This document shows, piece by piece, positions 1-64,000 of a DNA stretch of 64,000 nucleotides (position 1 is the stretch's first letter; each line of letters begins with the position of its first letter). Location of the stretch: the NCBI GenBank assembly GCA_017620335.1, contig JAFZQO010000030.1:1-64000 (forward strand), written 5' to 3'. A model generated the notes under the pieces. That model was not told the origin of the DNA. It was given only the letters and a program-made list of their open reading frames with translations, and did no database searches. The position numbers were made by a program, and so were the translations under genes. Origin of the DNA: Bacteroidales bacterium (GTDB lineage Bacteria; Bacteroidota; Bacteroidia; Bacteroidales; UBA932).

Positions 1-145
<145 letters not shown>

Positions 146-151
146 GACTTC

Positions 152-178
152 TGTCATCCCGAGCGTAGCGAAGGGATT
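152..178. repeat. Dispersed-repeat-like intergenic motif (CATCCCGAGCGTAGCGAAGG core)
   Basis: Directly after the GAPDH stop lies a sequence with the core CCCGAGCGTAGCGAAGGG, whose ends are weakly self-complementary (TCCC/GGGA). From memory, close variants recur between genes in many unrelated bacterial genomes. A similar CGAGCGAAGCGAG string occurs near 24080. Only one full copy is present here, so repeat status rests on recall. Confidence 0.4.
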
Positions 179-184
179 TGTAAG

Positions 185-220
185 AAAAGGGGACGGCCGC
201 ACGGCCGTCCCCTTTCTCTT
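185..220. terminator. Bidirectional intrinsic terminator between convergent genes
   Basis: A perfect 14-bp stem (AAAGGGGACGGCCG and its complement) with a two-base CA turn is followed by a T-rich run on the plus strand and flanked by an A-run that serves the minus strand. It lies between the convergent GAPDH and DUF5362 genes and can end both transcripts. Confidence 0.85.
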
Positions 221-236
221 TTATCTCCTGCCGAAG

Positions 237-659
237 CTAAAGCGAAACGATTAGCGCGATCACCACCGCTATGATGCAGACAGCGATCAGGGCGAGGCTG
301 ATGATGGCCAGGATGCCGGAGATCTGGAAGAAGTTCTTGGAGTTCCTCAGTCCGTCGGTAAGGTCGGCCTCGTCTCCGGTGACGTTCCAGGTCTTGATAC
401 CCCTGGCGGAGCGGCAGAGATAGCGGGCGAAGAAGTAATACAGGACGGAGCACAGGATGTACACGACACCCATGACGATGATGCCCGCCCGGCTTGACAA
501 CAAGGCGCTTTCTTCTCCCATGTCCAGGCCAATGATGCCCGCGACGACGAAAAACAGGCCCAGCAGGACCATGAATACGGTGCATATCCACATCAGCACG
601 CCGAGCAGTTTCTGCCACTTCGCGCTCTCGAGAAGGTAGTACTTTTGTAAATCGTTCAT
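237..659 (-). CDS. DUF5362-like small integral membrane protein
   Basis: A 140-residue protein with about four hydrophobic segments: two close together near residues 20-48, one around 60-78 and one at 110-138. The opening LQKYYLLESAKWQKLLGVL resembles the start of the Bacteroidetes DUF5362 family (LLETAKWAKFL-type), which is the basis for the call. No catalytic motif is seen and the function is unknown. It is convergent with GAPDH and separated from yggS by about 60 AT-rich bases, so it may form its own transcription unit. Confidence 0.65.
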   Translation of the reverse strand: MNDLQKYYLLESAKWQKLLGVLMWICTVFMVLLGLFFVVAGIIGLDMGEESALLSSRAGIIVMGVVYILCSVLYYFFARYLCRSARGIKTWNVTGDEADLTDGLRNSKNFFQISGILAIISLALIAVCIIAVVIALIVSL

Positions 660-720
660 TGTTTTGGGGAAATTAATCGGTTATTCTCCGACAATATACG
701 AATAATAATCCAATTACCAA

Positions 721-1377
721 CTAATATTCGCGGGCGCCGAAGATGGCGGTGCCTATGCGGACCATGGTGGAGCCGTGCCTGACAGCTATAGTCCAGTCGT
801 CGGACATGCCGATGGAGAGCTGGTTGAAGGAGTCCAGTTCCGGGAAGAGGTCCACGAGATAGGCCATGAAGCTGTCTATACGTTCGAAATCGGCGTTAAT
901 GACCTCCTCGTCGTCCGTATGGGAAGCCATGCCCATGAGCCCGCAGAAACGGATGTTCCTATATTCCTCCGCGTGGAAGAGGATGTCTAGTATCTCCTCC
1001 TCGTGGAAGCCCTGCTTGGTCTCCTCAGCACCTATGTGGAGTTCGAGGAGGACGCTTATTACCTTGTCGTTGGCGGAGCCCCAGTTATTGATGGCCTCCA
1101 GCAGGTGCACGGAGTCCACCGACTGCACCAGGGTTGCGTAGGGCAGGACCATTTTCAGTTTATTGGTCTGGAGATGCCCTAAAAAATGCCATTCGATATC
1201 TTGCGGGAGCTGGACAGCCTTGGCTGCCAGTTCCTGGGGGCGGTTCTCACCGAAGACGGTCTGGCTGGCCTGGTAGGCCTCCAGGATGGCCTCCAGGGGG
1301 TGGAATTTGGAAACTGCCACCAGTTTGACCCCTGATGGCAGTTCCGACTTTATCCGATTGAGATTCTCTTCTATCAT
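721..1377 (-). CDS. yggS: YggS/PROSC family pyridoxal-phosphate homeostasis protein
   Basis: A 218-residue alanine-racemase-fold protein without the second racemase domain. Family landmarks are KLVAVSKFHP (PLP-binding Lys), FGENRPQEL, WHFLGHLQTNK, CGLMGMA, LSIGMSDDW and VRIGTAIFG. The family binds PLP on its lysine and keeps free PLP and amino-acid pools in balance. I chose the ATG at 1377 (MIEENLNRIK). Its first base is also the last base of the yidC stop (TAATG), which indicates translational coupling. An upstream in-frame start would lie inside yidC and add a Gly/Ala/Pro-rich non-family extension. Confidence 0.92.
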   Translation of the reverse strand: MIEENLNRIKSELPSGVKLVAVSKFHPLEAILEAYQASQTVFGENRPQELAAKAVQLPQDIEWHFLGHLQTNKLKMVLPYATLVQSVDSVHLLEAINNWGSANDKVISVLLELHIGAEETKQGFHEEEILDILFHAEEYRNIRFCGLMGMASHTDDEEVINADFERIDSFMAYLVDLFPELDSFNQLSIGMSDDWTIAVRHGSTMVRIGTAIFGAREY

Positions 1378-3248
1378 TATCTGCGCTGTTTCTTCTGCTG
1401 CTCGCGGAGCTGGGCCTGCTGGGCCTTCTGCGCCTCCTCCAGGCGCTGCTGCCACTTGCTCTTGGGCGCCGGCTTGTTCTCGGCGGCCTTGAGCTTGGCG
1501 CGGATCTCCTCGGGATGTACGAAGAACTTGCGGAGGATCCAGTTCTGCAGCATCATGAAGAGGTTGCTGAGGAGGTAGTAGTAGCTGAGAGCCGCGGAGA
1601 GGTTGTTACAGATGAAGAACATCATGATCGGCATCATCCACAGGCTCATGAAGCGCATGCTCTGGGCATTCGGGTCGTTGCCGGCCGGCTGGCTGCCGAT
1701 GGTCATCTTGGAGTAGAACCACATGGTCACCGCCATGAGGAGGGCGAAGAGCGAGAGGTGGTCTCCCAGGATGGGGATCTTGGTTCCGTAATCGATGATG
1801 GAGTCGTAAGCCGAGAGGTCCTGGCACCACAGGAAAGGCTGCTGGCGCAGCTCGATGGAAGCCGGGAAGAAACGGAACATGGCCCAGAGTATAGGGAAGG
1901 TCAGGAGGGTCGGGAGGCAGCCTCCCGCCGGACTGATTCCGGCCTTCTTGTACAGGTCCATGGTCGCCTGCTGCTTCTTCATGGCATCCTCCTGCTTGGG
2001 GTATTTCTCGTTCAGCTTCTCGATCTCAGGCTTCAGAGCGGACATCTTGGCCGACGACATGTAGGACTTGTTCGTCAGAGGCATCACGACTATCTTGATG
2101 ATGATGGTCATCAGGAGGATGATGATGCCGAAGTTTCCGATGTACTTGTGCAGGAAGTTAAAGAGAGGGATGATGACGTAGCGGGTGAACCAGCCTACGA
2201 GCCATCCGCCGAGCGGGATGATCTTCTCATACTTGAGATTGTACGACTTCAGGGTCTGGAAGTGGTTCGGGCCGAAATAGAACTCGAAGGGCATCGCGAC
2301 GGTCTGCCCGGGCTGGAACTCGCAGCGCATGTCGGCCGCGCAGGCCATGAGGTCGTGGCTCTCGTCGGTCTCGGGGATGAAGTTGATGGAGAGCTGGCCG
2401 GACGAGAACTGCTGGGGAGCCCTCATGATGGCCGAGAAGAACTGCTGCTGGAAGGCGAACCAGGAGAGTTTCGAGTCGATGCGGCGGCTGCCGTTACGGC
2501 CGCGGCCGACCTCCTCGGGCTTCTTCTCGCCATCGAAATAATAGTCTATCTTGGAGTACTGCGACTCGTTGCGGTAACCCTTCTCCATGCGGGGGATGGT
2601 GACCGAGAAGTCGAGGTCGAAGGAAGAGACGTTGCGCGGGATGACCCCCTGCATGTCCACGAAGGACAGGAGGTTGTCCACCGAGTAGGAGTCGTGGCGA
2701 AGGACATACTTCTGCTCGATGTATCCGCCTCCGGCGAAAGGCAGGCGCATCACCACGGACGAGTCCGTCTTCTCCGCCACGGAGAAAGCGAAATCGGCGG
2801 TGTTGATGTACTCGCCGGCGTAAAGCCGGATGGAATAGTTGCCCGCCTCGGGCTTGATGATGTACAGGTCTTCCTGGCTGTAGGTCTTGTAATCCTTGAC
2901 CTGGACCGAATAGGGCTGCGCGCCCTTGGTGGTGAAGGTCACGGCGAGCTTGTCGTTCTCGAGGGTGAGGAACTCAGCCTCGGCGCTGTGGGACTGCTCA
3001 AGCAGGGAATCCTTGTAGATGGAGGCTGGCTGCCCCGGCAAGACGGCCTGGAGGGCCGCGGTGTCAGGCGCGGCGGCAAGCGCCGCCACGGAGTCCAGGG
3101 CGGCGCGCTCCAGCGCCTCCACCCGGGCTATGGAATCCAGCTGCGCCTGGACCTCCATCTGTTTCTGATAACGCTTGGACTGGTACCAGGTGAAGCCGAA
3201 GAGTATAAGTCCGATGAGGACGAGGCCGGTAATCGAATTCTTGTCCAT
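1377..3248 (-). CDS. yidC: Membrane protein insertase YidC
   Basis: A 623-residue protein built like Gram-negative YidC. It has an N-terminal anchor (residues about 5-22, SITGLVLIGLILFGF), a large periplasmic beta-sandwich domain, and a C-terminal core of five membrane segments starting near 370 (WLVGWFTRYVIIPLFNFLHK) with the conserved PLTNKSYMSSAKM and LPTLLTFPILWAMFRFFP regions. The tail is Lys/Gln-rich and basic. It inserts proteins into the inner membrane alone or with SecYEG. The ATG at 3248 gives MDKNSITG, the usual start; a longer reading would run into the preceding gene. It lies one base after the DUF349 stop and overlaps yggS by one base. Confidence 0.97.
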   Translation of the reverse strand: MDKNSITGLVLIGLILFGFTWYQSKRYQKQMEVQAQLDSIARVEALERAALDSVAALAAAPDTAALQAVLPGQPASIYKDSLLEQSHSAEAEFLTLENDKLAVTFTTKGAQPYSVQVKDYKTYSQEDLYIIKPEAGNYSIRLYAGEYINTADFAFSVAEKTDSSVVMRLPFAGGGYIEQKYVLRHDSYSVDNLLSFVDMQGVIPRNVSSFDLDFSVTIPRMEKGYRNESQYSKIDYYFDGEKKPEEVGRGRNGSRRIDSKLSWFAFQQQFFSAIMRAPQQFSSGQLSINFIPETDESHDLMACAADMRCEFQPGQTVAMPFEFYFGPNHFQTLKSYNLKYEKIIPLGGWLVGWFTRYVIIPLFNFLHKYIGNFGIIILLMTIIIKIVVMPLTNKSYMSSAKMSALKPEIEKLNEKYPKQEDAMKKQQATMDLYKKAGISPAGGCLPTLLTFPILWAMFRFFPASIELRQQPFLWCQDLSAYDSIIDYGTKIPILGDHLSLFALLMAVTMWFYSKMTIGSQPAGNDPNAQSMRFMSLWMMPIMMFFICNNLSAALSYYYLLSNLFMMLQNWILRKFFVHPEEIRAKLKAAENKPAPKSKWQQRLEEAQKAQQAQLREQQKKQRR

Positions 3249-3249
3249 A

Positions 3250-5301
3250 TTATTCCTCCGATGCAGCCTCCTCCGCCTGTCTGATCTTTGCCTCGAGCTC
3301 CTTGAGCTCGTTCTTGGCATCCTCGATCCTCTTGTGCATCTGCTGGATCAGCGTCTCGGCGTTCTTGGACATCGCGAAGAATCCTATGTTGTTCTCATAC
3401 GTGTCGATCTCCGACTGGAGGGTGTTGTAGCGCTGGATGAGGATGTCCTTCTCGCTGCGCGGCTTCGCGGGGCCGCGGCCGCCGCCCCTCTGGGAACGGG
3501 TGCCGAAGCCGGGGAACTTCTCCTGCATGGCCTCGCGGTAGGCCTGGGCGACAGCCTCCTTCTCCTTGAAGGGGACGAAGCCGATGGCCTGCCACTTCTC
3601 GGCGAACTCCTGCTGTGCGGCGGCGTCAGCCTCGGCGTCGGCAGGCACGTAGGCCTTGATGTCGTCGATGAGCTTGCGCTTGGCCTTGAGGTTGCCGTAG
3701 AAGTCGTTCTCGGGACGGCCCTGCTTGTCGCGGGCCTCGAAGAACTCGTCGCAGGCCGCGCGGAAGCGCTTCCAAAGCTGTTCGCTCTTCTTGCGAGGCA
3801 CCGCACCTATCTCCTTCCACTGCTTCTGGAGGTTGATGAACTGGTCGGTGGCCTTCTTCCACTCGGTGCTGGACTTGAGGGCCTCGGCCTGCTCGATGAG
3901 GGCCATCTTCTTGTCGAGGTTCTCGTTCATGCTGTCCTTGTATGAGGTATAGAACACGCGCTTCTTCTCGAAGAACTTGTCGCAGGCCGCGCGGAAGCGG
4001 TCGTAGATCTTCTGGTTCTCCTTCTTGGATGCGAAGCCTATGCCGCGCCACTGCTTCTGGATGTCCTCGATCTCCTTGGAGAGGGAGTTCCACTCGTTGG
4101 AGGAAGTGACGTCCTTCTCCGCGATCTCCTCGACGAGTTCGCAGAGCTTCTGCTTGGCCAGGAGGTTGTCGGCCTGCCTGGATTTCTGCTCCTCGAAGTA
4201 GCCCTGGTACCTCTTGTTGATGACGGCCGTGGCGGCCTTGAAGCGGTTCCAGATGTCGTCGCGGTACTCCTTGGCCACGGGTCCGAACTCCTTCCACTGC
4301 TCGTGGAGCTTCTGGAGCTCACGGAAGGCCTCGACCACGTTCTCGTTCTCGGAGAGCTTCTCCGCAGCCTCGCAGAACGCCTGCTTGGCCTCGAGGTTCT
4401 TCTTGAAGTCGAGGTCGCGGAGGTCGCGGTTGATCTTCACCATGTCGTAGAACTTCTCGACATAGTACTGATAGGTATCGTTGATATCTCTGTAATTCTG
4501 GGCGGGAACGGGGCCGATCGCCCTCCAGCGGTTCTGGATCTCGCGGAACACGGGGAACGAGGCTCCCACGTCGCCGGCCTTCTCGACGAGGGCCTTGAGG
4601 TCCTCGATGACGGCCTGCTTGGATGTGAGGTTGTCCTCGCGCTCCTTCTCAAGCTGGCGGTTGAACTCGGCGCGCTCTTTCTTGTAATCATTGTACAGGG
4701 ACTTGAAACCGGCTTCGATGACCTCGAAAGGATTGTCCTTGACCACGTCTTCGGCGGCAGGGGCGGTCTCCTCGGCGGGGGCGTCGGAAGCGGGCTCGTC
4801 GACGGTGCCCAGACCTGCGTCGGCCTTTTCCTTGGAAAGGCGCTTGTAGAAGGCGGATTTGATCGCCTCGGCCTCCTTGGAATGCTTGACCCTCTCCAGG
4901 CCGGTGCCCAGCTTCTGGAAGAGCTCGGAGAGCTCGGCCAGGGTCTTGTCCGCGAGGTTCACGGGCTCCTCGGCGGCTGGAGCGGGCTCGGCTGCGGGGG
5001 CTTCCTCAGCTGCGGGAGCTTCCTCGACAGCGGGGGCGGACTCTTCAGCGGGAGCGGGCTCCTCGGCGACGGGAGCTTCCTCAACTGCGGGGGCGGGCTC
5101 CTCGGCGGGAGCTTCCTCAGCAACGGGAGCAGGCTCCTCGGCAGGGGCCTCCACTACGGGCTCCTCCGCCACGGGAGCCTCCTCTGCAGGGGCTTCGGCG
5201 GGAGTTTCGGTTTCTACGACGACAGGTTCGGCCACGACGGCGTCCTTGTTCTCAAGTACATCTGAAGAAAGGTTCTCTTCAGGAATGATAATTTCGCTCA
5301 T
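3250..5301 (-). CDS. DUF349 repeat protein with acidic Ala/Glu/Pro-rich N-terminal region
   Basis: A 683-residue, mostly helical protein. After the start (MSEIIIPEENL) come about 100 residues of imperfect PAEE/APVAEEP repeats, then several DUF349 modules of about 75 residues, each marked by a W-x-x-I/F-G segment (WRAIGPVPAQ, WKEFGPVAKEY, WRGIGFASKKE, WKEIGAVPRKK, WQAIGFVPFKE). It ends in a coiled coil. No enzymatic motif is visible; the family has been linked to ribosome or RNA association, which cannot be tested here. The start at 5301 sits downstream of a TATATTTG promoter element and avoids a non-family extension. It leads the yidC-yggS operon. Confidence 0.85.
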   Translation of the reverse strand: MSEIIIPEENLSSDVLENKDAVVAEPVVVETETPAEAPAEEAPVAEEPVVEAPAEEPAPVAEEAPAEEPAPAVEEAPVAEEPAPAEESAPAVEEAPAAEEAPAAEPAPAAEEPVNLADKTLAELSELFQKLGTGLERVKHSKEAEAIKSAFYKRLSKEKADAGLGTVDEPASDAPAEETAPAAEDVVKDNPFEVIEAGFKSLYNDYKKERAEFNRQLEKEREDNLTSKQAVIEDLKALVEKAGDVGASFPVFREIQNRWRAIGPVPAQNYRDINDTYQYYVEKFYDMVKINRDLRDLDFKKNLEAKQAFCEAAEKLSENENVVEAFRELQKLHEQWKEFGPVAKEYRDDIWNRFKAATAVINKRYQGYFEEQKSRQADNLLAKQKLCELVEEIAEKDVTSSNEWNSLSKEIEDIQKQWRGIGFASKKENQKIYDRFRAACDKFFEKKRVFYTSYKDSMNENLDKKMALIEQAEALKSSTEWKKATDQFINLQKQWKEIGAVPRKKSEQLWKRFRAACDEFFEARDKQGRPENDFYGNLKAKRKLIDDIKAYVPADAEADAAAQQEFAEKWQAIGFVPFKEKEAVAQAYREAMQEKFPGFGTRSQRGGGRGPAKPRSEKDILIQRYNTLQSEIDTYENNIGFFAMSKNAETLIQQMHKRIEDAKNELKELEAKIRQAEEAASEE

Positions 5302-5340
5302 AATCAATAGAGTATCAGTAAATAAAAAGGTTGTAGAACG

Positions 5341-5348
5341 CAAATATA
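5341..5348 (-). promoter_or_regulatory. Promoter -7 element for the DUF349-yidC-yggS operon
   Basis: On the minus strand the bases read TATATTTG, matching the Bacteroidetes -7 consensus TAnnTTTG, about 40 bases upstream of the DUF349 ATG. No good -33 TTTG is seen at 19-20 bases. Confidence 0.55.
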
Positions 5349-5370
5349 CCAAAATATTGGATAAAAACGC

Positions 5371-5378
5371 TATTTTTG
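5371..5378 (+). promoter_or_regulatory. Promoter -7 element for trmD
   Basis: TATTTTTG matches TAnnTTTG and lies 22 bases before the trmD ATG, back to back with the minus-strand promoter of DUF349. The -33 box is not clear. Confidence 0.55.
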
Positions 5379-5400
5379 CAGAACTAATTTCAGAGCGCCC

Positions 5401-6078
5401 ATGAGAATAGACATCCTCACCGTAGTACCCGAACTCCTCGAGAGCCCCCTCGGCCATTCCATAGTGGGAAGGGCCGTGAAGAAAGGGCTGGTGGAGATAC
5501 ACGTCCACAACCTCAGGAAATACGGCATCGGCCCACGCAGGAACGTCGACGACTACAGCTACGGCGGGGACGCCGGCATGGTCATGATGGTCGAGCCGGT
5601 CTTCCGCATGATCGAGGAACTGAAGTCAGAAAGGGACTACGACGAGGTCATCTACATGTCCCCCGACGGGGACATCCTTAACCAGGGCATAGCGAACGAG
5701 CTCTCGCTAAAGGAGAACATCATCATCCTCTGCGGGCATTACAAGGGCGTAGACCACCGTATCCGGGAGCACCTTGTAACCAGGGAGATATCCGTGGGCG
5801 ACTATGTCGTCAGCGGCGGCGAGATCCCTGCGGCCCTGCTGGCCGACAGCATAATCCGCCTCATCCCCGGCGCGCTCACCGACGAGACCTCGGCGCTGAG
5901 CGATTCCTTCCAGGACGACCTCCTCTCCCCTCCCGTCTACACCCGCCCCGCGGAGTTCAACGGCTGGAAGGTCCCCGACGTCCTTCTCAGCGGCAATCCC
6001 AAGCTCATACGCGCGTGGCAGGACGAGCAGGCGCTCGCCCGCACCAAGGCCCTCCGCCCCGGACTTCTTAAGAAATAA
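5401..6078 (+). CDS. trmD: tRNA (guanine-N1)-methyltransferase TrmD
   Basis: A 225-residue SPOUT-fold methyltransferase that makes m1G37 in tRNAs using S-adenosylmethionine. Landmarks are [13 protein letters not shown] at the start, [37 protein letters not shown], and the knot region [15 protein letters not shown] with [15 protein letters not shown]. The length is normal. In most bacteria trmD sits with rpsP, rimM and rplS; here it stands alone, with its own promoter and a hairpin downstream. Confidence 0.97.
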
Positions 6079-6117
6079 CCATTATCATTTCCTGAGAAGA
6101 CACCCTCGTACGATAAA

Positions 6118-6248
6118 CGAATTAACCCCGCATCACTGCGGGGTTAATCGGTTAGTTAGTAGTGTATTTTACCTCTGAAAAGGTTAATTATTGTTGGTTA
6201 GATCTCTTTTGCAAGAGTAGAGTGTGTCCAATTGTAACGTTTTAAGTT
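6118..6248 (-). ncRNA. Candidate small RNA (about 125 nt) with own promoter and terminator
   Basis: On the minus strand a full Bacteroidetes promoter is followed by about 125 bases with no ATG before the terminator hairpin. The would-be transcript holds a small hairpin CTCTT-GCAA-AAGAG closed by a GNRA-type tetraloop, a weaker ACCT...AGGT hairpin, and a final GC-rich hairpin (ACCCCGCA / TGCGGGGT). There is no sign of SRP RNA or tmRNA landmarks and I do not recognise the family. The call rests on the architecture promoter, structured leaderless RNA, terminator. Confidence 0.45.
6121..6148. terminator. Hairpin terminator after trmD, shared with the opposing sRNA candidate
   Basis: ATTAACCCCGCA and TGCGGGGTTAAT pair perfectly (12 bp) around a 4-base loop, 43 bases after the trmD stop. 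There is no long T-run on either side, so efficiency is uncertain, but the symmetry suits use from both strands. Confidence 0.65.
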
Positions 6249-6253
6249 CAATG

Positions 6254-6284
6254 CAAAGGTAGTGAACTTTTGTTAATCTGCAAA
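6254..6284 (-). promoter_or_regulatory. Bacteroidetes-type promoter for the sRNA candidate
   Basis: On the minus strand TTTG (6281-6284) is followed by exactly 19 bases and then TACCTTTG (6254-6261). Both boxes and the spacing fit the -33/-7 consensus. No start codon follows within 100 bases, so the product is probably an untranslated RNA. Confidence 0.65.
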
Positions 6285-6430
6285 CTTTTTTAAGAAAAAA
6301 TAAAGAGTTCCGTTTATTTTTTAAGAATTTGCATATTTGAATATATAAGATGTTATTTTATACTCTCTGTCGCTTTGGACGTAGTCGCTTGTGTCTCAAT
6401 CACTCAGGAAGAATCGACGGGACGACTTCC

Positions 6431-6612
6431 CGGGCATGGGAATGGCGTTTTCATTCCCATTTGCAGGAAAAAAGCGGTTTTGGGAATGAAAATGGCATTT
6501 TCATTCCCCATTGGGCAGCAGGGTGGCTGTTCGGGCCTGGGAGAGGTGTTTTCGGGCCCGTTGGAGTGGAAAAACATCTTTCCGGGACTGAAATAAGCGT
6601 TTTCAGGCCCGG
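6431..6612. repeat. Tandem array of four palindromes, 50-51 bp period, 13-nt loops
   Basis: Four inverted repeats with arms of 8-9 bases flank 13-base loops at 6439-6451, 6489-6501, 6540-6552 and 6591-6603, giving centres at 6445, 6495, 6546 and 6597. Arms differ between units (GGGAATG/CATTCCC, CGGGCCTG/CGGGCCCG, CCGGGACTG/CAGGCCCGG) yet remain complementary with at most one mismatch, except the first unit, which matches 6 of 8. Loops share a GGYRTTTT or AGCGTTTT end. In the second unit the loop itself pairs, making a 27-base near-perfect palindrome. The array ends 17 bases past the stop of the glutaminyl cyclase gene. Similar arrays lie at 20575-20691 and 39005-39135. Confidence 0.8.
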
Positions 6613-6628
6613 ATGAGAGGGGAAAGCG

Positions 6629-7396
6629 CTACTTTTTCTCGACGAGTTCGATCTCGTAGAGACGCTTCCAGTATTTGCCGGTGAGGTAGATCTTTCCGGT
6701 ATCGGGATCGAGGGCGATGCCGTTGAGGACGTCGGTGTTCTGGTCGCGCAGATGCTGGGGCAGCAGCCCGGTGCAGTCGACCTTGCCCTCCACGACGCCG
6801 GTGGAAGGATTGATGATGAGGATGAGGTCGGTGGTATAGACGTTGGCCCAGACCTTGCCGTCGATATACTCAAGCTCGTTAAGGTTGCGGACGGGACGGC
6901 CGTCAAGCTTGACGTCAACGGTCTTCAGGAGTTTGTAGTCCCCATCCATGAAGAACAGCCTGGAACTGCCGTCCGAGGCGATTAGCTGCTTCCCGTCGGT
7001 GGTGAGCCCCCACCCTTCGCGTGGGTAATTGAACGTGGACTTGTACTCCAGAGTATTGGCGTCGTAGATGAACGCCACCCTGCTCTCCCAGGTCAGGATG
7101 TAAAGGTTGTCCCCGAGAACCACGGAACCCTCGACGAAGTACTTGCGGTTGAACTTGAGCTTCTCCAGGGCCTCGCCGGTGGACAGCTCGACCTTGCGGA
7201 AGGTCGAGGAGCCGTACTGGCCCGTGCTCTCGTACATGTCCCCCTTGTAGAAGAAAAGGCCCTGGGTATAGGAGCCCGTGTCGTGAGGGTACTCCTTCAC
7301 GACCTTCACCTTGTACTCCTTGACCTTGGCCTCGCAGCTGCAGCACAGCAACGCGGCGGCAAGGATGGACAACACTAAATATAATCTTCTCATCAT
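6629..7396 (-). CDS. Glutaminyl-peptide cyclotransferase, plant/bacterial beta-propeller type, lipoprotein
   Basis: A 255-residue exported protein. The signal peptide ends in a lipobox-like LLCCSC, so it is probably lipid-anchored. The mature part matches the Glu_cyclase_2 family: YPHDTGSYTQGLFFYKG near the start, ESTGQYGSSTFRKVEL, LTWESRVAFIYD, GWGLTTDGKQLIASDGSSRL, LNELEYIDGKVWANVYTTD and LNGIALDPDTGKIYLTGKYW. The family cyclises N-terminal glutamine to pyroglutamate on exported proteins. This is plausible in Bacteroidetes because signal peptidase I often exposes Gln, though that link is inference. A TTG three bases upstream could also start; I chose the ATG at 7396. Confidence 0.88.
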   Translation of the reverse strand: MMRRLYLVLSILAAALLCCSCEAKVKEYKVKVVKEYPHDTGSYTQGLFFYKGDMYESTGQYGSSTFRKVELSTGEALEKLKFNRKYFVEGSVVLGDNLYILTWESRVAFIYDANTLEYKSTFNYPREGWGLTTDGKQLIASDGSSRLFFMDGDYKLLKTVDVKLDGRPVRNLNELEYIDGKVWANVYTTDLILIINPSTGVVEGKVDCTGLLPQHLRDQNTDVLNGIALDPDTGKIYLTGKYWKRLYEIELVEKK

Positions 7397-7417
7397 CAAG
7401 CTGTTGAGTGTACTTTC

Positions 7418-7760
7418 AAAAAAAGGTGGAGCCGTAAGCCGGTTTCTGTTTTTGAATCTGCCATTTATCTTCGCAACCTACCCCCCGGCATCGGGCGGGC
7501 CGCCCTCGTCTGCCGGTATATTTGGTCTTGCAGGCCCCGGTGCCGTACCCGCCGGACATCGCTGCCCGGCGTCGTGAGCCCTTGCCTCGCGTTTTCACCC
7601 TTGCCGTCTTCCGTCAGAGGCGGAGCCTCTCAGCGAAGGCGGCGGTCATTCTCTGTTACGGCCGGCGTAAGATTGCTCCCACCTGCGCTTTCCGCAGCGG
7701 GGTGCCCTTCCCTGTCCGGACTTTCCTCGGCCGAAGCCGCGGCAGATCGCTCCACCTTTC
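7418..7760 (-). ncRNA. rnpB: RNase P RNA, bacterial type A
   Basis: Read on the minus strand, the region has the P1 helix formed by AGGTGGAGC near the 5' end (7749-7757) and GCTCCACCT at the 3' end (7424-7432). The universally conserved GAGGAAAGTCCGGAC is at 7714-7728 and ACAGAAACCGGCTTAC at 7434-7449, close to the 3' end. The length of about 335 nt fits bacterial M1 RNA, the catalytic part of the tRNA 5'-processing enzyme. A run of T follows P1 and can serve as terminator. TATCTTTG just upstream on the minus strand is a likely -7 element. Confidence 0.96.
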
Positions 7761-7782
7761 AATCTGCAAAGATAAGAAAGAA

Positions 7783-7813
7783 TTGATAATTACCGTTCAA
7801 AACACTAACTTTG
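7783..7813 (+). promoter_or_regulatory. Promoter of the GpsA-like gene
   Basis: TTG (7783-7785), 20 bases, then TAACTTTG (7806-7813) match the Bacteroidetes -33/-7 pattern. A small hairpin (CCTTCG/CGAAGG) follows in the leader at about 7820-7838. The position rules out the earliest in-frame start of the next gene at 7811. Confidence 0.75.
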
Positions 7814-7855
7814 CAGTCCCCCTTCGAAAGGCGAAGGAGGCTATACAAGCATTTA

Positions 7856-8920
7856 ATGTCAATGACAGTTACCATAATAGGACTTGGAGTGATGGGCTCG
7901 GCCCTGGTGTTCCCCCTCTCCATGAACGGCGTGAACATCAGGATCGTCGGCACCCCCTTCGACAGGGAGGTCATCGATGAGTGCATCCGCACCGGCTCCA
8001 ATCCGAAGATATCCCGTCCCTTCCCGGCCGGCATCACCTTCCACCACTTCGAGGACTGGAAGGAAGTGGTGCCCGGCTCCGACTACGTCATAGGCGGCAT
8101 CTCGTCTTACGGTGCCGAATGGTTCCTTGAGAACGTACTCGCATACCTTCCGGAGGAGATCCCGGTTTTCACCGTGGTCAAGGGCCTCCGCGTAGGTGAG
8201 GACGGAATGCTCTCCACCTGGCCCCAGTATTGGGAGAAACAGCTGGCGACCAAGGGTTTACACCGCAAGGTCTATATGCTGGGCGGCCCCGGCATAGCCC
8301 AGGACATCATTAACGGCGAGCATACCGTCACCACCATCAGCGGCGAGGACCCCGACGTCCTATGCATGATGAAGGAAAGCTTGGAAACCGACAGCCTTCA
8401 CGTCTCCCGCACCCACGACGTCACCGGCCTCGAGTACGCGGTGGCCATCAAGAACGCCTATGCGCTCGGCCCCGCCATCGCCATAGGCCTGGGGCAGCGC
8501 CCGGGAGCGGCGCGGCCGACGGGCGTGAACGCCCAGGCCGCGGTCTTCTTCCAGGCCGCCCGCGAGATGCGCCGCATCCTCCGCACCGTCGGCGCGGAGT
8601 CCGACTGCATCTCCATGGGCCTTGCAGACCTTTTCGTCACCGTCGAGGGCGGACGCACACGCTCCTTCGGCATCCTGCTCGGCGAGGGTTACAGCCTCGA
8701 GGAAGCCAGGGAACGCCTCAAGGGCATTACCCTGGAGTCCATCAGCGCCGTCAAGAGCCTTTACGAAGGCATCTCCATCCTCGCACAGAGGGGTTTCATG
8801 ACCGCCTACGGAAAGGTGGACATGGCGGAGTTCCCCCTTATCGAGCACCTTTACGGAGTGCTTTTCCACGGCAAGGACGCGGAGTTCCCCTGGGAAAGGT
8901 TCTCCTTCGACCTCAGCTAA
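7856..8920 (+). CDS. NAD(P)-dependent glycerol-3-phosphate dehydrogenase family protein
   Basis: A 354-residue protein beginning with the dinucleotide-binding turn VTIIGLGVMGSALVFPL. Other GPDH landmarks are FTVVKGL, MLGGPGIAQDIINGEHT, the catalytic-lysine region VAIKNAYALGPAIAIGLG, and SMGLADLFVTVEGGRTRSFG. The family interconverts dihydroxyacetone phosphate and sn-glycerol 3-phosphate for phospholipid synthesis. Several motifs are divergent from E. coli GpsA (GLGVMGSA for GxGxxG-A, KNAYA for KNVIA), so it may be a GpsA paralogue with another substrate. ATG at 7856 and at 7862 are both possible. It has its own promoter and sits head-to-head with rnpB. Confidence 0.8.
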   Translation: MSMTVTIIGLGVMGSALVFPLSMNGVNIRIVGTPFDREVIDECIRTGSNPKISRPFPAGITFHHFEDWKEVVPGSDYVIGGISSYGAEWFLENVLAYLPEEIPVFTVVKGLRVGEDGMLSTWPQYWEKQLATKGLHRKVYMLGGPGIAQDIINGEHTVTTISGEDPDVLCMMKESLETDSLHVSRTHDVTGLEYAVAIKNAYALGPAIAIGLGQRPGAARPTGVNAQAAVFFQAAREMRRILRTVGAESDCISMGLADLFVTVEGGRTRSFGILLGEGYSLEEARERLKGITLESISAVKSLYEGISILAQRGFMTAYGKVDMAEFPLIEHLYGVLFHGKDAEFPWERFSFDLS

Positions 8921-8932
8921 ACACCATATCCC

Positions 8933-10489
8933 ATGATAAAGCCGCTCCCTGCGCTCCTGCCGGTCCTGTTGGCACTGGCCGTCGCTTGCTCCCCCTCACG
9001 CAATGAAACACATGTCGGGACTGTCCGGGTAGACCCTTCCGACACGGAAGAGGCCATCATTGAAAAAGCGGCCAACCTTGTTCCGACGCCGAGGCAGCTG
9101 GAAGCGATGGAGAACGGCTTCATAGGATTCCTTCATTTCGGTCCCAATACCTTCACGCAGCGCGAATGGGGCACGGGATTCGAGGATCCAGCCGTCTTCG
9201 ACCTCAAGGAACTCCACACCGACGAGTGGTGCAGGGAGATGAAGGAAGCCGGCATGAAGATGGTCATCCTCACCGTCAAGCACCATGACGGATTCTGTCT
9301 CTGGCAGACCCGGTACACCACCCACGGCATCATGTCCACCGGCTACAAGGACGGCAAGGGCGATGTGCTGCGCGAACTCTCGGAGTCCTGCCGGGAATAC
9401 GGCCTCAAACTGGGCATCTACCTCTCCCCCGCCGACCTGTACCAGATAGAGTCGCCGGACGGCCTGTACGGTAATCTCAGTCCCAAGACCATGCGCACCA
9501 TCCCCCGCGAGGTGGAGGGGCGTCCCTTCGCGAACAAGACCACCTTCCGCTTCGAGCTGGACGACTATAACGAGTACTATCTGAACCAGCTCTTCGAGCT
9601 CCTCACCGAATACGGTCCCATCTCCGAAGTCTGGCTGGACGGCGCACATCCCAAGCGCAAGGGCGGGCAGACCTATGATTACACCGCATGGAGGGAGGTC
9701 ATACGCACCCTGGCTCCCGACGCGACCGTTTTCGGCCGGGAGGATGTCCGCTGGTGCGGCAATGAAGCAGGAGAGACACGCGACGCGGAGTTCAACGTCG
9801 TCACCTTCGACGAGGACCCGGCTGTCATGACCGCGTTCGAGGACATGCTCGGAGAACTGGGCACGCGTGAAGTCTATACCTCACATGCCAAGCCCTTCTA
9901 CCTGCATTACCTGCCCGCGGAGACCGACGTCTCGATCCGTGCGGGATGGTTCTTCAGCGACGACGAGAACCAGGGGGTGCGCAGCGCCGACAATGTCTTC
10001 GACATTTACGAACGTTCCGTCGGAGGCAACTCCATCCTCCTCCTGAACGTTCCGCCGAACCGTGAGGGACGCTTCTCGGAGCGGGATGCCTCCGTCCTCC
10101 GCGAGGTCGGGAGGCGCATACGCGAGACTTACGGAGAGGGCTGCGGCCTGCTGGCCGGCGCCAAGGGGCCGAAGCGAGCCCTGGACGGGTGCCAGGATAC
10201 ATGGGCCAAGGCCGACGGCATGGTCGTCAGGCTCCGCGAACCGGTCACCCTCAACCGCATTATCCTGCGCGAGCCCGTCGGCTCCGTCGGTGAGAGGATA
10301 GAATCCTTCGCCGTCGACGCCCGCATCGACGGGCGGTGGACCGAGGTCGCGTCCGGCACCAACGTCGGTTTCCGGCGCATCGTGCGCCTCCCCGACGTCA
10401 CCACGGACACCCTCCGCATCCGCATCCTCTCATCACGTGCAGAGCCCCTGCTCAGCGGCATCGAAGCCTATAGATACCAGGAAAAGTAG
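8933..10489 (+). CDS. Alpha-L-fucosidase, GH29, lipoprotein
   Basis: A 518-residue exported enzyme. The signal peptide ends in a lipobox (LAVACSPS), placing it on a membrane facing the periplasm or surface. GH29 landmarks are GFLHFGPNTFTQREWG, MKMVILTVKHHDGFCLW, LKLGIYLSPAD and EVWLDGAHP, in which the Asp is expected to be the nucleophile; RAGWFFSDDEN and SILLLNVPPNREG follow. The C-terminal 120 residues look like a beta-sandwich of the discoidin/F5-F8 kind often found in this family. It removes fucose from glycans such as mucin or plant polysaccharide. No SusC/D genes are nearby, so it is not part of a visible utilisation locus. It follows the GpsA-like gene by 12 bases. Confidence 0.9.
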   Translation: MIKPLPALLPVLLALAVACSPSRNETHVGTVRVDPSDTEEAIIEKAANLVPTPRQLEAMENGFIGFLHFGPNTFTQREWGTGFEDPAVFDLKELHTDEWCREMKEAGMKMVILTVKHHDGFCLWQTRYTTHGIMSTGYKDGKGDVLRELSESCREYGLKLGIYLSPADLYQIESPDGLYGNLSPKTMRTIPREVEGRPFANKTTFRFELDDYNEYYLNQLFELLTEYGPISEVWLDGAHPKRKGGQTYDYTAWREVIRTLAPDATVFGREDVRWCGNEAGETRDAEFNVVTFDEDPAVMTAFEDMLGELGTREVYTSHAKPFYLHYLPAETDVSIRAGWFFSDDENQGVRSADNVFDIYERSVGGNSILLLNVPPNREGRFSERDASVLREVGRRIRETYGEGCGLLAGAKGPKRALDGCQDTWAKADGMVVRLREPVTLNRIILREPVGSVGERIESFAVDARIDGRWTEVASGTNVGFRRIVRLPDVTTDTLRIRILSSRAEPLLSGIEAYRYQEK

Positions 10490-10511
10490 CCTCACTTTTT
10501 CCCATAACCGA

Positions 10512-10542
10512 TTGACAACATTGGTTTTTTTTCATACATTTG
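10512..10542 (+). promoter_or_regulatory. Promoter of the glycine-lipid acyltransferase pair
   Basis: TTG (10512-10514), 20 bases, then TACATTTG (10535-10542) fit the Bacteroidetes consensus. The GTG start of the next gene is 19 bases further on, leaving a very short leader. Confidence 0.75.
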
Positions 10543-10561
10543 TGTACTAAAACCTATTGTT

Positions 10562-11374
10562 GTGATTGATCCATCCTTGCGTTTCGACCTTGAGAAAATC
10601 GTCGACAGCCGCGCCGGAAAAGGCCGCGTACCGCGTTTTCTCATCAACTGGGGGAAGAAATTCATCCACCAGGACCTCATCAACAGTTATCTGGAGCAGG
10701 GTTACGAAGGCGTCGAGTTCTGCGTGAACTGCATGAAGGCGCTCGACGTCACCATCAACGTCGAGGGCATGGAGAACCTCGACGGATTCGGTGACGACGT
10801 ACGCTTCACGTTCGCATCCAACCACCCCCTGGGAGGCATCGACGGCATCGCCCTCGGCAGCGTCTTCGGCACGCGTTTCGACGGAAAGATCAAATACCTC
10901 GTCAACGACCTGCTGATGAATGTCAAGGGCATAGCGCCCATGTGCGTCCCCATCAACAAGCTCGGCGGCCAGGCCCGCGAGCTGCCCCGCCTCATCGACG
11001 AGGCCTTCAACTCCGAGAACCACATGATAATCTTCCCCGCGGGCATCTGCTCCCGCAAGGTCGACGGGAAGATCCAGGACCTCCCCTGGGGCAAGACCTT
11101 CATCACCAAGAGCGTCGCCACGGGACGCTACGTCGTCCCCGTGCACTTCGTAGGCCAGAACTCCCCTCGCTTCTACCGCATCGACAAGCTCTGCAAGCTG
11201 TTGAAAATCAAGTTCAGCCTCCCCATGCTGTTCCTTCCGGACGAGATGGTCCGCGGCATGCACGGGACATACACCGTAAAGATAGGAAAGCCGCTGCCGC
11301 CGGAGCACTTCGACTCCTCCAAGACTCCCAAGGAGTGGGCGGAATGGTGCAGGCAACTCGTTTATACCATATAG
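10562..11374 (+). CDS. glsO: GlsO-like O-acyltransferase (PlsC/LPLAT family)
   Basis: A 270-residue 1-acylglycerol-phosphate-acyltransferase-like protein. The HxxxxD-type motif appears as SNHPLGGIDG, with one extra residue between His and Asp, followed by IIFPAGICSRK, the usual second acyltransferase block. In Bacteroides, GlsO adds the second acyl chain to N-acyl-glycine to make glycine lipids; assignment here rests on the sequence and on the GlsB-like gene 10 bases downstream. The start is GTG at 10562, set by the promoter; no in-frame ATG lies nearby. It acts at the inner membrane. Confidence 0.82.
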   Translation: MIDPSLRFDLEKIVDSRAGKGRVPRFLINWGKKFIHQDLINSYLEQGYEGVEFCVNCMKALDVTINVEGMENLDGFGDDVRFTFASNHPLGGIDGIALGSVFGTRFDGKIKYLVNDLLMNVKGIAPMCVPINKLGGQARELPRLIDEAFNSENHMIIFPAGICSRKVDGKIQDLPWGKTFITKSVATGRYVVPVHFVGQNSPRFYRIDKLCKLLKIKFSLPMLFLPDEMVRGMHGTYTVKIGKPLPPEHFDSSKTPKEWAEWCRQLVYTI

Positions 11375-11384
11375 CCTAAGGATT

Positions 11385-12443
11385 ATGGAAAAGATCATCG
11401 ACCCGGTGGACATCAATCTCGTCAAGGCCGAACTGACTCCGGACAAGAAACTCAGGGACACCAACAAAGGCGGCAACGAGATCTACATCGTTGATTACAA
11501 GGACTCCCCCAACACCATGCGGGAGATCGGCCGCCTGCGCGAGATAACCTTCCGCGACGCGGGAGGAGGCACGGGCAAGGCCCTCGACATCGACGAGTTC
11601 GACACCATGGAGAAACCGTGCAAGCAGCTGATCGTATGGGATCCCGACGCCGAAGCCATCCTCGGCGGCTACCGCTTCATCCTGGGTCCGGACATCCAGC
11701 TGATGGAGAACGGGCAACCCCGCCTGGCGACGTCCCACCTCTTCAAATTCTCGGACAAGTTCATCAACGACTATCTCCCGCACGTCATCGAACTGGGACG
11801 CTCGTTCGTCACGCCCGAGTACCAGAGCTCGAAAGCCGGCGCGAAGGCCCTCTTCGCCCTGGACAACCTCTGGGACGGCCTTACGATCCTGATGGTCCTG
11901 CATCCTCAGATGACATATTTCTTCGGAAAGGTGACGATGTATCCGGCCTTCAACCGCTGCGGCCGCGACCTCATCCTGCATTTCTTCGCCAAGCATTTCC
12001 CTGACAATGAGGCGCTTGCAATCCCTTACAACCCCCTGAAGATCGACCATGACCCCCGCATGATGGACCTCATCCTTAAGGCGGACGACTTCAAGACGGA
12101 CTACAAGCTGCTGAAAGAAGCCATCCATTCGCTGGGCACCTCCATACCCCCGCTCGTGAACGCGTACATGAACACGTCACCGGAGATAAAGTTCTTCGGG
12201 ACGGCCATAAACGACGAGTTCGGAGACGTGGAGGAGACGGGCATCCTGGTCGACTTCGACGAGATGTACCTCGAGAAGAAGGCCCGCCACGTCGAATCCT
12301 ACATCAAGCAGAAGGTCGGATGGATCAAGCAGCGCTTCCCCCATTTCGGGGACAAGCACGCAGAAAAAATCGCCTCCCGCTGGGAAGTCAAGCGGAAGGA
12401 GATCCAGGAGAAGGTCAAGGATAAGATCAATCGGAAGAAATAG
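11385..12443 (+). CDS. glsB: GlsB-like N-acyltransferase (GNAT/hemolysin-like)
   Basis: A 352-residue acyltransferase of the OlsB/GlsB type. Landmarks are IGRLREITFRDAGGGTGKALDIDEFD, KQLIVWDPDAEAILGGYRF and HVIELGRSFVTPEYQ, where the arginine-rich acyl-CoA/ACP site would sit. The C-terminal 60 residues are charged and helical. It is expected to acylate the amino group of glycine as the first step in glycine-lipid synthesis, paired with the GlsO-like gene upstream. The order O then B is, from memory, the reverse of that in Bacteroides thetaiotaomicron. The 3' end overlaps the convergent lipoprotein gene by 17 bases. Confidence 0.82.
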   Translation: MEKIIDPVDINLVKAELTPDKKLRDTNKGGNEIYIVDYKDSPNTMREIGRLREITFRDAGGGTGKALDIDEFDTMEKPCKQLIVWDPDAEAILGGYRFILGPDIQLMENGQPRLATSHLFKFSDKFINDYLPHVIELGRSFVTPEYQSSKAGAKALFALDNLWDGLTILMVLHPQMTYFFGKVTMYPAFNRCGRDLILHFFAKHFPDNEALAIPYNPLKIDHDPRMMDLILKADDFKTDYKLLKEAIHSLGTSIPPLVNAYMNTSPEIKFFGTAINDEFGDVEETGILVDFDEMYLEKKARHVESYIKQKVGWIKQRFPHFGDKHAEKIASRWEVKRKEIQEKVKDKINRKK

Positions 12444-13290
12444 CCCCCTGCTTTTCTAGTATCCTCTTGCGGAGTCCCCTGTTCAAGGATAGGGGAAGGA
12501 CGGAGTCTGACGAATCCAGCCACTCCATCGCCAGGTCGTACTGCCCGAGCATGTAGCATCCCAGGGCGATGTTATAGCGCGCGCATGAAGAGGCCGTAGG
12601 GTTCTTATGCTTCGCAAGGTCCATCCACAGCGAGATGGCCTCGTCCCATTTCATGTCGTCTGCCTTCAGGACGGCGTCTATCCACTTGCGGCCCATCCCG
12701 TCGAAGTAAAGCACTGTGTACGACTCGTGCTTCCACTGGCTGCGAAGCGGCTTTAGCAGAGCGGTACCCACGTTCATTGCACGGCTGGCGTCTTCCAGCC
12801 CGGTGATGGCCGCAGTGCTCTGAAGCGTCGTGATGCCGTCGTTCTCCCCCGCCATAGAGTCATAGACATAGAGCCTGCTGGCGGCGGTGTACGGGCGTCC
12901 GCCTGGGTTCTCCGCCACCTCGGGAGTGTCAAGGATCATGACGACGTCGCTGTCGAGCAGCATCACATAATCGGATACGGTATCCCTGGAGGAATAGTCC
13001 CCGGATTCGTCCTTTACCAGATTATAGACCTTGACGGCTTCGGCGCCGTCGAAATAATCAGCCTCGAGGCCATACGCGAGTGCGTCGGCAACACGGTTGT
13101 TGAAGAGCGAGTCGCGTCCGTCAGGAGACTCGAGATAGATGACGGACAGGCTCTTGCCGCTCAGGTCGAGACCCGATTCGGACGGTTTGCGCGACTCAAG
13201 GTCGAGCACATAGGCGGACGGAGAGCACGACGCCAGCGTCATGCCCAGCGCCAGCGCCAGCAAAGACAAGGTTTTTTCCATATGCATCAT
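12427..13290 (-). CDS. DUF6340-like lipoprotein
   Basis: A 287-residue protein with a signal peptide and lipobox (MTLASCSPS). The mature part contains LSVIYLESPDGRDSLFNNRVADALAYGLE and a two-helix, tetratricopeptide-like C-terminal stretch (KWDEAISLWMDLA, ARYNIALGCYMLGQYDLAMEWL). It resembles the Bacteroidetes DUF6340 family; no function is known. The ATG at 13290 overlaps the rimO stop as ATGA, which supports this start over the ATGs at 13287 and 13281. It is the last gene of the nusB-to-rimO operon. Confidence 0.72.
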   Translation of the reverse strand: MMHMEKTLSLLALALGMTLASCSPSAYVLDLESRKPSESGLDLSGKSLSVIYLESPDGRDSLFNNRVADALAYGLEADYFDGAEAVKVYNLVKDESGDYSSRDTVSDYVMLLDSDVVMILDTPEVAENPGGRPYTAASRLYVYDSMAGENDGITTLQSTAAITGLEDASRAMNVGTALLKPLRSQWKHESYTVLYFDGMGRKWIDAVLKADDMKWDEAISLWMDLAKHKNPTASSCARYNIALGCYMLGQYDLAMEWLDSSDSVLPLSLNRGLRKRILEKQGAISSD

Positions 13291-14582
13291 TCTACCATTT
13301 CTGCTATAAGGTCATACTCGTCGGCTCCGATGATACGCACGTCCACGAAACTGCCGACAGGCGACCCGTCGGGATACCTTACAAGAATCTCGCCATCGAC
13401 GTCGGGACTCTCGTAACGGCTCCTGCAGACGAGTATGCCGTCCACCCAGTCGTCGACGAGCACGCGCTCCACGGTGCCGACGCGCGAGCGGTTGAAATCC
13501 AGGGAAATCTCCTTCTGGAGGGACATGAGGGCGTCCAGGCGGGCGTCCTTTACCTCCTTGGGCACGTCGTCCACAAAATGCTCCGCCCCGAATGTCCCCT
13601 CCTCCTCTGAGTAGGTGAAGGCGCCGAGGCGCTCGAAACGCGCCTCCCTGACGAAGTCCAGCAGCTCGTCGAAATCCTCCTGCGTCTCGCCCGGATGTCC
13701 CACTATCATCGTGGTGCGGAGCACTACGCCGGGGACCTTCTCCCGCATCCTGCGGATGAGGGCCCTGGTCCAAGCGCCGTCCACATGGCGGTGCATCATG
13801 TCCAGCATCCTGTCGGAGACGTGCTGGAGGGGTATGTCGAGGTAGGGACAGACCTTGGGGTTGGTCGCCATCTCCTCGAGGACGTCCTCGGGAAAATCCG
13901 CGGGATAGGAATAATGGATGCGCAGCCATTCTATCCCTTCGACTTCGGAAAGGCGGCGGAGGAGCTCCGCCAGGGCGCGCCTGTGATAGAGATCGAGCCC
14001 GTAATAGGTGGTGTCCTGGGCGATGATGACAAGCTCGTGTACGCCCTGCGAGGCGAGGAAACGCGCCTCCTCCACGAGTTCCTCCATGGGGACGGAACGG
14101 TGGGCGCCGCGTATGAACGGGATGGCGCAGTACGAGCACCGCCGGTCGCAGCCTTCGGAAATCTTCAGGCAGGCGTAGCCGGGGGCGCGGCCGGTGAGGA
14201 GCCTTTCGTGCCGGCGGGCCGGCACAGGCTCCACGCCCAGCGCCCGCACGACGGGGTCGAGGTCGCGGGCGCCGAACCAGGCGTCCACCTCGGGTATCAG
14301 TTCAGGGAGCTCGGAGACGTACCTCTGGGAAAGGCAGCCGAAGACCATCAGCCTGTCAGCCAGGCCGTCTTTCTTGCGTCCGGCGGCCTCCAGGATGGCC
14401 TGGATGGACTCTTCCTTGGCATCCCCGATGAATCCGCAGGTATTGACAAGCAGCACGTCGACCTTCTCCTCCGCGCCTTCGGGCACAATCTCATAGGCAT
14501 GCCCGACCTGCGAGAGGAGGTGCTCGGTGTCCACGGTGTTCTTGGAGCAGCCGAGCGTGACGACCTGCAGCCTTTTAGTCAT
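13287..14582 (-). CDS. rimO: Ribosomal protein S12 methylthiotransferase RimO
   Basis: A 431-residue radical-SAM enzyme. The N-terminal UPF0004 domain has VTLGCSKNTVDTEHL and NTCGFIGDAKEES; the radical-SAM CxxxCxxC motif is CDRRCSYC; IGHPGETQEDF-like VGHPGETQEDFDELL and a C-terminal TRAM domain (RVLVDDWVDGILVCRSRYESP) follow. It beta-methylthiolates an aspartate of ribosomal protein S12. SKNTVD and the S12-type TRAM separate it from MiaB. The start overlaps the end of the coaE-DUF5606 frame by 8 bases. Confidence 0.95.
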   Translation of the reverse strand: MTKRLQVVTLGCSKNTVDTEHLLSQVGHAYEIVPEGAEEKVDVLLVNTCGFIGDAKEESIQAILEAAGRKKDGLADRLMVFGCLSQRYVSELPELIPEVDAWFGARDLDPVVRALGVEPVPARRHERLLTGRAPGYACLKISEGCDRRCSYCAIPFIRGAHRSVPMEELVEEARFLASQGVHELVIIAQDTTYYGLDLYHRRALAELLRRLSEVEGIEWLRIHYSYPADFPEDVLEEMATNPKVCPYLDIPLQHVSDRMLDMMHRHVDGAWTRALIRRMREKVPGVVLRTTMIVGHPGETQEDFDELLDFVREARFERLGAFTYSEEEGTFGAEHFVDDVPKEVKDARLDALMSLQKEISLDFNRSRVGTVERVLVDDWVDGILVCRSRYESPDVDGEILVRYPDGSPVGSFVDVRIIGADEYDLIAEMVE

Positions 14583-15621
14583 TGGCGGGATCCTCGGAAG
14601 GGGTCTCGGCGGACTCTTCTTCCTCCTCCTCGACGAAATCGAGGGAGGCGAAGGCCTTCAGTTCGTTGTACCACTCGACGACCTTCTTCATGTGGGACAC
14701 GTAGAAGCGGTCCTCGTCATAATCGGGGACGGCCTCGGCGAAAAGGGCCTTGAGCTGGTCTGGTGACGACTTGGCGCCGGGCGCATCAGCCTCTCCGAGG
14801 GTCTTGTGAAGGGCCTCGAAGACGTCCTTGAGCTTGAGTTCGCCCTCAGAGGTGAAGATGGCGATGTCGGCGAGGGTGGTGATGCGGCTGCGCACGTCGA
14901 AGACGGTGCGTTTCTTGTCGGCGAGGGACTCGGCGATGGCGCCGTTGCGCGCCTGGGCTATATAAAGGTACAGGCCGTGGTGGCCGGATACGGAAAGGAT
15001 TTTCGAAAGGTCTGTTTTCATTTCTTTAATGTTTTGTTCCTGCAAATATACTATTTTTTCCAAGGTTTCGTCCGTGCGTGCGAGAAGTTCTTCCTCCGTG
15101 CCGTCGTTGACGATGACCGCGTCGGGGGCGATATCGTCGAAGCGCTGGGCGCGGATGCGTTCCAGGACCGCCTCCGGGCTCGCGCCGTCACGCCTGCAGG
15201 CCCGCTCCAGCCTCACAGATTCCGGGGCCTCCACCAGCACGACGGCGTCGAAGACGCCCTTGAAGAGGGGCAGGCGGGCGGCGATGGCGGACTCCATGAA
15301 CACCGCACCGGCGTCCTGTGCGTCCCTCCAGCGGAGGAAATCCTCCAGGACCGCAGGATGGATGATGGATTCCAGCGTCCGAAGGGCGGCGGGGTCGGAG
15401 AAGACCGCGGCGGCCAGCGCCCTGCGGTCGAGCCGGCCGTCCGCGTCAAGCAGTCCCCCGCCCAGCGCCGCGTCGACGCGCGCCGGCAGGCCGGGGACCT
15501 CGTCGTAGAGGCGCTTGGCTCTGTCGTCGGAGTCATAAACGGGAAAGCCTCTGGAGGCCAGGTGGCGGCACACGGCCGACTTGCCGCTCCCTATGCCGCC
15601 GGTGACCAGGATGGTTTTCAT
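14575..15621 (-). CDS. coaE: Dephospho-CoA kinase CoaE fused in frame to DUF5606 protein
   Basis: One open frame of 348 residues. Residues 1-200 are CoaE: P-loop VTGGIGSGKSAVC, YDSDDRAKRLYDE, IIHPAVLEDFLRW, and VIVNDGTEEEL near the C-terminal end; it phosphorylates dephospho-CoA to CoA. Residues 201-348 are a whole DUF5606 protein starting MKTDLSKILSVSGHHGLY, with an acidic tail. No stop separates the two. The bases coding for the junction (15043-15050) read TATATTTG on the minus strand, a promoter -7 element, and the DUF5606 ATG is at 15021. So DUF5606 may be made both as a fusion and alone. CoaE overlaps ybbR as ATGA. Confidence 0.85.
   Translation of the reverse strand: MKTILVTGGIGSGKSAVCRHLASRGFPVYDSDDRAKRLYDEVPGLPARVDAALGGGLLDADGRLDRRALAAAVFSDPAALRTLESIIHPAVLEDFLRWRDAQDAGAVFMESAIAARLPLFKGVFDAVVLVEAPESVRLERACRRDGASPEAVLERIRAQRFDDIAPDAVIVNDGTEEELLARTDETLEKIVYLQEQNIKEMKTDLSKILSVSGHHGLYLYIAQARNGAIAESLADKKRTVFDVRSRITTLADIAIFTSEGELKLKDVFEALHKTLGEADAPGAKSSPDQLKALFAEAVPDYDEDRFYVSHMKKVVEWYNELKAFASLDFVEEEEEESAETPSEDPAND
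15043..15050 (-). promoter_or_regulatory. Internal promoter -7 element ahead of the DUF5606 part
   Basis: The minus strand reads TATATTTG 21 bases before the internal ATG at 15021. It matches TAnnTTTG and lies inside the coding frame, translated as part of VYLQEQ. No good -33 box at 19-20 bases. Confidence 0.5.
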
Positions 15622-16601
15622 CTCGTGAGGTTTTCGACGCACTCCAGCACTTGCGGATCCACGGTATAGTCGATTACGCTCGAAGGAAGCCCGCTGTCAC
15701 GGGGCACGCAGCGCCCGTTGATGGAGCTGGCGAAATCGTTATAGTCCACGTAGAAGGAGATGTTTTCGGTAGGGTCCGAGGCCAGGGGGAAGACGCAGCG
15801 GAACACGACGTCCGCGACCGAAGGGAACACCGTAAGGTCACGTCCGGCCGGGACGTTGCGGGTACCCACCTTCACCTCGCGGCGTATCTCCACGTAGCGG
15901 GTGACATCGAGGGCGTAGCTGACCTCGGTGTCCGACAGGCGTACGCCGCCCCTGGGCACCTCGATCCGCGCCATGCCGTGCGCCCCAGAGGAAAGGTTCT
16001 GCAGGGTGATGGTCTCCGTGACCACGCGGTCTATGTTCTGGAGATGGAGGGGCTCGCCGTACACGATGACGGAGTCGGGCACTATCTTCATGGGGGCCGG
16101 AGACATGTATTGGGGCTTGAAACTCACCACGCTGACGGCCTGGACTGGCACGGTCTTGTGGTTCTCCTCGGGGAAACGGAACTGCACGCTCGAGGACACG
16201 AAGGACTCAAGCTGGAAATTGTCCCCGAATATCTCGCTGAAATAGCCGGAAAGCTCGTTGCTGGTGATGTAGTAGATGTCCTCCGTGTCGTGGTGGAGGT
16301 CGTCGGGCGAGAAATACACGCGCAGCTGCCCCCTCCGGGACATGCGGTTCTTGCGGAGCAGCCTGTAACCCGTGGTCCTGACGCGGGCCACTACGGGGCT
16401 GGTGTTGGATGACTCGGCCTGATGCCCCTCGATGTTGCTGGTCGCAATGACGGGCACGCTGACCACCGAGGAATACTGGAGGGAAAGGTTGTGGGATATC
16501 CATATACTGAACGCCAACAGGAGAGACAGCAGAAAAACCGCCAAGTCCCTCCCGTTGATGCCAAGCTTCAGGACAAGCCTGTGCAAAGCTTCCCCAGACA
16601 T
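15618..16601 (-). CDS. YbbR-like domain protein
   Basis: A 327-residue protein with one N-terminal membrane segment (residues about 18-36, RDLAVFLLSLLLAFSIWISH) and an outside part made of YbbR-type beta modules (IPDSVIVYGEP-like KIVPDSVIVYGEPLHLQNI). In other bacteria YbbR (CdaR) regulates the diadenylate cyclase; no cyclase gene is beside it here. The position between yajC and coaE is, from memory, usual for Bacteroidetes. Its stop overlaps the coaE start (ATGA). Confidence 0.85.
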   Translation of the reverse strand: MSGEALHRLVLKLGINGRDLAVFLLSLLLAFSIWISHNLSLQYSSVVSVPVIATSNIEGHQAESSNTSPVVARVRTTGYRLLRKNRMSRRGQLRVYFSPDDLHHDTEDIYYITSNELSGYFSEIFGDNFQLESFVSSSVQFRFPEENHKTVPVQAVSVVSFKPQYMSPAPMKIVPDSVIVYGEPLHLQNIDRVVTETITLQNLSSGAHGMARIEVPRGGVRLSDTEVSYALDVTRYVEIRREVKVGTRNVPAGRDLTVFPSVADVVFRCVFPLASDPTENISFYVDYNDFASSINGRCVPRDSGLPSSVIDYTVDPQVLECVENLTR

Positions 16602-16616
16602 GGATAATATCCCGTA

Positions 16617-16934
16617 CTACTGGGCGTTGGGATCCTTCATTATGGCGCTCTTGTCCATTCTGAGCTTGACGTCGCCGTCAACCTTGATGAGGACGGTCCT
16701 GTCGGTGATCTCGTCCACGGTGCCGTAGATGCCTCCGGTGGTGACTACCTTGTCGCCCTTCTTGAGGCTTGAACGGAAAGCGTCGAGCTCCTTCTGCTGC
16801 TTGCGCTGGGGACGGATCATGAAGAAGTACATAACGCCGAAGAGAAGGAGGATCATGACCCAGAAGCCCGCTCCCGCGCCCTGGCCTGCGGCCTGGCCAG
16901 CGGCCTGGGCCTGGAGGATGAAAAGAGTATTCAT
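16617..16934 (-). CDS. yajC: Preprotein translocase subunit YajC
   Basis: A 105-residue protein with one membrane segment (WVMILLLFGVMYFFMIRPQRKQQ, residues about 25-42) and a soluble C-terminal domain carrying GDKVVTTGGIYGTVDEI. YajC associates with SecDF at the inner membrane. An Ala/Gly/Gln-rich stretch precedes the anchor. It has its own promoter and starts 55 bases after the nusB stop. Confidence 0.95.
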   Translation of the reverse strand: MNTLFILQAQAAGQAAGQGAGAGFWVMILLLFGVMYFFMIRPQRKQQKELDAFRSSLKKGDKVVTTGGIYGTVDEITDRTVLIKVDGDVKLRMDKSAIMKDPNAQ

Positions 16935-16956
16935 GTTCAGTAATGTTTTGTATTTA

Positions 16957-16987
16957 CAAATATACGGTTAAAACTTCGGAAAAACAA
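16957..16987 (-). promoter_or_regulatory. Promoter of yajC
   Basis: On the minus strand TTG (16985-16987), 20 bases and TATATTTG (16957-16964) match the consensus. It overlaps the nusB stop region and lies 22 bases ahead of the yajC start, so yajC and the downstream genes can be transcribed apart from nusB. Confidence 0.72.
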
Positions 16988-16989
16988 GC

Positions 16990-17949
16990 CTAGAGCAGGC
17001 CGCGGCCGGACTTGACGATCTCGCCGGAGGCCACCATCTCCTGGATGATGCCGTCCAGGATGCCGTTGACGAAGGAGCGGCTCTTGGGGGTGCTATAATA
17101 CTTGGAGATGTCCACATACTCGTTGATCGTGACCTTGACGGGGATCTCCGGGAAGGTCTTCGCCTCCGCGAGGCCGCAGATTATCAGCACGATGTCGATG
17201 ATGAAGAGCCTGTCCTTGTCCCATTTCGGCACGGCCGCGGCTATCTTGTCGAAATACTTGTCGTAACCGCGGTACGCGGCGCGGAGCAGCTCGGTGACGA
17301 AGAGCTTGTCGCTGTCCATGCCCTCGCGGCCGGACATCTCGCTGAGGTAGAGCGGCGGGAGCGCCCAGCGCCTGCCGGCCGCGAAATCCTCCAGCGTCCT
17401 GCAGCAGCAGGTCAGCGCGTAAGCGAGATCGTCGTTCCAGAAAATGGAGAGGTCCTCAAGGATGTCCTCCAGGTCGGCGTTGTCCACGAACTCCTCCTCG
17501 TAGATGCGGGTGAAGAGCCTGACGTCGGAGGAGAGGGAACGCTCCGGCGAGGACATGTACTTTTCGTAATAGGGCTTGGAGCGGATGCTGTCGAACATCT
17601 TGCGGAGAAGGGCGTCGTACTGCTCCCAGGAGAGTTTCTCCCTGGAGACGGCCTTCTGGAAATCGGGGTCCTCCGTGAGTATGGGTGCGAGGGCGTTTTC
17701 GACGAACTTGAGGTTTGGATGCTTCTCCTCCTCCGTGGGATTGAACTTGTGGCGGGCGGCCTCGATGCGGGCGCGCGCCTCCTCGGTGAGGGCAGGGATG
17801 ATGGCGAGCATAAAGAGATAAAGGTTCCTGGTGGCCTTGCAGGACAGTTCCAACTGCGCCTGGGCCTCTTTCAGGGACATGGAAGGGTTTTCAGCATAGC
17901 TGTAGAGCACCTTGAAAGCCTTTATCCTGAGAATTCTTCTGTTCAGCAT
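16990..17949 (-). CDS. nusB: Transcription antitermination protein NusB, long Bacteroidetes form
   Basis: A 319-residue protein. The start MLNRRILRIKAFKVLYSYAENP is typical, and the NusB fold is completed at the C-terminus by DRLFIIDIVLIICGLAEAKTF, IPVKVTINEYVDISKYYSTPKS and SFVNGILDGIIQEM. About 150 extra residues lie in the middle compared with the E. coli protein; this long form is usual in Bacteroidetes. NusB with NusE binds boxA RNA during rRNA transcription. It leads the minus-strand operon. Confidence 0.93.
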   Translation of the reverse strand: MLNRRILRIKAFKVLYSYAENPSMSLKEAQAQLELSCKATRNLYLFMLAIIPALTEEARARIEAARHKFNPTEEEKHPNLKFVENALAPILTEDPDFQKAVSREKLSWEQYDALLRKMFDSIRSKPYYEKYMSSPERSLSSDVRLFTRIYEEEFVDNADLEDILEDLSIFWNDDLAYALTCCCRTLEDFAAGRRWALPPLYLSEMSGREGMDSDKLFVTELLRAAYRGYDKYFDKIAAAVPKWDKDRLFIIDIVLIICGLAEAKTFPEIPVKVTINEYVDISKYYSTPKSRSFVNGILDGIIQEMVASGEIVKSGRGLL

Positions 17950-17970
17950 GATATTTCAAACAAATTTCTG

Positions 17971-17978
17971 CAAAGATA
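17971..17978 (-). promoter_or_regulatory. Promoter -7 element for nusB
   Basis: TATCTTTG on the minus strand matches TAnnTTTG, 22 bases upstream of the nusB ATG. It is back to back with the promoter of the PUR-alpha-like gene. Confidence 0.55.
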
Positions 17979-18001
17979 ACACTAGAATCGGGAAAAAATC
18001 C

Positions 18002-18009
18002 TATTTTTG
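18002..18009 (+). promoter_or_regulatory. Promoter -7 element for the PUR-alpha-like gene
   Basis: TATTTTTG matches TAnnTTTG. The GTG at 18009 overlaps this box and so is unlikely to be the translation start of the next gene. Confidence 0.55.
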
Positions 18010-18035
18010 TGAGGAAAAGCAATAAAATCAAGACC

Positions 18036-18374
18036 ATGTACAGAGAGGATTTCGACAGGTCCGGTGACAGGGAGAGAAGCGGCGAGGACGTCTTCTCCAA
18101 GCCGGTCAGGGCCGGCAAGCGTACATATTTCTTCGACGTCAAGTCCACCAAGGGCGGCGACGATTTCTACCTCACCATCACGGAGAGCAAGCGCAGGCAG
18201 GAGCGTGACGGCTCGTTCACGTTCGACAAGCACAAGATATTCCTTTACAAGGAGGACTTCGACAAGTTCCAGGAGGGACTTGCCGACGTCATAGGCTACA
18301 TCAGGGAGAAGTGTCTCGGCGAAGGCGGGGCACCGCAGCCCGGGGGCGGAGACGTCGATTTCGACGAGCTCTAG
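18036..18374 (+). CDS. PUR-alpha-like nucleic-acid-binding protein (DUF3276)
   Basis: A 112-residue protein with one PUR repeat: KRTYFFDVKSTKGGDDFYLTITESKRR and KHKIFLYKEDFDKFQEGLADVIGYI. The family in Bacteroidetes and Borrelia folds like eukaryotic Pur-alpha and binds single-stranded DNA or RNA. The first 15 residues are charged and the tail is Gly/Pro/Asp-rich. The ATG at 18036 is chosen because the earlier in-frame GTG lies in the promoter. A terminator follows. Confidence 0.88.
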   Translation: MYREDFDRSGDRERSGEDVFSKPVRAGKRTYFFDVKSTKGGDDFYLTITESKRRQERDGSFTFDKHKIFLYKEDFDKFQEGLADVIGYIREKCLGEGGAPQPGGGDVDFDEL

Positions 18375-18388
18375 CCTGACAATGTTCC

Positions 18389-18417
18389 GCCGGTCCGTGC
18401 AAACGCCGGCTTTTTTT
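18389..18417 (+). terminator. Intrinsic terminator after the PUR-alpha-like gene
   Basis: GCCGG and CCGGC pair around a 12-base loop and are followed by seven T residues. Confidence 0.75.
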
Positions 18418-18438
18418 GACCACTGACCACATTACACC

Positions 18439-19707
18439 ATGACCGACATCCTTCTGAAGAACATAATTCTGGACGGCAGGTCCGTCGACATCCGCATCGA
18501 GGCCGGCAGGATCGCCGGCATCGTCCCTGCGGGAGGCCCCGCCATCGATGCCTCCGAAACCATGGATTGCACCGGCAAGGTCGCAGTCCCGGGATTCATC
18601 AACATGCACACACACGCGGCCATGTCCCTGATGCGCGGCATCGGGGAAGACGTGGTGTTCGCGGACTGGCTCAAACGCATCTGGGACATCGAGGCCGGCA
18701 TAGACCACGACTTCATCTACTGGGGCAGCAGGGTCGCGGCGATCGAGATGATACGCACCGGCACGACGACCTTCAACGACCAGTACTGGTCCTTCCCTTC
18801 CACCGTCCAGGCCGTCAAGGAGGCCGGCATAAGGGTTGCGACGGGCTACGACGTGATGGACAAGGACGACCCGGAGACGGCCGAACGCCAGAAGGAGCAG
18901 TGCGTGGAGCGCTATGAGATGTACAAGGCCGAGGCCGGCGACAGGCACATCTTCACGATGTCCTTCCACGCGGTGTACTCGGTGAGCGAGCCCATGATAG
19001 TCTGGACTTCGGAGTTCGCCAAGAAACGCGACCTGCCCCTGCACATCCACCTGTGCGAGACCCGCAAGGAGGTGGACGACTGCAGGGTCGCGCACGGGGG
19101 CCTCACTCCGGTGGAGTACCTCGACAGGCTGGGAGTGCTGGACCACAACGTCATCGCGGGCCATACCCTCTGGCTGACCTCCAACGACATACGCATCCTT
19201 GGCGAGAGGAAGGTCAACTGCGTCCACAACGTCAACTCCAACGCCAAACTCTGCTCGGGATATCATTTCCCCTATGACGAGCTGAGGGATGCGGGGGCGA
19301 ATGTCTGTCTCGGCACCGACGGCTGCGCCTCGTCCAACAACCTGGACATGCTCGAGGCCATGAAGACCTCGGCGCTCTTCCAGAAGGCGGTGAGGAACGA
19401 CCCCAAGGCCATGCCTTTGGACGAGCTCATCGCTATGGCGACGGTGAACGGCGCGCGCGCCCTGCGGATCGATGCGGGACGCATCGCCGAGGGCTGCCTC
19501 GCCGACATTTCCATCGTGGACACTAATTCCACGTTCTTCCTCTCCCCCGGCCCGTTCCTGGCCAACTTCATCTACTCAGCCCACAGCGACTGCATCGACT
19601 CGGTCATCGCCGGAGGGCGCTTCGTGATGAAGCACCGCGTGGTCGAAGGCGAGGAGGAGGTCCTTCGAGAGGCCCGCAAAGTTCTTTCACAGATACACTT
19701 ACGTTAA
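18439..19707 (+). CDS. mtaD: 5-methylthioadenosine/S-adenosylhomocysteine deaminase
   Basis: A 422-residue amidohydrolase. Metal and active-site motifs are NMHTHAAMSLMRG (HxH), LHIHLCET, AGHTLWL and LGTDGCASSNNLDM (Asp). This set, and the ring-binding region after NMHTHAAM, fit the MTA/SAH deaminase branch, which converts MTA, SAH or adenosine to the inosine forms. The 12-base gap to a purine nucleoside phosphorylase supports a nucleoside-salvage role. Other deaminases of the same fold (guanine, chlorohydrolase-type) are less likely. Confidence 0.85.
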   Translation: MTDILLKNIILDGRSVDIRIEAGRIAGIVPAGGPAIDASETMDCTGKVAVPGFINMHTHAAMSLMRGIGEDVVFADWLKRIWDIEAGIDHDFIYWGSRVAAIEMIRTGTTTFNDQYWSFPSTVQAVKEAGIRVATGYDVMDKDDPETAERQKEQCVERYEMYKAEAGDRHIFTMSFHAVYSVSEPMIVWTSEFAKKRDLPLHIHLCETRKEVDDCRVAHGGLTPVEYLDRLGVLDHNVIAGHTLWLTSNDIRILGERKVNCVHNVNSNAKLCSGYHFPYDELRDAGANVCLGTDGCASSNNLDMLEAMKTSALFQKAVRNDPKAMPLDELIAMATVNGARALRIDAGRIAEGCLADISIVDTNSTFFLSPGPFLANFIYSAHSDCIDSVIAGGRFVMKHRVVEGEEEVLREARKVLSQIHLR

Positions 19708-19719
19708 ATCGACCATATC

Positions 19720-20547
19720 ATGGACCCAAGGGTTGAGAAGATTCAGACAGCGACGGAATTCATCCTCGAAAGGCTCGGAGGCCGTACTCCGCAGATAGGC
19801 ATCGTGCTCGGCAGCGGCCTCGGCAAACTGGCGGACAGGATTGAGAATCCCATAGTGATACCTTACCGCACCATACCCGGATTCCCGGTGTCGACGGCCA
19901 TCGGCCACAAGGGCAATTTCATCGCCGGCGACTTCGGAGGGAAGTTCGTGATGGCGATGCAGGGACGTTTCCACTATTATGAGGGTTATCCAATGGAACT
20001 CGTCACCCTGCCCGTACGCGTGATGAAGACGCTCGGCATCGAGTACCTTTTCGTATCCAACGCCGCCGGAGGCTGCAACCCCGATTACGAGGTCGGAGAC
20101 CTGATGATCATCAAGGACCACATAAGCCTGTTCCCAAACCCGCTCATCGGCCCCAACTTCGAGAAGTTCGGCCCCCGCTTCCCCGACATGACCTGCGCGT
20201 ACGACCTCGAACTCATCGAGCGGGCGCAGCAGATCGCGACGGAGATGGGAGTGAGGTATCACAAAGGCGTTTATTTCGGCAGTCCTGGCCCGACCTACGA
20301 GACTCCGGCCGAGGTGAGGTTCTACCGCATCGCAGGCGCCGACGTGCTGGGCATGTCCACGATTCCTGAAGTCATCGTGGCCCGCCACTGCGGCATCAGG
20401 GTGTTCGGAATGTCAGTGATCACCAACAAGTGCAACACCGACAACGTCCCGCGCAACTTCAACGACGGCGACGACGTCGTGCGCGCGGCCGACGCCGCCG
20501 CCGACCGCATGTGCGCCGTCTTCACCCGCCTGATCGAGACGCTCTAG
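19720..20547 (+). CDS. Purine nucleoside phosphorylase, class I trimeric type
   Basis: A 275-residue PNP of the trimeric mammalian/punA type. Landmarks are IGIVLGSGLGKLADRI, GRFHYYEGYPMELVTLPVRVMK, LFVSNAAGG, FGSPGPTYETPAEVRFYR, MSTIPEVIVARHCG and VITNKCN. It cleaves inosine or guanosine with phosphate to the base plus ribose 1-phosphate. It probably acts after the deaminase upstream, taking inosine-type products to hypoxanthine. A pair of tandem hairpins follows the stop. Confidence 0.94.
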   Translation: MDPRVEKIQTATEFILERLGGRTPQIGIVLGSGLGKLADRIENPIVIPYRTIPGFPVSTAIGHKGNFIAGDFGGKFVMAMQGRFHYYEGYPMELVTLPVRVMKTLGIEYLFVSNAAGGCNPDYEVGDLMIIKDHISLFPNPLIGPNFEKFGPRFPDMTCAYDLELIERAQQIATEMGVRYHKGVYFGSPGPTYETPAEVRFYRIAGADVLGMSTIPEVIVARHCGIRVFGMSVITNKCNTDNVPRNFNDGDDVVRAADAAADRMCAVFTRLIETL

Positions 20548-20574
20548 CTTCCCTTTCATCTCCGCCCCGCCCTT

Positions 20575-20691
20575 CCGTACCGGTTCAAGGTTCATTCCGG
20601 TACGGAAATGCCTTTTTTATCGAAACCGTACCGGTTTAGGCCCTGTTCCGGTACGGAAATCTTTTTTCACCGGCCTGGAGACGCATTCCGG
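20575..20691. repeat. Tandem palindromes with exact 51-bp period, 13-nt loops
   Basis: Two inverted repeats have identical 9-base arms, CCGTACCGG and CCGGTACGG, at 20575-20583/20597-20605 and 20626-20634/20648-20656. Both loops are exactly 13 bases and the units are 51 bases apart. Each right arm is followed by AAAT and a run of six T, so each could work as a terminator for the PNP gene, which ends 27 bases before. A weak third unit (CCGG-14-CCGG) lies at 20670-20691. The geometry is the same as in the arrays at 6431-6612 and 39005-39135, but the arms are different. Confidence 0.82.
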
Positions 20692-20718
20692 GATATTATG
20701 TGTTATTAATGTGAATGA

Positions 20719-21285
20719 TTGAAAGTGTATAAGGAACTTGACGAGCAGTCGCTGGCCAGGTACTGCTCGCAGAGGGACAGAATGGCGGAGGATGAGCTGT
20801 ATAGGAGATATGCAGCAAGGCTGGATACACTCTGCAGGCGCTATCTCGGAGACGACGGCGAAGCGAAGGACCTGATGCTGGAGACGCTCGTTCAGGCTCT
20901 CGGAAAAATAGATACATACAAGTACACCGGGGAAGGTTCCCTGTACAGATGGATAAGCCGTATCGCTGTCAACAAGGCCATCAACCATATCAAGCGGCAT
21001 CGCCGGCGGATGGTCCCCATGGATTTGTGGGAGCATGACGATATCCCTGAACCAACTGTAGATGAAATGGTGGCTATACCGAAGGAGAGGCTCCTGGAGT
21101 GGATAGCCGGGTTGCCGGAACTAAGAAGGGCAGTATTTAACCTGTACTGCGTTGAAGGATACCCGCACAAGGAGATCGGCAGGATGCTTGGAATAAGCGA
21201 GACAAGCTCGACCAGTACACTGGCAAAAGCGAGGAAACAGCTGAAAGAAAAGATAAGGCAATATTTGAAGGAACAAGGCATATGA
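20719..21285 (+). CDS. ECF-type RNA polymerase sigma factor
   Basis: A 188-residue sigma-70-family protein. Region 2 includes YRRYAARLDTLCRRYLGDDGEAKDLMLETLVQALGKI and FxxWISRIAVNKAINHIK-type YRWISRIAVNKAINHIKR; region 4 is LPELRRAVFNLYCVEGYPHKEIGRMLGISETSSTSTLAKARKQLK. It should direct transcription of a small regulon, possibly its own operon. There is no in-frame ATG at the N-terminus; TTG at 20719 or GTG at 20725 are the candidate starts. Its TGA overlaps the next ATG (ATGA), so it is coupled to the membrane protein downstream. Confidence 0.88.
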   Translation: MKVYKELDEQSLARYCSQRDRMAEDELYRRYAARLDTLCRRYLGDDGEAKDLMLETLVQALGKIDTYKYTGEGSLYRWISRIAVNKAINHIKRHRRRMVPMDLWEHDDIPEPTVDEMVAIPKERLLEWIAGLPELRRAVFNLYCVEGYPHKEIGRMLGISETSSTSTLAKARKQLKEKIRQYLKEQGI

Positions 21286-22577
21286 AAAAGTGGGAAGACA
21301 TAGTCAAGGAGAAGATGGAAGAGCCCGTCGGTACCCTTCCTGAAAGCGTTTTCGACGAGTTCCACGCCCGCCTGGACGCCGCACGGTCCGTCACGGCCGG
21401 CCGTTCCGCCGCCAGGCACCGTCCCCTGCTTTGGGCACTGGCGCCCGCCGCGGCCGCCGGCCTGGCAGCCATCCTTCTCCTCCGCAAAGCGTCCGTGACG
21501 GAGGACGGCATCCAGATCATACAGCAGCCCCACGTGCCTGTCGCCGCAGTCGCGGATACTGTCAAAACCGAAGAACCCTTACAATCCGATATTCTTGTCT
21601 CCCAGGCAGTTACGCCCAAGGAGACGAAGCATTCCCCAGTTCATGTGCTTGAGCCAGCCACAACCGATAACACCCAGCCTACTGAAAAAACGGAAGAGGT
21701 CAGGCCTGCCGAAGAAACCTCAATCCCCGAAACCGATGTGGTATCCCAACCAGAGCCTTCTGTTTCCGCTCCCTCACCAGTCATCAACAATAGCATTGCA
21801 ACCAAACCCATTGAACTGAGAGTCGCACCGGCTGCTGGCATCGTTGCCGGAGGCGGACTGCTCGCAGCCATCGTATCGCCACACATCGGATTGTCAACAG
21901 TAAGCATCCCGATCCTTCCGGATGGGGGAAGATACTACGCTGATTCTTATGACACAATGGGAAAGCCATTGGGAGAGCATTCGCACAGTTACCCTTTGTT
22001 CAAAGAAGGATTGTCTGTCGGGATTCCAGTAGCGAGCAGGCTGAAAATAACGGCCGGTTTAGAGTATAGCCGGTATAGGTCCGGTTTATCATGGCGGTTT
22101 AATACCGGGAAATTGGGGGGCACCCTGGGAGAAAAGGTACAAATCGCACAGTATCTGGGAGTCCCGTTGCGCCTGGATTGGTCATTGGTAAAGAATAACA
22201 TGCTCGATATCTATGTCGGAGGCGGAGTCGTGGCAGATTACTGCATTGGCGCCACGCTCACCGACAAATGCTCGGGTGTAGCGCCCAATGTCATGAAACT
22301 AAAGCGCGACGGCGTCTATTTCTCCCTCTTAGGAGCCAGCGGCATACAAATCAACATCAACGAACACGTCGGCTTCTACCTGGAGCCGGAAGTAACCTGG
22401 ACGAAACCTCCAAAGAATCCCGTAGATGTAACCGTTTACGGCGAGGCTTTATACGATTATATCATAACAGGATTGATTCCCATGGAAATAGAAAACTTCA
22501 GATTGGAGACCTACCGGACCGTACATCCATTCATGTTCACCGTTGCCACGGGCCTCCGGTTCAACCTCGGTAAATAA
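21282..22577 (+). CDS. Inner-membrane-anchored protein with C-terminal outer-membrane-type beta-barrel domain
   Basis: A 431-residue protein of unusual layout. Residues 1-47 are charged and likely cytoplasmic (MKKWEDIVKEKMEEPVGTLP). One membrane segment follows (about 48-66, LLWALAPAAAAGLAAILLL), then a Pro/Glu/Thr-rich linker to about 180. The last 240 residues alternate like a PorT/OMP_b-brl barrel (LSVGIPVASRLKITAGLEYSRYRS, YLGVPLRLDWSLV, FMFTVATGLRFNLGK). A position right after a sigma factor suggests an anti-sigma role for the N-terminal part; no zinc-binding anti-sigma motif is visible, so this is inference from layout. Confidence 0.65.
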   Translation: MKKWEDIVKEKMEEPVGTLPESVFDEFHARLDAARSVTAGRSAARHRPLLWALAPAAAAGLAAILLLRKASVTEDGIQIIQQPHVPVAAVADTVKTEEPLQSDILVSQAVTPKETKHSPVHVLEPATTDNTQPTEKTEEVRPAEETSIPETDVVSQPEPSVSAPSPVINNSIATKPIELRVAPAAGIVAGGGLLAAIVSPHIGLSTVSIPILPDGGRYYADSYDTMGKPLGEHSHSYPLFKEGLSVGIPVASRLKITAGLEYSRYRSGLSWRFNTGKLGGTLGEKVQIAQYLGVPLRLDWSLVKNNMLDIYVGGGVVADYCIGATLTDKCSGVAPNVMKLKRDGVYFSLLGASGIQININEHVGFYLEPEVTWTKPPKNPVDVTVYGEALYDYIITGLIPMEIENFRLETYRTVHPFMFTVATGLRFNLGK

Positions 22578-22592
22578 TTCAACTCACTTACT

Positions 22593-23852
22593 ATGAAACG
22601 TATAGCATCACTGTTTTCAATCGCGGTCATCGTACTGGCCTCATGCCAGAAAGAGGACATGGAACTTGGAATAGCAGAAGGTATCGACGCACATGCCGGT
22701 TCGAAATACATCTCGCTGACCAAGGCCCAGGCTGACCTGACGGCCTCCGCCAACATTTTCGCCTTCAAGCTGTTCAACCAGGTGAGGGTCGACAGGAACG
22801 GCGAGGCCATCCTCCTGTCTCCCTTCAGCGCATCCATGGCGCTCGGTATGACGGCTACAGGAGCGGAAGGAGAAACCGAGCGGCAGATGCGCGCCGTACT
22901 CGGATTCGGCGAAGTCACGAAGGAGGAGATGACGGAGTATTACTCCAAGATGCTTGACGGACTCGCCAAGGCCGACCCGTACGTAGACCTGAAGATTGCC
23001 AACTCCATATGGATCCACAAGGACTTTCCTGTCAAGGAGGCATTCGTCAGGAACGCGGAAAAGGCTTTCGATTCGATAATAGAGAACCGTGATTTCGGCT
23101 CTCCGGCGACCCTGAAGGAGATCAACGACTGGGTGTCGGACAAGACCGAAGGGACCATCAAGGACCTTCTGGACGAGCTGAGCCCCGATGCCAGGATGGC
23201 ATTGGTCAACGCCCTGTATTTCGAGGGTAAGTGGCGTTATGCCTTTGCCGGCTCGAAGAAGGCGCCGTTCAGTAACGCCTCCGGAGGCAGGACCAGGACG
23301 GACATGATGTATGCCGTCGGAACCCTCTCCTATGCCGACAGAGACGGATGGGAGCTGTTGCGCCTACCCTATGGCACGGGAGCCTTCTCGATGTCCATCA
23401 TCCTTCCTCCCGAAGGGGTAAAATTCCAGGGCACGACGCTGGATTACGACCGTTGGCTGTCGCTCAACGGCACTTTAAGGCCCTGTGAGGTGAACATGAA
23501 CATTCCCGCGTTCATGACAAGGGATGAATTCAACCTCATAGATCCGCTGAAAGCCCTGGGCATGACGGATGCATTCGGAATGAATGCCGACTTCTCTGCC
23601 ATGTCCGACAAGGCGCTCTATATCGGAAAGGTGAAGCAGAAGACCTTCATCGAAGTCAGCGAGACGGGTACAAAAGCCTCTGCCGCAACGGTTGTAGAAA
23701 TGCGTTTAAGGGGAGCCAATCCCGGAGGGTATGACGTCCCTGAGTACCAGCCGGAGAAGGTCAACTTCGACGCCGACCGTCCGTTCTACTTTGTCATCAG
23801 CGAAGTAAGCACCAAGTCCGTCCTCTTCATCGGCCAGGTCACGGAATTATAA
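22593..23852 (+). CDS. Serpin-family protease inhibitor, lipoprotein
   Basis: A 419-residue serpin with a signal peptide and lipobox (VLASCQKE). Landmarks are LLSPFSASMALGMTATGAEGET, NALYFEGKW, VNMNIPAF, and the hinge ETGTKASAATVVEM before the reactive-centre loop; the fold closes with RPFYFVISEVSTKSVLFIGQV. Counting 17 residues from the hinge Glu puts P1 at Arg373 (MRLR/G), suggesting inhibition of trypsin-like proteases. The loop beyond this point is about 12 residues longer than usual, so P1 is uncertain. It follows the sigma/beta-barrel pair by 15 bases and is probably co-transcribed. Confidence 0.92.
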   Translation: MKRIASLFSIAVIVLASCQKEDMELGIAEGIDAHAGSKYISLTKAQADLTASANIFAFKLFNQVRVDRNGEAILLSPFSASMALGMTATGAEGETERQMRAVLGFGEVTKEEMTEYYSKMLDGLAKADPYVDLKIANSIWIHKDFPVKEAFVRNAEKAFDSIIENRDFGSPATLKEINDWVSDKTEGTIKDLLDELSPDARMALVNALYFEGKWRYAFAGSKKAPFSNASGGRTRTDMMYAVGTLSYADRDGWELLRLPYGTGAFSMSIILPPEGVKFQGTTLDYDRWLSLNGTLRPCEVNMNIPAFMTRDEFNLIDPLKALGMTDAFGMNADFSAMSDKALYIGKVKQKTFIEVSETGTKASAATVVEMRLRGANPGGYDVPEYQPEKVNFDADRPFYFVISEVSTKSVLFIGQVTEL

Positions 23853-23871
23853 CCCCGTGACTGGAAACGGC

Positions 23872-23979
23872 CGTGTTTTGTAACTTTCAGTAAATCAATA
23901 ACATAAACGAATGTCCCTCTCCGATTTTAGAGGGGGACATTTGCTTAATCACCTCATAACGAGGCTTTTACAAAACACG
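23872..23979. repeat. Inverted repeat enclosing a hairpin, downstream of the serpin gene
   Basis: A perfect 12-base inverted repeat, CGTGTTTTGTAA (23872-23883) and TTACAAAACACG (23968-23979), encloses a hairpin at 23911-23940 (ATGTCCCTCT with AGAGGGGGACAT, slightly bulged). The inner hairpin may end the serpin transcript. What the outer repeat does is not evident. Confidence 0.6.
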
Positions 23980-24001
23980 CTGTCAACGTGAGCCCCCCGA
24001 G

Positions 24002-24200
24002 AATTCAACGGGAACGGCCCTGACACCGGGGGACGTGCCACCCGCGGCACGGAAGCGGGTGTCAAGGCCCGCGGATTTCGAGCGAAGCGAGAAAACGCGA
24101 CCTTGACAGGGTCGAAAGAAGTCCGGAATTTTTGCGACTGTCGCATAAAATTCCGGACTCTTTCGACTCCCCCGGAGTCAGGGACCGTTCCCGAGGAATT
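24002..24200. mobile_element. MITE-like 199-bp element: long terminal inverted repeats and three internal hairpins
   Basis: The two ends (24002-24035 and 24165-24200) are imperfect inverted repeats sharing AATTC, CGGGAACGG, CCCTGAC and CCGGGGGA with few mismatches over about 34 bases. Inside are three hairpins: CGTGCC/GGCACG (24034-24051), TGTCAAGG/CCTTGACA (24060-24108) and a near-perfect stem of about 27 bp at 24111-24167. There is no open frame for a transposase and no obvious target duplication. It could be a miniature transposable element, or a structured RNA of the serpin or nadE 3' region. Confidence 0.5.
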
Positions 24201-24262
24201 TATTAACAACGCTGCCTGCTTGAGCGAGATCCCGTTGAGAAGGAAGCGTCAAGGGCGATAGA

Positions 24263-25939
24263 CTAGTCGAGGTCGGAGACCCAGAGGGAGGCGGAGACGT
24301 CGGAGGGGGCTGCCCAGGCGCCGCGGGGCGACAGGCAGACCGAGCCGACGCGAGGGCCTTCCGGCGAGCAGGAGCGCTTGAACTGCTGCGAGAAGAAGCG
24401 CCAGAGGAATTTGCGGAGCCACCGGTCGACGGTGGCTTCGTCGTATTTGCCCGCGAAGGCCTCGACGGCCAGGGCGCGGATCTCGCGCGGGCGGCGGGCA
24501 TGGCGGACGAGGTGATAGAGGAAGAAGTCGTGGAGCTCGTACGGTCCCACGAGATCCTCGGTCTTCTGCTTGATGTTGCCGTGCTCGTCGACGGGCGTCA
24601 GCTCGGGGCTGATCGGAGTATCGACGATGTCCAGCAGGGTCTCGCGAGCCTCCGGGAAGCGGTTCACGGCCGCCCAGCGCACCATCGCCTGCATCAGGGT
24701 CTTGGGCACGTCGGCGTTGACGGTATAGTTGGCCATGTGGTCACCGTTGTAGGTGCACCAGCCGAGGGCGATCTCCGAGAGGTCGCCCGTTCCGACCACC
24801 AATCCGTCGGTATCGTTGGCGATGTCCATCAGTATCTGAGTACGCTCCCTAGCCTGGGCGTTCTCGAAGGTAACGTTATGATTTTCAGGGTCATGGCATA
24901 TGTCGGAGAAATGCTGCGAGACTGCGGCGCCGATGGGAATCTCCCGGGCGTCCACGCCCAGCGCGGCCATAAGGTCTGAGGCGTTGGAGTGGGTGCGGGT
25001 TGAAGTACCGAAGCCCGGCATGGTGACGGCGATGATGTCCTTGCGGTCCTTGCCGAGGCTGTCGAAGGTCGCGGCGGTCACAAGCAGCGCGAGCGTCGAG
25101 TCGAGGCCTCCGGATATGCCAAGGACGGCGGTCTTGCAGCCGACGTGCTCCAGGCGCGTGCGGAGGCCGGCGACCTGGATGGAGAGGATCTCCTCGCAGC
25201 GCGTGGCCAGCACGTCAGGGTCGGAGGGCACGAAAGGATGGGCATTGACGGCGGGCGGGACGGGAGCCGCAGCGGGCTCCACGGCCTCGGCAGAAGCGTC
25301 GAGGGTGGCGTAAACGATGCCGGACTCCGTCCGGAAACGCTCCGCCTCGGCGAGCAGACGGCCCTTCTGGTACACCAGTGAAGGGCCGGCGTACACGGCG
25401 TCGCCCGTGGACTCGCCGTATCCGGCGGCGCAGTACACGTAAGCCGCCCCGGTGCGGTAAGTCAGTTCCGCCAGCGCCTGCTTGCGCTTGGCGTGGAGTG
25501 TGACCACCTCGGGGACGGCCGCCAGGTGCAGCACCAGGGACGTGTCTTCGGGAAGGTCGGAAGGGATGCGGTCGCCCGTGACCAGCAGGAAACGGGAGTC
25601 GCGGCCGACGAAGCGGCCGCGGCGGATGACCGCCGCCCCTGAGGCAAAGCCTCCCTCGGCGGGCACCGGAAGGCCGAGGACGACCGTCGCGCCCAGGCCG
25701 GCCACGGCCTGCGCGACCGTCTCGGCCGCCTTCCGCGCGGCCTCCTGCAGCAGGGGCTGCTTCAGGAGGTCCCCGCAGGTCGCGCCTGTCAGGCACAGTT
25801 CAGGGAAAACTATGATGTCAGCGCCCTCACCGGCGGCCTCGCCGGCGAGACGTATGATCTCCGCTGCATTCTTCGCTGGATCCGCAAGCCACACCCTTGG
25901 TGTGACCGCGGCGACTTTCAAAACTCCGTTTTTGCTCAT
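24263..25939 (-). CDS. nadE: NAD+ synthetase with a shortened, probably inactive glutaminase domain
   Basis: A 558-residue protein. The C-terminal synthetase is intact: PP-loop GISGGLDSTLALLV (about 274-287), GFGTSTRTHSNA, and GTGDLSEIALGWCTYNGDHMANYT. It makes NAD+ from deamido-NAD, ATP and a nitrogen donor. The N-terminal nitrilase-like region keeps Glu47 (FPELCLTG) but lacks the KTYLPNY block with the catalytic Lys, and has LLVTGDRI where the catalytic Cys block (EICEDLW) is expected. The region is about 80 residues shorter than in family members of about 640 residues. It probably uses free ammonia. YVYCAAGYGES is kept. Confidence 0.9.
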   Translation of the reverse strand: MSKNGVLKVAAVTPRVWLADPAKNAAEIIRLAGEAAGEGADIIVFPELCLTGATCGDLLKQPLLQEAARKAAETVAQAVAGLGATVVLGLPVPAEGGFASGAAVIRRGRFVGRDSRFLLVTGDRIPSDLPEDTSLVLHLAAVPEVVTLHAKRKQALAELTYRTGAAYVYCAAGYGESTGDAVYAGPSLVYQKGRLLAEAERFRTESGIVYATLDASAEAVEPAAAPVPPAVNAHPFVPSDPDVLATRCEEILSIQVAGLRTRLEHVGCKTAVLGISGGLDSTLALLVTAATFDSLGKDRKDIIAVTMPGFGTSTRTHSNASDLMAALGVDAREIPIGAAVSQHFSDICHDPENHNVTFENAQARERTQILMDIANDTDGLVVGTGDLSEIALGWCTYNGDHMANYTVNADVPKTLMQAMVRWAAVNRFPEARETLLDIVDTPISPELTPVDEHGNIKQKTEDLVGPYELHDFFLYHLVRHARRPREIRALAVEAFAGKYDEATVDRWLRKFLWRFFSQQFKRSCSPEGPRVGSVCLSPRGAWAAPSDVSASLWVSDLD

Positions 25940-25946
25940 AATGTCA

Positions 25947-25954
25947 CAAATATA
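25947..25954 (-). promoter_or_regulatory. Promoter -7 element for nadE
   Basis: TATATTTG on the minus strand matches TAnnTTTG and lies 8 bases ahead of the ATG, giving an almost leaderless message if used. Confidence 0.5.
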
Positions 25955-26042
25955 GCCTAATTAAGCCAAAATTGTCCTGCTGAAAAGTTCATTTTTTACG
26001 CATTTTTACTAAATTTGCAAGGTATAGGTAAATTGGATAGAA

Positions 26043-26315
26043 ATGCTTGAGGACATTCAAAAGAATTTCGAACGGGTCATAGCACTGTACGAGGGCGAAC
26101 GCGAGGCCAATGCCGGCCTGCGCGCCAGACTCGCGGAGAGCGAAGCCTCCAATGACGCCTACAGGAAGCAAATAACCGAGTTGGAGAGACAGATAGAGAA
26201 TCTCAGGCTCGCTGAAGCGTTTCTGACACCGACAGGCAGTTCCGACGCCGCGAAGGATAGGATAAATAAACTCATAAAGGAGATCGATAAATGCATCTCC
26301 TTGCTTGAAAAGTGA
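26043..26315 (+). CDS. Small coiled-coil protein upstream of zapA
   Basis: A 90-residue protein, almost wholly a helical coiled coil (ERVIALYEGEREANAGLRARLAESEASNDAYRKQITELERQIENL) with a short C-terminal helix. I do not recognise a named family, though a small coiled-coil gene just before zapA is common in Bacteroidetes as I recall. The two genes are 2 bases apart, so a role in cell division together with ZapA is reasonable but unproven. It has no membrane segment or signal peptide. Confidence 0.75.
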   Translation: MLEDIQKNFERVIALYEGEREANAGLRARLAESEASNDAYRKQITELERQIENLRLAEAFLTPTGSSDAAKDRINKLIKEIDKCISLLEK

Positions 26316-26317
26316 TT

Positions 26318-26608
26318 ATGGAACAGAGCATTACCATCAAGATAGCCGGCAAGGACTATCCGCTGAAGGCGACTTCCCCGGAGATGGAGCAGCTTATGAG
26401 ACTGGCTGCCGAGACCATCAACCAGAAGCTCGCCGTGTACGATGCGAAGTTTCCGGACAAGACACTTGTGGACAAGCTTTCCTTCGTCGCGCTCAACGAG
26501 ACGGTCAGCCGCATGTCATACCAGAAGAGGCTTTCCTCCGTCAGCGAGGAGGCCAAGCGCATGCTCAGCCAGACAAATTCCTATCTCGACAACATTGATA
26601 AAAAGTAG
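26318..26608 (+). CDS. zapA: Cell division protein ZapA
   Basis: A 96-residue protein with the ZapA pattern: SITIKIAGKDYPLKATSPEMEQLMRLAAETINQKL, then VALNETVSRMSYQKRL and a C-terminal coiled coil. ZapA cross-links FtsZ filaments at the division ring. The ATG at 26318 is chosen over the GTG at 26312, which overlaps the previous stop. A structured RNA starts right at its stop codon. Confidence 0.88.
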   Translation: MEQSITIKIAGKDYPLKATSPEMEQLMRLAAETINQKLAVYDAKFPDKTLVDKLSFVALNETVSRMSYQKRLSSVSEEAKRMLSQTNSYLDNIDKK

Positions 26609-26788
26609 CCGTTAGTCCCCCGTGCTGAAAACAACAAGTTCCTCGGAACCGGGTAACTCGAATGGGGGATGGCAGGCCAAGGTCACCTATATGGGGATTC
26701 CGTGTTTACGGGACGGTGGACGCCGGAACTGATTCGGAGCTCAAATCTTGTCATGAGATTTTTCTGACACCTGACTAACGGCTTTTTT
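26608..26788 (+). ncRNA. ssrS: Probable 6S RNA (Bacteroidales-type)
   Basis: A gene-free stretch of about 175 bases begins with GCCGTTAGTC and ends with GACTAACGGC, forming a perfect closing helix, and is followed by six T. Between these are further complementary segments and unpaired bulges along one long irregular hairpin, as in 6S RNA, which binds and sequesters the housekeeping RNA polymerase holoenzyme. The place right after zapA matches the zapA-ssrS neighbourhood of proteobacteria. I could not run a covariance model, so the family name is inference. Confidence 0.65.
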
Positions 26789-26790
26789 CA

Positions 26791-26832
26791 TTTTTCGGCG
26801 TATGCTTCCGGGAGGCATGCGCCGAAAATTTT
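26791..26832. terminator. Strong bidirectional-looking hairpin after the 6S RNA
   Basis: TTTTCGGCGTATGC and GCATGCGCCGAAAA form a 14-bp stem with one G-U pair, followed by TTTT. It lies just before rny. Confidence 0.75.
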
Positions 26833-26855
26833 ATTAACTATATATACTTTGTAAT

Positions 26856-28415
26856 ATGTTGATTCCCTGTATTTTGGCCGCTTTGTTGGGCGCAGCAGCC
26901 GCCCTGGCCATCTCCATATTGATACGCCGTTCGGCATTGAAGGGCAAGAGGGAGGAAATCCTCGACCAGGCCCGCCTTGAAGCCGAGAAGATCAAGCTAG
27001 ACGCCGAGAACATCAAGAAGGACAAGATCCTCCAGGCGAAGGAGCGCTTCCTCCAGCTCAAGAGCGAGCACGACCAGTATGTCGGCGAGAAGAACGCGCA
27101 GCTCCGCGACGCCGAGAACCGCCTCAAGCAGAAGGAGAACTCCCTCAACCAGAAGAACGAGGACCTCTCCCGCAAGATCAAGGAGAACGACTCCCTCCGC
27201 CAGAGCCTCCAGGCCCGAACCGAGAACGTCGAGAAGAAGGGCGAGGAGTATGAAAAACTCATTGCCCAGGTCAACCACCAGCTCGAGACCCTCGCCGGCA
27301 TGAGCGCCGCCGAGGCCAAGAACGTCCTGATGGAGAACATGAAAGCCGAGGCTCGCACCGAGGCCCAGGCCTATATCAACGACACCATGGACGAGGCCAG
27401 GCTCAACGCCGCCAAGGAAGCCAAGCGCATCGTCATCAACACCATACAGCGCACCGCCACCGAGACCGCGATTGAGAACGCGGTGACAACCTTCCCTATC
27501 GAGAACGACGAGATCAAGGGCCGCATCATCGGCCGCGAGGGCCGCAACATCCGAGCCCTAGAGGCTGCCACGGGTGTTGAGATCGTCGTGGACGACACCC
27601 CCGACGCCATCCTCCTCTCCGCATTCGACCCCGTCCGCAGGGAGGTCGCCCGCCTGGCCCTCCACCAGCTCGTCATCGACGGCCGCATCCACCCCGCCCG
27701 CATCGAGGAGGTGGTCGCGAAGGTGTCGAAACAGCTTGAGGACGAGATACTTGAGACCGGAAAGCGCACCTGCATCGACCTGGGCATCCACGGCATGAAC
27801 ATGGAGCTCGTCCGCCTCATCGGACGCATGAAATACCGTTCATCATACGGACAGAACCTTCTCCAGCATTCGCGCGAAGTCGCGAACATCTGCGCCATAA
27901 TGGCCTCCGAGCTGGGACTCAACCCCAAGATCGCCAAACGCGCAGGCCTCCTGCACGATATCGGAAAGGTCTCCGAGCAGGATCCCGAACTGCCGCACGC
28001 CCTGCTGGGCATGAAGCTCGCGGAGCAGTACAAGGAGAAGCCCGAGATCTGCAACGCCATCGGAGCCCACCACGAGGAGATGGAGATGACCTCCATCATC
28101 GCTCCGCTCGTGCTCGTCGGAGACGCCATCTCCGGAGCCCGTCCTGGTGCCCGCCGCGAGGTGATCGAGTCGTACATCAAGCGCCTCAAGGGCATGGAGG
28201 ACCTCGCGGCGTCCTATCCGGGCGTCACCAAGTCCTACGCCATCCAGGCGGGACGCGAGCTGAGGGTGATAGTGGGCGCCGAAGAGGTCAGCGACGAGCA
28301 GGCCGCCAGGCTCTCCACCGACATCGCCCAGAAGATCCAGGAGGAGATGACCTATCCCGGCCAGGTGAAGATCACCGTCATCCGGGAAACCAGGTCGGTG
28401 GCCTATGCCAAATAG
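26856..28415 (+). CDS. rny: Ribonuclease Y
   Basis: A 519-residue endoribonuclease. Domains in order: an N-terminal membrane anchor (residues about 4-24), a long coiled coil to about 200, a KH domain with [28 protein letters not shown], and an HD domain with [25 protein letters not shown] and [12 protein letters not shown]. It cleaves mRNAs at the inner membrane face to start their decay. The length is typical. Confidence 0.96.
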
Positions 28416-28428
28416 GTTACGGACTCCC

Positions 28429-29289
28429 CTACCTTGCCATAGGCCTGTGCTGCTTGCAGCGACAGGCCTTCATGTTGTCAATCAGGGTCTGCCTCTCCCC
28501 TTCCGGGAGGGCGAAATCGATGAAACGTTCCCAAAGGTAATCGACCGCCTGCGCGCTGGGATGGACCATGTCCTCGGCATAGAAACGGTAGTCGCGGAGC
28601 TCGTCCATGACAATCTCATATGCAGGGAAATACACGACCCGCTCCCCGTCCGCCACGGCGTCTGCGGCGAGCAGGAGCGTCCCCTTGCTGAGCTGGTTGG
28701 CGTGAGCCCCGTCTCCCATGTGGCGTATGGGGCTGACAGTCAGGATGAAACGCTTATCCGGGAATCTGTCGGTCAGGCCTCTGAGGATGGACTCGGTCTC
28801 ATTGACGGAGAGGCGGTCGCGGGAAAACTCGCGGGCAGGCCTCTTGAGGCAGTTGGAGACCACGAGGCCGCTCTCCAGATGCCTGAAGCAGTACGCCGTA
28901 CCGAGGGTGAGGATGACGAGGCCGGCCCTGCGCCAGTGCGCATGGGCGGCGGCCAGCGAAGCGTTCGCCGCCTCCAGGAACTCCTCCGGAGTCTTCCTGG
29001 CGAAGGACGTGTGATGATGGAACGAGCAGACAAGTCCCGCACCCGCGCCCATCTCCACGCAGTCCGCCACAGTGAACGGCGTCCCGCTCTCCAGCCTTGC
29101 GACGGCGTTGCCGAGAGATACGGGATTGTAGAGGGTACCGAAAGGATTGACGCAAACGTCGAAGCCCGCGTCGGTCATGCGGGCGCCCATGTTGTCGGCG
29201 AAGCAGCTGCCCAGCAGCACTACGCCGTCGGAATACGACAGCCGGACGGGACTCGTCCCGCACTCGACCTTTGTCTGGAGTTTAAGCAT
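28429..29289 (-). CDS. GSCFA-domain SGNH-like protein
   Basis: A 286-residue protein with the family signature VVLLGSCFADNMGARM, which holds the nucleophile-like Ser, then FNPFGTLYNPVS-type CVNPFGTLYNPVSLGNAV, LVILTLGTAYCFRH, LTVSPIRHMGDGAHANQLSK and a C-terminal DMVHPSAQAVDYLWERF with the Asp-x-x-His pair. The fold is that of SGNH esterases, but substrates for GSCFA proteins are not known. The ATG at 29289 follows a TATTTTTG promoter; the upstream extension in the same frame is not family-like. It is convergent with rny, 13 bases apart. Confidence 0.85.
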   Translation of the reverse strand: MLKLQTKVECGTSPVRLSYSDGVVLLGSCFADNMGARMTDAGFDVCVNPFGTLYNPVSLGNAVARLESGTPFTVADCVEMGAGAGLVCSFHHHTSFARKTPEEFLEAANASLAAAHAHWRRAGLVILTLGTAYCFRHLESGLVVSNCLKRPAREFSRDRLSVNETESILRGLTDRFPDKRFILTVSPIRHMGDGAHANQLSKGTLLLAADAVADGERVVYFPAYEIVMDELRDYRFYAEDMVHPSAQAVDYLWERFIDFALPEGERQTLIDNMKACRCKQHRPMAR

Positions 29290-29307
29290 CTTTCTGGCCT
29301 GTTTCCG

Positions 29308-29315
29308 CAAAAATA
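29308..29315 (-). promoter_or_regulatory. Promoter -7 element for the GSCFA gene
   Basis: TATTTTTG on the minus strand matches TAnnTTTG, 19 bases ahead of the chosen ATG. A perfect 14-bp palindrome (GCAACGTACGTTGC, 29347-29360) lies 32 bases upstream, in the divergent intergenic region. Confidence 0.5.
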
Positions 29316-29408
29316 CGCAAAAAGACCCGTAACATACACACGCGATGCAACGTACGTTGCGAAAAAAGCATCTTAATAGCATATAATCCCATCATTATCA
29401 CCGATATC

Positions 29409-30776
29409 ATGAACGTCAAGTCCTTCCTCCCCGCAGTGCTGCTAGTTCTTGCAACGGCATCCCCTGCATCGGCCCAATTCATGCAGGACCTCCAGGACCT
29501 TTTCGGACGCATCCAGCTACAGCCCGGCGAGCGGGAGAATGCAGTCCAGGTGGATTACAACGTCGATTTCCACTATTTCTTCGACCACAGGGATTTCAAT
29601 TCCAGCAACGACATCTTCCTGGAATCCGGGACCATCAACCTCGCCCGTTTCTCGCCCTCCGCGGTGGTTCGTTTCAACCAGGGGCGCGAGACCACGCACA
29701 GGCTGGCCCTCGGCATCGACCTCACCAAGGACCTGGGCACCAACCCCACGGCATATGAGACATATTCCGCGGCAGAGCACGAATCCTCTATCCGCAATAC
29801 CGGTTTGATGAAGGATATCTTCTTCTATTACAACTACATGCGGAGCACCGGCAAGGGACAGATAGGGTTCTATGCCGGCATCCATCCGAGGACCGTCCTT
29901 CAGGGAGACTATTCCAGGGCCATGCTCGCCGACGACCTGATATATTACGACCCCAACATCGAGGGAGTCACCGCCCAGTTCACCTTCCCCAAGTTCAGCG
30001 CGGAGATCGTGACCGACCTGCTCAGCACGAAGGGCATCGACCGCATCGGCGGCGAAATGACGTTTGCATCCTTCGAATTCAGGCCCGCCGAATGGTTTGC
30101 GGCCGGCCTCTCCGGATCATTCACGCACGTGTCGGGCAACTACCTGTATCCCTGCGACGTGGACTTCGCCCTGGCCAATCCCTACCTCAAGTTCGATTTC
30201 GCCCCGCTGGTTGACGTACAGCAGTTCTATGTCAAGGCCGGTGCCCTGGCCACACACCAGATCGACCATGACTTAGTACTCTACAGTGAGACGGGCGAGG
30301 AGTCCGCTGAAAAACCGCATCATCCCTTCGGGACGGAGTTCACCTTCGCGTTCCGCAACTGGAACATCGGCTTCGAGGACACCTTCTACTACGGAGAGAA
30401 CCTGATGACCTACCAGAGTTCATCATATGAGGACATCTCCGATTCCAAGAAGTATTGCGGGACGCTCTATCAGGGCCAGTCCTTCTACTTCACCAGGAGG
30501 AGCGTCCCCACCTGGTACAACCGCGCCGAGGTGTACTGGCAGCCACTCACGACGGATTTCGTCAGCGCAAGGCTGTCCGGCGTCGGCCACTTCATCACCC
30601 CCGCCGGCCAGGATCCCGAGAGCCGCATAGGACCCTTCATCGGCCTTCAGGCCAAGGCCACGCTGCTCTTCAACCTTGACGCCTTCCGTCATCCGCGCGA
30701 GAGCGCCCCGGCCGGGCGCGGCACGCGGAACAAGCGCTCCGGACAGCGCTCCGGCGGCCCCCTCATGAGCCTATAA
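29409..30776 (+). CDS. Putative outer-membrane beta-barrel protein, unknown family
   Basis: A 455-residue protein with a Sec signal peptide cut near ASPASAQF. The mature part has many short alternating strands ending in aromatic residues (VDYNVDFHYFFDHRDF, DIFFYYNYMRST, QIGFYAGIHPR, FTFAFRNWNIGFEDTFYYGENL), as in barrels of 14-18 strands. The C-terminal 25 residues are basic and Gly/Ser/Arg-rich, which is odd for a barrel that should end in a beta-signal. I do not recognise a family. It precedes a 5'-nucleotidase by 25 bases and may share its transcript. Confidence 0.6.
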   Translation: MNVKSFLPAVLLVLATASPASAQFMQDLQDLFGRIQLQPGERENAVQVDYNVDFHYFFDHRDFNSSNDIFLESGTINLARFSPSAVVRFNQGRETTHRLALGIDLTKDLGTNPTAYETYSAAEHESSIRNTGLMKDIFFYYNYMRSTGKGQIGFYAGIHPRTVLQGDYSRAMLADDLIYYDPNIEGVTAQFTFPKFSAEIVTDLLSTKGIDRIGGEMTFASFEFRPAEWFAAGLSGSFTHVSGNYLYPCDVDFALANPYLKFDFAPLVDVQQFYVKAGALATHQIDHDLVLYSETGEESAEKPHHPFGTEFTFAFRNWNIGFEDTFYYGENLMTYQSSSYEDISDSKKYCGTLYQGQSFYFTRRSVPTWYNRAEVYWQPLTTDFVSARLSGVGHFITPAGQDPESRIGPFIGLQAKATLLFNLDAFRHPRESAPAGRGTRNKRSGQRSGGPLMSL

Positions 30777-30801
30777 CCATTCAGCACAACACCCCTGAGA
30801 C

Positions 30802-32541
30802 ATGACTAAGACCTTGCGATTCATCCTGACCGGCCTTATGGCAGTGGCCTGCGGAGCGCCGGTGGACGGTGACCGCCAGCTCCACATCCTGACCACCAAC
30901 GACATTCACGGCACCTATTTCGACTCCACCTATGTGGATGGAGGCACGCAGAATTCCCTGCTCGCCGCATATTACTACGTCGACAGCGTCCGTACAGCCG
31001 TCGGTCCGGAGAACGTCATCCTTCTCGACGCCGGCGACTTTCTCCAGGGCAACAACGCGGCATATTACTACAACTACGTCGAGACGGGAGTCCCGCACGT
31101 CTACTCCAGGATGGCCGCTTACATGGGCTATGACGCCATCACGTGGGGCAACCACGATGTCGAGCCCGGACACGCAGTCTATGACCGCGTGTCCAAGGAG
31201 ATCGAAAGCTTCGGAATCCCCTTCCTCGGCGGCAATTCCATACGCGAGGACAACGGCAAACCCTATTTTCCCATCTATACCATCCTGAAAAAGAACGGGG
31301 TGAAGGTGGCGGTGCTTGGCTTCAACAACGCCAACATCAAAGCATGGCTGGACGAGGACATCTGGAGCGGCATGCGCTTCGAGTCGCTCATCCCCCTCGT
31401 TCAGAAGGACGTGGACATGGTCATCGCCAAGGAGAAACCGCACGTGGTGATAGTCTGCGTCCATTCCGGTACGGGAGAGGGCGACGGCTCGGTGCTTGAG
31501 AGCCAGGGACTTGACCTGTACAAGAGCCTGAAGGGCGTGGACGTGCTCGTATGTGCGCACGACCACAGGCCCTATGTGGTCGACAACGGAAGCATCGCCC
31601 TGTTGAACTCAGGCAGCCATTCCCGCAATCTCGGCCACGGAATAGTGAGCCTCACACTTCACAAGGGCAAGGTCGCGTCCAAGTCCGTCAAGTCCGGCCT
31701 GATCCCCATCCGCAAGGAGAAGGCAGATCCCAAGATGCGGGCCGAATTCCAGAAGGATTACGAGGCGGTCAAGGCGTTCACCCTCCGCGAGGTGGGAGAA
31801 CTCAAGGCCGACTTCAACCTCAGCGACGCCTTCGCCGGCATGAGCGACTACCTCAACCTCCTGCATACCGTCAGCCTGGGCTGCGAGCCGGCGCAGATCT
31901 CGGTCGCCGCGCCCCTTACGCAGCGCGGCACCATTAAGGCCGGCAAGCTGGTCTTCAACGACCTTTTCACGCTGTACCAGTATGAGAATCAGCTGTTTGT
32001 AATCAAGATGAGCGGCAAGGAAGTGAAGGATTACCTCGAAGCCTCGTACGACCTCTGGATCCGCACGGCCTCCAAACCCGGCGACCGCGTCCTCAACATC
32101 CACAACGTCCCCGACACCCGCACGGGCCTTGAGCGCTGGTCGTTCGTAAACGCCTCATTCAACTTCGATTCGATGGGAGGCATCAACTACACCGTCGACG
32201 TCACCAAGCCTTACGGCGAGCGCATCAAGATCTCTTCCATGGCCGACGGCAGCGCGTTCGACCCGGCCGCCACGTACAATGTGGCCATGACCTCCTACCG
32301 CGCCTCCGGCGGCGGCGGGACGATGGACAGGATCGGCATCGACACCGACAGCATCGACGAGCGCGTCGTCAGAAAATATCCCGAGATACGCAACATGATC
32401 TATGATTATCTGACGGAGCACGGCTCGATAGACCCGGCCGTGATCGGCGACCCCGCGGTCATCGGCCACTGGGAGTTCATCCCCGCCCCTGTCGCCGGCC
32501 CGGGCATCGCCCGCGACATGCGCCTCCTCTTCGGAAACTAG
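30802..32541 (+). CDS. UshA-like 5'-nucleotidase/metallophosphatase, exported lipoprotein
   Basis: A 579-residue enzyme. The signal peptide has a lipobox-like GLMAVACGAP. The metallophosphatase domain has LHILTTNDIHG, LLDAGDFLQGN, ITWGNHDVEPG, VIVCVHSGTG and DVLVCAHDHRPY, the metal ligands of the family. The C-terminal nucleotide-binding domain has FNDLFTLYQYENQLFVIKMSGKEVKDYLE and AMTSYRASGGGG. It hydrolyses nucleotides or related phosphates outside the inner membrane. Its stop overlaps the convergent ffh stop by 4 bases. Confidence 0.92.
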   Translation: MTKTLRFILTGLMAVACGAPVDGDRQLHILTTNDIHGTYFDSTYVDGGTQNSLLAAYYYVDSVRTAVGPENVILLDAGDFLQGNNAAYYYNYVETGVPHVYSRMAAYMGYDAITWGNHDVEPGHAVYDRVSKEIESFGIPFLGGNSIREDNGKPYFPIYTILKKNGVKVAVLGFNNANIKAWLDEDIWSGMRFESLIPLVQKDVDMVIAKEKPHVVIVCVHSGTGEGDGSVLESQGLDLYKSLKGVDVLVCAHDHRPYVVDNGSIALLNSGSHSRNLGHGIVSLTLHKGKVASKSVKSGLIPIRKEKADPKMRAEFQKDYEAVKAFTLREVGELKADFNLSDAFAGMSDYLNLLHTVSLGCEPAQISVAAPLTQRGTIKAGKLVFNDLFTLYQYENQLFVIKMSGKEVKDYLEASYDLWIRTASKPGDRVLNIHNVPDTRTGLERWSFVNASFNFDSMGGINYTVDVTKPYGERIKISSMADGSAFDPAATYNVAMTSYRASGGGGTMDRIGIDTDSIDERVVRKYPEIRNMIYDYLTEHGSIDPAVIGDPAVIGHWEFIPAPVAGPGIARDMRLLFGN

Positions 32542-33875
32542 CGGTGGCGCATGCCCTTCATGCCGCGCATCTGCTGCATGAGGGAACCGTTGACGGCGGA
32601 TTTCATCATCTTGCGAGTGCCTTCGAACTGCTTGAGAAGGCGGTTGACCTCCGGCAGAGTGGTGCCGGAGCCGTCGGCTATACGCTTGCGGCGCGAACCG
32701 TTGATGACCTCCGGGTGCTGGCGCTCATACGGCGTCATGGACTGTATGATGGCCTCGGTGGCCTTGTAGGCGGTCTTGTTGTCGATATCGACGTCCTTCA
32801 GGGCCTTGTCCATTCCCGGCAGCATGCCGGCGAGGTCCTTGATGTTGCCCATCCTCTTGACCTGCTGGATCTGGGCGTAGAAGTCCTCCAGCGTGAACTG
32901 GTCCTTGGCGAGTTTCTTCTTGAGCTCACGGGCCTGCTTCTCGTCGAACTGCTCCTGGGCTTTCTCCACGAGGGAGACGACATCGCCCATTCCGAGGATA
33001 CGGTCGGCGACACGGGCAGGGTGGAACACGTCCAGCGCCTCCATCTTCTCTCCGGTGGAGACGAACTTGATGGGCTTGCCGACGACGGCCTTGATGGAAA
33101 GGGCAGCACCGCCGCGGGTGTCGCCGTCCATCTTGGTGAGGACGACTCCGTCGAAATCGAGCCTGTCGTTGAAGGCCTTGGCGGTCTCGACCGCATCCTG
33201 GCCGGTCATGGCGTCGACCACGAAGAGGGTCTCGGTCGGATGGACGGCCTGGTGCAGGGCGGAGATTTCGTCCATCAGCTCCTGGTCGACGGCCAGACGG
33301 CCGGCAGTATCGATGACGACTACGCTGTAGCCCTCGCTCCTGGCGGTCTTGATGGCGTTCTGCGCGATCTGGATAGGATCCTTGACGCCTTCTTCAGTAT
33401 ATACCGGGACATTTACCTGGGAGCCGAGCGTCTTCAATTGCTCGATGGCGGCGGGGCGGAAGGTGTCGCAGGCCGCGAGCAGGACCTTCATGCCCCTCTT
33501 GCTCTTGATATGGTTCGCCAGCTTAGCCGAGAAGGTGGTCTTACCGGAACCGTTCAGACCGGCGACCAGGACGATGCCCGGCTGCCCCTTGACATTGATG
33601 TCGGTGTACTCGCTGCCCATGAATTCGGCCAGCTCGTCATGGACGATCTTGACCATCATCTGCTGCGGCTTGACCGCGGTGAGGACGTTCTGTCCCATCG
33701 CCTTGGCCTTCACCCGGTCGCAGAACTCCTTGGCCACCTTGTAGCTTACGTCGGCGTCGAGCAGGGCCCGGCGGATGTCCTTCAAGGTTTCGGCGACATT
33801 GATGTCAGTGATCTTTCCTTCTCCCTTCAGTATCTTGAAGGAACGCTCAAGTCTCTCAGATAGATTCTCAAACAT
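32538..33875 (-). CDS. ffh: Signal recognition particle protein Ffh
   Basis: A 445-residue SRP54. It has the N domain (MFENLSERLERSFKILKGEGKI), the G domain with GLNGSGKTTFSAKLA, DTFRPAAIEQL, DTAGRLAVD, TKMDGDTRGGAALS and GEKMEALDVFHP, and a Met-rich M domain that binds 4.5S RNA and signal sequences (RRKRIADGSGT, MKSAVNGSLMQQMRGMKGM). It delivers nascent membrane proteins to FtsY and SecYEG. The lysA stop lies 11 bases upstream of its start. No SRP RNA gene was found in the window. Confidence 0.96.
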   Translation of the reverse strand: MFENLSERLERSFKILKGEGKITDINVAETLKDIRRALLDADVSYKVAKEFCDRVKAKAMGQNVLTAVKPQQMMVKIVHDELAEFMGSEYTDINVKGQPGIVLVAGLNGSGKTTFSAKLANHIKSKRGMKVLLAACDTFRPAAIEQLKTLGSQVNVPVYTEEGVKDPIQIAQNAIKTARSEGYSVVVIDTAGRLAVDQELMDEISALHQAVHPTETLFVVDAMTGQDAVETAKAFNDRLDFDGVVLTKMDGDTRGGAALSIKAVVGKPIKFVSTGEKMEALDVFHPARVADRILGMGDVVSLVEKAQEQFDEKQARELKKKLAKDQFTLEDFYAQIQQVKRMGNIKDLAGMLPGMDKALKDVDIDNKTAYKATEAIIQSMTPYERQHPEVINGSRRKRIADGSGTTLPEVNRLLKQFEGTRKMMKSAVNGSLMQQMRGMKGMRHR

Positions 33876-33886
33876 ATCTTAAATCA

Positions 33887-35062
33887 TTATAACTCATCTG
33901 AATACACGGCCTTGGGAAGGTCGCGCATATTGTACTGGCTGGACATCGTGCGGCCGTAGGCGCCGGCCGTTCGGATGGCCAGAAGGTCGCCACGGCGGGT
34001 CTGCCGCAGGATGCGGCCCTCGCCCCAGACGTCGCTGGACTCACAGATCGGGCCCACCACGTCATAGACGCAATCCTTCGTATTGTCCCCGCGGCAGTAT
34101 GCGGCGGTGAGGTTCTCGACCTTATGATAAGCACCGTACAGCGCCGGGCGGATAAGGTCGTTCATGCCCGCATCCACGATGACGAAGTTCTTCGTCCTGC
34201 CTTTCTTGACATACACCACCCTGGCGATGAGCGAGCCGCACTGCGCCACTATGGCGCGGCCGGGCTCGATATGGAGTTTATACGGGCCTCCGATGGGGAA
34301 ATACTCCCTCAGCGCCTTCATCCAGGTCTCGAAATCGGCCACGGGCTGCCCGTCGGGGTCCTCGTAATCAACTCCCAGGCCGCCTCCGAAATCGACGTTC
34401 TCCACCTTCAGGCCCTTCTCCTCGAACCAGGTGACCAGCTCGCGGGCGCACTTGCCCTCGAGGCCGAACACGTTGGAGACGTCCGTAATCTGGGAGCCGA
34501 TGTGGAAGAGCAGTCCCTTCATCTCGAGATTGGAGCAAGCCTTGAGTTTGTCCAGGGCCGCCTCGAACTCGAAGCGAGAAATACCGAACTTGTTCTCCTC
34601 CAGTCCCGTGGTGATGTACTTGTGGGTGTGGGGGTCGATGTTGGGGTTGATCCTCAGGGCGACGGGGGCCTTGACGCCCATGCCGCCCGCGATGGCGTCG
34701 ATGACCTCCATCTCGGGGATGGACTCGACGTTGAAGCAGCCTATCCCCACCTCCAGAGAGGTGCGGATCTCCTTGTCGGTCTTGCCGACACCGGCGAACA
34801 TGATGCGCGAGGGGTCGAAGCCGCACTTCGCGGCGTGGACCACCTCGTTGGCGCTGACGCAGTCCGCGCCGAAACCGCCGGCCGACAGCATCCGCAGGAG
34901 CCTCTCCTCGGAATTGGTCTTGATGGCGTAATGGACCTCAATGCCGTAGGTTTCGGACAGTGCCGAGAGCACATCCGCCGTCCTGCGGAAAAGGTCCACG
35001 TCGTAGAAGTAGAACGGGGTTTCCACTTCCGCGAATCTCTCGAAATTGTGAATGTCAAGCAT
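33887..35062 (-). CDS. lysA: Diaminopimelate decarboxylase
   Basis: A 391-residue fold-type III PLP enzyme. Landmarks are TPFYFYDVDLFRR, VHYAIKTNSEERLL (PLP Lys), GGFGADCVSANEV, LLFHIGSQITD, VDFGGGLGVDY, LHIEPGRAIVAQCG and ICESSDVWGEGR (catalytic Cys region). It makes L-lysine from meso-diaminopimelate. The ATG at 35062 gives MLDIHNFERF and fits the TAAATTTG promoter at 35093-35100; an earlier in-frame start would lie in that box. ffh follows directly. Confidence 0.94.
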   Translation of the reverse strand: MLDIHNFERFAEVETPFYFYDVDLFRRTADVLSALSETYGIEVHYAIKTNSEERLLRMLSAGGFGADCVSANEVVHAAKCGFDPSRIMFAGVGKTDKEIRTSLEVGIGCFNVESIPEMEVIDAIAGGMGVKAPVALRINPNIDPHTHKYITTGLEENKFGISRFEFEAALDKLKACSNLEMKGLLFHIGSQITDVSNVFGLEGKCARELVTWFEEKGLKVENVDFGGGLGVDYEDPDGQPVADFETWMKALREYFPIGGPYKLHIEPGRAIVAQCGSLIARVVYVKKGRTKNFVIVDAGMNDLIRPALYGAYHKVENLTAAYCRGDNTKDCVYDVVGPICESSDVWGEGRILRQTRRGDLLAIRTAGAYGRTMSSQYNMRDLPKAVYSDEL

Positions 35063-35092
35063 CGTTTTATTGTATTTGGGTCTCAAAGAATG

Positions 35093-35100
35093 CAAATTTA
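35093..35100 (-). promoter_or_regulatory. Promoter -7 element for lysA
   Basis: TAAATTTG on the minus strand matches TAnnTTTG and lies 30 bases before the lysA ATG. Confidence 0.5.
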
Positions 35101-35147
35101 GACAATTTTACTAAATTTACCGAAAGAATGACCCGTCTGCTTAAACC

Positions 35148-35606
35148 ATGGATGTCAGATTGTACTATCTCAGCCTGCTGCACTCCTCAGCCGTCAAGGG
35201 CATCTGCACTGTTCCCGCACACAAAACCTTGGGGAAGGAACTCGAAGAGTGGGTGCTTTTCAGGAAATACCACAACGCCGGGGAGGATATCGAAACGCTT
35301 GCAGCGAGACTGGGCCTGCCAAGGGATGAAGTGGCATCCTTCATCAACGGCTGGCTCGGCGACCGCTTCCTGACCATACGTAAACGCCTGCGCGTCCATG
35401 ATGCCTGCGAGCTTCTGACAAGCCGCAGGGACCTTTCACTGGCGGAAATCGCCCGCAAAGTTGGATTCCAGGACAAGACCGATTTCCGGCGGGCTTTCAC
35501 GCAGGAAAAAGGAATGACGCCCCGCATGTGGCGGGAATGCGGAGGAAACAGGATCCGTTACAGGATCATTAAGCTTCGGGAAGCAGGTAGAAATCGTTGC
35601 CCTTGA
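35148..35606 (+). CDS. Small AraC-type helix-turn-helix regulator
   Basis: A 152-residue protein made of little more than the DNA-binding unit. The two helix-turn-helix motifs are EDIETLAARLGLPRDEVASFINGWLG and LSLAEIARKVGFQDKTDFRRAFTQEKGMTPRMWR, the second with the usual GF-x-D-K-x-x-F-x-R-x-F signature. No ligand or receiver domain precedes them; the first 45 residues are short helices of no known family. The target is unknown. The 3' end overlaps the opposing lipoprotein gene by 38 bases. Confidence 0.82.
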   Translation: MDVRLYYLSLLHSSAVKGICTVPAHKTLGKELEEWVLFRKYHNAGEDIETLAARLGLPRDEVASFINGWLGDRFLTIRKRLRVHDACELLTSRRDLSLAEIARKVGFQDKTDFRRAFTQEKGMTPRMWRECGGNRIRYRIIKLREAGRNRCP

Positions 35607-36048
35607 CGGTGTACGAGTGGGTGATCTCGTCGTACGCGTCGTTGTTGGGGCGCAGGTAGAGTTCCTGTTCCACAGGCTTGAAATGGAGGGTTCTCAGCGA
35701 AGATTCGTCATGAACCTTCAGGACGTAGAAGACGTTCTGCATGGTCATGACCCACGATTTGTAGAACTCATACCTGCCATCGGCTCCGGTCCGGAGCTCA
35801 GCGGTGAAAATGGGCTCTCCGGAACGCTCGGTATTGAAATACCAATATACACTCAATGAAATGGTTACGTCCTCGAGGGGGACGCCTGGGAGCGACTCAG
35901 ACGAATCGTACACGGTACCAGTCACAGAAAAACTGCGGACGAGGAAATCCGGGTTTAGGCCGGTGTCGTCATGACCGCAACCTGCCACTGCAGAAAGCAA
36001 TGACAGGAGAATGAAAATGCGTATATATGTCCTAAGTGTCTTCCCCAT
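35569..36048 (-). CDS. Uncharacterised lipoprotein with beta-sandwich-like domain
   Basis: A 159-residue protein. The signal peptide ends in a lipobox (LLSAVAGCGHD). The rest looks like one carboxypeptidase-regulatory-like or Ig-like beta domain (FSVTGTVYDSSESLPGVPLEDVTISLSVYW, LRTGADGRYEFYKSWV). No specific family is recognised. ATG at 36048 is chosen because the earlier in-frame start adds residues before the signal peptide. A TATATTTG promoter element is at 36091-36098 on the minus strand. Confidence 0.68.
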   Translation of the reverse strand: MGKTLRTYIRIFILLSLLSAVAGCGHDDTGLNPDFLVRSFSVTGTVYDSSESLPGVPLEDVTISLSVYWYFNTERSGEPIFTAELRTGADGRYEFYKSWVMTMQNVFYVLKVHDESSLRTLHFKPVEQELYLRPNNDAYDEITHSYTVKGNDFYLLPEA

Positions 36049-36090
36049 CCGGTGATGATTACCGGTCCAGGTTAAAGATAACGTCTGGGA

Positions 36091-36098
36091 CAAATATA
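36091..36098 (-). promoter_or_regulatory. Promoter -7 element for the lipoprotein gene
   Basis: TATATTTG on the minus strand matches TAnnTTTG, 42 bases ahead of the ATG at 36048. Confidence 0.5.
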
Positions 36099-36130
36099 CG
36101 CATTTTCAGAAAAAACACACACAAAAACGA

Positions 36131-36847
36131 TTATTTTCTTCTTATTGAGCCCATTCCGGACACATTCGATGTGATGTCGGGGCAGTCGAGACGGCGGGCG
36201 TCGATGTCGCCGGCCCCGCGGATGGACAGGTTGGCGGACTCGGCCTTGCCGGCCAGGACGACGTCGCCTGCCCCGGCCACGTCGACCTTAACGGTACGGC
36301 ATTCGAGACCGGCGACGTCGATGTCACCCGCGCCGCGGACCGCGATGGAAAGGTCGCCGCAGATGACTGAGCCCAGGGTGATGTCACCGGCACCGGACAC
36401 TTCCACATTGAAACCGGAGCACTTCAGGTAATCGGCGTCGAAGTCCCCCGCCCCGCGGATGGCCAGGCTCTCCAGGGTGGATGAGGAAGCCACGATCTTT
36501 ATGCCCTTACTGCCGACAGTGATCCTCTGGTTGCCGTCTTCGAAATACACTTTCAGGATGCCGTCTTCGACATCGAACTTCAACTTTTCCAAGATATTGT
36601 CCGGGGCGGTCACCTTGATGGTAGGTTCGCCGTCGGTCATGTAGTAGTCGATGTCGGCAGGGACCGAGGAGTCGATGCCGGTGAACTGCGGAACGGTGAA
36701 GGTGTTCGTCTCGGCATTGTCGCTGCCGACCACAAACTCGGAGGCCTTCACCCCGTTGAAATCATTGGGATTGACGCGCACGAAGACGCAGGAGGATGCG
36801 GAGGCGACCGCAGCCGCCATGAGGATTATGTTGAAAAGCTTTTTCAT
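36131..36847 (-). CDS. GIN-domain (DUF2807) exported protein
   Basis: A 238-residue protein with a signal peptide (lipobox-like ASASSCVF). The second half is a right-handed beta-helix of repeated IRGAGD / VSGAGD turns: LAIRGAGDFDADYL, VEVSGAGDITLG, IAVRGAGDIDVAG, VDVAGAGDVVLAG, LSIRGAGDIDARRL. This is the head domain of the putative autotransporter adhesin family common in Bacteroidetes; actual function is unknown. It is last in the GntR/ABC operon, 1 base after the regulator, which ties it to envelope-stress control. The ATG at 36856 is a second possible start. Confidence 0.85.
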   Translation of the reverse strand: MKKLFNIILMAAAVASASSCVFVRVNPNDFNGVKASEFVVGSDNAETNTFTVPQFTGIDSSVPADIDYYMTDGEPTIKVTAPDNILEKLKFDVEDGILKVYFEDGNQRITVGSKGIKIVASSSTLESLAIRGAGDFDADYLKCSGFNVEVSGAGDITLGSVICGDLSIAVRGAGDIDVAGLECRTVKVDVAGAGDVVLAGKAESANLSIRGAGDIDARRLDCPDITSNVSGMGSIRRK

Positions 36848-36848
36848 A

Positions 36849-37193
36849 TTATTCATTCTTAAGTATTTCCGAAGGATCGATACCGAGGAGGCGCATACGC
36901 TTGAGGAATGCCGGAGCCTCGTTCTCCATGAATTCGCGGCGCTGCTGCTCCAGGATGATCTCCCGGGCGGACGCGGCTACGAAGTAGCCTATGCCGCGCT
37001 TGTTGTAGATGATGCCGGCGTCTGTGAGTTTCTCGTACGACCGGGCCACAGTGTTGGGGTTCACGCCTATGGAGGCGCCGTACTCGCGGACGGAGAGTAT
37101 GCGGCTCTCCGGGGCGAGCGCCCCGCTCAGTATCTGCTCGTTGATGGCGTCGCAGATCTGAAGGTAGATGGGTTTATTAGGGTCGAATTCCAT
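36849..37193 (-). CDS. GntR-family regulator, YtrA subfamily
   Basis: A 114-residue regulator. The winged helix has PIYLQICDAINEQILSGALAPESRILSVREYGASIGVNPNTVARSYEKL and GIIYNKRGIGYFVA. The C-terminal part is only about 40 residues, as in the YtrA subfamily, which controls ABC-transporter operons and responds to cell-envelope stress in Firmicutes. An AGTGTA-N12-TACACT site lies at the operon promoter, so it probably represses its own operon. It is 4 bases after the permease gene. Confidence 0.9.
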   Translation of the reverse strand: MEFDPNKPIYLQICDAINEQILSGALAPESRILSVREYGASIGVNPNTVARSYEKLTDAGIIYNKRGIGYFVAASAREIILEQQRREFMENEAPAFLKRMRLLGIDPSEILKNE

Positions 37194-37197
37194 AGCT

Positions 37198-38037
37198 CTA
37201 GTGTTTGATGGTCTTGATCCGGAAGAAGAGCGCGACGAGCAGGCCGCCCACTACGACCAGATAACAGACATTGATGAACAGGTTGATCAGGAACTGCACC
37301 TTTCCGGCTGTCATATCGCCCAGGAGACGTTCGAGCTTCTGGCCCAGATCAAAGCCGCTGTCAAATCCACCCTTGAAAATTATTACGAGCAGGATGGAAA
37401 GCAGGACCTCCAGCGCGAAGATGCAGAGGATGGTCTTGGCGGCCTTTCCCTTCTTGAAGCAGATGGCGCCGAGGCCGAAGGGAAGGATGGACACGCACCA
37501 CGACAGGAACATTAGAGCGATGAAGCCGCCACCCGTAATTCCCGTTCCGTTCATGGACGTGGCAAGGGCCATCATACCGGGGAAATCGGTTGCGGCCTGT
37601 CTGACCATGGATCCGCCATAAGCCGGGACGATCCAGCCGAGAAGGAGGTCGCAAACGGCGAACAGGCCGAATACCGCCACCGGAAGGACCACGCAGAGCA
37701 TGATGGCCATGGAGAGGAACTTCTCAAAGGGCGAAGCGGGGATCATGAGCCAGTCGGAACCCACCCGGCGCTCGGTCAGGCGGCCGTAGAGCTTCACGGG
37801 GGCGGAAAGGATCACTACAAAGAATGCCACGGAGAAGAGGACGAACTTCACCTGGAGGGGCATAGGCGCGGTCTCACCCTTAAGCAGAAGTTCGAAGACG
37901 ACGCTGAAGATGAGCATGATGAGGGGCAGGAGGCCGATGACGAGGGCCGAGATGCCGTAATTGCTCCAGGCATTGTTGAGGTCGTAAGCGAAATACTTGC
38001 CGAATCTCTTGAAATCGAATACGTTGTTCATGGTCAT
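37198..38037 (-). CDS. ABC transporter membrane subunit
   Basis: A 279-residue protein with about six membrane segments (for example SALVIGLLPLIMLIFSVVFELL, VLFSVAFFVVILSAPVKLYG, AIMLCVVLPVAVFGLFAVCDLL, ILCIFALEVLLSILLVIIF, FINVCYLVVVGGLLVALFF). No sequence family is certain, but its place between the ATPase and the GntR regulator matches the permease of YtrA-type operons. Substrate unknown; peptides or cell-wall-active drugs are possible by analogy only. Confidence 0.72.
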   Translation of the reverse strand: MTMNNVFDFKRFGKYFAYDLNNAWSNYGISALVIGLLPLIMLIFSVVFELLLKGETAPMPLQVKFVLFSVAFFVVILSAPVKLYGRLTERRVGSDWLMIPASPFEKFLSMAIMLCVVLPVAVFGLFAVCDLLLGWIVPAYGGSMVRQAATDFPGMMALATSMNGTGITGGGFIALMFLSWCVSILPFGLGAICFKKGKAAKTILCIFALEVLLSILLVIIFKGGFDSGFDLGQKLERLLGDMTAGKVQFLINLFINVCYLVVVGGLLVALFFRIKTIKH

Positions 38038-38043
38038 TCCTCC

Positions 38044-38871
38044 TTATTTGTTGAACATTCCCTTGATGAGGTCCTTGTGCCTGTGTACGGCGTTGAAGAG
38101 AGCCTCGATGTTGACTTTACTCTCCCCCTGGCCGGAGTTGAGCAGTACCTGGATGAAGCCGCCGGGCAGCTGCTCCGAGTAGAGCGAACCCTGCTGGAGG
38201 GTCGTGCCGTAGTCGAAGTAGAGTTTCTCGGAGATCTCCTCGACGGTGGCGTTCAGAAGGACGTCGCAGCGGTCGAGGATGATGATCGGGTCGATGATGT
38301 TCTCAAGGTCGCGCACCTGGTGGGTGGAGATGACGATGGTGGAGTCCTCGGCGGTGTAGAGGCCGACGGCCTTGCGGAACTGGGCCTTGGACGGAATGTC
38401 GAGGCCGTTGGTCGGCTCGTCCATGAAGAGGTAGCGGGGATTGCAGGCCAAAGCGAAGGCGATATAGGTCTTCTTGAGCTGGCCGGCGGACATCTTGTTC
38501 ATCTTCTTGTCCGGGTCGGTCTCGAATTCGCGCATGATACTGAGGAACTTGTTCATGTCGAACAAAGGCCAGAAGCTTCCGGCGAAGCGGGCGAAGCGGC
38601 GGGCCTCCTGGTTGTAGGGCGCTACCTCATCGGGAAGATAATAAAGGGACTGAAGCAGCTCGGGCTGCCTCTTGTAAGGGTTGAATCCATCGATGGAGAT
38701 GGATCCCTGCTCAGTCTTCTTGAGACCGCAGAGCAGGGTCAGAAGGGTGGTCTTGCCCACTCCGTTCTCCCCCAGGAGGCCGTAGATGCGGCCCTCCTCG
38801 AGTTTGAGGGAGATGTTCTGCAGCACGGTGTTGGACCCGTAGCTGAAACTGAGATTGGAGATGTCTATCAT
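38044..38871 (-). CDS. ABC transporter ATP-binding protein
   Basis: A 275-residue ATPase with Walker A GLLGENGVGKTTLL, a degenerate signature MSAGQLKK (SGGQ replaced by SAGQ), Walker B RYLFMDEPTNGLD and the H-loop VISTHQVRDLE. The last 70 residues form the extension seen in export-type ABC-2 ATPases. It is the first gene of the four-gene operon ATPase, permease, GntR, GIN protein. Confidence 0.93.
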   Translation of the reverse strand: MIDISNLSFSYGSNTVLQNISLKLEEGRIYGLLGENGVGKTTLLTLLCGLKKTEQGSISIDGFNPYKRQPELLQSLYYLPDEVAPYNQEARRFARFAGSFWPLFDMNKFLSIMREFETDPDKKMNKMSAGQLKKTYIAFALACNPRYLFMDEPTNGLDIPSKAQFRKAVGLYTAEDSTIVISTHQVRDLENIIDPIIILDRCDVLLNATVEEISEKLYFDYGTTLQQGSLYSEQLPGGFIQVLLNSGQGESKVNIEALFNAVHRHKDLIKGMFNK

Positions 38872-38879
38872 ATCTTTTT

Positions 38880-38903
38880 AGTGTATTAGTTCATTATTAC
38901 ACT
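38880..38903. promoter_or_regulatory. Probable YtrA-type operator
   Basis: AGTGTA (38880-38885) and TACACT (38898-38903) form an inverted repeat with a 12-base spacer. From memory the Bacillus YtrA operator is AGTGTA-13 bp-TACACT, so the half-sites match exactly and the spacing differs by one. It begins 1 base downstream of the -7 box and covers the transcription start, a good place for repression. Confidence 0.72.
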
Positions 38904-38904
38904 G

Positions 38905-38935
38905 CAAAGGTACGAACATTTTTCAAACCTCCAAA
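38905..38935 (-). promoter_or_regulatory. Promoter of the ABC/GntR operon
   Basis: On the minus strand TTTG (38932-38935), 19 bases and TACCTTTG (38905-38912) match both boxes and spacing of the Bacteroidetes consensus. Confidence 0.75.
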
Positions 38936-39004
38936 TCTTTTTTTACTTTTTTTGCAACTATTTTCGCCTCCAGCAGTCGGAGGGTAGTGTCCCGTTGGGC
39001 CGAT

Positions 39005-39135
39005 CGGGCCTGTAAACACCAACTCTGGGCCCGTTTGCAGGCATAATCGTCCTTTGGGGCCCAGAATCGCTTTTTGGGGGCCCGTTCGTCCGGGAAACGA
39101 CCCGTTTTCCCGGGAAAAGGGTTCCCTGACCGGAA
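39005..39135. repeat. Palindrome array with 51-bp period, third locus
   Basis: Half-sites built on GGGCC(C) start at 39006, 39027, 39057 and 39078, spaced 21, 30 and 21 bases. This yields two palindromes with 13-base loops (39013-39025 and 39064-39076), centres at 39019 and 39070, with arms matching at 6 of 8 positions. A weaker third unit would centre at 39121. The loops read on the minus strand (GAGTTGGTGTTTA, CAAAAAGCGATTC) resemble those of the array at 6431-6612. A separate CCGGGA/TCCCGG palindrome lies at 39090-39113. The array is 40 bases past the DUF4301 stop. Confidence 0.65.
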
Positions 39136-39173
39136 GCGAGGGACAACGCGGACGGAGCGGGAGAAACGGAGCG

Positions 39174-40760
39174 TCAGGCCTGGTGGGCGGGGCGGAGAAG
39201 GTCGAGGACGACCTTGACGGGGTTGAAGGTCTCGACCGGGACTTCGACGAAGAGGGTGTTCCAGTCGCTCATCGAGCCGTTCCAGAGGCCGGGGAGTTCA
39301 AGCGCCTTGAGCTCGCGGCCCTGGTAGCTCTTGGAGCTGATGAAACCGGCGTCCTCATCCACGTAATCGGGAAGGTTGAATTTCTCGCCGCGGTAGTCGC
39401 GCAGGCAGCAGACGAGGTCCACGGGATTGAAATGCGTGGCGTTCTTCAGGGCCGCGACGGCCTCGGGATTCTCCTTATCGATTTGGACGCTCTCGAGGAT
39501 CTGCAGCGAAGTGGAGCCGTCCTTGCCGCGGATGATGAAGGGGCCTCCGCCGGGCTCGCCCTGGTTGCGGACCATGCCGCAGACGCGGATCGGGCGGTTG
39601 AGCTTGTCCTTGAGGGCGAGGGCGCGGGACCTGCAGTCCTTTGCTGGAGGCATGTCGATGCAAAGTTCGTCGTGGAGGAACTCCTCGATCTCGTTGCAAA
39701 GCATCTGGCACTCGTTGGTGGCGTAGCGGTCCTCCGGCATGTTGTCAATGCCGGGAATCATGCCGGTGAGGGGCCTGTAGAAGCCTTCACTGAGCCCTTC
39801 GCCCGTAATCATGTCGAACTCCACGAGGAAACCGAAGATGGTGTCGCGGAGCTGCAGGGCGCGGCCGATGAGGGCCTTCTTATATTTCGAGGTCAGCGGG
39901 AGCAGGCGCTCGACGGCGACGTTGTCGATGTTCTTGATGGAGACGAGCTCCTCCTCCACCTCATTCAGATTATATATAAGGGCTCCGTGGCCGGCCGGAC
40001 GGAAAAGCAGCGAACCGTCCTCCTTGCGGAAAGGCCTGTTGTCCTTGTCCACGGCGACGGTGTCGGTGGCCTTGTCCTGATATGTGAAGCGGACGTTGTA
40101 CTTCACGCCGTAACGCTCCTCATAGGCGGCACGGACCTCCTCCAATGCGGCCTCGAACAGGGGACGGTGCTCCGGTGAGATGGTCACCGCAAGGTTGACG
40201 TTCCCCTCGGCGTCGCGCATGTAATCCTGGCCCTCCACCAGATGCTCGGCGAAGGCGGTGCGGGCCTCGCCGTCCGGATATTTATGGAAACGAATCACGC
40301 CCTTCGGCTTGGAGCCATATCCCAAACCCTTGTCGGTCAGGACCTTCTCGACGACGTTCAGGCGGAACCCGCGGCTGTCCTCGACCTTGCCGAAGAGTTC
40401 CTCGGTATAGAAGGCGAAGCGGTCCACGGCCGCCGCGAGCCTTGCGGCAGCGGCGTCGGCCGGGACGTCCTCCCCGGACTCCAGTACGGACATGCCCGCG
40501 AAAATGTCCTTGAACATGCGCGAGGCAGCGCCGGAAGCCGGAACGAACTTGCAGGCGCCGGCGACGGTGGTCTCGCCGATGTAGTCTATGACATCCTGTA
40601 TCTCATCATCCTCAAGCACCTCGATACCGCGCTCCGGCGTGGCTGGAGCGACGATGTCCATCCAGGGGAAGCCCTTCCTGAACCTCTCTACCTGCGACTC
40701 CACGGCCTGGACAGAAGTGCCCCTCTCCGCGATCTGTTTCAAATCTTCCTGTGTAAACAT
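39174..40760 (-). CDS. DUF4301 family protein
   Basis: A 528-residue protein resembling the Bacteroidetes DUF4301 family, with stretches such as GACKFVPASGAASRMFKD, PKGVIRFHKYPDG, RPAGHGALIYNLNE and VCGMVRNQGEPGGGPFII. The PASGAASRMFK and GHGAL blocks recall sugar-nucleotide-transferase folds, but the reaction is unknown. ATG at 40760 (MFTQEDLKQIAER) is chosen; an ATG 12 bases upstream would add only MIYT. It follows pdxB on the same strand with 21 bases between. Confidence 0.82.
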   Translation of the reverse strand: MFTQEDLKQIAERGTSVQAVESQVERFRKGFPWMDIVAPATPERGIEVLEDDEIQDVIDYIGETTVAGACKFVPASGAASRMFKDIFAGMSVLESGEDVPADAAAARLAAAVDRFAFYTEELFGKVEDSRGFRLNVVEKVLTDKGLGYGSKPKGVIRFHKYPDGEARTAFAEHLVEGQDYMRDAEGNVNLAVTISPEHRPLFEAALEEVRAAYEERYGVKYNVRFTYQDKATDTVAVDKDNRPFRKEDGSLLFRPAGHGALIYNLNEVEEELVSIKNIDNVAVERLLPLTSKYKKALIGRALQLRDTIFGFLVEFDMITGEGLSEGFYRPLTGMIPGIDNMPEDRYATNECQMLCNEIEEFLHDELCIDMPPAKDCRSRALALKDKLNRPIRVCGMVRNQGEPGGGPFIIRGKDGSTSLQILESVQIDKENPEAVAALKNATHFNPVDLVCCLRDYRGEKFNLPDYVDEDAGFISSKSYQGRELKALELPGLWNGSMSDWNTLFVEVPVETFNPVKVVLDLLRPAHQA

Positions 40761-40781
40761 AGTGTAAATCAATTATGTGTG

Positions 40782-41816
40782 TCAGTCAATAAAGAATTCC
40801 CTGCGGTAGCTGTAGTTCTCGCGCAGACCCACGAATCCGTCGGGGTCTATGCGGAACATGAAATCGTCTATAAAGATAGGATAATTATATTGAAAAAGCG
40901 AAGCTATCTGTCCCTGACTTTTTCCGCGGACGTCGAGCTTGACCGCCTCGAGCTCCTTGATCTCGGTTTCCGGGAAGAACTCCAGGAGGGGCTTGATGTC
41001 GAAATAGCGGGCCACGGTGCGCACGACGGTGGCGGTGCTGCGCTGCTTGCCCTGATAGGAATAGCCCGCGATGTGGGGCGTGGCTATGTCCACCATGGAG
41101 ACCAGTTCCTTGTCCACGGACGGCTCGTTGTTCCATGCGTCTATGATCACCGCGCCGAGCTTGGGGATGGCGGCCTTGAGGGCTGGATCGACGACAAGCT
41201 CCCCGCTCGCGGCGTTGATGAATACGGTCCCGGGACGCATCTTTGCGAAGAAGGCTTCGTCGGCCATCCCGCGCGTGGAGTCGTTGAGGGTAAGGTGGAG
41301 ACTGACGATGTTGGCGTTCTCCAGAAGGTAGTCGAGCGAACAGAAGTCATAGCCCCCTTCCTCTTCCGCACGGGGAGGGTCGTAGCGCAGCACCTTGAAA
41401 CCCAGTTCCCTGGCAGCCGCCTCTACGCGGCTTCCCACATGTCCCAGCCCGACTATGCCGAAGGAGCAGCCGTCGAGCCTGATGGACTTGCGCGAAGCGA
41501 CGCCGTAAAGCGCCGAGAGCACATAGTTCATCACTCCCCCGGCGTTGGCCCCCGAGGCGTTGCTGACGAAGATGCCCCTCTCGCTGCAGTAGTCCATGTC
41601 TATGTGCCCTGTACCTATGGTGGCCGTGGAGATGAGCTTCACGGAGGAGCCGCCCAGCATGCTGGCGCTGCAGCGCGTCCTGGAGCGTATCACGAGGGCG
41701 TCGGCATCGGCGATGTCGTCATGCCGGATATCCTCTCCCTTGAGGTACACGACCTCCGCGTAAGGTTCGAAAACACCTTCGATGAAGGGTATCAGGCTGT
41801 CTATGACTATCTTCAT
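40782..41816 (-). CDS. pdxB: Erythronate-4-phosphate dehydrogenase
   Basis: A 344-residue D-2-hydroxyacid dehydrogenase. Landmarks are MKIVIDSLIPFIEGVF, STATIGTGHIDMDYC, GIVGLGHVGSRVEAAARELG (NAD site), FINAASGELV (Arg is replaced by Ser in the usual NxSRG), DAWNNEPSVD and TPHIAGYSYQGK (catalytic His), with the PdxB-type C-terminal dimerisation domain. It acts in DXP-dependent pyridoxal phosphate synthesis. The catalytic Arg normally found in N-A/T-S/A-R-G appears absent in FINAASGE, which deserves an alignment check. Confidence 0.92.
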   Translation of the reverse strand: MKIVIDSLIPFIEGVFEPYAEVVYLKGEDIRHDDIADADALVIRSRTRCSASMLGGSSVKLISTATIGTGHIDMDYCSERGIFVSNASGANAGGVMNYVLSALYGVASRKSIRLDGCSFGIVGLGHVGSRVEAAARELGFKVLRYDPPRAEEEGGYDFCSLDYLLENANIVSLHLTLNDSTRGMADEAFFAKMRPGTVFINAASGELVVDPALKAAIPKLGAVIIDAWNNEPSVDKELVSMVDIATPHIAGYSYQGKQRSTATVVRTVARYFDIKPLLEFFPETEIKELEAVKLDVRGKSQGQIASLFQYNYPIFIDDFMFRIDPDGFVGLRENYSYRREFFID

Positions 41817-41820
41817 ACAA

Positions 41821-42162
41821 TCACTTCAATATCAGTTCCTTGACGAAAGATACGCGGGCATCGTCCCGGGCGAAGAGCTCGTCCTTGGAGAGTATGGAGT
41901 TCATCTTCTCGACCAGGGCGTCGGACTGGAAGGACAGCTGGTTGCGGACCACCGAGGAACTGAGGGTGATGTACAACCGGCCGTCGCGGAAAAAGCGCTT
42001 CAGGGTATAGGGCGCCGCGCCGGACGCTTCGTCCCACGCGGCGAAGATGCGCCGCGTGTTGAGCGCCGGGACGAGCTTCATGGACTGGACATACATCCGG
42101 ACCACCTCGTCCATCGACAGTGCCTTCTTCCTGGCCATCCTCACTGAACCGCACTTTTCCAT
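41821..42162 (-). CDS. DUF721 (DciA-like) protein
   Basis: A 113-residue protein with RIFAAWDEASGAAPYTLKRFFRDGRLYITLSSSVVRNQLSFQSDALVEKMN, the W-x-x-x-x-G and LYI-x-x-x-S-x-x-x-x-x-L pattern of DUF721. Relatives include DciA, which helps load the DnaB helicase; the same activity here is inference. ATG at 42162 is chosen; GTG at 42168 overlaps the recF stop (GTGA) and is also possible. Confidence 0.82.
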   Translation of the reverse strand: MEKCGSVRMARKKALSMDEVVRMYVQSMKLVPALNTRRIFAAWDEASGAAPYTLKRFFRDGRLYITLSSSVVRNQLSFQSDALVEKMNSILSKDELFARDDARVSFVKELILK

Positions 42163-42164
42163 GC

Positions 42165-43268
42165 TCACTCCTCCACCTTGGTGAAGACGCCGTCAACGGT
42201 CTCGAAATAGCTGCGATCCTCGGTGAGGGCGTCCACTATGCGTGCCAGGCGCACCTTATTGCTGTCAGTCAGGAATATCTGCCCGAAATCCGCACCAGCC
42301 ACCATCGATAGCAGGTTGGAAACGCGGCTCATGTCGAGCTTGTCGAAAAGGTCGTCGAGAAGGAGCATGGGCGCGAAGCCGTAGGCCTCCTTCATGATCT
42401 CGTACTGGGCGAACTTCAGGGACACCAGGAAAGACTTCTGCTGACCCTGGGAGCCGCACTTGCGTATGGGATAGCCGTTCATCGTGAAGAGGAAGTCGTC
42501 CCTCTGCACGCCGACCGAGGTGTACTTCAGGGCCCGGTCGCGCTCGCGGCAGGCGCGCAGCTGCGCGTCCAGCGGCCCGCGGTCGGCGTCGGTGCGGTAC
42601 TCTATGCCCACCTCCTCGCGTCCGCCGGAGAGCTCGGTGTAATACGCCTGCACCACCGGCGCGAGCGACTCGGCGAGGAAACGCCGGGCGGCGGCGATGG
42701 GCGCGGCGAGGGATGACAGGCGGGCGTCGAAGGTTTCCATGAGGACCTCGTCGAAAGACCCGGTTTTCAGGAGACGGTTGCGCTGCATCAGGTAGCGGTT
42801 ATACTGCTGGACGTTGTCGAGATAGCCCCTGTCCATCTGCGACAGCACGGCATTGACGAACTTGCGCCGCTCCTCTCCCGACTCGCTGACCATCGAGATG
42901 TCGGAGGGCGACACAAGCACGATGGGCAGGACGCCGACATGCTCGGAAACCCTCTTGTAGGGCTTGTCGTCGCGCTTGACCTTCTTCTCACCGTCGGAGC
43001 TCACGGCTACGGAGAAACGGGACTCCAGCCCGCCCGGCATGAGGTAGGAGCCGGCGATGGCGAAGGAATCGGTACCGTAGCGGAAATTGAAGCGGTCGGT
43101 GGAGGCCAGGGCGCTCTTGGTCATCGAGAGGTAATAAATGGCGTCGATGAGGTTGGTCTTCCCCTCTCCGTTGTTGCCGGAAATGCAGTTGATGTTGGGG
43201 GAGAAAGCCAGCTCCTGGAGGGCTATGTTCCTGAAATCCTGTACTACTATTTTTTTTAGAACGGGCAT
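42165..43268 (-). CDS. recF: DNA replication and repair protein RecF
   Basis: A 367-residue SMC-like ATPase. Walker A is SGNNGEGKTNLIDAIYYLS, the signature is KCGSQGQQKSFLVSLKFAQ and Walker B is APMLLLDDLFDKLD. It helps load RecA at gaps in single-stranded DNA. It pairs here with DUF721, an arrangement frequent across bacteria, and is divergent from the TPR gene. Confidence 0.95.
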   Translation of the reverse strand: MPVLKKIVVQDFRNIALQELAFSPNINCISGNNGEGKTNLIDAIYYLSMTKSALASTDRFNFRYGTDSFAIAGSYLMPGGLESRFSVAVSSDGEKKVKRDDKPYKRVSEHVGVLPIVLVSPSDISMVSESGEERRKFVNAVLSQMDRGYLDNVQQYNRYLMQRNRLLKTGSFDEVLMETFDARLSSLAAPIAAARRFLAESLAPVVQAYYTELSGGREEVGIEYRTDADRGPLDAQLRACRERDRALKYTSVGVQRDDFLFTMNGYPIRKCGSQGQQKSFLVSLKFAQYEIMKEAYGFAPMLLLDDLFDKLDMSRVSNLLSMVAGADFGQIFLTDSNKVRLARIVDALTEDRSYFETVDGVFTKVEE

Positions 43269-43283
43269 AAATTGGCTATCTTC

Positions 43284-43314
43284 TTTGCAAAGTTATCATT
43301 TTTTTCTATTTTTG
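43284..43314 (+). promoter_or_regulatory. Promoter of the TPR-protein/yebC genes
   Basis: TTTG (43284-43287), 19 bases and TATTTTTG (43307-43314) match the consensus exactly. On the minus strand TAACTTTG at 43288-43295 overlaps it and is a likely -7 box of recF, so the two promoters interlock. Confidence 0.75.
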
Positions 43315-43372
43315 CGTTCTGTTTTGGCCGATTGGCCGGAACGGACTGTAAGAAATATAAAATCATTACGAT

Positions 43373-44056
43373 ATGGCAAAGGAAAACCTTAAAAAGAAGG
43401 AAGTTCTCCAGCAGGAGAAAATCAATGAGACCGTCTCCAAGACCGAGCAGTTCTTCAACGAGAACAAGAAAACCATCTATGGCATCATCATCGCCATCCT
43501 CGTGATCGGCTTCGGCATCCTCGCATACAACCAGTGGATCCTCAAGCCCAAGCAGGCGGAGGCGATGGAGCAGAAGTACCCCGCCGAGGCCGCATTCCGC
43601 GCGGAGCAGTACGAGCTCGCCCTCAACGGTGACGGCAACATCCTGGGTTTCAAGGATATCATCGACAACTACGGCACCAAGGGCGGCAAGGACATCTACC
43701 TTTACGCCGGTATCTGCGAGCTCCAGCTCGGCAACTTCGAGGAGGCCGTCAAGGACCTCAAGAAATACAAGGGCAAGGACCACATCCTGTCCGCCCGCGC
43801 ACTCGCCTGCCTCGGTGACGCCTACGTCGGACTCGAGGACTACCGCACCGCCATCAACTACTTCGAGAAGGCCGCCGACCTCTCCGACAACGTTTTCTCC
43901 GCCGCATACCTTCTCAAGGCCGGCGTGGCTTACGAGGAGCTCGGTGAGGACGAGAAGGCCCTCGCCTGCTACAACCGTATCAACGACACCTGGCCCCAGT
44001 CCGTCGAAGGATACGACATTGAGAAGTATATTTCCAGGATCGAATCCAAACAGTAG
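43373..44056 (+). CDS. Membrane-anchored TPR protein (YfgM-like)
   Basis: A 227-residue protein with a charged N-terminus, one membrane segment (about 35-53, TIYGIIIAILVIGFGILAY) and three to four tetratricopeptide repeats (IYLYAGICELQLGNFEEAVKDLKKY, ARALACLGDAYVGLEDYRTAINYFEKA, AYLLKAGVAYEELGEDEKALACYNRI). The layout resembles YfgM, a SecYEG-associated periplasmic chaperone partner, but the role in Bacteroidetes is unproven. Confidence 0.85.
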   Translation: MAKENLKKKEVLQQEKINETVSKTEQFFNENKKTIYGIIIAILVIGFGILAYNQWILKPKQAEAMEQKYPAEAAFRAEQYELALNGDGNILGFKDIIDNYGTKGGKDIYLYAGICELQLGNFEEAVKDLKKYKGKDHILSARALACLGDAYVGLEDYRTAINYFEKAADLSDNVFSAAYLLKAGVAYEELGEDEKALACYNRINDTWPQSVEGYDIEKYISRIESKQ

Positions 44057-44062
44057 TGAACC

Positions 44063-44821
44063 ATGGGAAGAGCTTTTGAGTTCCGCAAGGAAAGGAAACT
44101 GAAGCGCTGGGGCCACATGGCCCGCGTCTTCACCAAGCTTGGCAAGGAGATCACAATCGCCGTCAAGAACGGCGGTCCCGACGTCACCGGCAACCCCCGC
44201 CTCCGCGCCCTCATGGCCGAGGCCCGCGCCGAGCAGATGCCCAAGGAGAACATCGAGCGCGCCATCAAGAAGGCCACCGACAAGACTCTCGGCGACTTCA
44301 AGGAGCTGGTCTATGAAGGATACGGTCCCTTCGGCATCGCCTATCTCGTAGAGGCGGCCACCGACAACAACACCCGCACCGTCGCCAACGTCCGCAGCTA
44401 CTTCAACAAATGCGGCGGCTCGCTCGGCACCACGGGTTCCGTGAGCTTCATGTTCGACCACAAGTGCGTCTTCCGCATCAAGGAGGATCCCGCCAATCCC
44501 GTCGACATCGAAGAGCTCGAGCTCGAGCTCATCGACTACGGCGCCGAGGAAGTCTTCAAGCAGGAGGTCGAAGACGAGGACGAGAACGTGACTGTCGAGA
44601 TCAGCATCTACGGCGACTACACCTCTTACGGCAGCATCCAGAAATTCATTGAGGAGAACGGCTACGAACTCATTTCCGGAGGTTTCGAGCGCATCCCCAA
44701 CGTCGACCTGAAGGATGTCACGCCCGAGCAGCGCGCCACCCTCGAAAAGCTCACCAACCTCCTCGAGGACGACGAGGACGTCACCAACGTCTATACCACG
44801 ATGAAGCCCGCCGAGGAGTAG
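44063..44821 (+). CDS. yebC: YebC/PmpR family protein
   Basis: A 252-residue protein with the family pattern [82 protein letters not shown] and [18 protein letters not shown]. Described as DNA-binding regulators, members have more recently been linked to ribosome rescue at proline-rich stretches. The Bacteroidetes type starts [10 protein letters not shown] strong terminator follows. Confidence 0.93.
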
Positions 44822-44843
44822 ATCCTTCCCGCACCATTGTCAT

Positions 44844-44877
44844 AAAAGAGACATCTTCTGTCGGAGATGTCTCTTTT
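44844..44877. terminator. Intrinsic terminator after yebC
   Basis: AAAAGAGACATCT and AGATGTCTCTTTT form a perfect 13-bp stem with an 8-base loop; the stem itself ends in T-rich sequence. Confidence 0.85.
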
Positions 44878-44889
44878 CGTATGCGCCCG

Positions 44890-44920
44890 TTGACAATCTT
44901 GAGTTTTTTTACTATATTTG
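44890..44920 (+). promoter_or_regulatory. Promoter of the decarboxylase operon
   Basis: TTG (44890-44892), 20 bases and TATATTTG (44913-44920) match the consensus. The ATG of mmdA is 26 bases further, which excludes the in-frame start further upstream. Confidence 0.8.
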
Positions 44921-44946
44921 AAGGAATATATGTTAATCCATATTCT

Positions 44947-46458
44947 ATGAGCATACAACAGAACAGAATCAACGAACTTGTAGAACGCAGGGCTGCGGCC
45001 AGGCTCGGTGGCGGAGAGAAGCGCATCGAGGCCCAGCACCAGAAAGGAAAACTCACAGCGAGGGAGCGCCTCGAGCGTCTCCTGGACGCCGGCAGCTTCG
45101 AGGAATTCGACATGTTCGTCCAGCACCGCTGCACCAACTTCGGCATGGACGCGAAGCATTTCGACGGGGACGGCGTAGTGACCGGACAAGGCACCATCGA
45201 CGGGCGTCCCGTCTATGTGTTCGCCCAGGACTTCACGGTTTCCGGAGGCTCTCTCTCCAAGACCATGTCCGAGAAGATCTGCAAGGTCATGGACCTCGCC
45301 GTCAGGAACGGAGCCCCGTTCATCGGCCTCAACGACTCGGGCGGCGCCCGCATCCAGGAAGGCATCGACGCCCTCGCCGGCTACGGCGACATCTTCGAGC
45401 GCAACATCCTCGCCTCCGGCGTGGTGCCCCAGATCAGCGGGATTTTCGGCCCCTGCGCCGGCGGAGCGGTGTACTCCCCCGCCCTCACCGACTTCACCCT
45501 CATGGTCAAGGATACCTCCTACATGTTCCTCACAGGCCCTTCCGTTGTGAAGAGCGTGACAGGAGAGGAGGTGAGCCACGAGGAGCTCGGCGGCGCCGCG
45601 GTCCACGCCTCGAAGAGCGGCGTGGCGCATTTCGCCGCCGCCTCCGAGGAAGAGGGCATCGCCACCATCCGCGAGCTGCTCTCGTTCCTCCCGCAGAACA
45701 ACCGCGAGGAGGCTCCGGAGCTCCCCACATCCGACCCCGTCTCCAGGGTTGACGACGCCCTCAACGAGATCGTCCCGGACAATCCCAACAAATCATACGA
45801 CATGTACCGCGTCATCGCCGGCATAGTCGACGACGGGCGCTTCCTCGAGGTCCACAAGGACTTCGCCAGGAACATCATAGTTGGCTTCGCGCACATGAAC
45901 GGCCGCAGCGTCGGCGTCGTCGCCAACCAGCCCCAGGTGCTGGCCGGCGTGCTCGACATCAACGCCTCCCGCAAGGCAGCGCGCTTCGTACGCTTCTGCG
46001 ACGCCTTCAACATCCCCCTCGTCACCCTCGTGGACGTCCCGGGCTTCCTCTGCGGCACGCAGCAGGAATACGGCGCCATCATTACTAACGGCGCCAAGCT
46101 TCTCTTCGCTTACGGCGAGGCCACCGTCCCCAAGGTGACCGTCACCCTCAGAAAGTCTTACGGAGGGGCGCACATCGTCATGAGCTGCAAGCAGCTCCGC
46201 GGCGACATCAACTACGCATGGCCCTCGGCCGAGATCGCGGTCATGGGCGCCAAGGGAGCCGTGGAGGTTCTCAAGGACGTGGAGGAGCAGGAGTACAACG
46301 ACCTGTTCTGCAATCCCTACCAGGCTGCGCAGAAGGGCTATATCGAGGACATCATCGAGCCGCGCAACACCCGCTTCCGCGTGATCCGCGCCCTCGAGAC
46401 CCTCGCCGGCAAGAGACAGGACGTCCCCGCCAAGAAACACGACAACCTTCCTTTGTAG
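44947..46458 (+). CDS. mmdA: Methylmalonyl-CoA decarboxylase / acyl-CoA carboxylase carboxyltransferase subunit
   Basis: A 503-residue carboxyltransferase with two crotonase-type domains: [70 protein letters not shown] in the first half, and [56 protein letters not shown] in the second. It moves CO2 from methylmalonyl-CoA to the biotin carrier. The following OadG-like, biotin-carrier and OadB-like genes identify this as the sodium-pumping decarboxylase and not a propionyl-CoA carboxylase. Confidence 0.93.
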
Positions 46459-46465
46459 AGCGGCC

Positions 46466-47398
46466 ATGAAGAAAAGAATACTGACAGCATTCCTCATACT
46501 GCTGGCGGCCGCGTCGCTCCGGGCGCAAAACGTCATCGACCTCATCATCTCCGAGGTGATGGTGGACAATGACGCGTCCGTGCTCGACGACTACGGCGAC
46601 CGCTGCCCCTGGATAGAGGTGTTCAACACCTCGCAGGGCACGGTCAACATCGCAGGCTGCTACTTCTCGGACGATCCCTCGAACCTCACCAAGAGTCCCA
46701 TCGTCAAGGGGGACCTCCGCACCAAGATAGGTCCGCGCCAGGTGGTGCTGTTCTATGCCGACGGCAACTCCTCCAAGGGCACGTTCCATCTCAACTTCCC
46801 GCTCCGGGCCGGTTCCACCCTGTATCTGGTCAGCAATGACGGGCGCACCGTAATCGACACCATCGACATCCCCGAGGACATCCCGGCGGGCCAGAGCATA
46901 GGCAAGTTCGCCACCAACAACAAGGAGACCATCTTCGACGACGTCCACGCCTATACCCCCTCCCCGATGTCGGTGAACGGCAAGCACAACCAGAAGTCCA
47001 AGTCCGACATCATCAAGGAGAACGACCCCCACGGATATACCCTGACCATCGTCAGCGTGAGCGTGGTGTTCCTCGCCCTGCTCATCCTCTTCACCATCTA
47101 CAACTTCTCCGGCAAGGTATTCTCCGGACAGATAAAGTTCCGCAATCCATTCAAGCGCGCAGCCAGGCCCGCCGGCCTCGCCGCACTCCCTGCGGGACGT
47201 GAGGAAGAGGTGGCGCTCGCCATCGCCATGGCCCTGAACGCCGAATGCGGCGGCGAGGCCGAGGCGGCGATAGCCCTGGCCCTGCACCGCTTCCTGAGCG
47301 AGTGCACGCACGACGCCGAGCCGTTCGTCATCACCATCAGGCAGAAGCCGGGCGCGTGGAACGACAAGACAAGGAATTTCAGAAAACAACCCAGATAA
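46466..47398 (+). CDS. OadG-like subunit with exported lamin-tail domain
   Basis: A 310-residue protein. A signal peptide (ending near LRAQN) leads to a lamin-tail-like beta domain (IDLIISEVMVDNDASVLDDYGDRCPWIEVFNTSQ, GCYFSDDPSNLTKSPI). A membrane segment at about 193-213 (TIVSVSVVFLALLILFTIY) follows, and then a cytoplasmic tail. The membrane part corresponds to the small OadG/MmdD subunit that stabilises the decarboxylase complex. The fusion to a lamin-tail domain is recurrent in Bacteroidetes operons of this type. Confidence 0.82.
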   Translation: MKKRILTAFLILLAAASLRAQNVIDLIISEVMVDNDASVLDDYGDRCPWIEVFNTSQGTVNIAGCYFSDDPSNLTKSPIVKGDLRTKIGPRQVVLFYADGNSSKGTFHLNFPLRAGSTLYLVSNDGRTVIDTIDIPEDIPAGQSIGKFATNNKETIFDDVHAYTPSPMSVNGKHNQKSKSDIIKENDPHGYTLTIVSVSVVFLALLILFTIYNFSGKVFSGQIKFRNPFKRAARPAGLAALPAGREEEVALAIAMALNAECGGEAEAAIALALHRFLSECTHDAEPFVITIRQKPGAWNDKTRNFRKQPR

Positions 47399-47408
47399 CA
47401 TCCATACC

Positions 47409-47843
47409 ATGAAAGAATATAAGTTCAAGATCAACGGCAACGATTACCAGGTCGCCATCAACTCCATCGAAGGAAACATCGCGGACGTCACCGTAAACGG
47501 CACTCCGTACAAGGTTGAAATGGAAAACGCCCCCGCGGTGGCTCCAGTGGCCGCTCCGGCCCCTGTGGCCGCTCCCGCGGCAGCTGCACCCGCACCTGCC
47601 GCCGCCCCCGCGGCCGCTCCCGCCGGCTCCGGCACCGACATCAACTCCCCTCTCCCGGGCGTCATCATCGAGGTCTCCGTCAAGGAGGGCCAGGCCGTCA
47701 AGGCCGGCCAGAAGGTGGCCGTCCTCGAGGCCATGAAGATGGAGAACGACATCCAGGCCGACAAGGACGGCACCGTCACGGCCATCCACGTCCACAAGGG
47801 GGATTCCGTCCTCGAGGGCGCAAAGATCGTCACCATAGCATAA
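47409..47843 (+). CDS. mmdC: Biotin carboxyl carrier subunit of methylmalonyl-CoA decarboxylase
   Basis: A 144-residue protein with an N-terminal beta segment (YKFKINGNDYQVAINSIEG), an Ala/Pro hinge of about 30 residues and a C-terminal biotinyl domain with VLEAMKMEND, whose Lys is the biotin site. It carries carboxybiotin between MmdA and the membrane pump MmdB. Confidence 0.94.
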   Translation: MKEYKFKINGNDYQVAINSIEGNIADVTVNGTPYKVEMENAPAVAPVAAPAPVAAPAAAAPAPAAAPAAAPAGSGTDINSPLPGVIIEVSVKEGQAVKAGQKVAVLEAMKMENDIQADKDGTVTAIHVHKGDSVLEGAKIVTIA

Positions 47844-47850
47844 TCAGGAG

Positions 47851-48993
47851 ATGGGCAACATCATAGACAGTCTTTCACAATTCTGGCAGTTCACGGGATT
47901 TGCCAATATGACCGTTTCGCATATCATCATGATATGCATCGGCATCATATTCATAACCCTGGGCATTGTCAAGGAATGGGAGCCGCTGCTGCTCGTCCCG
48001 ATCGGCTTCGGCATCATCATCGGCAACATCCCGATGTTCCCGGGTCTCAACATCGGCGTCTATGAGGACGGTTCGGTGCTGAACACCCTCTACCAGGGAG
48101 TGCGAATGGGATGGTATCCGCCGCTAATCTTCCTGGGCATCGGGGCCATGACGGACTTCTCGGCCCTGATATCCCAGCCGCGCCTGATGCTCATCGGCGC
48201 GGCCGCGCAGATGGGTATCTTCGGGGCCTACCTCCTGTCCGTCGCATTCGGTTTCGCCCCCAACGAGGCCGGTGCCATCGGCATCATCGGAGGCGCCGAC
48301 GGCCCTACAGCCATCTTCCTCTCGTCAAAGCTGGCCCCGGACCTCATGGGCGCCATCGCCGTGAGCGCTTATTCCTACATGGCCCTCGTGCCCGTCATCC
48401 AGAAGCCCATCATGCTGCTGCTGACCACCAAGAAGGAGCGTCTCATCGAGATGCCCGCCCCCCGTGTCGTCAGCCAGAAGGAGAAGATCATCTTCCCCAT
48501 CATCGGCTTCATCCTCACCGCCTTCATCGTGCCTTCCGGCCTTCCGCTGCTGGGCATGCTCTTCTTCGGAAACCTCCTGAAGGAGAGCGGAGTGACCAGG
48601 CGTCTGGCAGAGACCGCCCGCGGACCGCTCATCGACGTGACCACCATCCTCATCGGCCTTACCGTGGGCGCATCCACCCAGGCCGACAAGTTCCTCACCG
48701 GCAGGTCCCTCCTGATCTTCGGCCTCGGACTCACCTCCTTCATCATCGCCACCACGGCGGGAGTCCTCTTCGTCAAGGTCTGGAACCTCTTCCTGAAGGA
48801 AGGGCGCAAGATCAACCCCCTGATCGGCAACGCCGGAGTGTCTGCCGTGCCAGACAGCGCCCGCGTGTCCGAAGTGGTCGGTCGTGAGATCAACCCCAAG
48901 AACCATCTCCTCATGCACGCCATGGCCCCGAACGTAGCCGGCGTCATAGGATCGGCCGTAGCGGCCGGTATCCTGCTGAGTTTCCTCGGATAG
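47851..48993 (+). CDS. mmdB: Sodium-translocating decarboxylase subunit beta
   Basis: A 380-residue membrane protein with about 10 hydrophobic segments. It carries IGIIGGADGPTAIFLSSKLAP, with the essential Asp of the DGPT motif, and AIAVSAYSYMALVPVIQKPIM. It decarboxylates carboxybiotin and exports Na+. It ends the four-gene operon; V-type ATPase genes start 57 bases on. Confidence 0.95.
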   Translation: MGNIIDSLSQFWQFTGFANMTVSHIIMICIGIIFITLGIVKEWEPLLLVPIGFGIIIGNIPMFPGLNIGVYEDGSVLNTLYQGVRMGWYPPLIFLGIGAMTDFSALISQPRLMLIGAAAQMGIFGAYLLSVAFGFAPNEAGAIGIIGGADGPTAIFLSSKLAPDLMGAIAVSAYSYMALVPVIQKPIMLLLTTKKERLIEMPAPRVVSQKEKIIFPIIGFILTAFIVPSGLPLLGMLFFGNLLKESGVTRRLAETARGPLIDVTTILIGLTVGASTQADKFLTGRSLLIFGLGLTSFIIATTAGVLFVKVWNLFLKEGRKINPLIGNAGVSAVPDSARVSEVVGREINPKNHLLMHAMAPNVAGVIGSAVAAGILLSFLG

Positions 48994-49050
48994 GATCCGA
49001 CCGCTTCCTTGACCTGAACTGCTAACGACAATAATTAATGACACTGACAT

Positions 49051-49653
49051 ATGAACAAGCTGCAAGAATTGACGGACAAACTGTACAATGACGGTTTGTC
49101 CAAAGGCAGGGAAGAAGGGGCCAGGATCCTCGAAGAGGCCCGGAAGCAGGCTGAGGAGATTGTCGCTGAGGCCCGTAAACAGGCCGACGGCATAGTCTCC
49201 GAGGCCCGCAGGCAGGCCGACGACTACAGCCAGAAGGTCACCTCCGACCTGAAGATGGCCGCGTCGCAGAGCCTCCAGGCCACAAAGAAGGACATCGAGA
49301 ACCTCATCATCGGCAGTTTCGCCGGGGAGGAGGTGAAGAAGTCCCTCACATCCGCCGACTTCGTCAAGCAGGTCATCACCTCCGTGGCACAAAAGTTCAG
49401 TTCGGAGGAGTCCTGCGACCTGAGCCTCGTGCTGCCCGCCTCGCTCCAGGACCAGCTCGAACCCTTCGTGAAGGGAGAACTGGCCACCCTGTTGGGCAAA
49501 GGCATCGACGCCACCTTCTCGAAGAAGATTTCCGGCGGCTTCAACATCGGGCCGAAGGACGGTGGCTATTTCATCAGCATGACCGACGAAACCTTCAACG
49601 AGCTCATCACCGAGTATCTGCGTCCAGTAACGAAGAAGCTCCTTTTCGGTTAG
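49051..49653 (+). CDS. V/A-type ATPase subunit E
   Basis: A 200-residue protein with a long N-terminal helix of RKQAEEI / RKQADGI / RRQADDY heptads (residues about 25-75) and a globular C-terminal half (FVKQVITSVAQKFSSEE). It is the peripheral stalk subunit that binds the top of the catalytic head. It is the first gene of the operon; no clear promoter was seen in the 57 bases upstream. Confidence 0.85.
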   Translation: MNKLQELTDKLYNDGLSKGREEGARILEEARKQAEEIVAEARKQADGIVSEARRQADDYSQKVTSDLKMAASQSLQATKKDIENLIIGSFAGEEVKKSLTSADFVKQVITSVAQKFSSEESCDLSLVLPASLQDQLEPFVKGELATLLGKGIDATFSKKISGGFNIGPKDGGYFISMTDETFNELITEYLRPVTKKLLFG

Positions 49654-49657
49654 GGCC

Positions 49658-50257
49658 ATGGACAACTACGAGTACTTGATTGCGGGGCTTCCCGTCCTTT
49701 CAAGCGACTGGTCCGCCAACCCGCACCTGTCCGCCCGCGCGCTGATCAACGAGATCCGCTCGCTGAGTTCGGACAGGGACAACGCGCTCTTCGACACGCT
49801 GCTCTCCGGATATGAGGAGGAGAACTTCACCCCGGAGTTCTACCGGTCGGTGCTGAAGCATCCCAACTCCTTCATCCGCGGGTTCTTCCGCTTCGACCTC
49901 AACCTTCGCAACGCCAAGGTCCGTTATCTCAACAGGTGTCTCGGCCGGCCTTCCGACAAGGACATCTTCCTGGAGGACGAAGAGGATTTCGAGGAGGCCG
50001 GCGAAGTGCGCAGCGTCCTTTACAGGAGGGATCTCCTCGAGCGCGAGAAGGGCCTGGACAACCTCATGTGGGAGAAGATCGGGGAGTTGAACACCTTCGA
50101 CTACTTCAACGTGTCCGCCCTGCTCGGCTACATCGCCAAGCTGAAGATCATCGACAGGTGGCTGTCACTCGACGAGGAGACGGGCCGCAACATGTTCCGC
50201 AGGCTCGTGGAGGAGATACGCGGGACATTCAAGGGAGTTGATTTCAATGAACAATAA
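49658..50257 (+). CDS. DUF2764 protein of the V-type ATPase operon
   Basis: A 199-residue, mostly helical protein starting MDNYEYLIAGLPVLSSDW, with FFRFDLNLRNAKVRYLNRCLGR and a C-terminal LLGYIAKLKIIDRWLSLDEETGRNMFRRLVEEIRGTF. DUF2764 genes occur within Bacteroidetes V-type ATPase operons. Because no subunit C is found, it may replace C as the link between the rotor ring and the central stalk; the C-terminal segment resembles the tail of subunit C. This role is inference. Confidence 0.8.
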   Translation: MDNYEYLIAGLPVLSSDWSANPHLSARALINEIRSLSSDRDNALFDTLLSGYEEENFTPEFYRSVLKHPNSFIRGFFRFDLNLRNAKVRYLNRCLGRPSDKDIFLEDEEDFEEAGEVRSVLYRRDLLEREKGLDNLMWEKIGELNTFDYFNVSALLGYIAKLKIIDRWLSLDEETGRNMFRRLVEEIRGTFKGVDFNEQ

Positions 50258-50269
50258 TACAGCAACCAT

Positions 50270-52024
50270 ATGAAAACTACCGGAAAAGTTACGGGTATCG
50301 TATCCAACCTCGTGACCGTACAGGTGGACGGCCCCGTGGCGGAGAACGAGCTCTGCTACATCGACTTCGGAGGCACCCGGCTCATGGCCGAGGTCATCAA
50401 GGTCAACAAGGACAGGGCTTCCGTGCAGGTCTTCGAGAGCACTCGCGGGCTCAAGAACGGGGACACCGTCGAGTTCGAGGGCAAGATGCTCGAGGCCACC
50501 CTGGGGCCCGGCCTGCTCTCAAGCGTATACGACGGCCTCCAGAACGACCTTACGACCATGAAGGAGACCTTCCTCCAGAGAGGAGAGTACACGGACCCGC
50601 TCAATCACGAGAAGCTATGGGACTTCGTCCCGATCGCCAAGGCCGGAGACAAGGTAATCGCCGCCGACTGGCTCGGAGAAGTCAAGGAAGGCTGGCTGCC
50701 ACACAAGATCATGGTGCCGTTCTCCTTCAAGGGTGAATACACCGTAAAGAAGGTCGCGGAGGCGGGCCAGTACAACATCGATACCGTCATTGCGGTCCTT
50801 ACGGGTGAGGACGGCGAGGACGTGGATGTCACCATGACCCAGAAATGGCCCGTCAAGGTCGCCATCAAGGGCTATCAAGAGAAACCCCGCCCGTTCAAGA
50901 TCATGGAGACGGGCGTGCGTGTCATCGACACCTTCAACCCCATCGCCGAGGGCGGCACCGGATTCATCCCCGGTCCTTTCGGCTGCGGCAAGACCGTGCT
51001 CCAGCACGCCATCGCCAAGCAGGGCGAGGCCGACCTGATCGTCATGGCCGCCTGCGGCGAGCGTGCCAATGAGGTCGTGGAGATATTCACTGAGTTCCCT
51101 GAACTCATAGACCCGCACACCGGCCGCCACCTCATGGAGCGTACCACCATCATCTGCAACACCTCCAACATGCCGGTCGCAGCCCGCGAGGCCTCGGTTT
51201 ATACCGCCATGACCATCTGCGAGTACTACAGGGCCATGGGACTCCGCTGCCTGCTGCTCGCCGACTCCACCTCGCGCTGGGCCCAGGCCCTCAGGGAGAT
51301 GTCCAACCGAATGGAAGAGCTCCCGGGAGCCGACGCCTTCCCCGTGGACCTCTCGGCCATCATCTCCAACTTCTACGCCCGCGCCGGAGTCGTGGTGCTC
51401 AACAACGGCAAGACCGGAGCCGTCACCTTCATCGGTACGGTCTCCCCTGCCGGAGGAAACCTCAAGGAGCCGGTCACCGAGTCCACAAAGAAGGCCGCCC
51501 GCTGCTTCTACGCCCTCGAGCAGAACCGCGCCGACCAGAAGCGCTATCCAGCCGTCAACCCCATCGACTCCTACTCCAAGTATCTCGAGTACCCCGAGAT
51601 CCGCGAGTTCCTCGACCGCACGGTCGAGCCCGGATGGGTGGACAAGGTCAACGCGCTCAAGGTGCTCGTGCGCCGCGGCAAGGAGGCGAATGACCAGATC
51701 AACATCCTCGGAGACGACGGCGTCCCGATGAGCTACCACGAGGCTTTCTGGAAGTCCGAGCTCATAGACTTCGCCCTGCTCCAGCAGGACGGTTTCGACC
51801 CCATCGACTGCCTGTGTCCGATGGAGCGCCAGAAATACATGGCCGACCTCATAACGGACATCTGCGGCCGCGACTACATCTTCGACGACTACGAGGAATG
51901 CAGGGAGTGGTTCAAGGAACTGATCAATCTCCTGCGCCAGATGAACTACAACACGTTCAAGGGCGAAGCGTTCCTGAACTACCAGCATGAAATCTCCAAA
52001 CACCTCGAAAGCAATGGCAAATAA
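50270..52024 (+). CDS. V/A-type ATPase catalytic subunit A
   Basis: A 584-residue catalytic subunit. Landmarks are the P-loop GPFGCGKTVLQHAIAKQ, AACGERANEVVEIFTEFPEL, LLLADSTSRWAQALREMSNR, PGADAFPVDLSAIISNFYARAG and the bulge region before it (MVPFSFKGEYTVKKVAEAGQYNIDTVIAVL). It hydrolyses or makes ATP at the interface with subunit B. The last 11 bases overlap the subunit B start. Confidence 0.97.
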   Translation: MKTTGKVTGIVSNLVTVQVDGPVAENELCYIDFGGTRLMAEVIKVNKDRASVQVFESTRGLKNGDTVEFEGKMLEATLGPGLLSSVYDGLQNDLTTMKETFLQRGEYTDPLNHEKLWDFVPIAKAGDKVIAADWLGEVKEGWLPHKIMVPFSFKGEYTVKKVAEAGQYNIDTVIAVLTGEDGEDVDVTMTQKWPVKVAIKGYQEKPRPFKIMETGVRVIDTFNPIAEGGTGFIPGPFGCGKTVLQHAIAKQGEADLIVMAACGERANEVVEIFTEFPELIDPHTGRHLMERTTIICNTSNMPVAAREASVYTAMTICEYYRAMGLRCLLLADSTSRWAQALREMSNRMEELPGADAFPVDLSAIISNFYARAGVVVLNNGKTGAVTFIGTVSPAGGNLKEPVTESTKKAARCFYALEQNRADQKRYPAVNPIDSYSKYLEYPEIREFLDRTVEPGWVDKVNALKVLVRRGKEANDQINILGDDGVPMSYHEAFWKSELIDFALLQQDGFDPIDCLCPMERQKYMADLITDICGRDYIFDDYEECREWFKELINLLRQMNYNTFKGEAFLNYQHEISKHLESNGK

Positions 52025-53336
52025 AGCATACCAGAAAGTCTATACGCAGTTGGACGCCATCACCAAGGCCACGGTTTCACTGAAGGCCACGGGCGTCACC
52101 AACGATGAGCTGGCCACCGTGGGCGGCCGGCTTGCGCAGGTCGTGAAGACCAAGGGAGACATCATCACCCTTCAGGTGTTTGCCGGAACGGAGGGCATCC
52201 CCACCAACGCCGAAGTGGCCTTCATGGGCAATCCCCCGGTCATCCGCGTGAGCGAACAGCTGTCCGGACGCTTCTTCAACGCATACGGACAGCCCATAGA
52301 CGGCGGTCCCGAGGTGGACGGAGAAGTCCGCCAGATCGGAGGTCCCTCCGTCAACCCTTACAAGCGCAGGCAGCCTTCGGAGCTGATCCCTACCGGCATC
52401 GCCGGCATCGACCTCAACAACACGCTCGTGTCAGGGCAGAAGATCCCGTTCTTCGCCGACCCCGACCAGCCGTACAACCAGGTCATGGCCGACGTAGCCC
52501 TGCGCGCAGACGTCGACAAGATCATCCTGGGGGGCATGGGCCTTTCCAACGACGACTACCTCTTCTTCCGCCACGCTTTCGAGGACGCCGGCGCGCTGGA
52601 GAAGATCGTCTCGTTCGTCAACACCACCGAGGAGCCCCCCGTGGAGCGCCTCCTCATCCCCGACATGGCACTCACCGCTGCCGAGTACTTCGCCGCCGAC
52701 AGGAACGAGAAGGTGCTGGTCCTGCTCACCGACATGACGCTGTACGCAGACGCCCTGTCCATCGTGTCAAACCGCATGGATCAGATCCCGTCCAAGGACT
52801 CGATGCCCGGTTCGCTGTACTCCGACCTCGCAAAGATCTACGAGAAGGCGGTGCAGTTCCCCGAGGGAGGTTCCATCACCATCATCGCCGTGACCACCCT
52901 CAACGACGGTGACATCACCCACGCCATCCCGGACAACACCGGCTACATCACCGAGGGACAGCTGTTCCTGCGCGCCGACACCGATACCGGCAAGGTCATC
53001 GTAGACCCGTTCCGTTCCCTTTCCCGTCTGAAACAGCTCGTGCAGGGCAAGAAGACCCGCGAGGACCACAGCCAGGTCATGAACGCAGGCGTACGCCTGT
53101 ATGCAGACGCCCAGAACGCCAAGACCAAGATGGAGAACGGCTTCGACCTGTCCGACTACGACCTGCGCTGCCTCGATTACGCCAAGGAGTACGCCGTCAG
53201 GCTCCTGAGCATCGACGTCAACATCAAGATAGATGAGATGCTCGACACCGCGTGGGAGCTGTTCGCCAAGTATTTCTCCAAGGCCGAGACCGGCATCAAG
53301 CAAGCATTCATAGACAAATACTGGCCCGCTGAATAA
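52014..53336 (+). CDS. V/A-type ATPase subunit B
   Basis: A 440-residue non-catalytic head subunit. It has RFFNAYGQPIDGGPEV, LIPTGIAGIDLNNTLVSGQKIPFF in place of a P-loop, VLVLLTDMTLYADALSIVSNRMDQIPSKDSMPGSLYSDLA and ITIIAVTTLNDGDITHAIPDNTGYITEGQLFL. ATG at 52014 (MANKAYQKVYTQLD) is the family-like start; an earlier in-frame start adds only MKSPNTSKA. Confidence 0.96.
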   Translation: MANKAYQKVYTQLDAITKATVSLKATGVTNDELATVGGRLAQVVKTKGDIITLQVFAGTEGIPTNAEVAFMGNPPVIRVSEQLSGRFFNAYGQPIDGGPEVDGEVRQIGGPSVNPYKRRQPSELIPTGIAGIDLNNTLVSGQKIPFFADPDQPYNQVMADVALRADVDKIILGGMGLSNDDYLFFRHAFEDAGALEKIVSFVNTTEEPPVERLLIPDMALTAAEYFAADRNEKVLVLLTDMTLYADALSIVSNRMDQIPSKDSMPGSLYSDLAKIYEKAVQFPEGGSITIIAVTTLNDGDITHAIPDNTGYITEGQLFLRADTDTGKVIVDPFRSLSRLKQLVQGKKTREDHSQVMNAGVRLYADAQNAKTKMENGFDLSDYDLRCLDYAKEYAVRLLSIDVNIKIDEMLDTAWELFAKYFSKAETGIKQAFIDKYWPAE

Positions 53337-53338
53337 CT

Positions 53339-53943
53339 ATGGCTATCAAGTTCCAATACAATAAGACATCGCTGAATAACCTCGGCAAGCAGCTGAAGGT
53401 CAGGCAGAAGGCGCTCCCCACCCTGCAGAACAAGGAGTCGGCCCTGCGGATCGAGGTGCGCAAGGCCAAGGACTATTCCGACAAGCTTGTTGCGGACCTG
53501 GATGCCTCCATGAAGAGATACGACTATCTCGCCTCCCTCTGGAACGAATTCGAACCCAGCCTGATCAGCATCAAGGACGTGGAGCTGGTGACGGCCAAGG
53601 TCGCGGGCGTCAAGGTGCCGGAGCTCAAGGAGATCAGCTATGAGATCCATGAGTTCAACGCCTTCGCCAAGCCGGCCTGGTACGCCGACGGCGTCAACAT
53701 CCTGAAGGAGCTGACCCGCCTGGGCATAGAATCGGAGGTTTACACGGAGAAGAGCCGCATCCTCGACTACCAGAGGAAGAAGACCACGCAGAAGGTCAAC
53801 CTCTACGAGAAGGTGCAGATACCGGGATACCAGGAGGCCATCAGGAAGATCAAGCGGTACATGGAGGACGAGGAGAACCTCTCCAAGGCGTCCTCCAAGA
53901 TCGTGAAGGAGCGCCATGCATTGGAAGAAGAGGAGGAAACGCC

Positions 53944-53947
<4 letters not shown>
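53339..53947 (+). CDS. V/A-type ATPase subunit D
   Basis: A 202-residue, two-helix coiled-coil rotor shaft: IKFQYNKTSLNNLGKQLKVRQKALPTLQNKESALRIEV at the N-terminus and KVNLYEKVQIPGYQEAIRKIKRYMEDEENLSKASSKIVKE at the C-terminus. It turns inside the A3B3 head. It starts 2 bases after subunit B and overlaps subunit I (ATGA). Confidence 0.93.
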
Positions 53948-56137
<2,190 letters not shown>

Positions 56138-56167
56138 GGAGTCCATGACGAAATGCAGACGCAGGGG

Positions 56168-58108
56168 TCAGACGCGACGGAGTTTGATGCAGAGCATGGT
56201 CATGTCGTCGCTGGCCTCGGCGCCGGCGACATGGGCGGAAACGGCCTCCATCATGCTCTTGACCATCCCCTTGGCGCCCTCTCCGCGGTTGCGGGTGACT
56301 ACCTCCAGGAGGCGGTCCTCGCCGAACAGCTCGTGGGAGTTGTTCTCTGCCTCGCTCAGACCGTCGGTGTAGAGGAACAGCATGCGTCCGCGCACGTCAG
56401 GCACGTGCTGGCCCTTGTACTGCCAGCCGGGGCAGACTCCGATGACGGTATTTGCCTCGCAGTCGAAATACGCCGGAGCAGCGCTGGCGCGGACGATAAC
56501 CGGACGGTTGTGTCCGCAGTTGCAGTAGTCCAGGCTTCCCGTCGACAGGTCTATCATGCCTATGAAGGCCGTCACGAACATCATGGTCTCATTGTCCTCC
56601 GACAAGTTGTCGTTGATGTGGCAGGCTATCTCCGCAGGAGACATATCCTGCTTGGCATACACCCTGAAGATGACCCTTGTAATGGCCATCACGATGCTCG
56701 CCGGGATACCCTTGCCGCTGACGTCACCTATGCAGAAATAAAGCTTGTCACCATTCAGGAAATAGTCGTACAGGTCGCCTCCGACCTCCCTGGCTGGCGT
56801 CATGGAAGCATAGATATCAAGGTCGTTCCTGTCAGGGAAAGGCGGGAACACGTTGGGCACCATGGCCATCTGGATGTTGTGGGCGACACGGAGATCCCCC
56901 TGGATGCGTTCCCTGTTTGCAGTAGTTATCTTCAGTTCCTCGATATAGGAAACAAGCGAGGTCTGCATATTATCGAAAGACCGCGACAGGGCGCCTATCT
57001 CATCGGGCCTGTCCTCGAGCGGTAGCCTGTACTCGAAGTCTCCCGCGGCGATGCGTCCGGCCTCGGTGGTCAGTGCGCTGAGGGGCTTGACCATGCGCCC
57101 AATGACCCTGGTACAAGTCGCGAACATAAGGAGCATGCCGAGGATAAGGAGCGCCAGCACTATTCTCCTGAGCCTGTCGAAAGCGCCGAAAATGGACTTC
57201 TCGGGACAAACGATAGCAAGGCTCCAGCCGGTATTCTTCAAGGGCTTGTAGAATACGAAGCTGTCCACACCATCCACCATGACCTCCTGGAAACCCTCAT
57301 TCCAATCCTGCATGGAATGGCCGAGGTCCGTCATGACCTGGTCCGGTTCCAGCAGGGAATTGGTGAAAACGGTCTTGTAGAAGAGCTTATCCGGGTTGGG
57401 ATGCACCATGTAGGTGCCTCCGCGGCTGATAAGGGTGCAATAAGAGTCGGCGTACGGCTTCAGCCGGGAGATGTTCTCGGAAAGCCACTTCAGGGAAAGG
57501 TCCAGCGAAATGGCTCCGATGAAAGTGCCGTCAGCGGATGTCAGGGGCTTGCAGTACGAGACCATCATGTCGGTCTGGAGGGATTCGTCGTCATCATAGT
57601 CCCAATCGGCGTACGGCTCAGTCCAGCAGGGTTGGTTGAGGATCTTGGGCAGGAGATACCAGTCGAGATAGAAATACTGATAGTCCTCGCTTCCCTCCTG
57701 CTCAGTAGTCACGACTCCGTCTGTATTGCTGGAATAAGCAGAGAAGTATTCCACCCCCTCGAAGAAATACGGTTCGAAGGAGATGGAGCAGCCCAGCAGG
57801 TTCTGATTGCCTTGAAGGGCCACCCTGGTATATTCGAGGAGGGTGTCGGGAGAGTCAAGATGCCTGTAGACCAGCCACTCTATGTTGTCGGCCACAGTCT
57901 CTACGTCGTCGAGGATGCGGGTGAGTCGCAGCTCAGTGTTCTCGAGCACGCGCGTAGCCCCCGCAATAGCCTCTTCGCGGACCGACTTCCTGGCGATGGA
58001 GGACGCAAAAAGCTGTGAGCAAAGGAATATGATCGTGGCAAAGACTGCCACCCAGAGACTCAGTCTCGCTGAGAACGAGTGCCGGAAAAAGTCAAGGAAA
58101 CGCTTCAT
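56168..58108 (-). CDS. dCache-HAMP-SpoIIE sensor phosphatase
   Basis: A 646-residue membrane protein. It has one N-terminal membrane helix (about 18-35), a periplasmic double-Cache sensor (VSYCKPLTSADGTFIGAISLDLSLKWLSENI, YCTLISRGGTYMVHPNPDKL), a second membrane helix (about 320-340), a HAMP domain (RMVKPLSALTTEAGRIAAGDFEYRLP) and a PP2C-type SpoIIE domain (MTPAREVGGDLYDYFLNGDKLYFCIGDVSGKGIPASIVMA, MLFLYTDGLSEAENN, SDDMTMLCIKL) with the metal-binding Asp residues. It should dephosphorylate an anti-anti-sigma-like protein in response to an external cue. Its start overlaps the binding-protein stop (ATGA). Confidence 0.92.
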   Translation of the reverse strand: MKRFLDFFRHSFSARLSLWVAVFATIIFLCSQLFASSIARKSVREEAIAGATRVLENTELRLTRILDDVETVADNIEWLVYRHLDSPDTLLEYTRVALQGNQNLLGCSISFEPYFFEGVEYFSAYSSNTDGVVTTEQEGSEDYQYFYLDWYLLPKILNQPCWTEPYADWDYDDDESLQTDMMVSYCKPLTSADGTFIGAISLDLSLKWLSENISRLKPYADSYCTLISRGGTYMVHPNPDKLFYKTVFTNSLLEPDQVMTDLGHSMQDWNEGFQEVMVDGVDSFVFYKPLKNTGWSLAIVCPEKSIFGAFDRLRRIVLALLILGMLLMFATCTRVIGRMVKPLSALTTEAGRIAAGDFEYRLPLEDRPDEIGALSRSFDNMQTSLVSYIEELKITTANRERIQGDLRVAHNIQMAMVPNVFPPFPDRNDLDIYASMTPAREVGGDLYDYFLNGDKLYFCIGDVSGKGIPASIVMAITRVIFRVYAKQDMSPAEIACHINDNLSEDNETMMFVTAFIGMIDLSTGSLDYCNCGHNRPVIVRASAAPAYFDCEANTVIGVCPGWQYKGQHVPDVRGRMLFLYTDGLSEAENNSHELFGEDRLLEVVTRNRGEGAKGMVKSMMEAVSAHVAGAEASDDMTMLCIKLRRV

Positions 58109-59085
58109 GGCACAAGTTCTTCATAAGTTATCTCACGCTTGAGCACGCCTTGCTCAAACATCAGGACGGATGCCTGCCGGACCATGTCCGGACGCAGCCG
58201 GAACTCCCTCTCACCCGAGTCGGGATCGAGCTGAAGCCGGAGTATCTCTTCAAGCATGAGCTGCTGCAGCACTCGGTTGGTGGGAATGCGGAATTCCTGG
58301 ACATAATCCATGACTATTTCCAGGGTCTCGTCGGGATGCTCCGCCGCCCACTCCCAGCCGCGGCGGCTGGCCCGTGCGAAACGGTCGGCCTTGTCCTTGT
58401 TCCTTCGGTACTGCCTCGCGGTCATGTATACGCCGTCCTCCTGGATGTTGTAGCCATGTTCGGAGAACCTGTAGAGGCCGTTCCCGGGAGTGACCAGGCC
58501 GGTCTGGAGAAGCTGGTAATACTCGTTGTAACTCATGGCAAGAGTGGCATCCACCGCACCGGCCACGAAGAGGTTGACGACGGAGGCTGCGGCAATCCAC
58601 TGATAGTCAAGATGTTCCTTGGAGGCCATACAACGTGCTATCTGGCCGAATCCGCCACGCCACATGATAACCTTGGGATGCTTCAGGCTCATAGGGTCAT
58701 TGCCGTAGCGGGAAACGATGAGCATGGCGCTGTTCATGGAGGTCTGAAGGATGTTGACCAGCGGAATACCGTCGTCAACGATCTCCAACGCCTCTGTAAG
58801 GGTAAGGGTGGAGGCGAGGCTCGAACCCTGCCTGAAGCGTTCTTCCGCATCCTGTGACGCAAAAGGATGCACGATCTCCACGTCGAGCCCTTCCTCCTCA
58901 TAGAAGCCCAGTTCCTTTGCCACGTAGTAGCCCGCGAACTGCGCCTGCGCCGTCCACTGGGGCGAAAAAACGAAGGGTTCCAGCGTCTCGGCCGGCACGC
59001 TCGTCGGCTTAGCACGCTGCGCCGACAAGGACGCCGGCAACGCCGCCGCCAAGATCAAAACCGCCAGGATACGCCTGATGTCCAT
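58105..59085 (-). CDS. NMT1/THI5-like periplasmic substrate-binding protein, orphan
   Basis: A 326-residue exported protein with a Sec signal peptide (cut near ASLSAQ). The core matches SsuA/THI5-type binding proteins: FVFSPQWTAQAQFAGYYVAKELGFYEEEGLDVEIVHP, IVSRYGNDPMSLKHPKVIMWRGG, AGAVDATLAMSYNEYYQLLQTGL and EDGVYMTARQYRRNKDKADRFARASRRGWEW. No ABC permease or ATPase gene is near. The 4-base overlap with the sensor phosphatase suggests that it delivers a ligand to that sensor. The ATG at 59085 is chosen as the first before a proper signal peptide. Confidence 0.86.
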   Translation of the reverse strand: MDIRRILAVLILAAALPASLSAQRAKPTSVPAETLEPFVFSPQWTAQAQFAGYYVAKELGFYEEEGLDVEIVHPFASQDAEERFRQGSSLASTLTLTEALEIVDDGIPLVNILQTSMNSAMLIVSRYGNDPMSLKHPKVIMWRGGFGQIARCMASKEHLDYQWIAAASVVNLFVAGAVDATLAMSYNEYYQLLQTGLVTPGNGLYRFSEHGYNIQEDGVYMTARQYRRNKDKADRFARASRRGWEWAAEHPDETLEIVMDYVQEFRIPTNRVLQQLMLEEILRLQLDPDSGEREFRLRPDMVRQASVLMFEQGVLKREITYEELVP

Positions 59086-59096
59086 GATGCTGCAAT

Positions 59097-59774
59097 CTAA
59101 AGTATATCCGCAAGGGCGTCGCAGATCTGCTGCATGCCCTTTACGGTGGGATGGCCCCATCCCTTGTCTATGCCTTCGAGACGGAGATACTCCATCCCGT
59201 AATGCTCCGCGGCGGCGACTATGCCCTCGGTGATCTCGGGCTTGAGGCCGTCGTTGATGATGTTGACGACGCGGGAATCGGGAGCGTACGTCTTGTAGTA
59301 GTCCAGCATGTAGCAGTATGCCGGAAGTGCCTGCTTGAGGTCTTCAACGGTCCAGTCCGCGAACTTGAGCTCTCCCAGAGGGGCGTCAGACCAGGAGTCG
59401 TTTGTGCCCCCGAAGATCAGGATGATGTTCGGATGCTCAGCTGCATACCCCAGGGTCTGGGGCATGCGGGTGATGAACGAACGGTCGGAATAATCCTCGC
59501 CGTCATAACCCGTATTGCAGACCGTGGAGCCGCTGTAGCTGTTGTTTCCCAAGAGTTTAAGCCCTTCCTTCCGGATGAGCCTGTACCACCAGGTCTGTTC
59601 CACGGCGCAGACGTCGTTCTCCGCCTTTGCGTTGGAGTCGTACCAGATGGCGAAACCTTCGGGAACGAATCCGTCAAACGTAGAATATGAGTCGCCGAGG
59701 ATGACGACCGTCTTCTGCTCGCGGCACGACACCGCGAGCAGAAGGACCGTCAGGATGATGAACAGTCTTTTCAT
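59097..59774 (-). CDS. SGNH/GDSL hydrolase, lipoprotein
   Basis: A 225-residue exported hydrolase with a lipobox (LLAVSCREQ). Catalytic blocks are VVILGDSYSTFDG (Ser), NSYSGSTVCNTGY (Gly), ILIFGGTNDSWSD (Asn) and DKGWGHPTVKGMQQI (His). It probably removes acyl groups from glycans or lipids; substrate not known. It lies 4 bases after the DUF2207 gene. Confidence 0.88.
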   Translation of the reverse strand: MKRLFIILTVLLLAVSCREQKTVVILGDSYSTFDGFVPEGFAIWYDSNAKAENDVCAVEQTWWYRLIRKEGLKLLGNNSYSGSTVCNTGYDGEDYSDRSFITRMPQTLGYAAEHPNIILIFGGTNDSWSDAPLGELKFADWTVEDLKQALPAYCYMLDYYKTYAPDSRVVNIINDGLKPEITEGIVAAAEHYGMEYLRLEGIDKGWGHPTVKGMQQICDALADIL

Positions 59775-59777
59775 GGC

Positions 59778-61466
59778 TTATCGGACTCCACCGCCGTGAC
59801 CGCCGCCGGAGAAGCCTCCGCCGCCGCCGAAGGAGGTGCCGCCGCCGAAGCCGCCGAAACCACCCCTAGGACCACTATACGCCTGCGGCGCATAATGGGC
59901 GTTGGTCAGCGACCTGGACAGGCTGTTGGTCATGCGGACGACGTCGCTGAACATGGTATAGTCGTAGGCCATGACCTGCTCGAAGACCTTCGGATCGATG
60001 TCCTTGAGCTCCTTGGCCACCTTGTCGGCAATGCCGTAAAGCGCGGCATATACGAGATAATCCTTCCACAGGCCGACCTCAACGGACTCTCGCTGAGAGC
60101 TGAGGGTGAAGTCGTTGAGGAAGTTCTTGAAGCCCATCACGCGCTGCGCCTCGATCTTGCCCGACTCGGAGAACTTCTTGCCGCTGACGACATTGTCGGC
60201 CTTGAGAGCGCGCTTCTCGTCGAGGTTGATGCCGTTCACCCACAGGCGTATGGTGTCTTGGTTGCGGGTGCGCTGGGACCACTTGGAGAACTCCTTGTCC
60301 TGAAGGACCAGGTCGGAGCCGCTGGCCTGACGCATCATGTCATAGAGGCCGAGCTCGTGCTGTCCGAGCTGCGAGGTGTCCTTAGACTCGTTGAAGCTGA
60401 TCTCCACTTTGTCTTTATCGTCTTTGCTTACAAGCAGGTAACCCTGCTCGATCATCCGGAGGATCATGGCTGACACCAAGCCGTTGCTCTGACGCTTGGT
60501 CTCAAGCAGGTCGAGCACGTAATCGGTCTTGTAGATGTCGCCCTGGAAAGGAAGGTCGCGGTACCACGCGACCTTGTCGGCCGGACCGCCGAGGATCTTG
60601 CGCTTCTGGCGGCGCGACAGCTTGTCGCCGTTCAGCATCCTGAATAACGGGAACAGGAACACTCCGAACATTATGACGGCCGTCAGGAAGGCCATGAAGA
60701 GGTCGGCCAGTTTCTGCTGCCAGCTCTTCTTCGGCCTGTTGTCGGCAAAGTCGGAGCCTTCGAAGGCGCGGTCCAGGACTGTCTGGAAATCCTTGTTCTG
60801 GACGCTCTCGGGCTCGAAGACGCCCTTGTCGAAACGCAGGAGGGCTATGACCGAACTCTCGTAACGTAAACGTTCCGTGGACTCGAGCACGACCTTGCCG
60901 TCCTCGAAGGAGGTGTTGCCGATAAAGCCGAAGCCCCAGACACGCACCCATGAGGTGTCGATCTGCGCATTCTGCGCCTCGATCGTCACCGTCACGTGCG
61001 ACGGAGGGGCGGCGAGCTCGTCATTTACAAGCTGCAGGTGGAGCATGTCATAGTCATTCAGGGACTTGACTACGTTGGACATCCTGTAGCGTATGTTGTA
61101 CGTATGCGTGCCGTAGCTGCCCAGTCCCCAGCAAAGCTCGACGCCACCCGCGATACGGTTGAAGCCGCAGCGTCCCGCCTTGCGGGCAAGGCTGCGCTCC
61201 GTATCCCAGCGCGATTCGAAAGTGTAGAGCCCGCCGGTCTCGTCCGAAACCGAGAAATCCGTTATCTCGATGTCGCCGAGATTGGTGCGCGGGACATAGA
61301 CCTCCGTACCCTCCCCCGCCGTAAGGTTCCACACCTCGTTCACTATGGCGCTGCCGTCACGGTACAGGCGGATATTGACGTTGATGTCGTGGATATCCCA
61401 GTCCACAGCGAAAACAGCATTGGCGAACACCAATGCTGCTATGAGGGAGCTGACAAGACGTCTCAT
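59778..61466 (-). CDS. DUF2207 membrane protein with Gly-rich tail
   Basis: A 562-residue protein with a signal peptide, an extracytoplasmic beta-domain (IHDINVNIRLYRDGSAIVNEVWNL to about 200), a membrane segment near 265-283 (LADLFMAFLTAVIMFGVFLFPLF), and a cytoplasmic part with winged-helix-like region (YVLDLLETKRQSNGLVSAMILRMIEQGYLLVS). It ends in a GGFGGFGGGTSFGGGGGFSGGGHGGG tail typical of DUF2207/YciQ proteins. It overlaps the LemA stop by one base; DUF2207-LemA pairs are common. Function unknown, likely envelope-linked. Confidence 0.88.
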   Translation of the reverse strand: MRRLVSSLIAALVFANAVFAVDWDIHDINVNIRLYRDGSAIVNEVWNLTAGEGTEVYVPRTNLGDIEITDFSVSDETGGLYTFESRWDTERSLARKAGRCGFNRIAGGVELCWGLGSYGTHTYNIRYRMSNVVKSLNDYDMLHLQLVNDELAAPPSHVTVTIEAQNAQIDTSWVRVWGFGFIGNTSFEDGKVVLESTERLRYESSVIALLRFDKGVFEPESVQNKDFQTVLDRAFEGSDFADNRPKKSWQQKLADLFMAFLTAVIMFGVFLFPLFRMLNGDKLSRRQKRKILGGPADKVAWYRDLPFQGDIYKTDYVLDLLETKRQSNGLVSAMILRMIEQGYLLVSKDDKDKVEISFNESKDTSQLGQHELGLYDMMRQASGSDLVLQDKEFSKWSQRTRNQDTIRLWVNGINLDEKRALKADNVVSGKKFSESGKIEAQRVMGFKNFLNDFTLSSQRESVEVGLWKDYLVYAALYGIADKVAKELKDIDPKVFEQVMAYDYTMFSDVVRMTNSLSRSLTNAHYAPQAYSGPRGGFGGFGGGTSFGGGGGFSGGGHGGGVR

Positions 61467-62014
61467 CAGATCTTCATCGAAGGCATTTCAGACTTGCCGA
61501 CAGCCTCGTTGAGATAGTCACGGGTATTGAATCCGAGCAGGCCTGCGACGAGCGAGGTCGGGAACTGTCGGATCTCCTTGTTGTACTTGGTGACGGTGTC
61601 GTTGAAGGTCATGCGGCTGAGGCGGACCTGGTTCTCATAGAGATTGACGCTATCCATGGCCTTGGCGTAGTTCTCGTTGGCCTTGAGCTCGGGATACTGC
61701 TCGGCGACGACATTGATGTTGCGGACGAGGCCGGTGAGGGCCTGCTCCTGGGCCTGAGCCTCCGCGACAGTGCTCTCTCCGGTGATGGTCTTGCGCATGG
61801 CGATGACGTCACGCAGTGTGTTGTACTCGTGCTCGTTGTATGACTTGACGAGCTCGACGAGGGCGGTGAGGGCGTCCCAGCGGCTGGCCTGCTGGACACC
61901 GATCTGACTGAGGGCGTTCTTACAAAGCTCGTCCTTCTCGACAAGCTTGCGCTGGACACCGATGACCCAAAGCACCACGAGGGCGACGATGGCAAGGATG
62001 ATAAGGATGACCAT
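61466..62014 (-). CDS. lemA: LemA family protein
   Basis: A 182-residue protein with one N-terminal membrane helix (MVILIILAIVALVVLWVIGVQ) and a four-helix bundle with LVEKDELCKNALSQIGVQQASRWDALTALVELVKSYNEHE, VAEQYPELKANENYAKAMDSV and MTFNDTVTKYNKEIRQFPTSLVA. These are the family hallmarks. Function is not settled; in Bacteroidetes it is regularly paired with DUF2207 proteins. Confidence 0.93.
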   Translation of the reverse strand: MVILIILAIVALVVLWVIGVQRKLVEKDELCKNALSQIGVQQASRWDALTALVELVKSYNEHEYNTLRDVIAMRKTITGESTVAEAQAQEQALTGLVRNINVVAEQYPELKANENYAKAMDSVNLYENQVRLSRMTFNDTVTKYNKEIRQFPTSLVAGLLGFNTRDYLNEAVGKSEMPSMKI

Positions 62015-62039
62015 GATATCGTTGATTTAAGGTTGTTGC

Positions 62040-62474
62040 TTACTTGTGCTGCTGGGGAGCGGGCTGGGCGGGAGCCGCGACGGGCTTCTCCGGTGCCGCC
62101 GTTCCGCAAAGGCGGTCGAAGTCGGACTCGCTGATCATCTGGCAGGTGCCGTCGAACCTCGCGTCGAGCTCGACCTGGAGACGCTTGATGTGGAGGTCGC
62201 CCTTCACCTTGGAGGAACTCTTGAGCGAGAGGGTGTCCTTGACGAAGAAGTTGCCCTCCATGGTGCCCCAGAAATCGACGTTTGAGCAGATGATATCGCC
62301 CTTGATGAGGGCCTTCTCACCGACCACTACCCTTCCCTTGGAATAAATCTTCCCTTCGAAGGTGCCGTCGATGCGGATGTCGTTGGAGGAGGAGATCTCG
62401 CCCTTCACCTTGGTGCCGGTGGAGATCCTGCTGACTTCGTTTACGTTAACTGTAGGTTCCATTGTTTTAGCCAT
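62040..62474 (-). CDS. Bactofilin family cytoskeletal protein
   Basis: A 144-residue polymer-forming protein. The core beta-helix repeats read ISTGTKVKGEISSSNDIRIDGTFEGKIYSKGRVVVGEKALIKGDIICSNVDFWGTMEGNFFVKDTLSLKSSSKVKGDLHIKRLQVE; the tail is Ala/Pro/Gln-rich. Bactofilins form filaments tied to cell-wall shaping. It lies between secA and lemA on the same strand. Confidence 0.92.
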   Translation of the reverse strand: MAKTMEPTVNVNEVSRISTGTKVKGEISSSNDIRIDGTFEGKIYSKGRVVVGEKALIKGDIICSNVDFWGTMEGNFFVKDTLSLKSSSKVKGDLHIKRLQVELDARFDGTCQMISESDFDRLCGTAAPEKPVAAPAQPAPQQHK

Positions 62475-62497
62475 ATCTTTTTTACTTGATTGTCAGG

Positions 62498-64000
<1,503 letters not shown>

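Follow-up and report, generated by a model that had tools for sequence, protein, structure and literature searches.

A composite array of evenly spaced palindromes in a Bacteroidales genome, most likely spread by divergent transposase-like enzymes

Introduction

A REPIN consists of a pair of palindromes. Coevolution of RAYTs with REP sequences has been described (PMC2817692, PMC8266576), as have the GTAG and CGTC families (PMC3733652), as far as the available portions of these papers go. For TnpA_Y1 subclass 2.6 (RAYT group 5), found in Bacteroidetes, the available part of PMC6006769 reports atypical flanking structures that lack GT[AG]G and have copies elsewhere in the genome, together with a median length of 179, a Y motif of YIH[QN]NP and an HUH–Tyr distance near 82. 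Searches of open-licence papers turned up no description of a fixed, helically phased arrangement at 50–53 bp or of the Bacteroidales lineage treated here.

Here, we analyse a palindrome array (locus 1) in a 64 000-nucleotide stretch of a gut Bacteroidales genome; this whole stretch is referred to as the window. The array was most likely spread by divergent transposase-like enzymes. We are fairly confident in reading locus 1 as a non-autonomous, REP-like element built from two pairs of palindromes, each pair belonging to one of two sister RAYT-like HUH proteins whose genes lie elsewhere in the genome.

Architecture and surroundings of locus 1

The four-unit composite (6432–6610, no strand assigned) is approached from the left by trmD (5401–6078, + strand, PF01746) and is faced by a glutamine cyclotransferase gene (6629–7399, − strand, PF05096), the stop of which lies 18 bp from unit 4. 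A preliminary description had reported four palindromes with 13-nt loops centred at 6445, 6495, 6546 and 6597, all of which proved exact on recheck; a repeat search places the 27 bp copies at 6432, 6482, 6533 and 6584, with spacings of 50, 51 and 51 bp. Read on the + strand, unit 1 (6432–6458, arms GGGCATG/CATTCCC) and unit 2 (6482–6508, perfect arms) belong to the GGGAATG family, and unit 3 (6533–6559, GGGCCTG/CGGGCCC) and unit 4 (6584–6610, GGGACTG/CAGGCCC) to the GGGCC family; 6, 7, 6 and 6 of the seven arm positions pair. The proposed common loop end is also borne out, the loops of units 1–4 ending in GCGTTTT, GCATTTT, GTGTTTT and GCGTTTT. Canonical REP hairpins have loops of 2–5 nt, compared with 13 nt here, and reading by eye revealed no canonical GT[AG]G foot on either strand at the feet of 14 rows of the GGGAATG family. 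By arithmetic, four such palindromes would occur consecutively at these spacings by chance about 1e-4 times per 2.76 Mb.

The arms had further been described as co-varying. This holds within the GGGAATG family, which includes the pairing-preserving variants GGGAATG/CATTCCC, GGGAATAG/CTATTCCC and GGGAACAG/CTGTTCCC. The main change separates unit 2 from unit 3; here two element families meet, each of which also occurs separately, and no compensatory change within one family is involved.

No Rfam family was found at the array, a further Rfam search gave only matches far below the gathering scores, and a tRNA scan of the 64-kb window found none. Bacterial RNase P RNA class A lies at 7419–7758 on the − strand. 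Beside trmD, at about 6112–6254 on the − strand, is a conserved non-coding element, ACUACUAACUAACC, which 16 of the 20 other trmD loci of the genus carry unchanged and which is followed by a GC-rich covarying hairpin with double changes in ten of 12 predicted pairs (17 sequences). Neither the element nor the hairpin has an Rfam family, and the element is a candidate for an unrecognised small RNA or leader.

Related palindromes in the genome

The genome that contains the window (G000) comprises 2.76 Mb in 54 contigs. Spacing and complementarity of this kind do not occur as often in shuffled sequence, the outcome that would have refuted the preliminary description: 457 150 bases contain 18 strong palindrome pairs 49–53 bp apart, whereas 20 block shuffles gave 1.5 on average. 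These 18 pairs span several unrelated arm families, and a few look chance-like. The strict scan lists a window array at 20590/20641 and omits locus 1, which falls below its threshold owing to an arm mismatch in three of the four units and is recovered by a looser scan. The listed array comprises two CCGTACCGG-N13-CCGGTACGG palindromes 51 bp apart (20573–20660, + strand) after a phosphorylase-family gene and is probably the same kind of element as locus 1. For this family no cognate transposase gene was found, and besides the window pair the genome has a single copy, with three mismatches, a number that the control equals or exceeds. A second GGGCC-type array (39006–39115, + strand, within the segment 39006–39134) has centres at 39019 and 39069, followed by a different palindrome, CCGGGAAA/TTTCCCGG, at 39090–39113.

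A GGGCC-type search of the genome gave 29 forward and 20 reverse matches, well above the control (0 and 1), and many of them are spaced by 51 bp. The GGGAATG type matches 13 sites with 0–1 mismatch; at every one of them another palindrome follows the 50-bp distance exactly, and one site is a triplet; 15 further two-mismatch matches were left out as chance-like, the control pattern having given five. Copy number per family is thus low (13 GGGAATG sites) compared with hundreds for REPs. Ordinary tandem duplication of a chance palindrome would by itself yield equal spacing inside one array, but the 50-bp pair recurs at all 13 GGGAATG sites, neighbouring units keep their arms and differ in their spacers, and the same spacing is found in unrelated arm families and species; spacing shared by so many loci contradicts this origin, which we regard as scarcely credible. 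Ad hoc gene calls around the element sites were unreliable (they missed trmD), and no orientation count uses them.

The spacers of GGGAATG pairs (L198–L204 and others) often have a central A or T run, and among dimers of the named loci nine of 19 spacers carry an A/T run of at least four. A dense mix of ATCCTTC/GAAGGAT, CCGGTCCA and GTGTGC palindromes occupies L067:12900-15150 (G000 C51), where a near-identical block recurs 235 bp apart.

The RAYT-like proteins

Two genes for RAYT-like HUH proteins have palindromes with the arms of locus 1 on either side, and such palindromes are also found at other places in the genome. The gene at 75 kb of contig C43 is flanked by GGGAATG palindromes and that at 119 kb of contig C5 by GGGCC palindromes; cognate palindromes were clear by eye on both sides of seven of ten of the genome's own RAYT-like genes that were read. 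The proteins have about 310 residues, including an extra C-terminal part that forms a helical extension in the predicted model; a Pfam search of the C-terminus gave no helix–turn–helix match. The HUH motif and a catalytic Tyr are present in a Y1 core, with N-H-x-H and one Tyr invariant in alignments A1 and A3 (eight rows each) and both His residues and the Tyr invariant in alignment A4 (38 rows). In L073, Tyr145 lies in YNNRNG, 58 residues after His87. The predicted fold matches the E. coli RAYT structure clearly better than those of IS200/IS605, which are the second-best matches.

Library models recognise these proteins unevenly. NF047646 matches six of the eight A1 members (best E value 6.7e-10) and PF01797 also six (best 6.1e-6); among the 38 clade A proteins NF047646 matches none and PF01797 matches 16 (best E value 5e-4). 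Among the cognate proteins, L073 has no match in the library of either model and L001 has none in Pfam. Up to 15 paralogues occur per genome. A viral-collection search matched 68 stretches, one of them a relative: L287, a clade A relative with 46% identity, lies on a viral-collection contig.

Flanking palindromes and their spacing across relatives

The same 50–53 bp spacing, with other arms, recurs beside related genes in many other genomes; a search of the genome and its relatives for such spacing was a check proposed in the preliminary description. The named-locus set comprises the best 80 of 103 relatives found in one scan; the titles of these 80 name Bacteroidales, Bacteroidia, Candidatus Cryptobacteroides, Cacconaster or Egerieousia, and most of those with a stated source come from rumen or hindgut. 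The best repeat lag was 49–53 in 85 of 157 flanks (three were too short) and at 59 of the 80 loci, with no such period at the other 21, compared with none of 136 stretches 1.5–2 kb away and no shuffled flank; among control flanks of trmD, one of 40 had a best lag of 51. Palindrome pairs at 50–53 bp number 167 in 108 kb beside the genes versus three in 123 kb further off. In a genus set of 77 loci, which overlaps partly with the 80, the commonest flank 8-mer recurs on the same strand most often at distances of 51 (48) and 52 (43), followed by their doubles at 102 and 104. A strict palindrome-pair test was passed at 34 of these 77 loci, on both sides at 13, and missed the C5 gene.

In the protein tree, clade A (15 rows) has spacings of 50–52 bp and clade B (30 rows) of 51–52 bp. 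Clades C (13 rows) and D (eight rows) show weaker signs of a 72–75 bp spacing, with few loci and no significant phase; at L084, L105, L129, L130, L139, L140 and L147, in these two clades, the spacing is seemingly about 70–75 bp, some two helix turns above that of clades A and B.

Samples of three genomes differ in this respect. A sample of the window's own genome held 28 palindrome pairs at 50–53 bp with 8.0 expected, and one of genome G013, in which no RAYT-like gene was found, held three with 5.8 expected. A 400-kb sample of G023 taken away from its nine RAYT-like genes gave no excess (two pairs with 3.2 expected), and spread of the palindromes is therefore not established as a general feature.

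Arms and proteins change together. An arm 7-mer was assigned at 99 of 157 loci (77 + 80, some genes being in both sets), 78 of them distinct, and no arm at 58; the comparison used 93 after removal of near-identical proteins. Protein pairs with at least 70% identity (38 pairs) have a mean of 5.82 of seven arm bases in common, and 68% of them have six or more. At 55–70% identity (94 pairs) these values fall to 4.18 and 10%, and below 55% to 3.4–3.6 and about 1–3%. The relative L207, which shares 78% identity with the C5 protein, resembles C5 in its GGGCCC arms, and for L208 from the same isolate the arms are CGGGAGC. The genome of this isolate, judging from match positions, is G141; it holds a GGGAATG-type pair even though different arms are found in the arrays of its two nearest proteins, so the coupling is not strict. 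As part of the explanation in which we are fairly confident, the arms probably diverge fast alongside their protein and the geometry stays conserved, to judge from these sequence comparisons.

Pairing, mismatches and helical phase

Arm complementarity is 90–99% at half-distances 8–12 (127 units, 29 loci), a value partly built in, because units were chosen for pairing; at offsets 12–14, left out of the choice of units in a separate analysis, pairing is 0.74, 0.60 and 0.51 (one unit from each of 35 loci). Over many loci the arms remain complementary while their sequence varies, in agreement with the covariation anticipated earlier. The loop AT tracts (positions 3–6) are complementary no more than expected (127 units, 29 loci). 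In the GGG family of the window's own genome, 46 of 51 units have A and T opposed at offset 4, a position to which the stem could thus extend.

Stacked hairpins at the 3′ ends of trmD or cyclotransferase transcripts, acting in termination or mRNA protection, would suit the position of the array between convergent genes, with one stop 18 bp away, and the folding of the region, which surpasses that of shuffled sequence on either strand (z = −5.74 and −4.19). When 51 units of the window's own genome are oriented by the array, T.G is more frequent than C.A at offset 8 (12 to 3), as is G.T than A.C at offsets 5–7 (29 to 9), which would allow G.U pairs on the + strand. Against such an RNA, G.T and A.C mismatches oriented by the neighbouring gene are balanced in the 80-locus set (9 to 12 upstream, 14 to 15 downstream), the loop tracts pair no more than chance, all 24 related cyclotransferase genes examined lack the array, and there is no obvious RNA reason for the AT phase described below. 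A terminator scan of 5900–7000 found only a separate hairpin at 6120–6149 and no hairpin with a T run in the array, and an intrinsic terminator array was rejected. We consider a 3′-end RNA structure improbable. Of the selection for a folded or dyad form suggested by the preliminary description, the dyad part stands on the complementary arms over many loci, and the RNA fold does not, given the balanced mismatches and the lack of a terminator-like site in the array.

AT content repeats at 10.2 bp. The fifth harmonic has a single-unit power of 3.87 in 97 clade A units and of 3.74 in 30 clade B units, where the sixth reaches 2.16; 136 control units gave a power of 1.00, and shuffles reached no more than 1.41 and 1.71. 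Clade B is noisier than clade A and is anchored otherwise at the dyad (29 dyads, 11 loci), the centre of which is AT-rich in clade B and GC-rich in clade A. Clades D (three units) and C (two units) gave no significant AT phase. At locus 1 none of 2000 shuffles had as strong a phase at 10.2 bp, and whole arrays agree. The suggestion that the period is close to five helical turns is supported by AT-rich positions recurring at 10.2 bp in clade A arrays and at locus 1. Together with the balanced mismatches and unpaired loop tracts, this phase points to a double-stranded geometry, which is compatible with single-strand processing.

The same features could mark an array of double-stranded sites bound by a protein with an architectural or regulatory role (in the nucleoid, supercoiling or partition); the RAYT-like proteins would perhaps be the sequence-specific binders of such an array, without present mobility. 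The constant spacing of five turns, the separation of half-sites by about two turns, AT-rich positions phased at 10.2–10.4 bp in clades A and B, the unpaired AT-rich loop, the coupling of arms to protein and the helical C-terminal extension of the model all fit. The Pfam result for the C-terminus does not, and copies with related spacers at unrelated sites, absent at corresponding places in relatives, indicate past dispersal; we hold a purely binding role to be possible but rather doubtful.

Origin and dispersal of the composite

The order GGGAATG, GGGAATG, GGGCC, GGGCC occurs in the same register at three sites in the genome: locus 1, C45:71919 and C50:538, with unrelated flanks. Locus 1 and the C45 site are 89% identical in the arms, 61% in the spacers (0 of 5000 shuffles) and 23% in the flanks. 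The C50 site is more diverged, with spacer identities of 44% to C45 (2 of 5000 shuffles) and, weakly, 38% to locus 1 (73 of 5000). Arm identity at C45 and C50 is partly selected for, because both sites were noticed through their arms.

At the threshold used (score 13) the array is absent beside 24 of 24 related cyclotransferase genes; in that set, relative L289 has a best lag of 51 at a score of 9. No array was seen by eye in 20 same-genus trmD downstream regions, where gene order differs, so that no array boundary can be read there. A DNA search of 151 genus genomes matched two, the genome itself and G141 with one match. Copies at unrelated sites with related spacers, missing at corresponding places in relatives, argue for dispersal at some time, and the simplest reading of the sequences is that the four-unit block may have dispersed as a unit.

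On the transposase-type explanation that we prefer, each RAYT-like protein would read the two halves of its cognate dyad as sites separated by about two turns of the helix, and dyad pairs would lie five turns apart on one face of the DNA. It would nick and transfer single strands through its HUH/Tyr site, probably when replication exposes the DNA, and palindrome pairs would thereby be copied into intergenic DNA. Locus 1 would have formed when one pair of each kind became in-register neighbours, and the four-unit block would then have spread to at least three sites. Points against this explanation are the low copy number, the lack of a GT[AG]G foot, the G023 sample without an excess of pairs, the GGGAATG-type pair in G141, and the loci that show no such period, gave no arm or did not pass the strict pair test. 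A further proposal, which we advance tentatively, is that the proteins read the palindromes as double-stranded, helically phased dyad pairs and not as single-strand hairpins, with arm recognition rapidly re-specified, geometry fixed and many couples per genome.

Gut and rumen Bacteroidales thus hold a large RAYT lineage that the NF047646 and PF01797 libraries catch poorly, with several separate protein–palindrome couples per genome. Such couples amount to a natural experiment on specificity change in transposase-type proteins, and the fixed five-turn geometry makes recognition of REP pairs directly testable. The lineage also accounts for a class of palindromes between genes that might otherwise be taken for terminators or structured RNA.

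Comparison with known systems

As in IS200/IS605 transposons, an HUH/Tyr fold is associated with palindromic ends, but the fold is nearer to the RAYT structure. TnpA_Y1 subclass 2.6, as set out in the available part of PMC6006769, shares the occurrence in Bacteroidetes, the atypical flanking structures without GT[AG]G and the presence of further copies in the genome; the present proteins differ in their length of about 310 residues, in having mostly Y-N-NRNG in clade A and in a shorter HUH–Tyr distance (58 in L073), and that part of the description mentions no fixed spacing or helical phase. As in REPINs, what spreads looks like a pair of palindromes; it differs from them, as far as the available portion of PMC3116915 goes, in having a constant centre distance of 50–52 bp and in forming two-family composites. 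The system resembles the REP/BIME sequences and RAYTs (TnpA_REP) of Enterobacteria, Pseudomonas and Stenotrophomonas, as far as these are covered in the available portions of PMC2817692 and PMC8266576, in its intergenic palindromes, in a gene flanked on both sides by its own palindromes, in the RAYT fold, in protein–palindrome coevolution and in regularly spaced clusters. It differs from them, over the same portions, in the 13-nt AT–GC–AT loop, the 50–53 bp period held across unrelated arm families, the up to 15 paralogues per genome with few copies per family, and the protein of about 310 residues with its extra C-terminal part.
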